The notes under the pieces were generated by a model. That model was given only the letters and a program-made list of their open reading frames with translations. It made no database searches and was not told where the DNA came from. From Cognaticolwellia sediminilitoris (GTDB lineage: Bacteria; Pseudomonadota; Gammaproteobacteria; Enterobacterales; Alteromonadaceae): DNA of 42,315 bases. Position 1 is the stretch's first letter. The number at the start of each line of letters is the position of its first letter. The stretch is taken from assembly GCA_002104535.1 (NCBI GenBank), contig NBOG01000017.1, forward strand, positions 1-42,315, in the 5' to 3' direction. Position numbers and translations under genes: made by a program. This document shows, piece after piece, positions 1-42,315 of this stretch.

Positions 1-71
1 CCCCAAAGATATAGATATTGCCATTGAGGAATTATCCAATGAAACTAATTAAAAGTTGTGGGGATCCTTCA

Positions 72-423
72 GAATTTATTCGCCGTTTTACAGGTCGATT
101 GGTTGAATACCACTGTTTGCTTTTCATATGAACTATTGTATTTGGCGACTGAAGTCGCCCCTACGAAAGTCGTGCGGAAGTATCATTGGTATTTAATTAA
201 GAAAAGGTAGTGACTTCCAAGGTGCCGCCGCTTACAAATTAATTCCACACGTAGGGGCGAATTTATTCGCCGTTTTACAGGTCGGTTGGTTGAATACTAA
301 TGTTTGTTTTTCATCTGAACTATTGTGTTTGGCGACTGAAGTCGCCCCTACGAAAATCACGCGGAAGTATCATTGATATTGAATTAAGAAAAGGTAGTGA
401 CTTCCAAGGTGCCGCCGCTTACA
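72..423. repeat. Imperfect 187-bp-period tandem repeat carrying GTAG hairpins and 6S 3'-arm copies
   Basis: The stretches 72-236 and 259-423 are direct repeats with about 11 differences over 165 bp by eye. Each contains an inverted pair: a GGCGA/TCGCC-type hairpin on the left (ATTTAT loop) and another on the right (CTTCAG loop) whose outer flank is CCCCTAC, the reverse of GTAGGGG. Each ends with a perfect 29-nt copy of the 3' end of 6S RNA (208-236 and 395-423). The region has no credible coding sequence; the only ORF over it (300-488) consists of repeat sequence. Confidence 0.85.
251..351. repeat. REP doublet (inverted pair of GTAG-headed hairpins)
   Basis: The left end reads GTAGGGGCGA-ATTTAT-TCGCC and the right end is the reverse complement of GTAGGGGCGA-CTTCAG-TCGCC, so the 101-bp unit has GTAGGGG termini facing outward. 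A second, left-truncated copy lies at 72-164. The GTAG tetranucleotide followed by an imperfect palindrome is the known signature of REP elements moved by RAYT proteins. Assignment to REP is by pattern only. Related hairpins recur at 20341-20728. Confidence 0.7.
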
Positions 424-470
424 TAACTTTGAACACCGAGTGCTTTTCTAGAGGAGTGCGCGGAAGTGAT
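395..470 (-). pseudogene. Partial duplicate of the 6S RNA 3' arm
   Basis: On the minus strand this begins with an ACTTCCGC block corresponding to 582-570 of the real 6S gene. It then has a diverged middle that still holds the GAACACC half of the terminal hairpin, and finishes with a perfect copy of the 29-nt 6S 3' end. It lacks the 5' half of 6S and has no obvious promoter, so it should not make a 6S-like RNA alone. Two further arm copies lie at 208-236 and, as only the ACTTCCGC block, at 174-186. Confidence 0.75.
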
Positions 471-517
471 TTTTATAGAGTAAAGTAAATTTTCGAATTG
501 GTGAGGAATTTATAATA

Positions 518-697
518 GTGACTTCCAAGGTGCCGCCGCTTACATAGTCCTGAACACCGGGTGTTCAGGGCGGAAGTATCATACTAACCGTAGGCTTCCC
601 GATACGAGCCGGGCTTGCACAATAGCTAACAATCAACATCCTTAGGTAAAACTTATCGGCTCAGGGACATAGCTCGCAAACGAACACCCCAGAAGTC
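518..697 (-). ncRNA. ssrS: 6S RNA
   Basis: 6S RNA binds the sigma70 RNA polymerase holoenzyme and mimics an open promoter. The minus strand shows the conserved 5' segment GTTCG..TTGCGAG..GTCCCTGAGCCGATA and the 3' segment GAAGCC...GGCGGCACC seen in enterobacterial 6S. The ends close perfectly: GACTTCTGGGGTG near 697-685 pairs with CACCTTGGAAGTC near 532-520, allowing G-U pairs. A TATAAT box at 709-704 places the 5' end near 697. The gene lies directly downstream of zapA, as in E. coli, so position supports the call. The usual downstream partner fau/ygfA is not visible in the window. Ends are approximate to a few bases. Confidence 0.93.
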
Positions 698-703
698 GAA
701 GCC

Positions 704-709
704 ATTATA
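704..709 (-). promoter_or_regulatory. -10 box of the 6S RNA promoter
   Basis: On the minus strand TATAAT stands about 7 bases upstream of the predicted 6S start. The hexamer 17 bases further upstream is TTAAAA, a weak -35. The box lies in the zapA-6S spacer, so 6S appears to have its own promoter besides any readthrough from zapA. Confidence 0.6.
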
Positions 710-837
710 GCTAATATCGCTATAGGTTTTAAGTCTTTTATCAGTTGTAAGACCTGATCGCTTAATGCTTGAACGAATTGAAGTTTCTTTAAACGAATTG
801 GTTAAAAATTAAAAACTGAGTATTAAAAGTTAGGGAG

Positions 838-1143
838 TTATGCTGTTTTAGTCGGGTTTACGGCTTGTTCGATAGTTGCTTGTAGTAATTCAATTTTACT
901 TTGCATTTTGTCACGTTCAGTTGTGAGTTCGTTGCGTGCTTGAATGAGGTCATTAGCGAGGTTTAAAGACATCATCACTAAGGCTTGTTCTGGGGTTTTT
1001 ACTGCGTGGCTTTTCTTCGCGTCTTGTTCTAAACGTTTATTAATTTCATCGGCAGCTTGCAATAAAGCTGACTCATGACCCGCAGGACAAGCGATTTTTA
1101 ATCGTTTGTTGGCAACATTTATTGTAACTGTGTGTTGGCTCAT
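838..1143 (-). CDS. zapA: Cell division protein ZapA
   Basis: ZapA binds FtsZ in the cytoplasm and bundles protofilaments at the Z ring. The 101-residue protein has the typical family length. Its N-terminal beta-strand/globular part starts SQHTVTINVANKRLKIACP, followed by AADEINKR, and a long C-terminal helix from about residue 50 is heptad-like and expected to form the tetramer coiled coil. A GAGATTAG Shine-Dalgarno-like stretch precedes the ATG. The gene is divergent from ygfB and followed by 6S RNA, the arrangement known from E. coli and its relatives, which makes the call secure. The shared upstream region is 1144-1379. Confidence 0.95.
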   Translation of the reverse strand: MSQHTVTINVANKRLKIACPAGHESALLQAADEINKRLEQDAKKSHAVKTPEQALVMMSLNLANDLIQARNELTTERDKMQSKIELLQATIEQAVNPTKTA

Positions 1144-1379
1144 TGCGTGGCTAATCTCAAAATATTATTTTTAGTTTATTGAGCCGCTAACTCAAAATAT
1201 TGCGCTATTTGCTTGTAATACCAAGAAAAGTCATGAATATCAAAACTTAGTGCGCCATAAAGGGGAACTATAACGATGAGTGTTACACTATGCAAGTGAT
1301 CTCTATGGTTTTTTCTGGAATCAAGCTAATGCCAATGTTAAGATGCCCAGCAATATACACCTGATTGAATTTATATTTT

Positions 1380-1949
1380 ATGCCTAATAGCGACGCGTTA
1401 GATTTCCCTTCTGTACAAGCAATTTTAACCAGTGAAAGTATTGAGGCACATGCTGCTGAAATTCATGGTGTGCTAACTGGCTTAATTGCCGCGGGTTTTG
1501 AGTTTGAAAGTAGCGACTATATCGCCATGGTTAACGACATGCTAAATAATGCCGAAGGCTTACCAGCACGGGTTAAAAGTTTAGTTAAAGACATTTATAG
1601 CGACATCTGGCAGAAAATTCTTGATGAATCCTATAGCTTTCAATTAATGCTACCTGATGACGATGACTCTATTATTGAGCGTGGTCATGCGCTAGGTAAA
1701 TGGGTACAAGGCTTTAATTTAGGTTTTGGTTTACAGCAAACTAAAAACGCGACTTTTTCTGAAGATGTTAAAGAAGTACTGACTGATTTTGGTGAAATTG
1801 CTAATTTGTCAGACGACATGGATGAAGATGAAGCTACCGAGCAAGCTTATTTTGAAATTGCAGAATACGTGCGAATTTCGGCTTTATTATGTTTTACTGA
1901 GTTGGGTTCGCCTCCAACACCACAAGATCAGTCAGAGACTGTGCATTAA
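1380..1949 (+). CDS. ygfB: UPF0149 family protein YgfB
   Basis: A cytoplasmic acidic protein of about 189 residues and the first gene of the ygfB-pepP-ubiH-ubiI cluster. The family signature is in the N-terminal third (AAEIHGVLTGLIAAG, resembling AEMHGLISGMICGG of E. coli YgfB), and the ALGKWVQGFNLGFGL stretch is also typical of UPF0149. The frame is open back to a TTG at 1365, but the ATG at 1380 is the more natural start. Neither has a strong Shine-Dalgarno, so the start is uncertain by five codons. Molecular function is not established by sequence. A regulatory role has been reported for a Pseudomonas relative, but that cannot be transferred here. Confidence 0.88.
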   Translation: MPNSDALDFPSVQAILTSESIEAHAAEIHGVLTGLIAAGFEFESSDYIAMVNDMLNNAEGLPARVKSLVKDIYSDIWQKILDESYSFQLMLPDDDDSIIERGHALGKWVQGFNLGFGLQQTKNATFSEDVKEVLTDFGEIANLSDDMDEDEATEQAYFEIAEYVRISALLCFTELGSPPTPQDQSETVH

Positions 1950-2015
1950 TTAGCTGTTAAAAACTAAAGCTAAATTGTTTTATTCCACTAAACCCGAGAG
2001 AAGTAGCTGCCTATC

Positions 2016-3356
2016 ATGATAAAAAATACGCTATTGCCCGCTGCTGAGTTTTGTCAGCGCCGAAGCGACTTTATTGCGCAAATGCCAGAAAATAGCATTG
2101 CGCTTATTAGTGCTGGCAAGGAAGTTACTCGCAGTAATGATACCGAATATCCTTTTTGTCAAAATAAGCAGTTTTATTATTTAACGGGTTTTAATGAACC
2201 TGATGCGATTTTGGCGTTAATTAAAGGTGATAAACCTGTAGCAACTCAAAGTGTATTATTTTCACGAGAAAAAGATCGTCTGCAAGAAGTGTGGCATGGT
2301 CGACGTATTGGCCAAAAGCAAGCCGTTGCAGCATATAAAGTTGATGCTTGTTTTAGTTTAGCCGAAATTGATGAGCAATTATTACCGTTAATCGCTGGAA
2401 AAACAGCGCTATTAACTTGTCAGCCAGAGCAAGCCGAGTTTCATCAGCAAATACTCAATTGGTTAGCTGAAATCCGAAAGTCTGCACGTTCGGGCTTAAA
2501 AGCACCTACCACGTTAATTGATTGCAGTGACCTGTTAAATGACATGCGTTTGCATAAATCAACAGCTGAGCTCGATATTATGCGCAAAGTTAATATTATT
2601 AGCGGCGCTGCTCATCAACGCGCGATGCAACAAACCCAAGCTGGAAAGTTTGAATATCAGATAGAAGCAGAGCTGTTACACGAGTTTGCCACTAACGGCG
2701 CACGTTATCCTGCTTATGGCACTATTGTCGCCGGTGGTGATAATGCCAATATTTTACATTACACCGACAATGACGAAGTGCTAAATGATGGCGATTTATT
2801 ATTAATTGACGCGGGTGGTGAGTTGGCTGGCTATGCTGCAGATATTACCCGAACTTTCCCTGTCAGTGGTAAATTCACCCAGCCACAAGCGGCTATTTAT
2901 CAGTTAGTACTTGATAGTCAAAACTTGGCGATTAATGCCATAAAACCAGCACAAACACTTGCTGAACTTAATCGTATCGTGTGTGACTTTCTCACGAAAG
3001 GCTTACATGACTTAGGTATTTTAAAAGGTGACTTAGCCCAACTGCTAACGCAAAAAGCCTGTAAAAAGTATTTTATTCATGGTCTTGGTCATTGGTTAGG
3101 GCTTGATGTTCATGATGTTGGTGACTATCACTCTAGCCCACAGCGCGAACAATTAAGACCTTTTGTTGCTGGTATGGTGATGACAATCGAACCGGGTATT
3201 TATATTCCAAAAAATGATAAAACTGTTGATGAAAAGTGGCGCGGCATTGGCGTTCGTATTGAAGACAATATTGTTGTTACTGAAACAGGCTTTGAAAATT
3301 TAACGGTTAATGCCCCTAAAACGATTGCTGATATAGAAGCTGTCATGGCGCGGTAG
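2016..3356 (+). CDS. pepP: Xaa-Pro aminopeptidase (aminopeptidase P)
   Basis: A dimetal cytoplasmic peptidase that removes an N-terminal residue preceding proline. At 446 residues it has the expected two-domain pitta-bread layout: an N-terminal creatinase-like domain (about 1-175) and a C-terminal M24 catalytic domain. All metal ligands are visible: D265 in LIDAGGE, D276 in ADITRTF, H359 in HGLGHWLG (H355 being the other conserved histidine), E392 in TIEPGIYI and E416 in VRIEDN. A GAGAGAAG ribosome binding site sits 13 bases ahead of the ATG. The gene follows ygfB by 66 bp and precedes ubiH, the classical gammaproteobacterial order. Confidence 0.97.
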   Translation: MIKNTLLPAAEFCQRRSDFIAQMPENSIALISAGKEVTRSNDTEYPFCQNKQFYYLTGFNEPDAILALIKGDKPVATQSVLFSREKDRLQEVWHGRRIGQKQAVAAYKVDACFSLAEIDEQLLPLIAGKTALLTCQPEQAEFHQQILNWLAEIRKSARSGLKAPTTLIDCSDLLNDMRLHKSTAELDIMRKVNIISGAAHQRAMQQTQAGKFEYQIEAELLHEFATNGARYPAYGTIVAGGDNANILHYTDNDEVLNDGDLLLIDAGGELAGYAADITRTFPVSGKFTQPQAAIYQLVLDSQNLAINAIKPAQTLAELNRIVCDFLTKGLHDLGILKGDLAQLLTQKACKKYFIHGLGHWLGLDVHDVGDYHSSPQREQLRPFVAGMVMTIEPGIYIPKNDKTVDEKWRGIGVRIEDNIVVTETGFENLTVNAPKTIADIEAVMAR

Positions 3357-3468
3357 GTTATTTACCTTAGCTTTATATTTTCAGTAACAATAACAAATAC
3401 AACAGCCATAAATCAGCATAAACTAACAAAATAAACATCAAGCCCAAAGCAACACTAATAGGTTAGTC

Positions 3469-4764
3469 ATGGATAAACGCGAAGATAACGCAGAAACTAA
3501 TCCCGAAACAGCAGGTAGTTCTTCTCAAACAACTGCTGAAGAATGTAACGTTACACACTTTGATGTGGTTATTTCGGGTGGTGGCTTATCAGGAGCGTTG
3601 ATGGCGCTTAGTTTATCCGCGTTGCTTGATCATCAGCAAAAGCCGTTATCAATCGCCATTATTGAAGCTAATCCAATATTAACCGATCCATCACGTAGTT
3701 TTGATGATCGCGTTTTAGCCTTGTCTCATGGCAGTGCTGAGTATTTAAATAGCGTCGGTGCTTGGCAACATTTAGAAAATTATGCCGAGCCGATTAAAAA
3801 CATTCACATATCTGATCGCGGCTTTTACGGTAAAGCTAGATTATACGCGAAGCAGCAACAAGTTGACGCGTTAGGCTATGTGGCCGAAATGGCCGTTATT
3901 GGCGCGTCATTATTAAAAGCTTTAGCCAGTAAAAATAACATTACTTGGTTTACGCCAGACTCTATCGAAAATGTGCAATGGCACACGGATAAAGTTGATA
4001 TTACTTTAACCTCGGGCACTAATTTAGCGGCGAAATTATTACTGGCTTGTGATGGCGCAAAATCGCCATGTCGAAAGTTTGCCAACATTGCCAGCACTAG
4101 TCGTGATTACCAACAGTCAGCATTAATTGCGAATGTCGCAACGAGTCATCATCATAATAATATAGCCTATGAGCGTTTTACCGACACTGGCCCGATTGCC
4201 ATGTTGCCACTATCTCCAATGCCAAATGCTAGCCAGCAAAGTGAAGGGCGATGTTCATTAGTATGGACATTAACACCAGCAATAGCTGAGCAAATGTTAA
4301 CCTTAACCGATGATGAATTTGCCAAACAATTAGCACAATCATTTGGCCATTGGCTTGGCAATATAACCCATGTTGGAAAACGTGTTGTTTTTCCGTTAAA
4401 GCTGGTTCAAGCCAGTGAACAGGTTTATCATCGAATGGCATTAATTGGTAACGCCTCACACACTATTCATCCCATTGCGGGGCAGGGTTTTAATCTTGGT
4501 TTACGCGATGTTGCCGAGATGACTGAAATAGTAAAAAATGCGCTAGAAAATCAGCAGGACATTGGCGCTTTCGCCAATTTAATGCGCTACGGGCAAGCGC
4601 GTCAGCAGGATCAAAAGCAAGTGATCACGCTAACTGACTCATTAGTTACCTTGTTTTCAAATCAGTTACCGCCGTTGGTGGCAGGGCGCAATATTGCTTT
4701 AAAAGTTTTAAACTATGTACCCGCACTGAAAAATGCCTTGGTTAAAAAAACCATGGGGTACTAG
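3469..4764 (+). CDS. ubiH: 2-octaprenyl-6-methoxyphenol hydroxylase UbiH
   Basis: A FAD-dependent monooxygenase of ubiquinone synthesis that hydroxylates one position of the aromatic ring. It is membrane-associated and works with the other Ubi proteins. The Rossmann motif GGGLSG (about 37-42) follows an unusual charged N-terminal leader of about 30 residues. The DDRVLALS motif and the GNASHTIHPIAGQGFNLGLRD motif are present. GN rather than GD in the last motif matches E. coli UbiH and separates it from UbiI next door. Length is 431 residues. The polar leader DKREDNAETNPETAG may mean the true start is further in, but no better ATG with a ribosome site is visible. Confidence 0.93.
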   Translation: MDKREDNAETNPETAGSSSQTTAEECNVTHFDVVISGGGLSGALMALSLSALLDHQQKPLSIAIIEANPILTDPSRSFDDRVLALSHGSAEYLNSVGAWQHLENYAEPIKNIHISDRGFYGKARLYAKQQQVDALGYVAEMAVIGASLLKALASKNNITWFTPDSIENVQWHTDKVDITLTSGTNLAAKLLLACDGAKSPCRKFANIASTSRDYQQSALIANVATSHHHNNIAYERFTDTGPIAMLPLSPMPNASQQSEGRCSLVWTLTPAIAEQMLTLTDDEFAKQLAQSFGHWLGNITHVGKRVVFPLKLVQASEQVYHRMALIGNASHTIHPIAGQGFNLGLRDVAEMTEIVKNALENQQDIGAFANLMRYGQARQQDQKQVITLTDSLVTLFSNQLPPLVAGRNIALKVLNYVPALKNALVKKTMGY

Positions 4765-4850
4765 TACTAAGCGGTCAGTAACGAGTGATAAATTTTAAGC
4801 TGATAGTAACAAGTATGAGTAATTCGAATTAAAAGTGAATGTGAAAAATA

Positions 4851-6155
4851 ATGCAAAAATTTGATTTATTAATTGTTGGTGGCGGTATGGTTGGCTTAAC
4901 GCTAGCATTAGCTGTGCGTCAACAAAGTGAGCTCACAGTGGCCATTGTCGATAATAGCGCTATCGAAGACTTAAGCGACGAGCCTGAAGTAAGGGTTAGT
5001 GCGATTAATGCCGCTAGTCAGCAACTTTTCACTCACCTTAATGTTTGGCAAGATATTATCTCACAGCGTGCTCAGCCTTATCACGATATGCATATTTGGG
5101 ATAAAGCAGGATACGGTAAACTCGACTTCGCTTTAAAAGATGTAAGCCATATCAGTGCGGCCAATAATCCAGAGCAATTAGGTTTTATTATTGAAAATAA
5201 AGTTGTCCGCAACGCGCTCTGGCAGAAAGCATCACAAGACAGTGGCATTGCATTTTTCACTGACAGTAAACTGCAACAATTAAACCCGAGCGACAATGAA
5301 GTGTTTGCCACCTTTGAACATAACAGTGACACCAATACTCAAGCTACACCAATCATTGCTAAATTAGTGGTTGGCGCAGACGGGGCAAATTCTTGGGTAC
5401 GTAAACAAATGAACGTGCCACTGACATTTCGAGATTATGACCATCATGCCATTGTTGCCACCGTCAAGTGTCAGCAAGGCCATCGACTTACTGCGTGGCA
5501 AGTATTTTTAGAAACCGGGCCATTAGCATTACTGCCATTATACCAAGCAGATTTATGCTCAATAGTGTGGTCAACTAGCCCTGAAGAGGCGGCTAGATTA
5601 ACAGCCTTATCGGCGCAAGAATTTGGCAAAGAAATTACTGCCGCAAGCGATGGTAAACTAGGCGAAATTACCTTGGTAAGCGAGCGTTTTACTTACCCAT
5701 TAACTATGCGTTTTGCTCAAGAGTTTGTGAAAGGCCGCATGGTATTAGTAGGCGATGCCGCACATACCATTCATCCGTTAGCAGGACAGGGCGTTAACCT
5801 AGGTTTACTTGACGCTGCAGCGTTAGCTGAAACCATCACCGAGCAATTAGCTAAAGCGCAAAGCGATGGCATTGTTGACGACAACGCTTGGTATAGTGAT
5901 AAATCTTTACAGCAGTTCTCACGTTGGCGTAAAAGTGAAGCGGCCGAAATGATCGCGGCAATGGAAGCGATTAAACAGGCCTTTACACCGCAACAAAGCG
6001 GTATTAAATTGCTTCGAGGTTTAGGTATGTCGCTTATTAATAGCATCAAGCCGGCAAAAGCATTAATGATCAAGCAAGCGTTAGGGTTTAAAGGTCAGTT
6101 ACCGGCGTTAGCAACAGCCAATGCATCAATTAAAACGCCACAAAAAACTCAATAG
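4851..6155 (+). CDS. ubiI: Ubiquinone-synthesis FAD monooxygenase UbiI (VisC)
   Basis: A flavin hydroxylase of the UbiH/UbiF/UbiI family, assigned to the C5-hydroxylation step in E. coli. It starts MQKFDLLIVGGGMVG with the FAD-binding GGGMVG immediately after the start, and has EVRVSAINAASQQL and LVGDAAHTIHPLAGQGVNLG near residues 300-320, almost the E. coli UbiI sequence. At 434 residues it is slightly longer than E. coli UbiI because of a C-terminal tail. It lies 86 bp after ubiH on the same strand and is the last gene of the operon. Position next to ubiH favours UbiI over UbiF. Confidence 0.92.
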   Translation: MQKFDLLIVGGGMVGLTLALAVRQQSELTVAIVDNSAIEDLSDEPEVRVSAINAASQQLFTHLNVWQDIISQRAQPYHDMHIWDKAGYGKLDFALKDVSHISAANNPEQLGFIIENKVVRNALWQKASQDSGIAFFTDSKLQQLNPSDNEVFATFEHNSDTNTQATPIIAKLVVGADGANSWVRKQMNVPLTFRDYDHHAIVATVKCQQGHRLTAWQVFLETGPLALLPLYQADLCSIVWSTSPEEAARLTALSAQEFGKEITAASDGKLGEITLVSERFTYPLTMRFAQEFVKGRMVLVGDAAHTIHPLAGQGVNLGLLDAAALAETITEQLAKAQSDGIVDDNAWYSDKSLQQFSRWRKSEAAEMIAAMEAIKQAFTPQQSGIKLLRGLGMSLINSIKPAKALMIKQALGFKGQLPALATANASIKTPQKTQ

Positions 6156-6446
6156 CGCAATCCGATAGACGCCAGTTTACACTCAATCAAAATATCATCT
6201 CCAAAGCGCTATTTAGTTGACCTTCTAGTCAAGTAAATAGCGAATTTTCAAGGCTAGGCGCTGAAAAAGTCCATCACTGATAAAATTAATGTAGCGCTTA
6301 TTTTTCAGCAGATAAAATTTAAATTTGCAAACAGCTAATTTTTTAATCTCTCATAGAATTATATTTTCAAAGACGTTACATTTGAAAATATAATTTCATA
6401 TATATTCTTTAGTCGGTTTTATATTTTTAATATGCTTTATTATCTG
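6156..6446 (+). promoter_or_regulatory. Intergenic region with two strong inverted repeats upstream of the gcv promoter
   Basis: No gene is seen here. A 15-bp hairpin with one mismatch (6207-6242, CGCTATTTAGTTGAC on the left) follows ubiI and may be its terminator, although the T-tract after it is short. A perfect 15-bp inverted repeat, AATTATATTTTCAAA at 6357-6371 with its complement at 6381-6395 and a 9-base centre, lies about 50 bp ahead of the gcvT -35 box. It could be a terminator-like stem or an operator; the sequence does not decide. No glycine riboswitch pattern was recognised. Confidence 0.6.
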
Positions 6447-6475
6447 TTGAATCAACGGTTGCTGGCGGCTATAAT
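6447..6475 (+). promoter_or_regulatory. sigma70 promoter of gcvTHP
   Basis: TTGAAT at 6447-6452 and TATAAT at 6470-6475 are separated by exactly 17 bases, a near-consensus sigma70 promoter. The start would be near 6482, leaving a leader of about 100 nt before the gcvT ATG. Confidence 0.75.
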
Positions 6476-6585
6476 CCGTGGCACTTTTTGTAAATCTTCC
6501 GGCTTTATCCTAGGTTTAGTAATTGCGCTTATTTTAAGCAGCTAAAAAAACTTAGGTAAAACAACTAACGTGAGTGAAACGTACG

Positions 6586-7674
6586 ATGACAAATAAAACA
6601 GTATTACATGCTAAGCACATAGAAGCTGGCGCTAAAATGGTTGATTTTTATGGCTGGGAAATGCCAATCAACTATGGTTCTCAAATTGAAGAACATCATG
6701 CGGTGCGCACTGACGCTGGTATGTTCGATGTTTCACACATGACTATTGTTGATATTAAAGGCGCAGATGCACAAGCATTTTTACGCCGTTTAGTGATCAA
6801 CGATGTAGCTAAATTAGATGTTGCTGGTAAAGCGCTTTATACCGGCATGTGTAACGCACAAGGTGGCGTGATTGATGATTTAATCGTCTACTTCTTCTCA
6901 ACTACTGATTACCGTTTAGTTGTAAACTCAGCGACTCGTGAAAAAGATTTAGCGTGGATCAATGAGCAAGCCACTGCATTTGACGTAACCGTAACTGAAC
7001 GTCCTGAATTTGCCATGATTGCTGTGCAAGGTCCGCAAGCAAAAGCAAAAGTAGCGACGTTATTAACGCCAGAGCAAACAGCAGCAGTTGACGGCATGAA
7101 GCCATTCTTCTCAGCTCAAGCTGGTGACTTATTTATTGCTACTACCGGTTACACTGGTGAAAACGGTTACGAAATCGCTTTACCTGCTGATCAAGCCGCC
7201 GATTTATGGCAGCAACTACTTGATGCTGGCGTTAAACCTTGTGGTTTAGGTGCTCGTGATACTTTACGTTTAGAAGCCGGTATGAACCTTTACGGTTTAG
7301 ACATGGATGAAAGCGTGTCGCCATTAGCCGCTAACATGGCTTGGACGATTAGCTGGGAACCAGAAGATCGTAACTTTATTGGCCGCGAAGTTTTAGCAGC
7401 ACAACGTGCCGCGGGCGACCAACCAAAATTAGTTGGTTTAGTACTTGAAGAGAAAGGCGTATTACGTAGCGGCTTAAAAGTTATTACCGCTGATGGCGAA
7501 GGTGTTATTACCTCAGGCACTTTCTCTCCAACGTTAGGTCATAGTATTGCTATGGCTCGTGTACCGCGCAGTGTAAAATTAGGCGATACCGTTGAAGTTG
7601 AAATGCGTAAAAAACTGGTTAAAGTGCAAGTGATCAAGCCAAGCTTTGTTCGTAACGGTAAAAAAGTTTTTTAA
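6586..7674 (+). CDS. gcvT: Glycine cleavage system T protein (aminomethyltransferase)
   Basis: GcvT takes the aminomethyl group from lipoyl-GcvH, releases ammonia and makes 5,10-methylene-tetrahydrofolate. The protein (362 residues from this ATG) shows [53 protein letters not shown] and the C-terminal barrel domain ending [10 protein letters not shown], all typical of GcvT. The frame is open to a GTG at 6574, but the ATG at 6586 matches the usual family N-terminus. It is the first gene of gcvT-gcvH-gcvP behind a good promoter. The product should act in the cytoplasm in one-carbon metabolism. Confidence 0.97.
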
Positions 7675-7825
7675 TTAATCAGGCTTGAGTTAACTAAGAC
7701 AAGTTAGTAAAAAAACCTTATTAAAAATGCTGAATATATAAGCTATAGTATGGAGTGATTAGCGTAAGCCAAGCTTGATACTATAGTAATTTAAACAAAA
7801 TTTAAAAGTGACTAGGAACAAAATA

Positions 7826-8215
7826 ATGAGCAACATTCCTTCAGAATTAAAATATGCAACATCTCACGAATGGGTACGTAACGAAGGCAACGGTGTAGTT
7901 ACTGTTGGTATTACTGAACACGCACAAGACCTTTTAGGTGACATGGTGTTTGTTGAGTTACCAGAAGTTGGCGATAACGTAAGTACTGGCGATGACGTTG
8001 CAGTAGCTGAATCAGTTAAAGCAGCATCAGACATTTACGCACCAGTAACAGGTGAAGTAATTGAAGTGAATGAAGACCTTGAAGATTCACCTGAGTTAGT
8101 AAACTCAGATGCATTTGGTGACGGTTGGTTATTCAAGTTAAAGATTGAAGATGAAAGTGAGTTAGCTAACTTACTTGATGCTGAAGGTTATGCGAACTCG
8201 ATCGACGAAGACTAG
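7826..8215 (+). CDS. gcvH: Glycine cleavage system H protein
   Basis: The lipoyl carrier protein that shuttles the aminomethyl group from GcvP to GcvT. At 129 residues it has the family length. The lipoyl-lysine lies in the [12 protein letters not shown] motif (K65). The N-terminus [15 protein letters not shown] and the acidic C-terminal region are typical. The ATG at 7826 is preceded by TAGGAAC; an in-frame GTG at 7808 is less likely. It lies 150 bp after gcvT, and gcvP follows only after a 379-bp spacer with repeats. Confidence 0.96.
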
Positions 8216-8240
8216 TTTTCGGGCACACTCTACTTTTATA

Positions 8241-8331
8241 CAGCGTTGCTTTCGTTGTTCGTCGTAATCACTTAGTACACTAAGCTCATACGACTCACAA
8301 CTTCAGCGCCTTGCTTACATGGATGTAAGTA
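8241..8331. repeat. ERIC-like imperfect palindrome, diverged copy
   Basis: The core reads ATCACTTAGTACACTAAGCT (8267-8286), with outer arms GTTGTTCGTCG and CGACTCACAAC forming a longer stem. A second small hairpin (GCTTACATGGATGTAAGT) follows. Architecture and core match the copy at 8404-8505. It lies inside the gcvH-gcvP spacer and would fold in the gcvTHP transcript. Confidence 0.6.
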
Positions 8332-8403
8332 CTTAGGTTAAGTCAGGAACTATTAACCTGTGCCTAAAAGAAGATTGTTTACGAAAACGATATTTAAGCG
8401 TCG

Positions 8404-8505
8404 TCAATCAACTTTAGACTGCATTGTCGGCGTTGCTCGCCTTGTCACTTACTACAGTAAGCTCCAACGGCTCGCAACTTGACGGCTTTGCCTAAAATCG
8501 ATTGA
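8404..8505. repeat. ERIC-like palindromic element
   Basis: The ~102-bp unit is bounded by TCAATC and GATTGA. Its centre, GTCACTTACTACAGTAAGC, is very close to the centre of the enterobacterial ERIC sequence (GTCACTTACTTATGTAAGC, recalled from memory). Arms GGCGTTGCTCGCC and GGCTCGCAAC flank the centre. It lies about 90 bp ahead of gcvP. ERIC elements are known to be transcribed within operons and to form long hairpins; any effect on gcvP is inference. Confidence 0.65.
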
Positions 8506-8594
8506 CTTAGCTAAAGCATTTTAAGCCTCTGACTGACTTCAAGTTTGAGGCTTTATTTTTATTTAATACAACTACTTTATAGTGAAGCTGTTTT

Positions 8595-11495
8595 ATGACT
8601 ACTCAATATAATGACTCTTTATCTTTGAACGAGTTAGAGCAAAGACAAAACTTTATTCGTCGCCACATTGGCCCGAATGAAGCACAAACACAGGCGATGT
8701 TAAAAGAACTTGGCGCTGAATCTGTTGATGCTCTTATCGATGAAATTGTTCCAAGCGACATTCGTTTAGCTGATTTACCTGCTATCGAAGAAAGTAAAAC
8801 TGAAGTACAAGCACTAGCTGACTTAAAAGCGGTTGCTAGCTTGAACAAAGTAAACGATACATATATTGGTTTAGGTTACTACGGCACACTAACACCTAAC
8901 GTTATTTTACGTAACGTGTTAGAAAATCCAGGCTGGTACACGGCTTATACGCCTTACCAACCAGAAATTGCACAAGGGCGTTTAGAATCATTATTAAACT
9001 TCCAACAAATGTGTATCGACCTTACAGGTTTAGACCTAGCGTCAGCATCCTTATTGGATGAAGGCACAGCTGCTGCTGAGGCAATGGCGTTAGCAAAACG
9101 TGTTTCTAAAAACAAAAAATCAAATTTATTCTTCATCTCAAGTGACGTTTATCCACAAACTATTGACGTGGTAAAACAACGCGCTGAAATGTTTGGTTTT
9201 GATATTGTTGTAGCGCCTGCTGACGAAGTAGTTGAGCACGACGTATTTGGTGCATTATTACAATACCCAAGTGCAACAGGTGAAGTACGTGACATTAGCG
9301 ATTTAATTGCCAAAGTACACGAGAATAAAGGCATTGTTGCCGTTGCGGCTGACATCATGAGTTTAGTGCTATTAAAAGCACCGGGCGAATTAGGTGCAGA
9401 TGCCGTGATCGGTTCAAGCCAACGTTTTGGTGTTCCAATGGGCTACGGCGGACCACACGCAGCGTTTTTCACGACTTCTGACAAGTACAAACGTTCAATT
9501 CCGGGTCGTATTATCGGTGTATCAAAAGATTCGCGCGATAACCCAGCACTGCGTATGGCAATGCAAACACGCGAGCAACACATTCGTCGTGAAAAAGCCA
9601 ACTCAAACATTTGTACTGCACAGGTTTTATTAGCGAACATGGCGGCATTTTACGCGGTTTACCATGGCCCTAAAGGCTTAAGAATTATTGCCGAGCGTAT
9701 TCACCGTTTTGCTGATATTTTATGTTTAGGTACCGCAAGTAAAGGCTTAACAGCTGTTCACGCTAACTACTTCGACACCTTAACGTTTAACGTTGATAAC
9801 AAAGACGAGATTGTGGCGCGCGCTTTAGCAGCAGGTGTTAACTTCCGTACAGACGTTGACGGTCAAATCAGTATTTCATTAGATGAAACAACGACACGTG
9901 AAAACGTTCAAGGCTTATTTGATATTTTATTAGGCGCAGGTCACGGTTTAGACGTTGCTGCACTTGATAAGCAAGTTATTGACTGTGGTCACTCATCAAT
10001 TCCTGCATCATTAAAACGTGAATCTGCAATTTTAACGCATCCAGTATTTAACTCGTATCACAGTGAAACTGAGATGCTACGTTACATCAAAAAATTAGAA
10101 AACAAAGATTTAGCATTGAACCACTCAATGATCTCTTTGGGCTCTTGTACCATGAAGCTAAATGCAACAGCGCAAATGATCCCAGTATCATGGCCTGAAT
10201 TTGCCAACATGCATCCGTTTGCGCCAATTGACCAAGCGCAAGGTTACAAGAAAATGATTGATGAGTTGGGTGATTGGTTAGTTGAATTAACCGGTTACGA
10301 CAACATTTCAATGCAGCCAAACTCAGGTGCACAAGGTGAATACGCAGGCTTAATCGCGATTCACAAATACCACGAAAGCCGTGGCGATGGCCATCGTAAC
10401 ATTTGTTTAATTCCTGCTTCTGCGCATGGTACTAACCCAGCATCAGCGATGATGGTTGGTATGAAAGTAGTAGTAGTTGATTGTGATAAAGAAGGTAACG
10501 TTGACATGAACGACTTGCGCGCTAAAGCAAGTGAGTTAGCCGAAAACCTGTCTTGTATCATGATCACATACCCGTCAACTCACGGTGTTTATGAAACAAC
10601 GATTGCTGAAATTTGCAATGTTGTACACGAACATGGCGGCCAAGTTTACCTTGATGGCGCAAACATGAACGCACAAGTTGGTGTTACATCACCAGGCTTT
10701 ATTGGCGCTGATGTTTCACACTTAAACTTACACAAAACCTTCGCTATTCCACATGGCGGTGGCGGTCCTGGTATGGGTCCTATCGGCGTAAAAGCGCATT
10801 TAGCACCATTTTTACCAGACCATGCCTTAATCAATGTCAACGAAGACACTAAAGGTAACGGCGCAGTATCTGCTGCACCATACGGTAGTGCTGGTATTTT
10901 ATGTATCTCATACCTTTACGTTGCCTTACTAGGTAAAAAAGGTGTTACAGACGCAACTAAATACGCGATTACTAACGCCAACTACTTAGCGAAAAAACTG
11001 GGCGAGCATTTCCCAATTTTATATGCAGGTAAAAACGGTCGTGTAGCACACGAATGTATCGTTGATTTACGCCCACTAAAAGCAACATCAGGCGTTACAG
11101 AAGTTGATATTGCTAAGCGTTTAAATGACTACGGTTTCCACGCACCAACTATGTCGTTCCCAGTAGCTGGCACGTTCATGATTGAGCCAACTGAGTCTGA
11201 GTCAAAAGTTGAACTAGATCGTTTCATTGAAGCTATGGTGTCAATTCGTGATGAAGTGCGTAAAGTTGAATCAGGTGAGTGGACAAGCGAAGATAACCCA
11301 CTACACAACGCGCCACACACACTAGCAGACATTACAGCACCTTGGGACCGTGGTTACACGATTCAACAAGCCGTATTCCCTGTGCCTGCTGCAGCAGCGA
11401 ACAAATTCTGGCCAACCGTTAACCGTATAGATGATGTATACGGCGACCGTAACCTAATTTGTAGTTGCCCTCCGGTTTCTACTTATCAAGACTAG
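8595..11495 (+). CDS. gcvP: Glycine dehydrogenase (decarboxylating), P protein
   Basis: The pyridoxal-phosphate enzyme that decarboxylates glycine and loads the aminomethyl group on GcvH. The 966-residue single chain is the long, fused (alpha plus beta) form typical of Proteobacteria. The N-terminal half contains [10 protein letters not shown] and [14 protein letters not shown]. The C-terminal half contains the PLP-lysine in [18 protein letters not shown] (K714), preceded by [12 protein letters not shown], and it ends [16 protein letters not shown]. The ribosome site ahead of the ATG is weak. It is the last gene of the operon, closed by the terminator at 11521-11546. Confidence 0.98.
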
Positions 11496-11520
11496 TAACT
11501 TATTGATATAAAATAATAAA

Positions 11521-11546
11521 AAGCGAGCTACGGCTCGCTTTTTTGT
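11521..11546 (+). terminator. Rho-independent terminator of gcvTHP
   Basis: AGCGAGC-TACG-GCTCGCT forms a 7-bp GC-rich stem with a 4-base loop, followed at once by TTTTTG and more T. It sits 26 bases after the gcvP stop. Confidence 0.9.
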
Positions 11547-11567
11547 TTTTATATGCTTAATATATAA

Positions 11568-11707
11568 AAGTAGGGTCAGATACACATTAAATTTCAGCAG
11601 CGTTTTTCTCATAGTAAATAACCCGATGACCCGTTCTTACGAAGTTTTTGGATGCTAGTTTTAAAAATCAAATGAACAATTTTGTTAATGTGTACCTGAC
11701 CCTATTT
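11568..11707. repeat. REPIN-like element, copy 1
   Basis: This 140-bp unit begins AGTAGGGTCAGATACACATT and ends with the inverted form TTAATGTGTACCTGACCCTA. The inside near the left end (CAGCAGCGTTTTTC, TAAATAACCCG) resembles copy 2. It lies between the gcv terminator and a sugar dehydrogenase gene, ending 51 bp ahead of that start. The frame of the dehydrogenase stays open into the repeat, but that part is not a plausible protein start. Confidence 0.85.
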
Positions 11708-11758
11708 ATTACAACCACTAAACCGAAATATTACTCGATTTCATCAGGAATAACGATT

Positions 11759-12937
11759 ATGGCACTCCTAAAACAGATCAAATTACTTAGGTTCAAGTTA
11801 CTTAGCATTAGGTTACGACAAAAACTGTTTTTGCCATTTTTTGCTTGTGTGTATATGCCTTTTTTCGTTAATAGCGCCGAAGTAAAAGAGACTAACTATG
11901 TAACAACAAAGACAAACCTTGTCTCGCAGTTGTATTATGCTGATTCTGGAATTCCTTGGGGTATGGCGTGGTTACCTAATGGTGATTTGTTAATTACCTT
12001 TCGAAGTGGCGAGTTAAAAGTCGTCAATAAAGACAGCTGTAGAGCAGAAAAAATTACCGGAGTGCCGAAGGTAGCTGCGGGAGGTCAAGGCGGTTTGCTT
12101 GATATCGCTTTGCATCCAAACTATGCCAATAACGCGTGGCTGTATTTATCTTATGCAAAATCTGACGGCAACGGCAATAAAAGTACCGCCATTATGCGGG
12201 CAAAATTCGATGGTAAAAGCCTAAGCGAGCAAGAAGATATTTATATTGCTCAGGCTTATAGTAATAAAAGTTCTCATTTTGGCAGTCGTTTAGTATTTGA
12301 TAACCAAGGTTATTTGTATTTTTCTATTGGTGATAGAGGGCAAAGAGATATTAATCCTCAGGATATTACCCGTGATGGCGGTAAAGTGTATCGAATATAT
12401 GACGACGGCCGTATACCCGAGGATAACCCCTTTGTTAAAACTAATGGCGCTAAAACTGCAATTTATTCCTACGGTCACCGCAACCCGCAAGGTATGGCTA
12501 AGCACCCTATAACGGGCGATATTTTTAGTCATGAGCACGGTCCGCGTGGTGGTGATGAAGTTAACCTGATTGCTAAAGGTAAAAATTATGGCTGGCCAGT
12601 GATTAGTTATGGCATTAATTATTCGGGTACTGCTTTTACCGACTTAACGAAAAAGCAGGGTATGGAGCAACCTTTATGGTACTGGGATCCCTCAATAGCT
12701 CCTTCAGGTATGACGTTTGTAACCAGTGACAAGTATCCCAATTGGCAAGGCAATATTCTGGTTGGTTCATTAAAATTTGGTCAGGTCGTGATGCTAACAC
12801 TAGACGGTGAGCAAGTTGTTAAGGCTGAAGTTGTTAAAGAAGGCCTAAGCCGTGTGCGTAATGTAAAACAGGGCCCTGATGGTTTTATCTATGTAGCGGT
12901 TGATAGTCAGGGGATTTATAGATTTAACTTCAAGTAA
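11759..12937 (+). CDS. PQQ-dependent sugar dehydrogenase family protein (YliI/Asd-like), exported
   Basis: A six-bladed beta-propeller oxidoreductase of the soluble glucose/aldose dehydrogenase family (GSDH). The protein (392 residues from this ATG) begins with a basic stretch and a hydrophobic segment (KLFLPFFACVYMPFFVNSA) that should export it to the periplasm. Family motifs are GIPWGMAWLPNGDLLITFRSGEL, LLDIALHPNYANN, FGSRLVFDNQGYLYFSIGDRG, YGHRNPQGMAKHP and HGPRGGDEVN, which include the histidines and arginines expected near the cofactor. AGGAA stands 8 bases before the ATG, so this start is preferred over the upstream ATG at 11648 inside the repeat. The gene is bracketed by repeat copies 1 and 2. 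The actual substrate is unknown. Confidence 0.88.
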   Translation: MALLKQIKLLRFKLLSIRLRQKLFLPFFACVYMPFFVNSAEVKETNYVTTKTNLVSQLYYADSGIPWGMAWLPNGDLLITFRSGELKVVNKDSCRAEKITGVPKVAAGGQGGLLDIALHPNYANNAWLYLSYAKSDGNGNKSTAIMRAKFDGKSLSEQEDIYIAQAYSNKSSHFGSRLVFDNQGYLYFSIGDRGQRDINPQDITRDGGKVYRIYDDGRIPEDNPFVKTNGAKTAIYSYGHRNPQGMAKHPITGDIFSHEHGPRGGDEVNLIAKGKNYGWPVISYGINYSGTAFTDLTKKQGMEQPLWYWDPSIAPSGMTFVTSDKYPNWQGNILVGSLKFGQVVMLTLDGEQVVKAEVVKEGLSRVRNVKQGPDGFIYVAVDSQGIYRFNFK

Positions 12938-12951
12938 AGCGGGGCATATTA

Positions 12952-13099
12952 AAAGTAGGGTCAGATACACATTAATTTTTTAGCAGCGTTTTTCGCAAGG
13001 TAAACATCCCGTGAAGCCTTGTCATACCTGGCTATATGGGATTGTATTCAATAAGTGAAATGAGTAAATCTTGTTAATGTGTATCTGACCCTACTTTTT
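12952..13099. repeat. REPIN-like element, copy 2
   Basis: A 148-bp unit with inverted ends GGGTCAGATACACATTAA and TTAATGTGTATCTGACCC. The interior holds AGCAGCGTTTTTCGCAAGG near the left end and ATTCAATAAGTGAAATGAG near the right, shared in part with copies 1 and 3. It lies between the dehydrogenase and the following membrane-protein gene. Confidence 0.87.
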
Positions 13100-13177
13100 T
13101 TTAAATTTTACAAATAACAAACATTGTGCATATATTAGTCTCATTATTAATATTACTTAAATTTAATGGAGAATATT

Positions 13178-13747
13178 ATGTCGGTCAGTATGTTGCAGCT
13201 GTGGCTGCCTATTTTATTGGGTGGAGTTTTTGCTTGGATTGCCAGCAGTATCATCCATATGGTTTTCAAATACCATAACCATGATTATAATAAATTGGAT
13301 AATGAAAGCGACGTTTCAGTCGCTTTAGGAAGAAGTCATCCCACCCCGGGTATTTATACACTGCCACATTGCTCAGATATGAAAGAAATGGGCGATACAA
13401 GTGTTCAACAAAAATTTAATGACGGCCCAGTAGCTATGATCAGCATTTTTCCTAATGGTTTACCTCCAATGGGTAAGTTGCTGATTTTACAGTTTATCTA
13501 TTTCGTTTTAGGTTGTGCTTTTATTGCTTATTTGGCAAGTTCAGTTATGCCTGCGGGCGCAGAATATATGCAAGTATTTAAATATGTGGCTACCGTAGGT
13601 TTCATAGCTTTTGGCTTTGCTAATATTCCTTATAGTATTTGGTATGGCCACCCTTGGGCTGTAACGGCAAGGTTTATGCTCGATGCTTTGATTTATGCCT
13701 TAGTAGTTGCCGGTACTTTTACTTGGTTATGGCCAACGATCTCTTAA
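13178..13747 (+). CDS. Conserved hypothetical membrane protein, four predicted segments
   Basis: I do not recognise a named family. The 189-residue protein starts at the ATG with GGAG 6 bases upstream; an in-frame ATG at 13166 lies on the ribosome site itself and is rejected. Four hydrophobic stretches are visible: about residues 4-28 (LWLPILLGGVFAWIASSIIH), 100-125, 130-155 and 165-187. Between the first and second is a soluble loop with LGRSHPTPGIYTLPHC and the run FPNGLPPMGK. The short spacing to the REPIN before it and its isolation give no functional clue. The start and reality of the gene are well supported. Confidence 0.75.
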   Translation: MSVSMLQLWLPILLGGVFAWIASSIIHMVFKYHNHDYNKLDNESDVSVALGRSHPTPGIYTLPHCSDMKEMGDTSVQQKFNDGPVAMISIFPNGLPPMGKLLILQFIYFVLGCAFIAYLASSVMPAGAEYMQVFKYVATVGFIAFGFANIPYSIWYGHPWAVTARFMLDALIYALVVAGTFTWLWPTIS

Positions 13748-13776
13748 GCTTAACTTGAGCTAGCTATAGTCTTTTA

Positions 13777-14664
13777 TTAGTTCTTATTTGGCGGTTGGAA
13801 TAACCACAGTACGGCAGGTACAAATTGCGATCGCCACATAGCTTCATGATGCCGGCCATGGGCTACTGTTGTGAACATCAATTCGGCGTTTGTGTTGTCA
13901 GCGTTTTGAGCCTTCAGTTGCTGTTGTACAGCGACAAAATCTGACAGCATTTCATCACCTTCAGCTTCACCCATCAGAAAAAACAGTCGTTGTGGCTGGT
14001 CAATTGTGTGTTGTTGTAAAAATTGAGTTAAATCAGATGCAATCCAGTACGATGGAGAGAATACACCAGCTTTACCAAACGTTTGTGGGTGTTTTAATGC
14101 GGCGAAGTGGCTGGTAAGCCCGCCGAGCGAGCTGCCCATGATACCCGTATTTTTACGGTCACTAAGCGTGTTAAAACGCTTGTCGATATATGGTTTGACT
14201 TGATTGACGATAAAATCTAAATAGCCGTTAGTTTCTGATTTACCGTATTCGGCGTGATCCCAAGGGTTAAGCTCTGTTATGCGTTTTTCACCGCCGTTAT
14301 CTATACCAACCACAATCAACTCTAATTGATGACTGCGCGCTAATGTGTTGAGTGCTTCATCAACTCCCCACTCACCGCTGTAGCTGCTAAATTCATCAAA
14401 TAAGTTTTGGCCATCGTGCATGTAAAGTACAGGATAACGTTTATGTGTGGCGTCGTAGTTAGGTGGTAAATATATTCGAATTGTACGGCTGCGCTGTAAA
14501 TCTTTCATTTCTAAGGTGATTAAAGGCTGCACATTGTCTGCGGCGGTGTGGCGTTTATCTATTTGTGGTGAAGGCGTCGAAGAGGGCGAGGAAACATACC
14601 AACCGAGCCCGAAAGATAGTGAGATCACGATAAGGGCTCTGGCTATTTTTTTTATTATAATCAT
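13777..14664 (-). CDS. Alpha/beta-hydrolase of the esterase D / IroE-like family, exported
   Basis: A putative carboxylic-ester hydrolase acting outside the cytoplasm. The 295-residue protein has an N-terminal hydrophobic segment (ALIVISLSFGLGWYVS) that is a signal peptide or anchor. The body follows the Esterase (PF00756) pattern: RIYLPPNYD, YPVLYMHDGQNLFDE, WGVDEAL, the nucleophile elbow GSSLGG with the catalytic serine, and the probable catalytic histidine in HGRHHEAMW near the C-terminus. The likely acid lies in LFFLMGEAEGDE. Substrates of the family include siderophore and short acyl esters; nothing in the neighbourhood decides. It converges with the preceding membrane-protein gene, 29 bp between stops. 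Confidence 0.85.
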   Translation of the reverse strand: MIIIKKIARALIVISLSFGLGWYVSSPSSTPSPQIDKRHTAADNVQPLITLEMKDLQRSRTIRIYLPPNYDATHKRYPVLYMHDGQNLFDEFSSYSGEWGVDEALNTLARSHQLELIVVGIDNGGEKRITELNPWDHAEYGKSETNGYLDFIVNQVKPYIDKRFNTLSDRKNTGIMGSSLGGLTSHFAALKHPQTFGKAGVFSPSYWIASDLTQFLQQHTIDQPQRLFFLMGEAEGDEMLSDFVAVQQQLKAQNADNTNAELMFTTVAHGRHHEAMWRSQFVPAVLWLFQPPNKN

Positions 14665-14778
14665 GTAGATATTAAAGCTCCGTATAAATTTTATAGACAG
14701 GGAAATTATTTGAGACGTCTAATTCAAGCAAGATAAGGCATAAGCGCTTTTTATTCAACTGACATGGATATTAATAAT

Positions 14779-14922
14779 AGTAGGGTCAGATACACATTAA
14801 ATTTTTCCCGGGTTATTTAGGCAAGTAAACAACCCGCAGAGTTATGTTCTATCGGGCCTAAGGATATTTATTCAAGGAATGAAATGGCTAAAAATTTTTA
14901 ATGTGTATCTGACCCTACTTTT
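14779..14922. repeat. REPIN-like element, copy 3
   Basis: A 144-bp unit with inverted ends GGGTCAGATACACATTAA and TTAATGTGTATCTGACCC. The interior (GGCAAGTAAACAACCCG and TATTCAAGGAATGAAATGG) is recognisably related to copy 2, so the whole unit and not only its ends has been copied. It stands in the 342-bp gap between the esterase and the next gene. Confidence 0.87.
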
Positions 14923-14938
14923 TTTATTAGCGAAAAGC

Positions 14939-14980
14939 ACACTCTGCCATTGTTGATACATATCGGCAGTGGCAGAGTGT
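14939..14980. terminator. Strong hairpin, possible terminator
   Basis: CACTCTGCCA and TGGCAGAGTG form a 10-bp perfect stem (extendable by one pair) around a 20-base loop. On the minus strand it lies 27 bases after the stop of the gene at 15007-15528, so it may end that transcript; on either strand the following T-run is weak. Confidence 0.5.
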
Positions 14981-15006
14981 TATTTTATTATAAAAACAAG
15001 CGGTTA

Positions 15007-15528
15007 TTACATTCTGATTCTTGTTACTATTCGAGGGTCTAGATAGGTTTGCGGCTTCGAGGGATTTGAAGCTTCTGTTGCTATAGTGTATTTATAAGCG
15101 ATATCAACCGGACTGTTTTTAGGGATCTTACCTGTTACGATAGTTCTAAAAGTGATTTTTTGGAATGGGCTCCACAAGATGGCAATTTTTTTATTGATAA
15201 TTCGATAACCGTTAGCACTATTATCATCAGCAACAACCGCTTGCCAGCAACCAACAGTTTCTTGTCTAATTTCATGATCTTTAAGTAATACAGAAACCAA
15301 ATTATGCTTACTATTTTTAAAGTCCACTGACACTATCTTATTGCTTTGCGGCTTGACTACATCAATCGGTAAACCCCTTTTATCAAGTACTGCATATAAA
15401 AAAGATACTGGGTCATCTTGGGTGTTTTTAGGGCAAGTTTGTATCTCGGCTGTGCGTTGGGCATTTGCACAGTTTGCTAACAAGAGCGGTATGAGTATTA
15501 CCCATACTCTTTTTAATATTACTTTCAT
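15007..15528 (-). CDS. Small exported protein of unknown function
   Basis: I do not recognise the family. The 173-residue protein has a signal peptide (MKVILKRVWVILIPLLLANC then ANAQ). The cut is more likely signal peptidase I after ANA than lipoprotein processing, because the residue before C20 is asparagine. The mature part has two further cysteines (CPKN and GCWQAV) that might pair. A strong AGGAGAT ribosome site precedes the ATG. It starts 42 bp after the stop of the large cyclase gene on the same strand, so the two are probably cotranscribed and possibly functionally linked. Confidence 0.7.
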   Translation of the reverse strand: MKVILKRVWVILIPLLLANCANAQRTAEIQTCPKNTQDDPVSFLYAVLDKRGLPIDVVKPQSNKIVSVDFKNSKHNLVSVLLKDHEIRQETVGCWQAVVADDNSANGYRIINKKIAILWSPFQKITFRTIVTGKIPKNSPVDIAYKYTIATEASNPSKPQTYLDPRIVTRIRM

Positions 15529-15570
15529 CTTTATCTCCTTTTTTGCTTTATTGTTTAATGGTTATTTCAG

Positions 15571-17838
15571 TTATTTTGAGGTTATATCAATAAACCTTTG
15601 GTTTTTAATGAGTGCTGCGAAATTTTCATCAGCATAAATGACCTCTTTGTCGTAGCCTTTATTGATTGCTTTAGTTAAAAAGTTTAAGGCGAGTTCATGA
15701 TTGTTCAGTGACAAATAACTTAGGCTGATTGTGTAGAGCAAATCGGGTAATAACTCTTCACTTTCAAGCTTTTTTAACAGTTTCATCGCTTGTTTTTCTT
15801 GTTGTGCTTTTGAGTAATACAAGGCTAAAGAAGCGAGTGTTTCATTGCTATTGTTATTAATCTCTAATAACTTTTCCGCTATTTTTATTGCTTGTTGGTA
15901 AGTCGTTACCACGAGTTCCTGTTTAGTTGGAATATGCTCATAGGATTCTGCAAGAAACCCCCAGTACCTGTGGTCATCAGGAGATAATTTAATTGCTTGT
16001 TGGTACATTTTTGCCGCTTGTTCGAAATCTTTTGTCATAAAATAGGCTGTGCCTAAATTGGAATAGGCCTCTTGGGTTTCTTTAATGGCAAGCGATTGCT
16101 TGAATACTTTTATACCAAGTTCGATATCACCATTACTGAAGTAGACCCCCCCTAAACTATTGTATGCTTCTGCATAATTAGGGTTCAACGCGATGACTTT
16201 TTTATACTCACGAATCGCCTTATCACTATGGCCTTGATAATATAAGTAGGTCGCATAATGATCATGAGCTTCACTGTTATTCGGTGCTGTTTGAATTGCT
16301 CTAACGAAGTATTGTTCAGCTAATGCCGGGTTATTTAAGTAATGTTGCGTGCGGGCTAAACCAATCAAGGCATCAACCGAGCTTAAATTGAGCGTGAGCG
16401 CTGCTTGAAAATTAGTTTCGGCATCGTGGAATTTTCCAGAAATTAAATAAAGTTTTCCTAAACTAACGTAAATTTCATATTGATAGCTGTTTGATTTTAA
16501 TATGCTCAAACAACTTTTTTCCGCTTGTTTAAAGTCATTAAATACGAGGGTTAATTTATACAACTCTATTTGGCTGTCACATAGACCGGCATAGGCTAAT
16601 TCGAAATTATCCTCAAGTTCAAGGGCCATGTTAAAGTGTTCTATCGCACTATTTACGTTGGGCTTTGTTTTGGGCTGACGTAAAAAATTCTTTGCCTGTA
16701 AATAAATGTCGTAAGCATTAGGGTTAATGCTATTTTTTATGTTGATTGCTTTTAATGACTGTGATGAAAGTAGCAGTTTAAGTGAACGGGTTATTTTATG
16801 GGCAATTTCGTCTTGTATCGCAAGAATATCATCAACTTTTCTATCATAGGTTTCTGTCCATAAATGAAATCCTGTTTTGGTCTCAATTAATTGAACTGTG
16901 ATCCTTATTTTATCTTCAGATCTTCGAACACTTCCTTCCACCAAATAATTAACTTTTAAGCGCTCTCGTACCATATCAGACGTGACATTTTCTGGTAATG
17001 ACCATGACGAGGTTCTTGAGGCGACTTTTAACTCTTTAATACGGCTAAGGATATTGAGTAGTTCTTCTGACAGACCTTCATTAAAATATTGATTATGAAT
17101 TTGTTTGCCAATGTGATGAAATTTTAAAACGGCAATGGAGTTTTCATCAATATGATCAGATGTAGTAGTAAGCTCTTGTGATTTTTTTGGAAAGGTGATG
17201 CTCTGTTGCCAAATAAAATAACTGCTTAGGCTTAGTAGTAGGCTGACAATTATAATTTTTTTATTAATCCCAACCCAAGATAAGACTTTAGACTCTTTAT
17301 TTATCCCTTGCTTAGTTATGTTGGGCGAACCATGATTTGTATCTAAAGGGTCCCATGTGAAAACCTCAATTTTAGCTTTAATATTTTTCAAAATTGGAAA
17401 ACCAATCGATTGAAAGTTATGGCTGGTTTTATCTTTGATTTGATTATAAAAATGCTCTGTTATAGCAATACCATTTGTCGGTGCTAAAGGCTCCAAGCGT
17501 GAGGTAACATTGACACCATCACCGAATATATCGTTATTTTCTTGAATAATGTCGCCTAAATGCAAAGCAATACGCAATTTTAGATTAGGAAATTCATCGA
17601 TGAGTTTGAGGATTTCAGATGTACAGTTTAAAGCATCTATTGTGCTACGAAATGTTGATAAGCTGCCGTCACCAATTTCTTTTATCCATGTTCCTTGATG
17701 CTTTTTAAGGGAGGACTTAATTATTTGCCGGTTCATTTCCAGTAAATATAGAGCGGTGCCTTCATCACTTTCCATCAGTGAAGAGTACCCGACAATATCG
17801 GTAAACATGATAACGGCAAGTTTGCGGTCGTGAAGCAT
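15571..17838 (-). CDS. Class III adenylate cyclase with TolB-like and TPR domains
   Basis: A single-span membrane protein of 755 residues. Residues 1-135 are a class III nucleotidyl cyclase domain with a complete catalytic set: metal aspartates D14 (MFTDIVGYSS) and D57 (EIGDGS), adenine-specifying K53 and D103 (NDIFGDGVN), transition-state N110 and R114 (NVTSRLE). This points to cAMP rather than cGMP. A transmembrane segment follows near 192-212 (IIIVSLLLSLSSYFIW). Then comes a TolB-like N-terminal domain (SIAVLKF...NQYFNEGLSEELLNILSR...YLVEGSVRR) and at least seven TPR units to the C-terminus. The architecture is known from proteobacterial cyclase sensors. The sensed signal is unknown. It is the first gene of a pair with 15007-15528. 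Confidence 0.9.
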   Translation of the reverse strand: MLHDRKLAVIMFTDIVGYSSLMESDEGTALYLLEMNRQIIKSSLKKHQGTWIKEIGDGSLSTFRSTIDALNCTSEILKLIDEFPNLKLRIALHLGDIIQENNDIFGDGVNVTSRLEPLAPTNGIAITEHFYNQIKDKTSHNFQSIGFPILKNIKAKIEVFTWDPLDTNHGSPNITKQGINKESKVLSWVGINKKIIIVSLLLSLSSYFIWQQSITFPKKSQELTTTSDHIDENSIAVLKFHHIGKQIHNQYFNEGLSEELLNILSRIKELKVASRTSSWSLPENVTSDMVRERLKVNYLVEGSVRRSEDKIRITVQLIETKTGFHLWTETYDRKVDDILAIQDEIAHKITRSLKLLLSSQSLKAINIKNSINPNAYDIYLQAKNFLRQPKTKPNVNSAIEHFNMALELEDNFELAYAGLCDSQIELYKLTLVFNDFKQAEKSCLSILKSNSYQYEIYVSLGKLYLISGKFHDAETNFQAALTLNLSSVDALIGLARTQHYLNNPALAEQYFVRAIQTAPNNSEAHDHYATYLYYQGHSDKAIREYKKVIALNPNYAEAYNSLGGVYFSNGDIELGIKVFKQSLAIKETQEAYSNLGTAYFMTKDFEQAAKMYQQAIKLSPDDHRYWGFLAESYEHIPTKQELVVTTYQQAIKIAEKLLEINNNSNETLASLALYYSKAQQEKQAMKLLKKLESEELLPDLLYTISLSYLSLNNHELALNFLTKAINKGYDKEVIYADENFAALIKNQRFIDITSK

Positions 17839-18401
17839 TTAACTCTCTCAAGCTTTGTATGAGAAATCAGGAATTTATACTCAATAACCTAAAAAAGCGT
17901 TTAATGCAGAGCGCATAAAATAAAGTATAGCAGTGAAAGAGAATAACGAAACAAGAGCGGTAAGATTAATATTCTGCTAACTAACTGAATTACTAAAGAA
18001 TCACCTAACTACTTTTCAAATAAGGCTTATGTACGAAAAAATATAGTTTTAATTACTATTAAAAATAGCTTAAAGCCCATGAAATCAGTGTTATAGGTCG
18101 TCAATAACAATAACCCCCGACTCTCTAATTAACCTGTATTTATATTACTCTCACCAACTAGGCTATTTACGCTACATTCATGGTTTAAACATATTTTGTT
18201 TGAAAGTTGATTTAGCGCAAGTATTGCTAATACTTAGCGTAAATTTTTAGGGAAATCATAGTTTTTATTCTATATTGATAAAGTGGCTTTACTTATGGCT
18301 TCTTCTCAAGTGAAGTTTCACTATAAGAAAAACTAATGTGAGCAAAAAAGCGAATTTTAAGCTCAATTAAAAAAACTCTACAATTTAATCAGGGACATAA
18401 T
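17839..18401. other. 563-bp divergent intergenic region
   Basis: No gene, tRNA or known riboswitch is seen. It must contain promoters for the cyclase (minus) and mscS (plus). One small hairpin, AAGTATT-GCT-AATACTT (18219-18235), lies in the mscS-proximal half, and AGGGA stands 8 bases before the mscS ATG. The rest is AT-rich and featureless to me. Confidence 0.6.
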
Positions 18402-19217
18402 ATGAATACAGAAGAAATTGGAAGTCAAATCACGAGTATGGCTGTGCTTTACGGTCCGAAACTGATTGGTGCGATCCTCGTGTGGATCATCGGTGGTTGG
18501 GTCATTAAAATGATCGGCACTGTCGTACAAAAAGCAATGAATAAAGGAGGCACTGATCCTTCGTTAAAACCTTTCTTTTCAGGCATTGTTAATGGTCTCT
18601 TAAAGGTTATGTTGGTTATCACGGTGCTTGGTATGTTAGGCATCGAAATGACCTCGTTTATCGCTATTATTGGTGCTGCTGGTTTAGCCATAGGTATGGC
18701 AATGTCGGGTACTTTGCAAAACTTTGCTGGCGGTGTAATGATTTTGGTGTTTAAACCATTCAAAGTCGGTGATGTTTTAGAAGCACAGGGTTATGTCGGT
18801 ACTGTTTCGCAGATTCAAATTTTCAATACCATTATGAAAACGCCTGATAATAAAACCATTATTATTCCAAATGGTGGCTTATCAACGTCTTCAATGATCA
18901 ATTACTCAACTGAACCGAGAAGGCGTGTTGATTGGACTATAGGCGTTGCTTACGGTGATGATTTAGACAAAGCGCGTGAAGTTATCAAACGTTTATGTGA
19001 TGCAGATGAACGTATTTTAAAAGACCCTGCGGTTTTTATCGCTGTTTCAGCACTAGCTGATAGTTCGGTTAACTTTGCGGTAAGAGCTTGGGTAAATGCC
19101 CCTGATTATTGGGCTGTTTACTTTGCAATGAATGAAAATGTATATAAAACTTTTGCTAACGAAGGTTTGAACATTCCTTTCCCACAAATGGATGTGCATT
19201 TACATAAAGATGCGTAA
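18402..19217 (+). CDS. mscS: Small-conductance mechanosensitive channel, MscS family
   Basis: A heptameric inner-membrane channel that opens under tension and releases solutes during osmotic downshock. The 271-residue protein is close to E. coli MscS in length. It has TM1 (LIGAILVWIIGGWVI), TM2 and the pore-lining TM3 rich in Gly/Ala (FIAIIGAAGLAIGMAMSG-TLQNFAGG), then the beta domain FKPFKVGDVLEAQGYVGTVSQIQIF and TIIIPNG, and an alpha-beta cage at the C-terminus. AGGGA precedes the ATG and a good terminator follows. The gene stands alone. Confidence 0.95.
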   Translation: MNTEEIGSQITSMAVLYGPKLIGAILVWIIGGWVIKMIGTVVQKAMNKGGTDPSLKPFFSGIVNGLLKVMLVITVLGMLGIEMTSFIAIIGAAGLAIGMAMSGTLQNFAGGVMILVFKPFKVGDVLEAQGYVGTVSQIQIFNTIMKTPDNKTIIIPNGGLSTSSMINYSTEPRRRVDWTIGVAYGDDLDKAREVIKRLCDADERILKDPAVFIAVSALADSSVNFAVRAWVNAPDYWAVYFAMNENVYKTFANEGLNIPFPQMDVHLHKDA

Positions 19218-19262
19218 AGTGGTTAAGTTGCGATCTCAGTGACTTTAGCATTTAAAATTAAA

Positions 19263-19299
19263 AGAGCTAACCAGTTACCTTGGTTAGCTTTTTTTTTTA
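19263..19299 (+). terminator. Rho-independent terminator of mscS
   Basis: AGCTAACC (19265-19272) pairs with GGTTAGCT (19282-19289), followed by an unbroken T-run of about nine bases. Confidence 0.9.
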
Positions 19300-19322
19300 T
19301 CAATAAAAATAAGGTGGGACTT

Positions 19323-20195
19323 TTAAACACTAGGAGATAAATGCAAGAAACATCCTTTACCTGCAAAAGTTAATTGGTAGCTAGGTTCACTGCTTTCAGC
19401 TGAAGGTGAAATTTTTTCCAACATGCCTTTTTCAATTAAAAAATCTAACATATGAGTAGATAGTTCATCGAGTTTGGCTTTGGCGGTTATATCCATTTTT
19501 GTTGCTACACCTTTACATGAATACATCGCTTTTATAATTTTAGCTTCCACATCAGAAATTACCGGCATGCGCCCAGTGTAAGTAGGGTATTGGTGAAGCG
19601 GAAATTTACCTTGAATAGTTTTATAAGAGGCTTGAATCGCTTTAATATCATCGGCTTTATTGTCAGTTAACGAAAAAGTATGGAATACACCCGATTCTTT
19701 ACTTCGATAATCAACTTTAGCTAAAAATATCGGTAAATTGCAGCCTTGTGCAACATGGTAGAAACCGGTTTTCCATTTGGTTACTGGGCCTCGAGTGCCT
19801 TCTGGGGTGAATAAGAAAAACACCCGTGCTAATTTTTGGCTATCTATAAAGTCTTTGATTTGCTGAACTTGGCCAACACCTTGCTCAGAACGATCGATAG
19901 GAATAGCACCAAGGTACATTAACCAAGTGCCTAAAAGGGGAACGCGACAAATACTGTCTTTAATCGAAAAGTATATTTTCACATCTTGTTGTATTGCAGC
20001 CCCAAGTGCGTAAAAGAAGTCCCAATTTGAGGTGTGAGGTGCAGCAATCGCGACTCCAGCTCCTTCAGGTGCATTTTTACATAGCTTCCAACCGGCAACT
20101 TTGAACCAAAGGCTGAAAAGGAACTTCAAGAAATACTTGGTGAAAATACCATCAAAAATGGTTTTCTCACGAATGGCGAGTGCTTTTTTAGTCAT
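19323..20195 (-). CDS. PlsC-like acyltransferase with extra C-terminal domain
   Basis: A member of the 1-acyl-glycerol-3-phosphate acyltransferase superfamily. The H-x4-D motif is HTSNWD (H54-D59) and the second acyltransferase motif is TPEGTRG (EGTR at 132-135); a hydrophobic stretch near residues 22-36 may contact the membrane. The catalytic part ends near residue 205. The remaining about 85 residues (VISDVEAKIIKAMYSCKGVATK to the end) look like a small helical, winged-helix-like domain that ordinary PlsC lacks. It is not likely the housekeeping PlsC; the acyl acceptor is unknown. The start lacks a clear ribosome site. Confidence 0.82.
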   Translation of the reverse strand: MTKKALAIREKTIFDGIFTKYFLKFLFSLWFKVAGWKLCKNAPEGAGVAIAAPHTSNWDFFYALGAAIQQDVKIYFSIKDSICRVPLLGTWLMYLGAIPIDRSEQGVGQVQQIKDFIDSQKLARVFFLFTPEGTRGPVTKWKTGFYHVAQGCNLPIFLAKVDYRSKESGVFHTFSLTDNKADDIKAIQASYKTIQGKFPLHQYPTYTGRMPVISDVEAKIIKAMYSCKGVATKMDITAKAKLDELSTHMLDFLIEKGMLEKISPSAESSEPSYQLTFAGKGCFLHLSPSV

Positions 20196-20293
20196 TATAT
20201 TAAGAAGTAATACTGTTACGTTGATGATAAGTAATATTCTAGCAGGTGAGTGAAAAATTACATCGGTAAATAGTGAAATTACTCCTTAAAAAA

Positions 20294-20340
20294 AGTAGGG
20301 TCAGGTACACATTATAATAAGTAGGGTCAGGTACACATTA
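20294..20340 (+). repeat. Two tandem left ends of the REPIN-like repeat
   Basis: GGGTCAGGTACACATTA occurs twice in the same direction (20297-20313 and 20324-20340), separated by 10 bases. No inverted partner follows within 150 bp; instead the sequence runs directly into the GTAG-hairpin mosaic. Confidence 0.85.
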
Positions 20341-20728
20341 TTGGGGGCATATAGCCCGACAAAACCTAAATATATGAGTGTGTTGGCCTAAAGACCAACC
20401 TACAAAAGAAAAGGTGCGTTCTTCGAGGGGCGAACAAATTCGCCTGTTAAAAGTAGGTTGGCGTTGGTTTATGGTGGATGACGTATTGGCTGAGAATGTG
20501 ATATTAGTTTTTTGGCGACTGAAGTCGCCCCTACAGTTTAATGTCACGCCTTATAGCGCGTTTGATTTTGTTCTCTTGTAGGTCGGGTTTTAGCCCGATA
20601 AAACCCAAATATATGAGTGTGTTGGCCTAAAGACCAACCTACAAAAGAAAAGGTGCGTTTTTCGTAGGGGCGACTTCAGTCGCCGTTTTGTTTTATTTAA
20701 TTGTTCGAGTAGGCGAGTTTACTCGCCT
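20341..20728. repeat. Mosaic of GTAG-headed hairpins (REP/BIME-like)
   Basis: Hairpins with a GTAG head and different stems lie together: minus-strand GTAGGTTGGTCTTTAGGCCA (20382-20403 and 20621-20642), a GGGGCGA/TCGCC type (20427-20444, 20514-20534, 20664-20684), GTAGGTCGGGTTTTAGCCCG (20578-20598) and GTAGGCGAGTTTACTCGCC (20709-20727). The block around 20352-20444 is repeated at about 20592-20684 with few changes, so a compound unit has been duplicated. ORFs across it (20338-20547, 20378-20581) are repeat sequence, not genes. Confidence 0.8.
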
Positions 20729-20742
20729 GTAATACTAGAAGC

Positions 20743-21435
20743 TTAAGTAAGTTTGGTTATGTAAGCATTGATAATGGCTTGCACTTGTTTGGCATTGTCT
20801 AGCTGTAACCGCTGTTCGTGACCTTGCAGAATACGTTGATAGTGGCTTAACGTTTTCTGTAAATATTGAGTCACTATTTCAGCTTGTTTGTTTGATGTTG
20901 AGTGCCAAATTTTATCGCCGACTGGCGCAATTTTATTATCTTCATCACTTGTTGATGACACTAACAATATTTCGTAAAAGCGGCGGTTTTCTTCAATTAA
21001 TACTTCGTCTTTCAAGCTAAAGTTTAGCGCTATTAATTTTTGCCTTAATGAAAATTGGTGATGAACTGGGCACAATAAAAAATCAATGTTCAGGTTGTTG
21101 TGTTGCTGATAAATCGCTTCAATAAATTGCATCATCAAGTCACCACCAACCCCGGCAATGATAATCAGCTGCTTGCCTTGGTATTGTGCTAAAGGCAATT
21201 TCGCAACATCAAGGCAGTGAGTCTGCCATGATGAATTGGGAAAGAAGCGCTCAAGCTTACTTGTAACTTTATCCATCAACTCAGGTACTATATCCACAAA
21301 ATGTAACTTGCTGGTGGTTAAACGCGATAGTAACGAGAAGCCCAATAAACCGTGATCACAGCAGCAATCCCAAATATGATCGTATTGTGATGTCACCATG
21401 GTATCTATTTTTTGTAAACGATTACTGAGTTTCAT
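20743..21435 (-). CDS. TrmK-like tRNA (adenine-N1)-methyltransferase
   Basis: A predicted SAM-dependent methyltransferase of the COG2384/TrmK family, known in Bacillus to methylate A22 of tRNA. The N-terminus LSNRLQKIDTMV, then the SAM-binding motif WDCCCDHGLLGFSLL and the catalytic-region motif IIAGVGGDLMMQFIE are characteristic, followed by FLLCPVHHQFSLRQKL and EENRRFYEILLV. The length, 230 residues, matches the family. In gammaproteobacteria the target is not established as far as I know, so the symbol is left blank. The stop lies 15 bp from the hairpin mosaic. Confidence 0.85.
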   Translation of the reverse strand: MKLSNRLQKIDTMVTSQYDHIWDCCCDHGLLGFSLLSRLTTSKLHFVDIVPELMDKVTSKLERFFPNSSWQTHCLDVAKLPLAQYQGKQLIIIAGVGGDLMMQFIEAIYQQHNNLNIDFLLCPVHHQFSLRQKLIALNFSLKDEVLIEENRRFYEILLVSSTSDEDNKIAPVGDKIWHSTSNKQAEIVTQYLQKTLSHYQRILQGHEQRLQLDNAKQVQAIINAYITKLT

Positions 21436-21516
21436 ACAGTGCTTTTATTGGTTTTAAGTGCGGTAACAGTGCAGTTAATGACACGGCTAAAATGGTAGAG
21501 CTAGTAATTAACTTTC

Positions 21517-22149
21517 TTATATAGCTGTCTCTTCAACTGTTTCTTCATCAACTTCTTCATCAAGAATGACCATTCTGATAATAGTGATCATTTTTTTCGG
21601 TACAGTTGTGTAACCTAAGTCTTCACTGTAACCAACCTCAACTTGAGCGATAGCTTCAAGAATCTCATAACCTTCAATAACTTCACCGAACACGGCATAG
21701 CCCCATGAATTTCCTGGGTCTAAATTGGTATTGTCGTTTAGGTTGATAAAAAATTGGCTGGTTGCTGAGTGGGCATCGTTAAGCTGCTTTGCCATCGCAA
21801 TTGTGCCTTCGCTATTACTTAAACCGTTTCCTGATTCGTTAAAAATAGGCTCATCAGGTTCAATTTCACTGTAGTTCGTCATAAAACCACCCGCTTGCAC
21901 AAGATAGCCTTCTTCGACACGATGGATCAGGGTTTTATCGTACTGCCCTCGGGTTACATAACCTAAAAAGTTATCAGCAGTAATTCTGGCTCGGTAGCGG
22001 TCAAGCTCAATAATGATATTACCCATCGTGGTTTCTATGCGCACTTTAGGCGATAAATTACTCGGCTGAATATATTGCCCTTTTGTATTTGCTGCCAGTA
22101 AATGAAACGACATTAACAAGCTAATAGTAAGGAGTAAAATTCTGGTCAC
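21517..22149 (-). CDS. Peptidyl-prolyl cis-trans isomerase, cyclophilin type, exported
   Basis: A periplasmic cyclophilin catalysing proline isomerisation. From the GTG at 22149 the protein is 210 residues and begins with a normal signal peptide (MTRILLLTISLLMSFHLLAA). AAAGG lies 6 bases before this GTG. The longer TTG start at 22173 adds an N-terminus less suited to export. The cyclophilin core shows VRIETTMGNIIIELD, IHRVEEGYLVQAGGF with the catalytic arginine, TIAMAKQ, SATSQFFINLNDN and GYAVFGEVIEGYEILEAI. The C-terminus is an acidic tail (EEVDEETVEETA). Compared with PpiA it has a shorter linker; symbol not assigned. Confidence 0.9.
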   Translation of the reverse strand: MTRILLLTISLLMSFHLLAANTKGQYIQPSNLSPKVRIETTMGNIIIELDRYRARITADNFLGYVTRGQYDKTLIHRVEEGYLVQAGGFMTNYSEIEPDEPIFNESGNGLSNSEGTIAMAKQLNDAHSATSQFFINLNDNTNLDPGNSWGYAVFGEVIEGYEILEAIAQVEVGYSEDLGYTTVPKKMITIIRMVILDEEVDEETVEETAI

Positions 22150-22795
22150 GTTAATACCTTTGAAGACGCGCAATGGGAAAATTATCCCCCATTTTAACAG
22201 CTATTTCTTTCACTAATCAAAAGCAATGTAAATCGTACTTTTATTGAGTAACTTTTCATATTCTAAGTTAATTTTTTAAGTTAACTTTTTAAGACCAAAC
22301 GGCACAATTTGATTAGTTGTTTTTGTGTTTTTTTTTAAACGGCTAATTAGATGTTTAGCACTAATCTCGATAATCCTATCGCCTTTTTTCGTTATTTTAC
22401 TTGTGAAATTTAATACTTTTACAAAAGTATTCACTCACCAGTATTTTTTGATACTTAAAGTACTCAATTGAAATGTTTGACTTTATTTCGACATAACAGA
22501 ATTAAATAAAATAATACTGTGATTAAGTTATTTAAAAAACAGCCCCGTTACTGCGAATTAACTAGGGTAAAGGCAAAACTCTAGAGTTGATTTCGCTCGA
22601 TGTTTTCCCCTGCTGCTTGTGGGGGAAACTCCCTATATTTTCGTTTCTTTTTATATGACATGGTAAAGCCACTGAAGAATTCGGTGAAAAAATAACCAGT
22701 TTTTAATGGTGTTATTCAGACGAATTCTCGAGCAAATATTAAAAAATAAAATCGAGCAAAAAGCTCGGTAAAAATTAACTTAAGAGGTCTTAATC
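22150..22795 (+). promoter_or_regulatory. Long, structured upstream region of the secreted protease
   Basis: No gene is visible. The distal part is very AT-rich. Between 22541 and 22640 lies a GC-richer island with a CTCTAGAG palindrome and a TTTCCCC/GGGGAAA stem (22604-22628, 11-base loop). A second hairpin, CGAGC-AAAAA-GCTCG (22753-22767), sits just before the AAGAGGT ribosome site (22782-22788). These elements would lie in a long leader of the subtilase mRNA. I do not recognise a known riboswitch. Confidence 0.45.
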
Positions 22796-25700
22796 ATGTC
22801 ATCTCTATTCAAACAAAATAAAGTAAGCTTACTTGTCGCTTTAGCGTTAAGTTCAGCTACAACTACAACATGGGCAAAGTCCGTGATTGTAGAATTAAAT
22901 GAAGCACCAGTAGCACATAAAATTTATGCTGAAAGAGAAGCTGGAACGCCACTTTCAGATAATCAAATACAGGCACTTAGAGCCGAGTTAGCAGTTTCGC
23001 AAAATGAATTTTTACAAGCCCTAACCGCTAAAGGCATTGGCTATACAATGGAGATGGCGTCAATTCCAGACGGTATCGGCAATGTTCAAAGTTTTGAATA
23101 CCGTTACACACTAGTCTTTAACGGTATGAATATTGATGTTGCAGACAGTGCTTTATCAGCGCTTGCTAACATGCCACAAGTTAAAAAAGTTCATGATGTG
23201 CAAGTATTAACGCCACAACTTGATAAAAGTACAGCCTATACCAAAGCGCCTGAATTATATGGTCGTATTGCGGAGTTAACTGCTTATGACGACCATAGAG
23301 AAGGTTTTGAAGGTCAAGGAATGTATGTATCTGTTATCGATACAGGTATTGATTGGTCAAGTGAGCAGTTCGGCGGCGATGCTACTCCACCAAGATTTGG
23401 TACTTTACCGCCAGTAGCAAGCTTGAATAATAACAAAGTTGCTTACTACTTACCGATTGCTGGTGAAGGTATGGATGAATATGGTCATGGTACTCATGTT
23501 GCTGCAACAGCTGCTGGCTACCTTGCTTATGCTCCAGGTGCCGATGGTGTGCCAAACACAGCAGACGATGCGCCAGTTCACGGTGTTGCTCCTCAAGCTC
23601 GAGTAATGGGCTATCAAGTTTGTAATGCTGCAGGTCGTTGTATAACGCCAGCAACAATTTTAGCACTTGAAGACAGTGTTTCTCCACGTTCATTAACCGG
23701 TCATGTTAAACCAGTGGCTGACGTAATTAACTTAAGTTTAGGTGGTCCTGGTGGACCAGACGACTCAAGTGCTGTAGCGGCAAGTAACGCTGCTTTAGCT
23801 GGTGTGGTAGTGGTTGCAGCAGCAGGTAACGATGGCCCAGGTGAGTGGACTTTAGGCTCTCCAGCGGCAGGTAGACATGTAATTGCAGTAGCGGCGAGTA
23901 ACGATCCAGGTGTTGCAGCAAATAGCATCGAAGTTTTAGACGCTTCTGGCAATGTTGACCAAAATGCACCCACTATGGTTGCTGCTATGTCAGCAGATTC
24001 AAACTTAAAACAAGGTTTAAGCGAACCAGTGTCTGGTCAATACGTTTATGCCGGTTTAGCTGATACACCTGATCAAGTTCCTTTATCAGTGCTTGGTAAT
24101 ATTTGTTTAGTTAAGCGTGGTAGTACACAAGATATTGCTGCTGCTGATGCCGGCACAGGTTTATTCGCTAATAAAGCGGCAAACTGTCAAGCAAAAGGCG
24201 CTATCGCAACGGTCATTTATAATGATACTGCAGAAGCTTTAGGTGCTGTACTCGCACCAGCTACAACGCCGGTATTCACTATTTCAGGTATCGATGGTAA
24301 CTATTTACAAGGTCTTGGTTATGATGAATTAGGCGTTTCAATGTCTACTATTCAGTTAAACCCAATTGACCCTAGCTTGTTTGAACCCGGTATTGCTGGT
24401 TTTAGTTCACGCGGCCCGATCCTTGGTTTAGGCCAAATCAAAGCTGATTTAGCTGCACCAGGTGTTGAAATTTTAGCGGCAACAACGAAAACAAGTGCTC
24501 CTACAGCAACCATGTCAAACCCTATGGGATATGGTGTTGCTAGTGGTACTAGTATGGCGTCTCCACATGTAGCAGGTGCTGCAGCATTGGTTCGTCAAGC
24601 TCGTCCAGAATTAAATGTAAGTGAAGTTCGTGCAGTATTAATGAATACCGCGACTAACCCACGTTTTATTGACGGCACGCCAAAAGCAGACGGTGTTGAG
24701 AATGATAGTATTCTTGCTCAAGGTGCTGGTTTAATGGATGTTTACGCAGCTGCGAATGCAACGGCGATGATGGGTATTGAAGGCGATGGCATTATCGAAC
24801 CTTCAATCTTAGGTAGCTACTCTTTTGGTACTTTACCTGCTATCAACACCCGTGTAACTCATAGTGAGCCAGTCACTGTTTCATTGAAATCATTAAGTAA
24901 TACAGCGGGTACTTACCACTTATCAGTAGCTAATAACCGTGATTTACAAGTAGATGGTATCGATATTGCGTTATCAACTGAAGAAATTACAGTTTCAGCA
25001 GGTGGTTCAACATCATTTGTTGTCAGCGCTGTTATCGATGGTGATAAAGTTCGTTCTACGGAACTAAACGAAAACGAATCACTGCAAACTATGTGGTATG
25101 TCGTTGCAACAAAAGCGGATGGTTCTGAAACCTTACGTATGCCAATGTACCTTAAACCTGAAATGAGTCAGCCTCTGCAAGTTGCAGGTACTGAAAGTGA
25201 AGTTTTCAATGGTTCATTAATTGCGGGTGATAACAATACTGCGGCAGCTTCTGGTGTTACTTACCAAGACTTCCCAGTTGACGTTAATGCTGGCGCTTTC
25301 CGATTAATTGGTGATTTAGAATATACCACCACGTTAGTTGATGATATTGACTTGTTCTTAATCGACCCATCAGGAACTCAAATTGCTAGTTCAACCAATG
25401 GTGGTGGTCCAGAGCATATTGAAGTGACTGTTGAGCAAACAGGTACTTATATTTGGAGAGTGTCTGGTTGGGTAAACGGTCCTGTTGAAACTACCTTAAC
25501 GTCTACTCAAGCACTTGGCGGCGTTGCACCAATGATGTCAGTTAATGATACTGATTTTACTGATAACCAAGGTAATCAAGTAGACTTCGACGGTAGTGTT
25601 AACTTGTCTTGGACTGCCGCTGGTAGTGAAAAAGCCTTTGATGTTGAATATTCTACTGACGGTGAAAACTACGCTTTATATGCTTCTGTTGACGGTCAAA

Positions 25701-26332
25701 CTACGTCTTTAACAACAGATGTTTTAGGTAATGGACAACACTTCTTTAGAGTTAAAGCATTATTTAACGGTAAAATTGGTTACTACGTTAGCACGGCAAG
25801 TGAAGCAGCTTCAGTATTAGTTGATCAACGTTCAGAAGCTAACATCACTGGTGATGTATCAACGGCAATCTCAGCAGTTGCATTCACTAATGGTGTATTT
25901 AGCTTTGATATGGCGATGACTAATAATTCAGGCAACGACTATGTACCGCATTTGGACCTAGCTATCAGAAAAATCAAATCTGCATCTGGTCAAGTTACTG
26001 TGATGAATGCTGATAACGGTGGTAAAGGTACTAAGAAAGACAACGCTATATTTAGCTATGCCGGTGCCATTGGTGGTGAGCAAGTATTTAGTGCAGGCGA
26101 AACAAGTGACGTTCGTCACATGGAATTTGCTAACCCAGCATCTGAATTGTTCCAACTTTATATTAAAGTTACCGGTCATACATCATCAGGTGGCTCAGCT
26201 GAAACAACTTCTGTTCAAACGACAGAGTCAGCTGAAACATCAGAGATGACGTTAACAGAGCAACTTATTGAGATAACGATTAATCCAGTTACGGGTGATA
26301 TTGTTAGCCAACTAGTGGCCGAGTTACCTTAA
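22796..26332 (+). CDS. Large secreted subtilisin-like serine protease (S8) with PA domain
   Basis: An extracellular endopeptidase of 1178 residues. Signal peptide (1-27, ending TTTTWA), an I9-type propeptide to about residue 140, then the S8 catalytic domain with D182 (SVIDTGIDW), H231 (YGHGTHVAATAAG) and S586 (GTSMASPHVAGAA). A protease-associated (PA) domain is inserted at about 395-520 (GNICLVKRG, AIATVIYND). After the catalytic domain come Fn3-like beta regions, then a pre-peptidase C-like segment near 820-900 (DDIDLFLIDPSGTQIASS, GTYIWRVSGW). The last 35 residues are Thr/Glu/Ser-rich. The layout is that of nutrient-scavenging marine proteases. AAGAGGT precedes the ATG. The protein has a strong terminator after it. 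Confidence 0.95.
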   Translation: MSSLFKQNKVSLLVALALSSATTTTWAKSVIVELNEAPVAHKIYAEREAGTPLSDNQIQALRAELAVSQNEFLQALTAKGIGYTMEMASIPDGIGNVQSFEYRYTLVFNGMNIDVADSALSALANMPQVKKVHDVQVLTPQLDKSTAYTKAPELYGRIAELTAYDDHREGFEGQGMYVSVIDTGIDWSSEQFGGDATPPRFGTLPPVASLNNNKVAYYLPIAGEGMDEYGHGTHVAATAAGYLAYAPGADGVPNTADDAPVHGVAPQARVMGYQVCNAAGRCITPATILALEDSVSPRSLTGHVKPVADVINLSLGGPGGPDDSSAVAASNAALAGVVVVAAAGNDGPGEWTLGSPAAGRHVIAVAASNDPGVAANSIEVLDASGNVDQNAPTMVAAMSADSNLKQGLSEPVSGQYVYAGLADTPDQVPLSVLGNICLVKRGSTQDIAAADAGTGLFANKAANCQAKGAIATVIYNDTAEALGAVLAPATTPVFTISGIDGNYLQGLGYDELGVSMSTIQLNPIDPSLFEPGIAGFSSRGPILGLGQIKADLAAPGVEILAATTKTSAPTATMSNPMGYGVASGTSMASPHVAGAAALVRQARPELNVSEVRAVLMNTATNPRFIDGTPKADGVENDSILAQGAGLMDVYAAANATAMMGIEGDGIIEPSILGSYSFGTLPAINTRVTHSEPVTVSLKSLSNTAGTYHLSVANNRDLQVDGIDIALSTEEITVSAGGSTSFVVSAVIDGDKVRSTELNENESLQTMWYVVATKADGSETLRMPMYLKPEMSQPLQVAGTESEVFNGSLIAGDNNTAAASGVTYQDFPVDVNAGAFRLIGDLEYTTTLVDDIDLFLIDPSGTQIASSTNGGGPEHIEVTVEQTGTYIWRVSGWVNGPVETTLTSTQALGGVAPMMSVNDTDFTDNQGNQVDFDGSVNLSWTAAGSEKAFDVEYSTDGENYALYASVDGQTTSLTTDVLGNGQHFFRVKALFNGKIGYYVSTASEAASVLVDQRSEANITGDVSTAISAVAFTNGVFSFDMAMTNNSGNDYVPHLDLAIRKIKSASGQVTVMNADNGGKGTKKDNAIFSYAGAIGGEQVFSAGETSDVRHMEFANPASELFQLYIKVTGHTSSGGSAETTSVQTTESAETSEMTLTEQLIEITINPVTGDIVSQLVAELP

Positions 26333-26399
26333 TCAATGCTGACTAATGTAATTCAATAAACTGGCTTAAGTTCATTGAAATAAGATAAGTTTATTGTAT

Positions 26400-26444
26400 A
26401 AAGCCGCTTCTTCACGAAATATTGTGATTAAGCGGCTTTTTTTA
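26400..26444 (+). terminator. Rho-independent terminator of the protease gene
   Basis: AAAGCCGCTT and AAGCGGCTTT form a 10-bp stem around a ~20-base loop, followed by a T-run. Confidence 0.88.
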
Positions 26445-26625
26445 TCAGTAATAATTAACATTAAAGCGATTGTAAAAGTACGGCGTTTACTAAGGTGTTT
26501 TAAGGAACTAATAACTATATATGCTGATTTCTGGCTAAGTTTGCGATTTATTTCTACTATTAAACCTACTTAAAGGTGACATAAAACACTATGTAACAAC
26601 CGACTATTTGAAAATAGGACAGTGG

Positions 26626-28149
26626 ATGTGTATTGGTAAAAATGTTGGCCGCTTACTTATCTTAGTTTTATTAAGTTCGTGTAGCGCGTTAAATGAAAGT
26701 AAGGTAACAGCTGAAGAACGTAGCCCTGAGTCTTATGCTGTTAGTGGCGCAAAACAAACTGGTTCAAGCATACCAAACTTATACAATATCGATAAAAACA
26801 CCTCACTCAAACTAATACATAATACTGACAACGTTCCCACCAAGAAAATTATCGAAAATCCACAAGCGGCTTTTTATGCTGACATTGAACGTTGCGGGGT
26901 CGATATTACTACTCAGCAACCGCAAGCGTTTGCACTAAAAGATTTAATGCTTGAAGAAATCCGTCTTTCTAATCATGACTTATCGAGTATGGCGTTAACT
27001 TTAAATTTAATGGGTTATAAAGTACTAGATGCCAGCTTAGATGCACAGCCGGCAAGTAAATTTAACTGTGATGAACTTCCTGTTATTGTTTTGCCATCTC
27101 AAGGCCAAGATCTTAAAGTATCGTTCGGTGATGAGGGCGGAGAGGGCTATAACATTGCCGATGCGGGCGGCACAAATATTAGTCAGTTAGGTGCGTCAAA
27201 CGTCGCTGAACTTGACCGATTACTGGTTTATTATCACCCGTCAAAAGCGCAGACTTTCAATAAGTTAAAATGGCTTATTTCTGAAAAGCTTGATGTACCA
27301 GCACCTCAGGTTTATATCGAAACGATGGTGTTAGAAATCAGGGAAGAAGACAGTAAAGAATTTGGCATCCAATACGACAAGGTAAATGGTGATAAATCAA
27401 TATCAATTGGCAGTTTAATTCCTGGCCTTGATACTTTTAATTATTTAAAAAATTCAATTATAGACCCTCTCAATGGCACCAATGTTTACGCCCCAGGTCG
27501 TGAAGAGCGACTGTATTTAAAAGCGATGATAGAAGAGGGCAAGGCAGAGGTACTTTCGCGCCCAAGTGTACTTGCAGTGAGCAACCGTCAAGCTTTTATT
27601 CAAATTGTAGATGTCATTCAATCACCTGAATTACGCAGTACACTTAGCCAAACAGGGGGATTACAAGTCAGCTCATATCAGTTTTCACCGTTATTAATTG
27701 GTATCACTTTAAATCTGAAGCCGAGAGTTTCAGCAGATCGGCAGTGGTTGACGCTAGAGCTTGATATTACCGTTGAATCAGAAGATGACGAAAATACAGG
27801 CGAGGTGTATGCCCCAAGCGAAGATGGCGAGCGCGTTTTGCTGGCTGAAAAACAAGGTTCATCGAGTAAAAAAGTCCGCACATTTGCCCGTATCCCAGAT
27901 CGTACGCCGATTATCATTGGCGGCTTGGTCAGCAAAAGCACCGAGCAACGTGAAGGTAAAGTACCTTTCTTTGGTGACATTCCACTACTTGGCAAGCTTT
28001 TTACCTCTGTCGATGATGAAATTCAAAGGCGAGAGTTGATTATCGTGTTAACCCCTTATATTTTGGCTGAAGACTCGCACAGTATTAATACCAACCGGCC
28101 CAATAAAAACGTGACTGAAAAAAATAAAGAGTCAGTGTTATTTAATTAA
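26626..28149 (+). CDS. Secretin-domain lipoprotein (GspD/PilQ superfamily), orphan
   Basis: A probable outer-membrane ring protein. From the ATG at 26626 (AGGA 7 bases upstream) the protein has 507 residues and a lipoprotein signal with lipobox LSSC (C19). The TTG at 26608 would put a polar extension before it and is rejected. Residues about 175-230 resemble a secretin N-domain (APQVYIETMVLEI). The C-terminal part is the secretin pore: VLSRPSVLAVSNRQAFIQI, YQFSPLLIGITLNLKPRV, RIPDRTPIIIGGLVSK, VPFFGDIPLLGKLF and RRELIIVLTPYIL. No inner-membrane, ATPase or pseudopilin genes lie nearby, so the partner system is not identifiable here. Shorter than GspD, it has fewer N-domains. Confidence 0.85.
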   Translation: MCIGKNVGRLLILVLLSSCSALNESKVTAEERSPESYAVSGAKQTGSSIPNLYNIDKNTSLKLIHNTDNVPTKKIIENPQAAFYADIERCGVDITTQQPQAFALKDLMLEEIRLSNHDLSSMALTLNLMGYKVLDASLDAQPASKFNCDELPVIVLPSQGQDLKVSFGDEGGEGYNIADAGGTNISQLGASNVAELDRLLVYYHPSKAQTFNKLKWLISEKLDVPAPQVYIETMVLEIREEDSKEFGIQYDKVNGDKSISIGSLIPGLDTFNYLKNSIIDPLNGTNVYAPGREERLYLKAMIEEGKAEVLSRPSVLAVSNRQAFIQIVDVIQSPELRSTLSQTGGLQVSSYQFSPLLIGITLNLKPRVSADRQWLTLELDITVESEDDENTGEVYAPSEDGERVLLAEKQGSSSKKVRTFARIPDRTPIIIGGLVSKSTEQREGKVPFFGDIPLLGKLFTSVDDEIQRRELIIVLTPYILAEDSHSINTNRPNKNVTEKNKESVLFN

Positions 28150-28341
28150 TCACTTAATTTAGCTTCAATATTGATGGTATTTGCTGCTATTTATCTTTTT
28201 TATCGAAACTGGCAATAAATCAGTTACTTCCAATAATTTAATTGTCAAAATAGTTCAAGTCTTCGGTTTAAATGCCGATAATTATAGCTAGACTATTAAT
28301 TTCCTATTCTAGGAAATAATGATTAAAGATTCGGAAACTGT

Positions 28342-30258
28342 ATGCTTAAAAAAATCCTTTATATGTTACCCATTCAAACAAAAATCACATTAACGTTGAT
28401 AATGGCCATCATCATATCAACCAGTATCGTTAGTTTTGGCGGTTATAATAAAGCGCAGTCGATCATGATGTCGCGGCTTGAAAACTCTGATTTACCCAAC
28501 TTACTTCAACGAGCAAGAAACGCAGTTGAAGGTGAAGTGTCAAAGGTTAAAAGCTTGACTCGCTCAGTTGCAACCAATCCGTTTATCCTAAACTGGGTAG
28601 AAAATGGCTCTGACTCACAAGGCGAAAAAACGTTAATAAAATACCTATCTGGAATTAGAGAGAGTAATAACCTGAGTAATGTATCTTTTGTAAATAGAGA
28701 AACAGCCCAATATTGGAATCAAGATGGCTTTTTGCGAGTTTTACAAAATGATCAAGCAGACGGTTGGTTTTTTGCTTATAAAAGTAGTGGCAAGCCAGAG
28801 TCTGTAAGTCTTTATACTTATCCTGATGGCAAAATTGATATGTTTGTTAATTATCAAGTGGTTGATGGTTTAGGCGCCGCAGGTGCTTCAAAATCCTTTA
28901 CCGCCATGGCTGAATACCTCAATAAATTCCAAATTGAAAAAACAGGTTTTGTCTATTTAGTTAATAATGAAGGTCAAGTACAAATTCATCAAGATGCTAC
29001 CAAAGCCGGCGCCGAAAACTTACAAGATACATACCCTGACATTAGTACTTTTGATTTATTACAAAAAAAAGATTTTGCATTTCATAACAACGGTGAGTTA
29101 ATTGTCGCATCAAGTTATATACCATCGTTAGGTTGGTACTTAATTGCTGAAGTGGCCAGTAAAGAGCTTTATTCTGGTTTAGAAGAAAGTCGTAATTATA
29201 TGCTATTTTGGTTTGCTGTCGTTGTTATTGTGCTTGGTATTATTGCGGTATTTTTCTCTAAATTATTGATGATACCTGTTGCTGCACTAGCACGTGTATT
29301 TAAAAAACTAGGTGACGGTGGAGGCGATCTTTCATATCGCATTAACCGTCATGGTAATGATGAAATTGCGGATTTAGCTAATGGCTTTAATAGCTTTATT
29401 GGCCAAATTCATAAAATTATTCTTGATGTTTCAACTACGGCCAAGCATTTACAAAATGCGGCTCATAATGTCGCTAATAACGCTGAGCAAAGTAAAGACA
29501 CTGCACAAATTGAATGTGATCAATCAATTGAAGTTTCCACGGCAGTTAGTCAAATGAGTGTCACTATTGGAGATATCGCTAAAAATGCCAGTATCGCTTC
29601 AGATGCAACGAACTCAGCAACAGATTCTGCCTTACAAGCACAAACAGTGGTAGAAGACTCAACTAATTATATTAGTAAAGTAAACCAAGGCATGGAATCA
29701 ATCTCTACTACCATAGAGTCTTTGGCAGAAAAAAGTGGCGCTATCAGTGGCGTGTTAGATGTTATTCGTGGGGTCTCTGAACAAACCAACCTTTTAGCAC
29801 TTAACGCCGCTATTGAAGCCGCTCGAGCTGGAGAGCAAGGCCGTGGTTTTGCTGTTGTAGCTGACGAAGTAAGAAGCTTAGCGCAAAGAACAAATGAATC
29901 AACCGATGAAATCGCTGCGATGATCACACAACTACAATCTGAATCGACTTTGGCGGTACAAGGTGTTCATGACAATCGAGACCTAGCTCATCAGGGCGCT
30001 GAATCAGCACTGAAAGCTAATGAAGCTATTCAACAAATTGTAGAAAAAATTGATACGGTTACAGGTTTAAACTTGCAAGTTGCTACAGCGACAGAAGAGC
30101 AGTTAACGGTTGTTCAAGAAATTAGTCGCCACGTTAAACAAATTAGTGATAACAGTGAACATTCGGCTGAAAATGCCGGAGATTTAGCTAATTCAAGTGA
30201 AGAGTTAAAGCATTTAGCCAGCGACTTAGAGCAATTAGTGAAAAACTTTAAAGTATAA
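28342..30258 (+). CDS. Methyl-accepting chemotaxis protein with Cache-type sensor
   Basis: A transmembrane chemoreceptor of 638 residues. TM1 is near 14-32 ([19 protein letters not shown]), followed by a periplasmic double-Cache-like sensor (about 35-275; motifs [42 protein letters not shown]), TM2 near 282-305 ([17 protein letters not shown]), a HAMP domain and the cytoplasmic signalling hairpin. The tip [20 protein letters not shown] is the canonical MCP signature. No C-terminal pentapeptide for CheR tethering is visible. The ligand is unknown. It follows the secretin by 192 bp; a functional link is not shown. Confidence 0.95.
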
Positions 30259-30301
30259 GTTTAACTGTTTTATATCGCTTTAAAGCATCCTAAAAAAGAT
30301 T

Positions 30302-30342
30302 AGAAGTACTGCGTCGATAGCCTAATTGATTGCAGTGCTTCT
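30302..30342 (+). terminator. Hairpin after the chemoreceptor gene
   Basis: AGAAGTACTGC and GCAGTGCTTCT form an 11-bp stem (one G-U pair) around a 19-base loop. The following T content is modest, so it is a likely but not certain terminator. Confidence 0.5.
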
Positions 30343-30489
30343 ATAGCTCTTTCCTCAGGAAACCCAAAAGTTTTTATATTTATTTCACCGTTAATTATTG
30401 TTATCGTTGATAAATGAGCTGAAATTATCCCTTAACACGAGACAAGAAAATACGGCTCATTACCAGCTTATTCGGTCTTCGGGATTTAT

Positions 30490-30538
30490 TTGCTGCTCAA
30501 TTTTCCACAAAGTATTTAATGTGTATCTGACCCCACTT
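30490..30538. repeat. Half copy of the REPIN-like repeat
   Basis: The end TTAATGTGTATCTGACCCCA is present at 30516-30535, with an interior-like segment CGGGATTTATTTGCTGCTCA just before it that resembles, reversed, the left interior of copy 2. The opposite end is missing. The repeat ends 18 bases before a start codon (30557). Confidence 0.75.
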
Positions 30539-30556
30539 TAATGAATGGAATGTTAC

Positions 30557-31633
30557 ATGAAAATAGAACAAGCTCAACTTGATAAAGTTGAGACAAAGCT
30601 GAACAGACAAAACGCATTAGTAGCCGTATTAACCTCTACGTTCTGGACTATGCCATTAATTATTCTTTGGTATGCTGTTTATCTTTATAATCCAAATTTT
30701 TCGCCAATTATGTTACTCGTTAATGGCTTTTTAGTGGGGTTGTTCGTTCGAATTCATGGTAAAGGCATGACGGGATTATTTTCATTAATTGCCATGCTGG
30801 TTCATTCCATCATAGTGTTGGTGGCCTTTAGCCTACAAATTGTTATCGCAGGTACTACATGGGCTTTGTTGTTATTTGGTTTATACGCGGCCGGTATGGT
30901 AGCAGCGAATAAGTTAGCGCGCATCGAAGTGCCATTTGAAGAACATAGAGCCTATTCATACTTAACCTCTTCAGAGCCGCACCATAGCAGTAAAAAATTA
31001 AAAAACCGCTGGTGGGTTGCCTTGCCAATTTTGCTGATTAGCATCGCTTTAACATCTAATTTAGCTACCGTTGGCATAGTCGTTTTTAGTGAAGCTCAAG
31101 CGCAAATTAATCAAGAACAACAAAGTAGACAAGCAAAGCAATATCAGGAAAATAAAGAGATTGATCTTATGCCTAGCGCATTAAGTAAAAGATCTACTCA
31201 TGATATTTTGCTATACGCCTATGCTTATCATAGAGGCTTACTGTTTAATAAGCAGGGCACTCGAAGTGAAGTATTCCCGCGTTCAGAATATAAAGCCATA
31301 ACGTTATTAAACTATCTTATTGACGAGCGTGACAACGCTAGAGCCAAGTTTATTGTGGGCTACTTGTCCGGTAGTGCTAAAGGCAGCCCATTAATACAAG
31401 CTGCTGCTGATCAAAAAGATCCCTATGGCCGAATATATTCAGCGGTCAACTTTGGCTGTCATTCTGATGAAGATTTAGCTAAAAGCTTGTTAGAAAAACT
31501 GGCGAGCACGTCAAATAAACCCTATATACAAGAAGAAGTAAGTTCAATTTTATATGTTGGTATAGAGTCAGTATGTAGCGAACTAGAACAGCCAGAATTT
31601 TCGTTAAGCTTTGTTAAAAACTATTTCGATTAA
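30557..31633 (+). CDS. Unknown multi-spanning membrane protein
   Basis: Family not recognised. From the ATG at 30557 (GGAATG 7 bases ahead) the protein has 358 residues. The N-terminal half contains about five hydrophobic segments, including VLTSTFWTMPLIILWYAVYL, LLVNGFLVGLFVRIHG, IAMLVHSIIVLVAFSLQIVI, ALLLFGLYAAGMVAA and VALPILLISIALTSNLATVG. A polar, glutamine-rich linker (about 180-200) follows, and then a soluble C-terminal domain (about 205-358) with helical, repeat-like character (LLNYLIDERDNARAKFIVGYL, AKSLLEKLAST). It stands between a truncated REPIN and a convergent gene. Confidence 0.65.
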   Translation: MKIEQAQLDKVETKLNRQNALVAVLTSTFWTMPLIILWYAVYLYNPNFSPIMLLVNGFLVGLFVRIHGKGMTGLFSLIAMLVHSIIVLVAFSLQIVIAGTTWALLLFGLYAAGMVAANKLARIEVPFEEHRAYSYLTSSEPHHSSKKLKNRWWVALPILLISIALTSNLATVGIVVFSEAQAQINQEQQSRQAKQYQENKEIDLMPSALSKRSTHDILLYAYAYHRGLLFNKQGTRSEVFPRSEYKAITLLNYLIDERDNARAKFIVGYLSGSAKGSPLIQAAADQKDPYGRIYSAVNFGCHSDEDLAKSLLEKLASTSNKPYIQEEVSSILYVGIESVCSELEQPEFSLSFVKNYFD

Positions 31634-31670
31634 ACTTGTTAGCTTAATACGTAAGAACTAGTTGTTAGGG

Positions 31671-32048
31671 CTAATCGTTGGTAATATGAGATTGGAGTAG
31701 CGGTTTAAAACCACCATAAACCATTTTAGTCGCGTCAAATCCTTTGCCATACAACTCAACCAAATCAGCCATTCTTGGATCAGTTGCGACTTTACTGTTC
31801 GCCAAATCTCGTGCTGCTCGAGATGCAAATGTTACCCAGCCAAATACAATGATGTCTGTTGGATTTGCTGCTACGACGTCAGTGAACGAACGCGTACCTT
31901 GCAAATTCATGTCGTCACCAACATATTCTTGATAGTCGAGAGCGCCATGCTCTTGCCAAATTTCAGCAACTTTTTCAGCAAGTATCTTGTATTCCTCAAG
32001 GTGTTTTGTCGGAATGGGAAAGACAAAACCGTCAATGTAATCTGCCAT
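31671..32048 (-). CDS. DUF1428 family protein (YbaA-like)
   Basis: A cytoplasmic protein of 125 residues matching the DUF1428 pattern: start MADYIDGFVFPIPTKHLEEY, GALDYQEYVGDD, then VFGWVTFASRAARD and the C-terminal DPRMADLVEL...FDATKMVYGGF. E. coli YbaA belongs to this family. The fold is a dimeric ferredoxin-like alpha/beta barrel; no biochemical function is established. A GGAGA ribosome site sits before the ATG. It lies alone, 83 bp downstream of the omega-amidase gene. Confidence 0.9.
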   Translation of the reverse strand: MADYIDGFVFPIPTKHLEEYKILAEKVAEIWQEHGALDYQEYVGDDMNLQGTRSFTDVVAANPTDIIVFGWVTFASRAARDLANSKVATDPRMADLVELYGKGFDATKMVYGGFKPLLQSHITND

Positions 32049-32131
32049 AACTTCTCCAATATAATGATACTAACTTAGGGGGCATTTTGTTTGTTTATTA
32101 ATACGACTATTTCTTAAAGATAAACTTAAAT

Positions 32132-32923
32132 TCAATTTGTTAATTCAAACTCGTCAGCATCTAAAAACGCAGGGAATTTAGCTTTAAATTGCTCAAGTTT
32201 GCTAAAGTCGAGTGTTGCACTGATGATCTGTTGTTGATTATCTTCGGCGCTGATGATGTTCTCGCCGGTAAAATCAATAACGGTTGTTCCGCCTGAATGC
32301 GCGGTATTAAATCCATCTGTACCAATACGATTAACGCCAACCACGAAGCTATGATTTTCCATCGCTCGTGCTTTTAATAACGTGTCCCAAACATGTCGGC
32401 GCGCGGCAGGCCAATTCGCGACATTGATCATTAAGTCATAGTCTTGCTTGTTTCTTGACCACACAGGAAAACGTAAGTCATAACAAACTAATGGCAAAAT
32501 TTTGATACCCTTGATGGTAATTACCTTGCGAATTTCACCCTGTTCAACATGATCTTGCTCATTGCCTAATCTAAATAAATGACGTTTGTCGTAATGTTCA
32601 ACCTTGCCATCCGCAAACACCCAATAAAATCGATTCACCTTTTTATTATTATGGCTAACTAAAACACTGCCTGCTACTACACAATTATACTGTTGTGCCA
32701 TTTTTTTAAGCCAAGCTAAAGCCTTGCCGCCATCTTCAGGCTCTTTTACATCATCTTTATTTATGCAAAAGCCCGTGGAGAAGGTTTCTGGCAATAATAA
32801 TAAGTCAGCAGTTTCATTATCAGTAAAGTGTGCAGCTATCTGTTGTTCTAAATGGCTAAAATTGGCTTGTTGATCGAGCCAATGAATATCGAATTGTACG
32901 GCAGCGATAGTTAAAGTTGACAT
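32132..32923 (-). CDS. yafV: Omega-amidase (nitrilase superfamily, YafV-like)
   Basis: A cytoplasmic amidase that hydrolyses omega-amides of 2-oxo acids such as 2-oxoglutaramate. The 263-residue protein carries the nitrilase triad E46 (LLLPETFSTGF), K113 (HYDKRHLFRLG) and C147 (PLVCYDLRFPVW). The motifs INVANWPAARRHVWDTLLKARAMEN and GVNRIGTDGFN match E. coli YafV closely. Its start lies 13 bp inside the aminotransferase gene, so translation is probably coupled. This pairing suits the transaminase/omega-amidase pathway, in which an aminotransferase uses glutamine and the amidase removes the product. Confidence 0.93.
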   Translation of the reverse strand: MSTLTIAAVQFDIHWLDQQANFSHLEQQIAAHFTDNETADLLLLPETFSTGFCINKDDVKEPEDGGKALAWLKKMAQQYNCVVAGSVLVSHNNKKVNRFYWVFADGKVEHYDKRHLFRLGNEQDHVEQGEIRKVITIKGIKILPLVCYDLRFPVWSRNKQDYDLMINVANWPAARRHVWDTLLKARAMENHSFVVGVNRIGTDGFNTAHSGGTTVIDFTGENIISAEDNQQQIISATLDFSKLEQFKAKFPAFLDADEFELTN

Positions 32924-34098
32924 AATATTTCCGCCGCTTTAACTAATGTGTCGTCATTTTTTGCAAAGCAAAGTCGAATAACTTTATTATGTTTATGGTA
33001 TCCATCTCTTTGCTCCACAGGGTAAAGGGGGCTTAGGGGAATAGCAGCAACACCGGCTTCTTTAGTCAGCCAATAACAAAACTCACGGTCATTTAAGTCA
33101 GATATTGAAGAATAATCTAATAATAAGAAGTAGGTACCTTTTGACGGTAATAGTTTAAAGCGTGAGTTTTTTAATGCGTTAACCAATACATCTCTTTTCT
33201 CTTGATAGAAACAAGCCAATGCGGTGATATGCTCAGGTTGCTGCTTTAGCATTTCAGCAATGGCTATTTGAGCTGGTGTGAACGAGCAAAAAGTCACGTA
33301 TTGATGAATTTTTCGAAACTCGGCCATTAAGTTATCAGGGGCGGCGCAATAGCCCATTTTCCAGCCAGTACAGTGGAAGGTTTTACCAAAACTAGAGACG
33401 ACAAAAGCACGATTAAATAATGCAGGGTAACGTAATACGCTTTCATGGCGTAAACCATCAAAAGTCATATGCTCGTAAACTTCGTCGCTAATAACATATA
33501 AATCATGCTTTTCTACTAACGCTTGTAATGTATTAAGATCCGCCGCACTTAAAATTGAGCCGGTTGGATTGTGTGGGCTGTTAATAATGATGGCACGGGT
33601 GTTTTCATTAATATTTTGCTCTACATGGCTCCAATTGATTGCATATTCAGGAGCATCAAGAGTGATATGGCGACATTTGCCACCTGCAAGTTCAACGGCA
33701 GGCTCATAAGAGTCGTAGGCGGGGTCGAAAATAACAACCTCGTCGTTAGGGCGCACGAGTACTTGTATCGCAACCCAAAGCGCTTCAGTCGCGCCTGAGG
33801 TTATGGTGATATTATTTACACCATTAAGTTTTTGTTTGTCAGTTAACTGCGTTTGATATTGGCGATGGATCATCGCAGCAATTTCAGTTAATAAATCTGG
33901 CAAGCCATTAGATGGCGAGTATTGGTTTTTACCTGCGATTATCGCTTGGTTAATTTTATCTTTTAAAAAATCAGGCGTATCAAATTCAGGGAAGCCTTGC
34001 GATAAATTAATCGCCTGATGTTGGTTCGCTAAAGTCGACATTTCAGTGAAAATACTGGTTTCAACAGTAGGCAATTTGCTAGTGAAAGAAGAGGACAA
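32911..34098 (-). CDS. ybdL: Methionine/glutamine aminotransferase (YbdL-like)
   Basis: A PLP-dependent class I aminotransferase of 395 residues. Visible landmarks are INLSQGFPEFDTP near residue 30, SGATEALWVAIQ, INSPHNPTG (around 173-180), SDEVYEHMTFDG and the PLP-lysine K239 in SSFGKTFHCTGWKMGY, a near match to E. coli YbdL, which prefers methionine with an oxo-acid acceptor. The start is TTG, chosen because AGGGAGT lies about 8 bases ahead of it and the next ATG (residue 20) would cut conserved sequence. It overlaps yafV by 13 bp. Together they likely salvage methionine from its 2-oxo acid with glutamine as donor. Confidence 0.92.
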   Translation of the reverse strand: MSSSFTSKLPTVETSIFTEMSTLANQHQAINLSQGFPEFDTPDFLKDKINQAIIAGKNQYSPSNGLPDLLTEIAAMIHRQYQTQLTDKQKLNGVNNITITSGATEALWVAIQVLVRPNDEVVIFDPAYDSYEPAVELAGGKCRHITLDAPEYAINWSHVEQNINENTRAIIINSPHNPTGSILSAADLNTLQALVEKHDLYVISDEVYEHMTFDGLRHESVLRYPALFNRAFVVSSFGKTFHCTGWKMGYCAAPDNLMAEFRKIHQYVTFCSFTPAQIAIAEMLKQQPEHITALACFYQEKRDVLVNALKNSRFKLLPSKGTYFLLLDYSSISDLNDREFCYWLTKEAGVAAIPLSPLYPVEQRDGYHKHNKVIRLCFAKNDDTLVKAAEILCQL

Positions 34099-34310
34099 AA
34101 AAGACTCCCTGAGTTTTTAATAAAGTAAAATAGGTTTGGTTATAAACCTATTTAAGAACTAGTGAAATAATGAGTAGGATGTTAAGGCTAACACAGCACG
34201 AGTTCAATATTTAAAAACGGTTAATCACATGTAATTGACTTAAGTAACTTTAAGTTGTTAAACAAAAGGCGGCTAACAGAAAATACTATTTCGGTCGATA
34301 TTAATACAAA

Positions 34311-34334
34311 AAAGGGCCGAAGCCCTTTATCAAT
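34311..34334 (-). terminator. Rho-independent terminator
   Basis: On the minus strand AAAGGGC-TTCG-GCCCTTT forms a 7-bp stem with the stable TTCG loop, continuing into TTTGT. It follows the stop of the membrane-protein gene 34341-35150. Confidence 0.85.
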
Positions 34335-34340
34335 TAAGGA

Positions 34341-35150
34341 CTACACGTTGGGTAACCACATCGACATAATCGCGCCGAAAATACCCACAGACATGACAAT
34401 CGTCGCGATACACAAAAGGGCCGAAATACAGTATTTTCCAACCGTATCAGCTTTATCTCTGCCCCAAAAATAAGCTTCTAATAGCAGCAAGGGTAATAGG
34501 TATTGTGCAAATGCTAGAACAATAATAAAAGGGCCTTCAAAGGTTTCTGGATCGAAGCCAACCGCACCATTATTGATAATTAACCAAGCCATAAGGCCAA
34601 CGCGAAAAAACCAGCCAGAATTGACCACCATAAATAGACGCAATGCCCATTTTCTATGCTGTTTAATATCTCTCTTTATCGCAAAGCGTACGGCAATAAT
34701 TGCAAAGCTTAAAATCAGAAATACCATCAAATTCATGGCGATAAACATCGACATGCCGCCGGGCATTTTGTCATAGCCCCAAATCAAATACAGGCCAATA
34801 ATACTGCCAAAAAAGATCGTGGTTATAAATAATCGACCATTGAAACGATGGAATTTAGGGGCTTTTTCACGGATTTGTGGAATTAGCTGTAATGGACCTA
34901 ACCCCATGATGATAACGGATAGTGCGACATGTCCAATAAGCGCAATTAAGCCTGATGTTTGCCCGTTGGGGGACTCCAGTACGTCGAAATTACCGGTTAA
35001 TATTGAGCCGCCATAATGTACAACAACATAATAGACCATAAACCACTGGCCAATAACCGCGGCTATAAACCAGAATTTGGCCATAACATTTAAGGTTTTA
35101 TTGGCGGTAAGGTTAAAATCCAGCGTGTTATTTAATGCTATTTCATTCAT
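34341..35150 (-). CDS. DUF2306-like multi-spanning membrane protein
   Basis: A predicted inner-membrane protein of 269 residues with about seven hydrophobic segments, for example FWFIAAVIGQWFMVYYVVV, LIALIGHVALSVIIMGLGPL, FITTIFFGSIIGLYLIWGY, FIAMNLMVFLILSFAIIAV and a C-terminal ISALLCIATIVMSVGIFGAI. The motifs GPLQLIPQIREKAPKFHRFNG and KRDIKQHRKWALRLF are characteristic of DUF2306-type proteins, with conserved histidines that could bind haem or metal. The function is not known. It stands alone between terminators and convergent/divergent neighbours. Confidence 0.8.
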   Translation of the reverse strand: MNEIALNNTLDFNLTANKTLNVMAKFWFIAAVIGQWFMVYYVVVHYGGSILTGNFDVLESPNGQTSGLIALIGHVALSVIIMGLGPLQLIPQIREKAPKFHRFNGRLFITTIFFGSIIGLYLIWGYDKMPGGMSMFIAMNLMVFLILSFAIIAVRFAIKRDIKQHRKWALRLFMVVNSGWFFRVGLMAWLIINNGAVGFDPETFEGPFIIVLAFAQYLLPLLLLEAYFWGRDKADTVGKYCISALLCIATIVMSVGIFGAIMSMWLPNV

Positions 35151-35411
35151 GTGTAGTTCCCTGTTGCGACTTTGTCGCTTTGTTATTTTTACTACAAATA
35201 TGCTGGTGTTTTGGTTTAATCTTTATCAGTGCAGCGTGTTTGTAATTTAACTTTCACAGGGCATACAGCATAAAACATTCCAAATGGTATTCATCAGTAA
35301 TATCATATGGTTATGTTTTATGGTGATAGCTGGGTTAGTCAAGATCACCAGTGAGTGATCTTTTTAACCAGTTTATGTGGAATTAGAATAATACTTATTA
35401 TCAATCATTCA

Positions 35412-36680
35412 CTAGACATCGTCATGATCATTATTTGTTTGTAGCCAAACACTTTCAACTTTTAATAAAAGTGCTTTATTAGGGTAACCGTCAGCAATAA
35501 GTTGATGTTCTATTTGAAACGAACGAATGGCGTCACGACTTTTAGGTCCCCATATGCCGTCTGGCTTGCCAGTTTCAAAACCTAAGCTATTTAGCTGGCT
35601 TTGTAGGTTTTTCATTTCACTAACGCTATACACTGATTCACTGTTAGTTTTTTCTAAAAATTCAAGTCCAGCAGCACCGACTAATTTGTTGGCTAAAATA
35701 CCTACTGACAACGCATAACTTTTTGATAAGTTCCAAGTCATGATGACATTAAAATTTGGATACAGCAGAAAGGCAGGCCCTTGATGGCCAGACGGTAGAT
35801 AAAGCTCGGCTGGAATATTATAAGTAGATAAGGCTTTATTGTTGGTTTGCATGACACCTAATTGTTGAAAATAATCCAGTGGATAATATTGATCAAAGAC
35901 CACTTTTTCGAAGGCAAAATTTTCTGGTAATTTTACTTCTCGTCCCCAACGCTCTTTACTGTGCCAACCAATTTTATTTAAATAATTCGCGGCTGTGGTT
36001 ATTGCGTCTATTTCACTTTGCCAGACATCTACTTTACCATCTTGGTCACCGTCAACGGCATACTTTAATAACGCTGTTGGCATAAACTGCATATGCCCCA
36101 TCGCACCAGCCCATGAACCTTGCAGTTGGTCAATACTGACTTGCTCTTGTTCAATGAGGGTAAATAGATTCAATAACTCTAGGGTGAAAAACTCACTGCG
36201 ACGTTTATCACAGGCAAGGGTTGCTAAAGAATTCAGTACAGACATCTTGCCTTTGTGCTTACCAAAAACGGTTTCTAAGCCCCAAAAAGCAACTAAATAC
36301 TGTCGTGGTATGCCGTATTTTTCCTCTAACTTGTCAAATAATGCTTTGTGTTGTTTTAACTTCTGTTTACCTACTCTTACATGATATGGCGTTACTCTGG
36401 CTTTAATATATTGCGCAAAGGTTTGGGTAAACTCAGGTTGCTTTTTATCTAAGCTGATCACACGTTCAATGGGGGAGATATTAGCAATAACTGTTTCAGT
36501 GATATAAGTCGAAAATCCTGCGTTTTCTGCACGGGTAGTTAAATTGGCCTTACACTGTTGAAAGTTTTTATCGGCAATAGTTGCTTGAGATAACATAGGT
36601 AAAAAAGCGCATACGGTAATGATTTTTGGCAAACATGAACGAATCACTGTATTTTTGATGAAATTTATTGCAGAGGCCAT
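35412..36680 (-). CDS. Lytic murein transglycosylase, MltB family, with PG-binding domain
   Basis: A periplasmic enzyme that cleaves peptidoglycan glycan strands. The 422-residue protein has a signal peptide (about 1-34), the SLT_2 catalytic domain with catalytic E136 in FWGLETVFGKHKG, then LATLACDKRRSEFF, SWAGAMGHMQFMPTALLKYA and DGKVDVW. A C-terminal peptidoglycan-binding domain (about 352-415, LQSQLNSLGFETGKPDGIWG) completes it. There is no lipobox, so unlike E. coli MltB it should be soluble. AAGGAA precedes the ATG. It is the type often annotated MltB-like or lytic murein transglycosylase; paralogues exist, so no symbol is given. Confidence 0.93.
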   Translation of the reverse strand: MASAINFIKNTVIRSCLPKIITVCAFLPMLSQATIADKNFQQCKANLTTRAENAGFSTYITETVIANISPIERVISLDKKQPEFTQTFAQYIKARVTPYHVRVGKQKLKQHKALFDKLEEKYGIPRQYLVAFWGLETVFGKHKGKMSVLNSLATLACDKRRSEFFTLELLNLFTLIEQEQVSIDQLQGSWAGAMGHMQFMPTALLKYAVDGDQDGKVDVWQSEIDAITTAANYLNKIGWHSKERWGREVKLPENFAFEKVVFDQYYPLDYFQQLGVMQTNNKALSTYNIPAELYLPSGHQGPAFLLYPNFNVIMTWNLSKSYALSVGILANKLVGAAGLEFLEKTNSESVYSVSEMKNLQSQLNSLGFETGKPDGIWGPKSRDAIRSFQIEHQLIADGYPNKALLLKVESVWLQTNNDHDDV

Positions 36681-37102
36681 TTAATAATATTCCTTAATTT
36701 ACAGCTGTTTGGAGAAAAACGAATGTGTGTTTTTAACATTCAGAATAGCCATTAAATCATCGTTTCAGTTAAAATAAAAACAATTTATAACAGCACAGAC
36801 AATAAAAAATTTACACAGTTAGATGATGATTCAGTGGCGTATTACAGCGGTTGTAGATAAAAATAGACACTGTTTACCCCAAAAGCTGGGGAGAATTCTG
36901 CATCTTGAAGTGTTTTACGGGTATAATGCTGCTCGCTTTCGAAAAGTGTTTTAATTTTGAGTAAAAAAAGTTGTGTATTTTTGTCATCATTTCATTGGCT
37001 CATACCGCAAACTATTTATTTTAGAAGCTAACTTCAACGAAATTATAATCGCTTAACAATTCCGTAAGATATCAGTCAAGGATCAGTTCCGAGCAGTATG
37101 GC
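36681..37102. other. Divergent intergenic region, 422 bp
   Basis: No gene recognised. It must hold promoters for the transglycosylase (minus) and the helicase (plus). One short hairpin (CCCC-AAAAGCT-GGGG, around 36878-36892) is visible. Otherwise AT-rich sequence without recognised motifs. Confidence 0.5.
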
Positions 37103-38638
37103 ATGAAGATATTAGAAAAAGATTATCAGGTTAACAGCGTCCGCAAGGCACTTGATGCTGGCGTTAACTCTATTATCGCACTGCCAACCGGTGGCGGTAA
37201 AAGTATCTGCATACTCAAATTATGCCAAGCATTGTCTGATAAGAAAGTTGTTGTAAGCTTGCGCAATGCTGCATTGGTCCCGCAATTATTACACACACTT
37301 TCGGTTAATGGTTTATCAGTAAGCGTGGTTAAGTCAGGCTACAAGTACGTGCCTGGCGGCGATGTAACCTTAGTGATGGAACAGTCATTTGGTAGAAGAA
37401 AACATCTCAATATTCGCTGTGATGTATTGTTGCGAGATGAATATCATGTGGGTTGTATGGGCGGCGTATACATTGCTATGCGTGAAGAGTTATCTCCTGA
37501 ATTAATTATCGGCCTCACCGCTACGCCTATCGATAGGTTAGGGGTATATATTGACCCTTCGATGCAATTAATTGAAGAAACTACTACTAAGTTACTGATT
37601 GATTCAGGTGAATTAGCCAAGCCGGTTTACAAAGTGCCAAGCTTATCTCAAGAGATAGATTACAGCGCGGTGAAAATGTATCGTGGCGACTTTAGTGTTT
37701 CGGGGTTAGATCTGATATTGCTTGAGCATTGTTCATTAGTAGCTCAGCAAACTCTGGATGATGCCTTATCTCAAGGCCGAAAAGTTATGCTTTTTGCTAA
37801 CTCTATCAAGCATGTTGAAGCCTTGTCTGATGCTTTTGATTTACTCGGAGTTAAGCATGAGCGTGTTCATTCTAAGCGTGCAATTGCCGATAACGATGAG
37901 AGTATTCGACGTTATAAAGCCAACGAAGTTAGACTCATCATTAACATGTCTATGCTGACTATTGGTTTTGATGATCCTGAAACTGATTGTGTAGTTTTAG
38001 CCCGACCGACGAAAATTTTAAGATTATACTTACAAATAATTGGCCGATGCTTACGAGCGTCAAAAGGTAAAACTACCGCCTTGATTCTCGATTTAGCACA
38101 ATGTATTTCTACTCATGGCTTTGCGGAAGATTATCGAGACTTTACGCGTAAAACTGCGAAATCTGCTGCGATAATGTCGGAACGCTTAAGTGTGACTAAT
38201 ATTGCGCAATTTGTTGATGGTGAATTTACTTTTGATGAGTCGATTGAACGTAAAGTTATTAAAAAGAAACCACTTCGACGACGCAGCAAACCACGCCCGA
38301 GATTAGATACCATAAAAGCTGCCAGTGTTCGTTCGCCTAGCGATCGCGCTGAAGCATTGCTTAGACTTAATCCGAAAATGGAAAAGCTGGTCAGTACCAT
38401 TGAGTTAGTTAACAGTGTTTATGATCAACAAAACGAAACTTTCAAGATGCTTGATGAAGAAGGTATGGTTAAGTTAGTCGCGTTGATAGGCTTTGCTTAT
38501 AGTGACTCATTAGTTGATAGTTGTACTAACTTAGTTGAAGCATTACACGATAAAAATCAATCAATTAAAGGCTTGCTGCCGAAAGTAAGCAATTTGATCA
38601 CATCGATTACTAAACGCGAATTAGTCGGTAATACTTAA
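37103..38638 (+). CDS. SF2 helicase of the DEAD/DEAH (SSL2/Res) type
   Basis: A predicted ATP-dependent nucleic-acid helicase or translocase of 511 residues. Motif I is LPTGGGKS (27-34), motif II is DEYH (112-115) within LLRDEYHVG, and motif III GLTATP follows. Motif V lies around NMSMLTIGFDDPETDCV, and motif VI is QIIGRCLR (about 310-317). The C-terminal 150 residues are basic (KKKPLRRRSKPRPR) and then helical, without a recognised nuclease domain. It is close to phage/plasmid-type ResIII helicases and to some single-gene chromosomal helicases. The neighbours do not define a defence cassette. The start is not backed by a strong ribosome site, and an upstream out-of-frame ATG lies 5 bp earlier. 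Confidence 0.85.
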   Translation: MKILEKDYQVNSVRKALDAGVNSIIALPTGGGKSICILKLCQALSDKKVVVSLRNAALVPQLLHTLSVNGLSVSVVKSGYKYVPGGDVTLVMEQSFGRRKHLNIRCDVLLRDEYHVGCMGGVYIAMREELSPELIIGLTATPIDRLGVYIDPSMQLIEETTTKLLIDSGELAKPVYKVPSLSQEIDYSAVKMYRGDFSVSGLDLILLEHCSLVAQQTLDDALSQGRKVMLFANSIKHVEALSDAFDLLGVKHERVHSKRAIADNDESIRRYKANEVRLIINMSMLTIGFDDPETDCVVLARPTKILRLYLQIIGRCLRASKGKTTALILDLAQCISTHGFAEDYRDFTRKTAKSAAIMSERLSVTNIAQFVDGEFTFDESIERKVIKKKPLRRRSKPRPRLDTIKAASVRSPSDRAEALLRLNPKMEKLVSTIELVNSVYDQQNETFKMLDEEGMVKLVALIGFAYSDSLVDSCTNLVEALHDKNQSIKGLLPKVSNLITSITKRELVGNT

Positions 38639-38699
38639 CCATTTAAGTTACTGAGCTAATCGTCATTTCGTTTTAACTGCGCTAACAAACCTATAAAGC

Positions 38700-39872
38700 T
38701 TATGATCTTAAAGTCATGGTTACCAAAACAACGCCATGGTCGGTACTTTCACCGTCACGATCAAATATTGGGTTAATTAAATGTCGGTCGTAAGTGTGAT
38801 AATCACTCACTTGATAGAGACTGTCGTGATAGCTAGCATCAAACTCACAAGATAATAGAATGTAGTCAAGCACTGAGCTGCTAGCTCCAAAATAATGGCT
38901 AGGAGAGCGGCCGTTGATTTTATCTTGGCTAATTTCATTTTCTTCATTGGCAATGCGGTCTTGACTCTCGTCGCTCGCTGCATAGTTATCGTTAGTTAGC
39001 ACCGCTTGGTATAAGTCCCAAGCATCGTTTAAACAATATTTTTCCAAGTAAGCATCACGATCAATGCTTGAGACGAATCGTAATGTATTGGTCAATAAAT
39101 GACTGAGCACGCCATCAGCTAAGCTATTGTTAAAATCACCCATTAGCACCATAGGGTTATTGCTTTTTTCACGCCTAGATATCATTTCTACCAACAATAA
39201 AGCTGCTTCGCTACCGCGTTGAATGGTTGAGCCCCATCCCCCCGCAACCTGAGCTTTTAGAGTTTCAATAATGTTTTTTTCTGGTGAGTGATTACTGTTT
39301 TCATCATGTTCAAGCATCGAACGTTTAGACTTAAAGTGCACGACATAACAATCACAATTGCCCATATGAGGTGCGTTAATGGTTGCTCTTAACACCTTGC
39401 GACTAAAAGAAAAGTCTTGGCTTAACCCTAAGCTTTGAGCGAGTTCAATATCTGGTTGTACAGCATGTACTTCAACAATAGGAAAGCGTGAGGCAATTGC
39501 TACAACAGGGCTACGATAAATAAAGTCATCAATAACTTCAGGTTGATCAACAACCGCAAAATACTGGTAACCTTCGCTAGCCACTAAGTGTTTTAAAGAG
39601 TCAGGACTAAAAACTTCTTGAAAGCCAATAATGTCAGGTTGATATTCTCGTAAATACTCTGTTAGCCAATTTTGTTTTTTCTGCCACTGCTCAGCACTAT
39701 AAATACGTTCAAAGTCGTAATATGCATTTGGTGGCTCTAGGTAATTAAATAAGTTGAAAGTCGCAATTTTAAGTTGTGTATTTGCCACTGAACCGGATAA
39801 TGCAGCAGAAGAGATAGGCTGATTTACTGTGTTTTTATCTTGATACTCGATGATATTAGCTCTACTTAACAA
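38700..39872 (-). CDS. Endonuclease/exonuclease/phosphatase (EEP) family hydrolase
   Basis: A metal-dependent hydrolase of 390 residues with the DNase I-like fold: LKIATFNLFNY (N40), DIIGFQEVFS (E86), VVHFKSK, MVLMGDFNNS, LDYILLS and the final STDHGVVLVTM with the catalytic D-H. The start is not settled: a TTG at 39872 opens the frame, a stop precedes it and no in-frame ATG comes before the EEP domain. A GTG around residue 29 is possible. There is no signal peptide, so it is probably cytoplasmic. Substrate (DNA, phospholipid or other phosphodiester) cannot be named. Confidence 0.82.
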   Translation of the reverse strand: MLSRANIIEYQDKNTVNQPISSAALSGSVANTQLKIATFNLFNYLEPPNAYYDFERIYSAEQWQKKQNWLTEYLREYQPDIIGFQEVFSPDSLKHLVASEGYQYFAVVDQPEVIDDFIYRSPVVAIASRFPIVEVHAVQPDIELAQSLGLSQDFSFSRKVLRATINAPHMGNCDCYVVHFKSKRSMLEHDENSNHSPEKNIIETLKAQVAGGWGSTIQRGSEAALLLVEMISRREKSNNPMVLMGDFNNSLADGVLSHLLTNTLRFVSSIDRDAYLEKYCLNDAWDLYQAVLTNDNYAASDESQDRIANEENEISQDKINGRSPSHYFGASSSVLDYILLSCEFDASYHDSLYQVSDYHTYDRHLINPIFDRDGESTDHGVVLVTMTLRS

Positions 39873-40043
39873 TATGGGTTAATAAGTGTGGGTAAATGAA
39901 TGTCAGAAATTTAATCTCGACAATTATACCGTAATGTTGAGCTTAGTTAGAAATTATTGTTCATCAATACCCAATTGTAAAAATTCAGTGTCGAGTAACT
40001 AGTTAAAACGTAATAGCAATAAGTACACAAACAGAGAAAATCC

Positions 40044-40601
40044 ATGGATTCAAGCGAACAACTTAACAAACAGCTAAGCAAAGAAGAGCTGAGAACCACT
40101 AAACCGACTCGAGAAGAGTACTTAGGTAAGCCGAAAATACCGCTGGTATTGATATTAGATAATGTCACCAATAGCTATAATATCGGTTCATTTATTCGTT
40201 TGGCAGATGCCTTTGCTATCGAGAAAATTATTGTTTGTGGCGCACTGACCATTTCAGATAAAAAAATGCGTAAAGCGTCAAGAAATGAAGCAAAGTGGGT
40301 AAGTGTAGAATACAGTGATAGCACAACTTTAAGCATACAAGGCTTGATTGATAAAGGCTATGCAATATACGGCGTAGAGCTATGCCGTGATTCGGTTGAT
40401 TATAAAACAGTAAACTATTCAGAACCTTGCGCATTAGTATTAGGGAATGAGCGCAAGGGCGTCAGTGAAGCAGCACTACAATTAACCAATCAACAAATCC
40501 ATATTTCCATGTACGGCATGGGCAACTCGTTAAATGTCTCAACCGCTGGCGCAATCGTCTTAGCAGAATGTGCCAGCCAAATCCGCCAAGCCAAGCAATA
40601 A
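40044..40601 (+). CDS. TrmH-family (SpoU) RNA 2'-O-methyltransferase
   Basis: A cytoplasmic SPOUT-class methyltransferase of 185 residues. The RNA-methylase motif 1 is LDNVTNSYNIGSFIRLADAF (about 39-57), and motifs 2 and 3 are CALVLGNERKGVSEAAL and ISMYGMGNSLNVSTAGAIVL, forming the trefoil-knot SAM site. The short N-terminal extension is polar. The substrate (tRNA or rRNA ribose) is not decided by the sequence, so no symbol is given. The stop is immediately followed by two left ends of the REPIN-like repeat at 40602. Confidence 0.9.
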   Translation: MDSSEQLNKQLSKEELRTTKPTREEYLGKPKIPLVLILDNVTNSYNIGSFIRLADAFAIEKIIVCGALTISDKKMRKASRNEAKWVSVEYSDSTTLSIQGLIDKGYAIYGVELCRDSVDYKTVNYSEPCALVLGNERKGVSEAALQLTNQQIHISMYGMGNSLNVSTAGAIVLAECASQIRQAKQ

Positions 40602-40654
40602 AAAGTGGGGTCAGATACACATTAATTTTAAAAGTGGGGTCAGATACACATTAA
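40602..40654 (+). repeat. Two tandem left ends of the REPIN-like repeat
   Basis: GGGGTCAGATACACATTAA occurs at 40607-40625 and 40636-40654 in the same direction. The first copy abuts the stop of the TrmH-family gene. The pair stands about 95 bp ahead of the transposase start and marks the upstream edge of the transposase-carrying unit. Confidence 0.88.
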
Positions 40655-40749
40655 AGTTTATCGTCTTTAATCCTATTATATAGGGCTAATTATACTTTAA
40701 AGATTCTTGTTCTATACTTAACGAAATTTAAATAATAAGGATATTATTT

Positions 40750-41463
40750 ATGGCTCGCCTACCCAGAATACAGCTAACCGATATACCACAACATATAATT
40801 CAACGAGGAAATAATCGCAATTTGTGCTTTGCAGATGAGCAAGATTTTGCTGCTTACGCACATTGGTTAACCGAGTACTCTGTTAAACATTACGTAGATA
40901 TTCATGCTTGGGTTTTCATGACTAATCATGTTCATTTACTTTGTACACCGCGCAAGTCAAACGCTATCAGTTTGATGATGCAAAGTTTAGGTCGAAGGTA
41001 TGTGCAGTATTTCAATTATAAGTATCGAAGATCTGGCACTTTATGGGAAGGAAGGTTTAAATCGTGTTTAATTGAAGACGTTTCATATTTATTGCAAGTA
41101 TATAAATATATTGAATTAAATCCGGTTAGGGCGAATATGGTTGCTGAACCATCTGAATACTTTTGGTCAAGTTATCAAATTAATGCCTTGGGGAAGCAAT
41201 CTGAATTATGTACACCTCATCCTGTATATATTGAACTAGGTACTAATTCACTAGTGCGCCAAGAGACATATCAGTCTTTATTTAAGTATCAAGTTGCCCC
41301 CAAACTAATTGAAGATATCAGAGTGTCATTAAATAAAGGTTTAGCACTGGGAAGTGAATGTTTTAAGTCTGAAGTAGAGCAATCAAGCGGACGAAGAGTA
41401 AGGGGAGCAAAACTCGGCAGACCGTTAGGCTCATGTAAAAAAGTAGGGTCAGATACACATTAA
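40750..41463 (+). CDS. REP-associated tyrosine transposase (RAYT), IS200-like
   Basis: A Y1 transposase of the HUH superfamily that nicks and joins single-stranded DNA at REP hairpins. The 237-residue protein begins MARLPRIQLTDIPQHIIQRG. It has the metal-binding HUH motif HVH at 60-62 (FMTNHVHLLCTP), YFNYKYRRSGTLWEGRFKS, and the catalytic tyrosine in YKYIELNPVRA (Y120). The C-terminal region (about 180-230) is polar and rich in basic residues. The last six codons and the stop (VGSDTH, then TAA) are read from the left terminal repeat at 41441-41463, so the repeat defines the C-terminus. AAGGATATT lies ahead of the ATG. The repeat is the probable cognate substrate, inferred from position. Confidence 0.9.
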   Translation: MARLPRIQLTDIPQHIIQRGNNRNLCFADEQDFAAYAHWLTEYSVKHYVDIHAWVFMTNHVHLLCTPRKSNAISLMMQSLGRRYVQYFNYKYRRSGTLWEGRFKSCLIEDVSYLLQVYKYIELNPVRANMVAEPSEYFWSSYQINALGKQSELCTPHPVYIELGTNSLVRQETYQSLFKYQVAPKLIEDIRVSLNKGLALGSECFKSEVEQSSGRRVRGAKLGRPLGSCKKVGSDTH

Positions 41464-41582
41464 TTGATTCCTATAACTTTGATGATTGTATAAGCTGAGA
41501 TATAGGCTTAAAAGCTTGGCCATTATGCTGGTTTTTGAGTATTTCAGGCATCTGCAATTTAATGTGTACCTGACCCCACTTT
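41441..41582. repeat. REPIN-like element fused to the RAYT stop, copy 4
   Basis: Left end GGGTCAGATACACATTAA at 41446-41463 and inverted right end TTAATGTGTACCTGACCCCA around 41559-41578 bound a 142-bp unit, the same length class as copies 1-3. Its interior shows little resemblance to them. The RAYT reading frame ends inside its left end. Confidence 0.85.
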
Positions 41583-41606
41583 TTTTGCCCTACTTTATTT
41601 TAGACG

Positions 41607-41636
41607 AAAAAAAAACCTGCTTAATCAGCAGGTTTC
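41607..41636 (-). terminator. Rho-independent terminator, unit 1 of the tRNA-Asn array
   Basis: On the minus strand AAACCTGC and GCAGGTTT form an 8-bp stem with a 7-base loop, followed by a run of about nine T. It lies directly after the damaged tRNA at 41643. Confidence 0.85.
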
Positions 41637-41642
41637 TTAATG

Positions 41643-41730
41643 TGGCTCCTCAACCTGACTTGAACCAGGGGCAAACGCCTGTTTTTTTATAAGAGTACAT
41701 TCCGTTGCTCTACCGGCAGAGCTACTAAAT
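41643..41730 (-). pseudogene. Damaged tRNA-Asn copy, fused to the repeat
   Basis: The 3' half (CCA, T arm) resembles tRNA-Asn but has lost one base in the T stem (CTGACTT for CTGGACTT). The anticodon loop is replaced by an inserted segment of about 16 extra bases containing CTCTTATAAAAAAAC, the D arm has TACCGGCAG, and the 5' acceptor strand is absent: sequence runs into the repeat at 41731. It should not be a functional tRNA. Confidence 0.82.
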
Positions 41731-41755
41731 TTAATGTGTACCTGACCCTACTTTA
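41731..41755 (-). repeat. Single end of the REPIN-like repeat
   Basis: TTAATGTGTACCTGACCC at 41731-41748 is followed by TACTTTATTTTGGACG. No inverted partner stands at the usual 140 bp; the repeat is between two damaged tRNA copies. Confidence 0.85.
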
Positions 41756-41764
41756 TTTTGGACG

Positions 41765-41793
41765 AAAAAAAACCTGCTTAATAAGCAGGTTTC
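41765..41793 (-). terminator. Rho-independent terminator, unit 2 of the tRNA-Asn array
   Basis: The same stem AAACCTGC/GCAGGTTT as in unit 1, with the loop changed by one base and a T-run of about eight on the minus strand. Confidence 0.85.
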
Positions 41794-41799
41794 TTAATG

Positions 41800-41889
41800 T
41801 GGCTCCTCAACCTGGACTTGAACTAGGGGCAAACGCCTGTTTTTTTTATAAGAGTACAGTCCGTTGCTCTACCAACTGAGATACTAAAT
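41800..41889 (-). pseudogene. Damaged tRNA-Asn copy with anticodon-loop insertion
   Basis: The T arm and D arm are nearly those of tRNA-Asn, but the anticodon loop carries the same inserted block (ACTCTTATAAAAAAAACAGG) as the copy at 41643. The 5' acceptor strand (TCCTCAAT) is replaced by TAGTATCTC next to the repeat at 41890. It cannot form the acceptor stem and should be non-functional. Confidence 0.85.
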
Positions 41890-41914
41890 TTAATGTGTAC
41901 CTGACCCCACTTTT
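41890..41914 (-). repeat. Single end of the REPIN-like repeat
   Basis: TTAATGTGTACCTGACCCCA at 41890-41909 abuts the damaged tRNA. A short remnant CCCCACTTTATTTTGG follows at 41919, as if two repeat ends had been joined. Confidence 0.82.
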
Positions 41915-41936
41915 TTTGCCCCACTTTATTTTGGAC

Positions 41937-41966
41937 GAAAAAAAACCTGCTTAATAAGCAGGTTTC
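41937..41966 (-). terminator. Rho-independent terminator of the intact tRNA-Asn
   Basis: Stem AAACCTGC/GCAGGTTT (41943-41950 with 41958-41965) and a T-run on the minus strand, 8 bases beyond the CCA end of the tRNA at 41973. Confidence 0.88.
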
Positions 41967-41972
41967 TTAATG

Positions 41973-42048
41973 TGGCTCCTCAACCTGGACTTGAACCAGG
42001 GACAAACGGATTAACAGTCCGTTGCTCTACCAACTGAGCTATTGAGGA
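41973..42048 (-). tRNA. tRNA-Asn (GTT)
   Basis: The 76-nt cloverleaf includes an encoded CCA. The acceptor stem is TCCTCAA/TTGAGGA, the D arm GCTCAGTTGGTAGAGC, the anticodon stem-loop ACGGA-CTGTTAA-TCCGT (anticodon GTT) and the T arm CCTGG-TTCAAGT-CCAGG. All stems pair. Transcription is on the minus strand after the identical gene at 42105. Confidence 0.97.
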
Positions 42049-42104
42049 ATTGTTCTTTTCTTCTTACTTTGTAATCGTTTTAATTTAAGACAATTACTTA
42101 AATG

Positions 42105-42180
42105 TGGCTCCTCAACCTGGACTTGAACCAGGGACAAACGGATTAACAGTCCGTTGCTCTACCAACTGAGCTATTGAGGA
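42105..42180 (-). tRNA. tRNA-Asn (GTT)
   Basis: Identical in sequence to the tRNA at 41973-42048, with encoded CCA and full stems, separated from it by 56 bp that contain no repeat end. The two are likely cotranscribed. Confidence 0.97.
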
Positions 42181-42236
42181 ATTATTCTTTTTATCTTAAC
42201 CGCTAACAATATATTGATAGCCATTATTTAATAATT

Positions 42237-42315
42237 TGGCTCCTCAACCTGGACTTGAATAACCAACAGGGACAAACGCCTGTTATTATAAGAGTACAGT
42301 CCGTTGCTCTACTTA
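42237..42315 (-). pseudogene. Damaged tRNA-Asn copy running off the window
   Basis: It begins with the CCA and acceptor 3' strand of tRNA-Asn, but the T loop is interrupted (TTGAATAACCAACAGGG for TTGAACCAGGG). The anticodon loop contains the same kind of insert (TATTATAAGAGTACAG) as the other damaged copies. The D arm reaches TCTACTTA and the window ends. It belongs to the same lineage of damaged copies. Confidence 0.75.

Follow-up and report, generated by a model that had tools for sequence, protein, structure and literature searches.

The transposase gene and its terminal repeats

The window, that is, the whole stretch of 42,315 nucleotides analyzed here, carries close to its right edge a gene for a RAYT-type transposase, which is preceded by a SpoU-family methyltransferase gene and followed by tRNA-Asn genes (Table 1). 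The predicted protein matches the Pfam family Y1_Tnp (E = 4.6e-12) and the NCBIfam model REP_Tyr_transpos (E = 5.6e-18), the latter with 65.2 bits, below the cut-off of 80; its score against transpos_IS200 is 16.9 bits, the cut-off being 55. Residues H60, H62, Y120, N124, and P125 are invariant in all 18 aligned proteins, two of which belong to the orthologous group of the window's gene, and the C-terminal residues past the GRP motif differ freely among the aligned relatives. The closest named relative is a protein of Colwellia polaris (85%). No helix-turn-helix family was recovered when two orthologues were compared with Pfam up to an E-value of 10, a search in which the HMMER filters drop most weak matches.

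Table 1 Features of the transposase locus and further copies of its terminal repeat in the window
Feature	Positions	Strand	Remarks
SpoU-family methyltransferase gene, left neighbor of the RAYT gene	40044-40601	+	Pfam PF00588, E = 2.2e-32; C-termini compared across 14 genomes
Forward end, copy 1 (reference)	40600-40627	+	Adjoins rearrangement junction
Forward end, copy 2	40629-40656	+	89% to reference copy
RAYT/TIRYT transposase ORF	40750-41463	+	237 aa; HUH H60-V-H62; Y120-IEL-N124-P125
Non-autonomous unit, MITE/REPIN-like, subfamily A, 147 bp	41438-41584	.	Hairpin-forming
Forward end covering the 3′ terminus of the ORF; left arm of the attached unit	41438-41465	+	96% to 40600-40627
Right (inverted) end of the 3′ unit and of the RAYT element	41559-41585	-	
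Extra right end	41731-41757	-	In tandem with terminator and tRNA-Asn-like fragment
Extra right end	41890-41916	-	Terminator and tRNA-Asn-like fragment context
Two intact tRNA-Asn genes, conserved right neighbor	41973-42048, 42105-42180	-	Third gene beyond the window
Dispersed unit, subfamily B	11565-11710	.	Same ends, different interior
Dispersed unit, subfamily B	12950-13099	.	
Dispersed unit, subfamily B	14775-14923	.	
Two tandem forward ends	20298-20341	+	26-bp period
Single end	30516-30533	-	

The gene stands between inverted copies of a repeat whose ends are about 25 bp long and share the core GGGTCAG. Two forward copies precede the gene, where GGGGTCAG is present at 40607-40614 and 40636-40643, and the outermost of them is entered by the stop codon of the SpoU gene (40599-40601). 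The third forward copy of this repeat (core GGGTCAGATACACATTAA), with AGGGTCAG at 41445-41452, covers the 3′ end of the transposase ORF: the translation ends in GSCKKVGSDTH, and the last six sense codons (GTA GGG TCA GAT ACA CAT) together with the TAA stop are repeat sequence. This bears out the initial annotation, which was made from the sequence alone and had read the frame as ending in VGSDTH-stop inside the repeat (the ORF closes within positions 41438-41463 of the forward copy), had placed two tandem left ends upstream of the gene, and had described a RAYT-type transposase flanked by its own repeat in inverted orientation and joined to a non-autonomous unit. The attached unit, given there as about 142 bp (41441-41582), is a full unit with slightly wider bounds. 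Its arms pair over 27 nt (41437-41463 with 41559-41585, 93%), and the ends of the whole are likewise inverted (40600-40628 with 41556-41584; 29 nt, 93%), although position 40602 is not upheld as the true left end, the outermost copy adjoining a rearrangement junction.

Folded as one DNA strand, the 147-nt unit forms a long hairpin (z = -4.6; none of 200 shuffled sequences folded as well), whereas no hairpin forms from a single end (40600-40630; -0.5 kcal/mol, z = 0.31). GTAG or GTGG precedes GGTCAG in many ends, the hairpin being absent in the one single end folded. The repeat is far from confined to the gene: the window contains 15 matches to GGGTCAGRTACACATTAA with at most three mismatches, for 0.07 expected (0 of 100 shuffled sequences reached 15), and the genome has 61 copies with at most two mismatches, compared with none for a reversed-pattern control. 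Eight of the nine further copies in the window lie outside the listed predicted ORFs, and the remaining one (11685-11702) overlaps the TTG-started 5′ part of a predicted ORF. To the right of the element (41589-41972), tRNA-Asn-like fragments with altered anticodon arms, some devoid of the 5′ part, alternate with terminators next to the intact tRNA-Asn genes, and some abut a repeat end; such fragments are also seen at L106-L108 and at several of the loci L164-L173, including genomes without the RAYT gene.

One locus, four orthologues, and a probable rearrangement

An orthologue of the RAYT gene (at least 85% identity) is present in 4 of 17 genomes, namely, the window's own genome (G000), G005, G006, and G007. 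All four reading frames are open, and in each genome the gene is single-copy and occupies the same place beside the tRNA-Asn array, which is followed by a MATE gene (MatE, E = 9.3e-51), with the same right flank throughout. In G005, G006, and G007, a gene for an M28 peptidase lies to the left, giving the order peptidase-RAYT-tRNA-Asn in three of the four. The forward end at 40629-40656 aligns with the left end of the RAYT element in these three genomes, where it lies 112-114 bp before the ATG; the copy at 40600 is probably not the element's own end. In G006 (locus L108), a partial tandem copy of the element, comprising the left end and the first codons, occupies the stretch from about 115 to 280 bp ahead of the RAYT start.

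The initial annotation had suggested that the stretch 40602-41582, with two left ends, gene, and attached unit, moves as one composite transposon. Its inverted outer ends (93% complementary) and the tandem partial copy just upstream of the full element in G006 speak for such movement, but there is one copy per genome, at one locus and with the same right flank in all four genomes, and it is the inner left end that the orthologues have in common, the outermost one standing at a rearrangement junction; we consider movement of the whole highly improbable. The literature applies the term domesticated to a gene kept once and at a fixed site, which is the situation found here; this does not contradict the view, given in the initial annotation, that RAYTs are usually single-copy, domesticated genes.

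Ten genomes devoid of the orthologue have a peptidase-to-tRNA-Asn interval readable whole, a set that excludes G008 and G016 (cut at the array) and G015 (no peptidase match). The GGGTCAG-TACAC repeat is absent from all ten intervals; a scan for GGGTC[AT]G, which would miss decayed elements, gave no match in nine of them and one, in other context, in G002, and the intervals are too diverged for an exact empty site. Partial UvrB and SpoU trees set G000 apart from G005-G007 (the MATE tree leaves G000 unresolved), and hence the distribution of the gene is patchy: it may be old and have been lost several times or may have moved between lineages long ago.

A unit stands at the 3′ border of the gene in all four orthologues, and the way in which the protein ends there varies. 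VGSDTH-stop terminates the proteins of G000 and G007, whereas the other two orthologues lack VGSDTH. In G005, the tail reads VKPDTHKYINK-stop, in which VKPDTH matches a decayed copy of the repeat and the TAG stop belongs to a second, intact copy; in G006, the protein ends in NQEI-stop ahead of the repeat, whose GGGTCAG core starts 25 bp past the stop codon. An ancestral VGSDTH would be a reading based on the one decayed copy of G005. Given this variation at the 3′ border, the tail is free to change, the C-termini past GRP being variable as well, and we read VGSDTH as tolerated rather than selected.

The left side of the locus has a separate history in the window's genome, where the neighbor of the RAYT gene is SpoU instead of the peptidase. 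SpoU is here parted from the gene of a GTP-binding protein (Pfam GTP-bdg_N/M, MMR_HSR1), which we take to be HflX-like and which faces SpoU in G008 (DNA identity 79%). In G000, the GTPase gene is found on contig C26 next to a unit of the same subfamily as the one attached to the RAYT gene (93021-93169), followed by a peptidase gene. This peptidase shares 89-93% identity with its counterparts in eight genomes; in seven of these (G002, G003, G009-G013), the peptidase gene precedes the tRNA-Asn array. Its identity to the different peptidase that occupies this place in G005-G007 and others is 51-53%. A repeat copy is thus present at each of the two new joints. The simplest reading would be one exchange between two repeat copies in G000, which would also explain why a second left end stands at 40600. 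The ancestral SpoU-GTPase adjacency is suggested by G008, the examined flanks of the other genomes giving no such match. False joints in the draft assembly could in principle imitate the pattern, against which weighs the identity of just 78% between the two subfamily A units of G000.

Ends, units, and copy numbers across relatives

To place the element among its relatives, we collected 68 RAYT loci, which, after removal of 13 broken or short genes and 4 duplicates, left 51 distinct intact genes, the window's included. Inverted ends were taken to be present where GGGTCAG occurs in forward orientation no more than 320 bp upstream and in inverted orientation at -75 to +260 relative to the stop codon; 37 of the 51 genes have them, one or both being missing within the stretch examined at the other 14. 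Of 25 positions outside the core, 18.1 agree between the two arms of one element and 9.9 between arms of different elements (0 of 5000 permutations as high; the best-matching pair per element was used, so that the own-arm figure is somewhat raised for elements with several arms), and protein distance correlates with end distance (Mantel r = 0.74; 0 of 5000 permutations). The ends therefore covary with the enzyme, a relationship that PMC2817692 describes for REPs and RAYTs.

In 5 of the 51 genes, a forward copy overlaps the ORF at its 3′ end: the window's gene and those of G007 and G005, which form one orthologous group, a gene of G192, and one of Aliidiomarina. In 4 of the 51, the stop codon is overlapped by, or lies within 6 bp of, an inverted end. 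The G192 gene belongs to another family and ends in GRPKVGSDQT-stop; in Aliidiomarina, GSDT stands inside a longer tail. The G192 gene is flanked on either side by a 47-bp unit, with four more 47-bp units and three longer pairs (130-143 bp) elsewhere. These 47-bp units (L267-L280) have nearly identical arms, constant length, and differing 11-base spacers, so that the spacers seem not to have shared the history of the arms. Two other arrangements were seen in passing. At L088 (G008:C2:44172-45510), there is a tandem pair of RAYT genes, of which the first contains an internal stop; the same forward end precedes each, and a single right end was seen, past the second gene. The window's genome also encodes a second Y1 transposase, of 150 aa (G000:C26:259699-260151; L033 1200-1652), and no copy of the window's repeat was found around it within the 3 kb examined.

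From the stretches examined, which cover part of all copies, we read 39 paired units in five genomes (G000, G002, G005, G006, G007). Most of them sort by inspection into three subfamilies that have the ends in common and little else: A (about 131 bp from one outer GGG core to the other), which includes the RAYT-linked unit; B (128-134 bp); and C (about 96 bp). The remaining units are unclassed and include very short pairs of 39-40 bp. Direct repeats of at least 3 bp border 11 of the 39 units (one repeat of 12 bp, the others of 3-5 bp), 28 having none, compared with 15.0 expected when flanks are re-paired at random. Being no commoner than expected, they give no sign of target duplication, and for Y1 enzymes none is expected. 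Two DNA searches yielded no exact empty site of a single unit, the matches ending at gene borders or in multicopy sequence. As a separate observation, an insertion sequence (about 1.33 kb) whose transposase matches Pfam DDE_Tnp_1 (E = 1.3e-10) interrupts the repeat's end at L114 449-1782 (G006:C1:2567648-2568981), with GTATCTGACCC on either side. Among the matches listed in G006, there are six more near-full copies (97-100%); the element meets the repeat at the identical base in L110 and L111 and in L117 adjoins a unit with a similar end, so that it may target this repeat.

The initial annotation saw in the locus a model for the origin of the whole family. The corresponding explanation would be that the gene acquired a forward end at its 3′ border and that this end, the tail, and the right end together founded subfamily A. 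Linked A units occur in all four orthologues and dispersed A units were read in three of these four genomes, and G192 presents the same layout with an unrelated interior, its 47-bp units lying on both sides of the gene and at four other places. However, the dispersed units resemble one another at least as much as they resemble the linked unit: the identity of the linked unit to the 8 dispersed A units of G006 is 87.0%, compared with 88.7% among themselves (one or more A-like units, such as L110 1015-1161, being omitted), and 76.8% compared with 79.4% in G005 (4 units). These values favor neither master nor latecomer status of the linked unit, and the idea that it is the recent source of the dispersed units is rejected. 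The subfamily A tree (16 units, without the window's own unit and at least the L110 unit of G006) is poorly supported, and subfamilies B and C, which have just the ends in common, would need another source. We regard this origin of the miniatures as unlikely.

The number of repeats follows the RAYT gene, as the initial annotation anticipated, with one partial counterexample. Exact copies of GGGTCAGRTACACWTTAA number 54, 23, 30, and 9 in the four orthologue genomes (9 in G007), compared with 0 (eight genomes), 1 (three), or 2 (one) in 12 of the other 13; the exception is G002 with 15 copies, whose RAYT is just 50% identical and has other ends. More than two copies are thus found in 4 of 4 genomes with the orthologue and 1 of 13 without it (Fisher p = 0.002, uncorrected for relatedness; since the genomes are few and related, the p-values overstate independence). 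Copies also gather near the gene. With the element's own copies omitted, 5 of 32 copy clusters of G000 lie on the 46.8-kb contig of the RAYT (1.2% of the genome; 0.39 expected, p = 4e-5) and 3 of 13 in G005 on the RAYT's contig (0.46 expected, p = 0.009); G006 has one array within 50 kb of the gene, and G007 has none within 50 kb beyond the element's own. It could be argued that gene and repeats are an old, inert relic, the repeats being spread by something else or no longer spreading, given the 15 copies in G002 without an orthologue and the fact that no movement was observed. We find this very unlikely in view of the four open reading frames, the invariant catalytic residues, a copy number that follows the orthologue, the clustering near the gene in two of the four genomes, and the covariation of ends and enzyme.

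Relation to known systems and interpretation

The element of the window is a TIRtron with a TIRYT transposase and, as such, a clear and largely ordinary member of an already described transposase group. It presents the corresponding features: a RAYT-like HUH/Y1 transposase, inverted GGGGWSAS ends, and a non-palindromic single end. Identity with IS200/IS605 elements, which have subterminal hairpins and lack terminal inverted repeats, is rejected in view of the clear inverted ends and a score far below the cut-off, and a RAYT of GTAG REPs (subclass 2.2 and others) in view of the one single end folded, which has no palindrome. According to the accessible parts of PMC3733652 (Di Nocera et al. 2013), TIRtrons carry a RAYT-like Y1 transposase between long terminal inverted repeats unrelated to GTAG REPs, with the GGGGWSAS motif and genomic repeats that occur as singles, dimers, and clusters; enzyme type, inverted ends, motif, and copy arrangements are all those of the window's family. 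The legends of its Figures 8 and 9 give flanking sequences that overlap the gene 5′ or 3′, so a terminal repeat overlapping the gene is already in print, and cases like the window's may be among those figures. In the window, by comparison, the overlapping copy is the forward (left-type) end of a complete extra unit, and four orthologues can be compared.

By motif, ends, and layout, rather than by the profiles of that study, the window's RAYT probably belongs to subclass 2.1 of PMC6006769 (Quentin et al. 2018), or group 1 in the RAYT groups of Bertels et al. 2017 as cited in PMC6006769 and PMC8049555. Subclass 2.1, which in the view of its authors probably corresponds to TIRYTs, is there characterized by a Y- - -NP signature, a long C-terminal extension, and low copy number, all shared by the window's RAYT; a C-terminal helix-turn-helix is also reported, and Pfam recognizes none in the window's protein (with most weak matches dropped by the filters). 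PMC2817692 (Nunvar et al. 2010), in its accessible part, describes REP-rayt-REP arrangements with inverted repeats that covary with the transposase gene and gather near it in three marine gammaproteobacteria, as well as four cases of a rayt 3′ end drawn into a BIME, and repeat ends that lie very near or just past the stop codon. The window's family resembles these in its inverted flanking repeats, covariation, gathering near the gene, and involvement of the 3′ end, but the REPs are palindromic singly and the window's ends are not. The same difference holds for REPINs, described in the accessible text of PMC3116915 (Bertels and Rainey 2011) as two inverted ends with a less conserved spacer and a single-strand hairpin; layout and predicted hairpin of the window's unit fit this description, a further difference being that copies number tens at most in the genomes counted. 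Among the titles and abstract beginnings of the RAYT, REPIN, TIRYT, and MITE literature, we met no description of this Colwellia repeat family, and the accessible parts of the cited papers contain no proof of TIRYT mobility. New in the present data are the four-genome history, the clustering of copies near the gene, the second case in another family (G192, with V-G-S-D-Q-T-stop and a 47-bp unit), and the rearrangement with repeat copies at both joints.

Taken together, the data are, in our judgment, probably best explained by a TIRtron with a single-copy TIRYT enclosed by inverted, non-palindromic ends, which would act in trans and which bears a family unit at its 3′ border, with a presumably tolerated C-terminal tail and a probable scar at 40600. 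The enzyme would act on paired ends of single-stranded DNA folded as a hairpin, cutting and rejoining without target duplication and mostly near its own gene; the position and strand of cleavage are those expected by analogy with the enzyme family. Before the split of the four lineages, a family unit would have reached the 3′ border of the gene, either by landing on it or through an end gained by the gene's own tail, and the ORF would have extended into the left arm of the unit, the sequence of which in this frame reads V-G-S-D-T-H-stop. The tail would then be a tolerated by-product and not a working part, and the outermost left end in the window's genome would be what an exchange between repeat copies later left behind.

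A bolder proposal is that the transposase tends to set an extra forward end exactly where its own gene ends, in the G-S-D frame, making the tail a separate short mobile unit. The pattern is seen in the window's lineage, in G192 of another family, and, inside a longer tail, in Aliidiomarina. We consider such a tendency quite unlikely; if it were true, the element would itself generate its miniatures, and this would be recorded in the C-terminus of the protein.

TIRYTs are a little-studied branch of RAYTs, and the genus examined here provides four orthologues that share a locus, ten sites that can be read in genomes lacking the element, dozens of units with the same ends, and RAYTs with other ends, which together make the specificity and cleavage of ends directly testable. 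The rearrangement of the window's genome suggests that these small repeats can mark rearrangement breakpoints. Finally, the data suggest that repeat sequence may form the C-terminus of a RAYT by accident, so that caution is needed in reading function into such tails.
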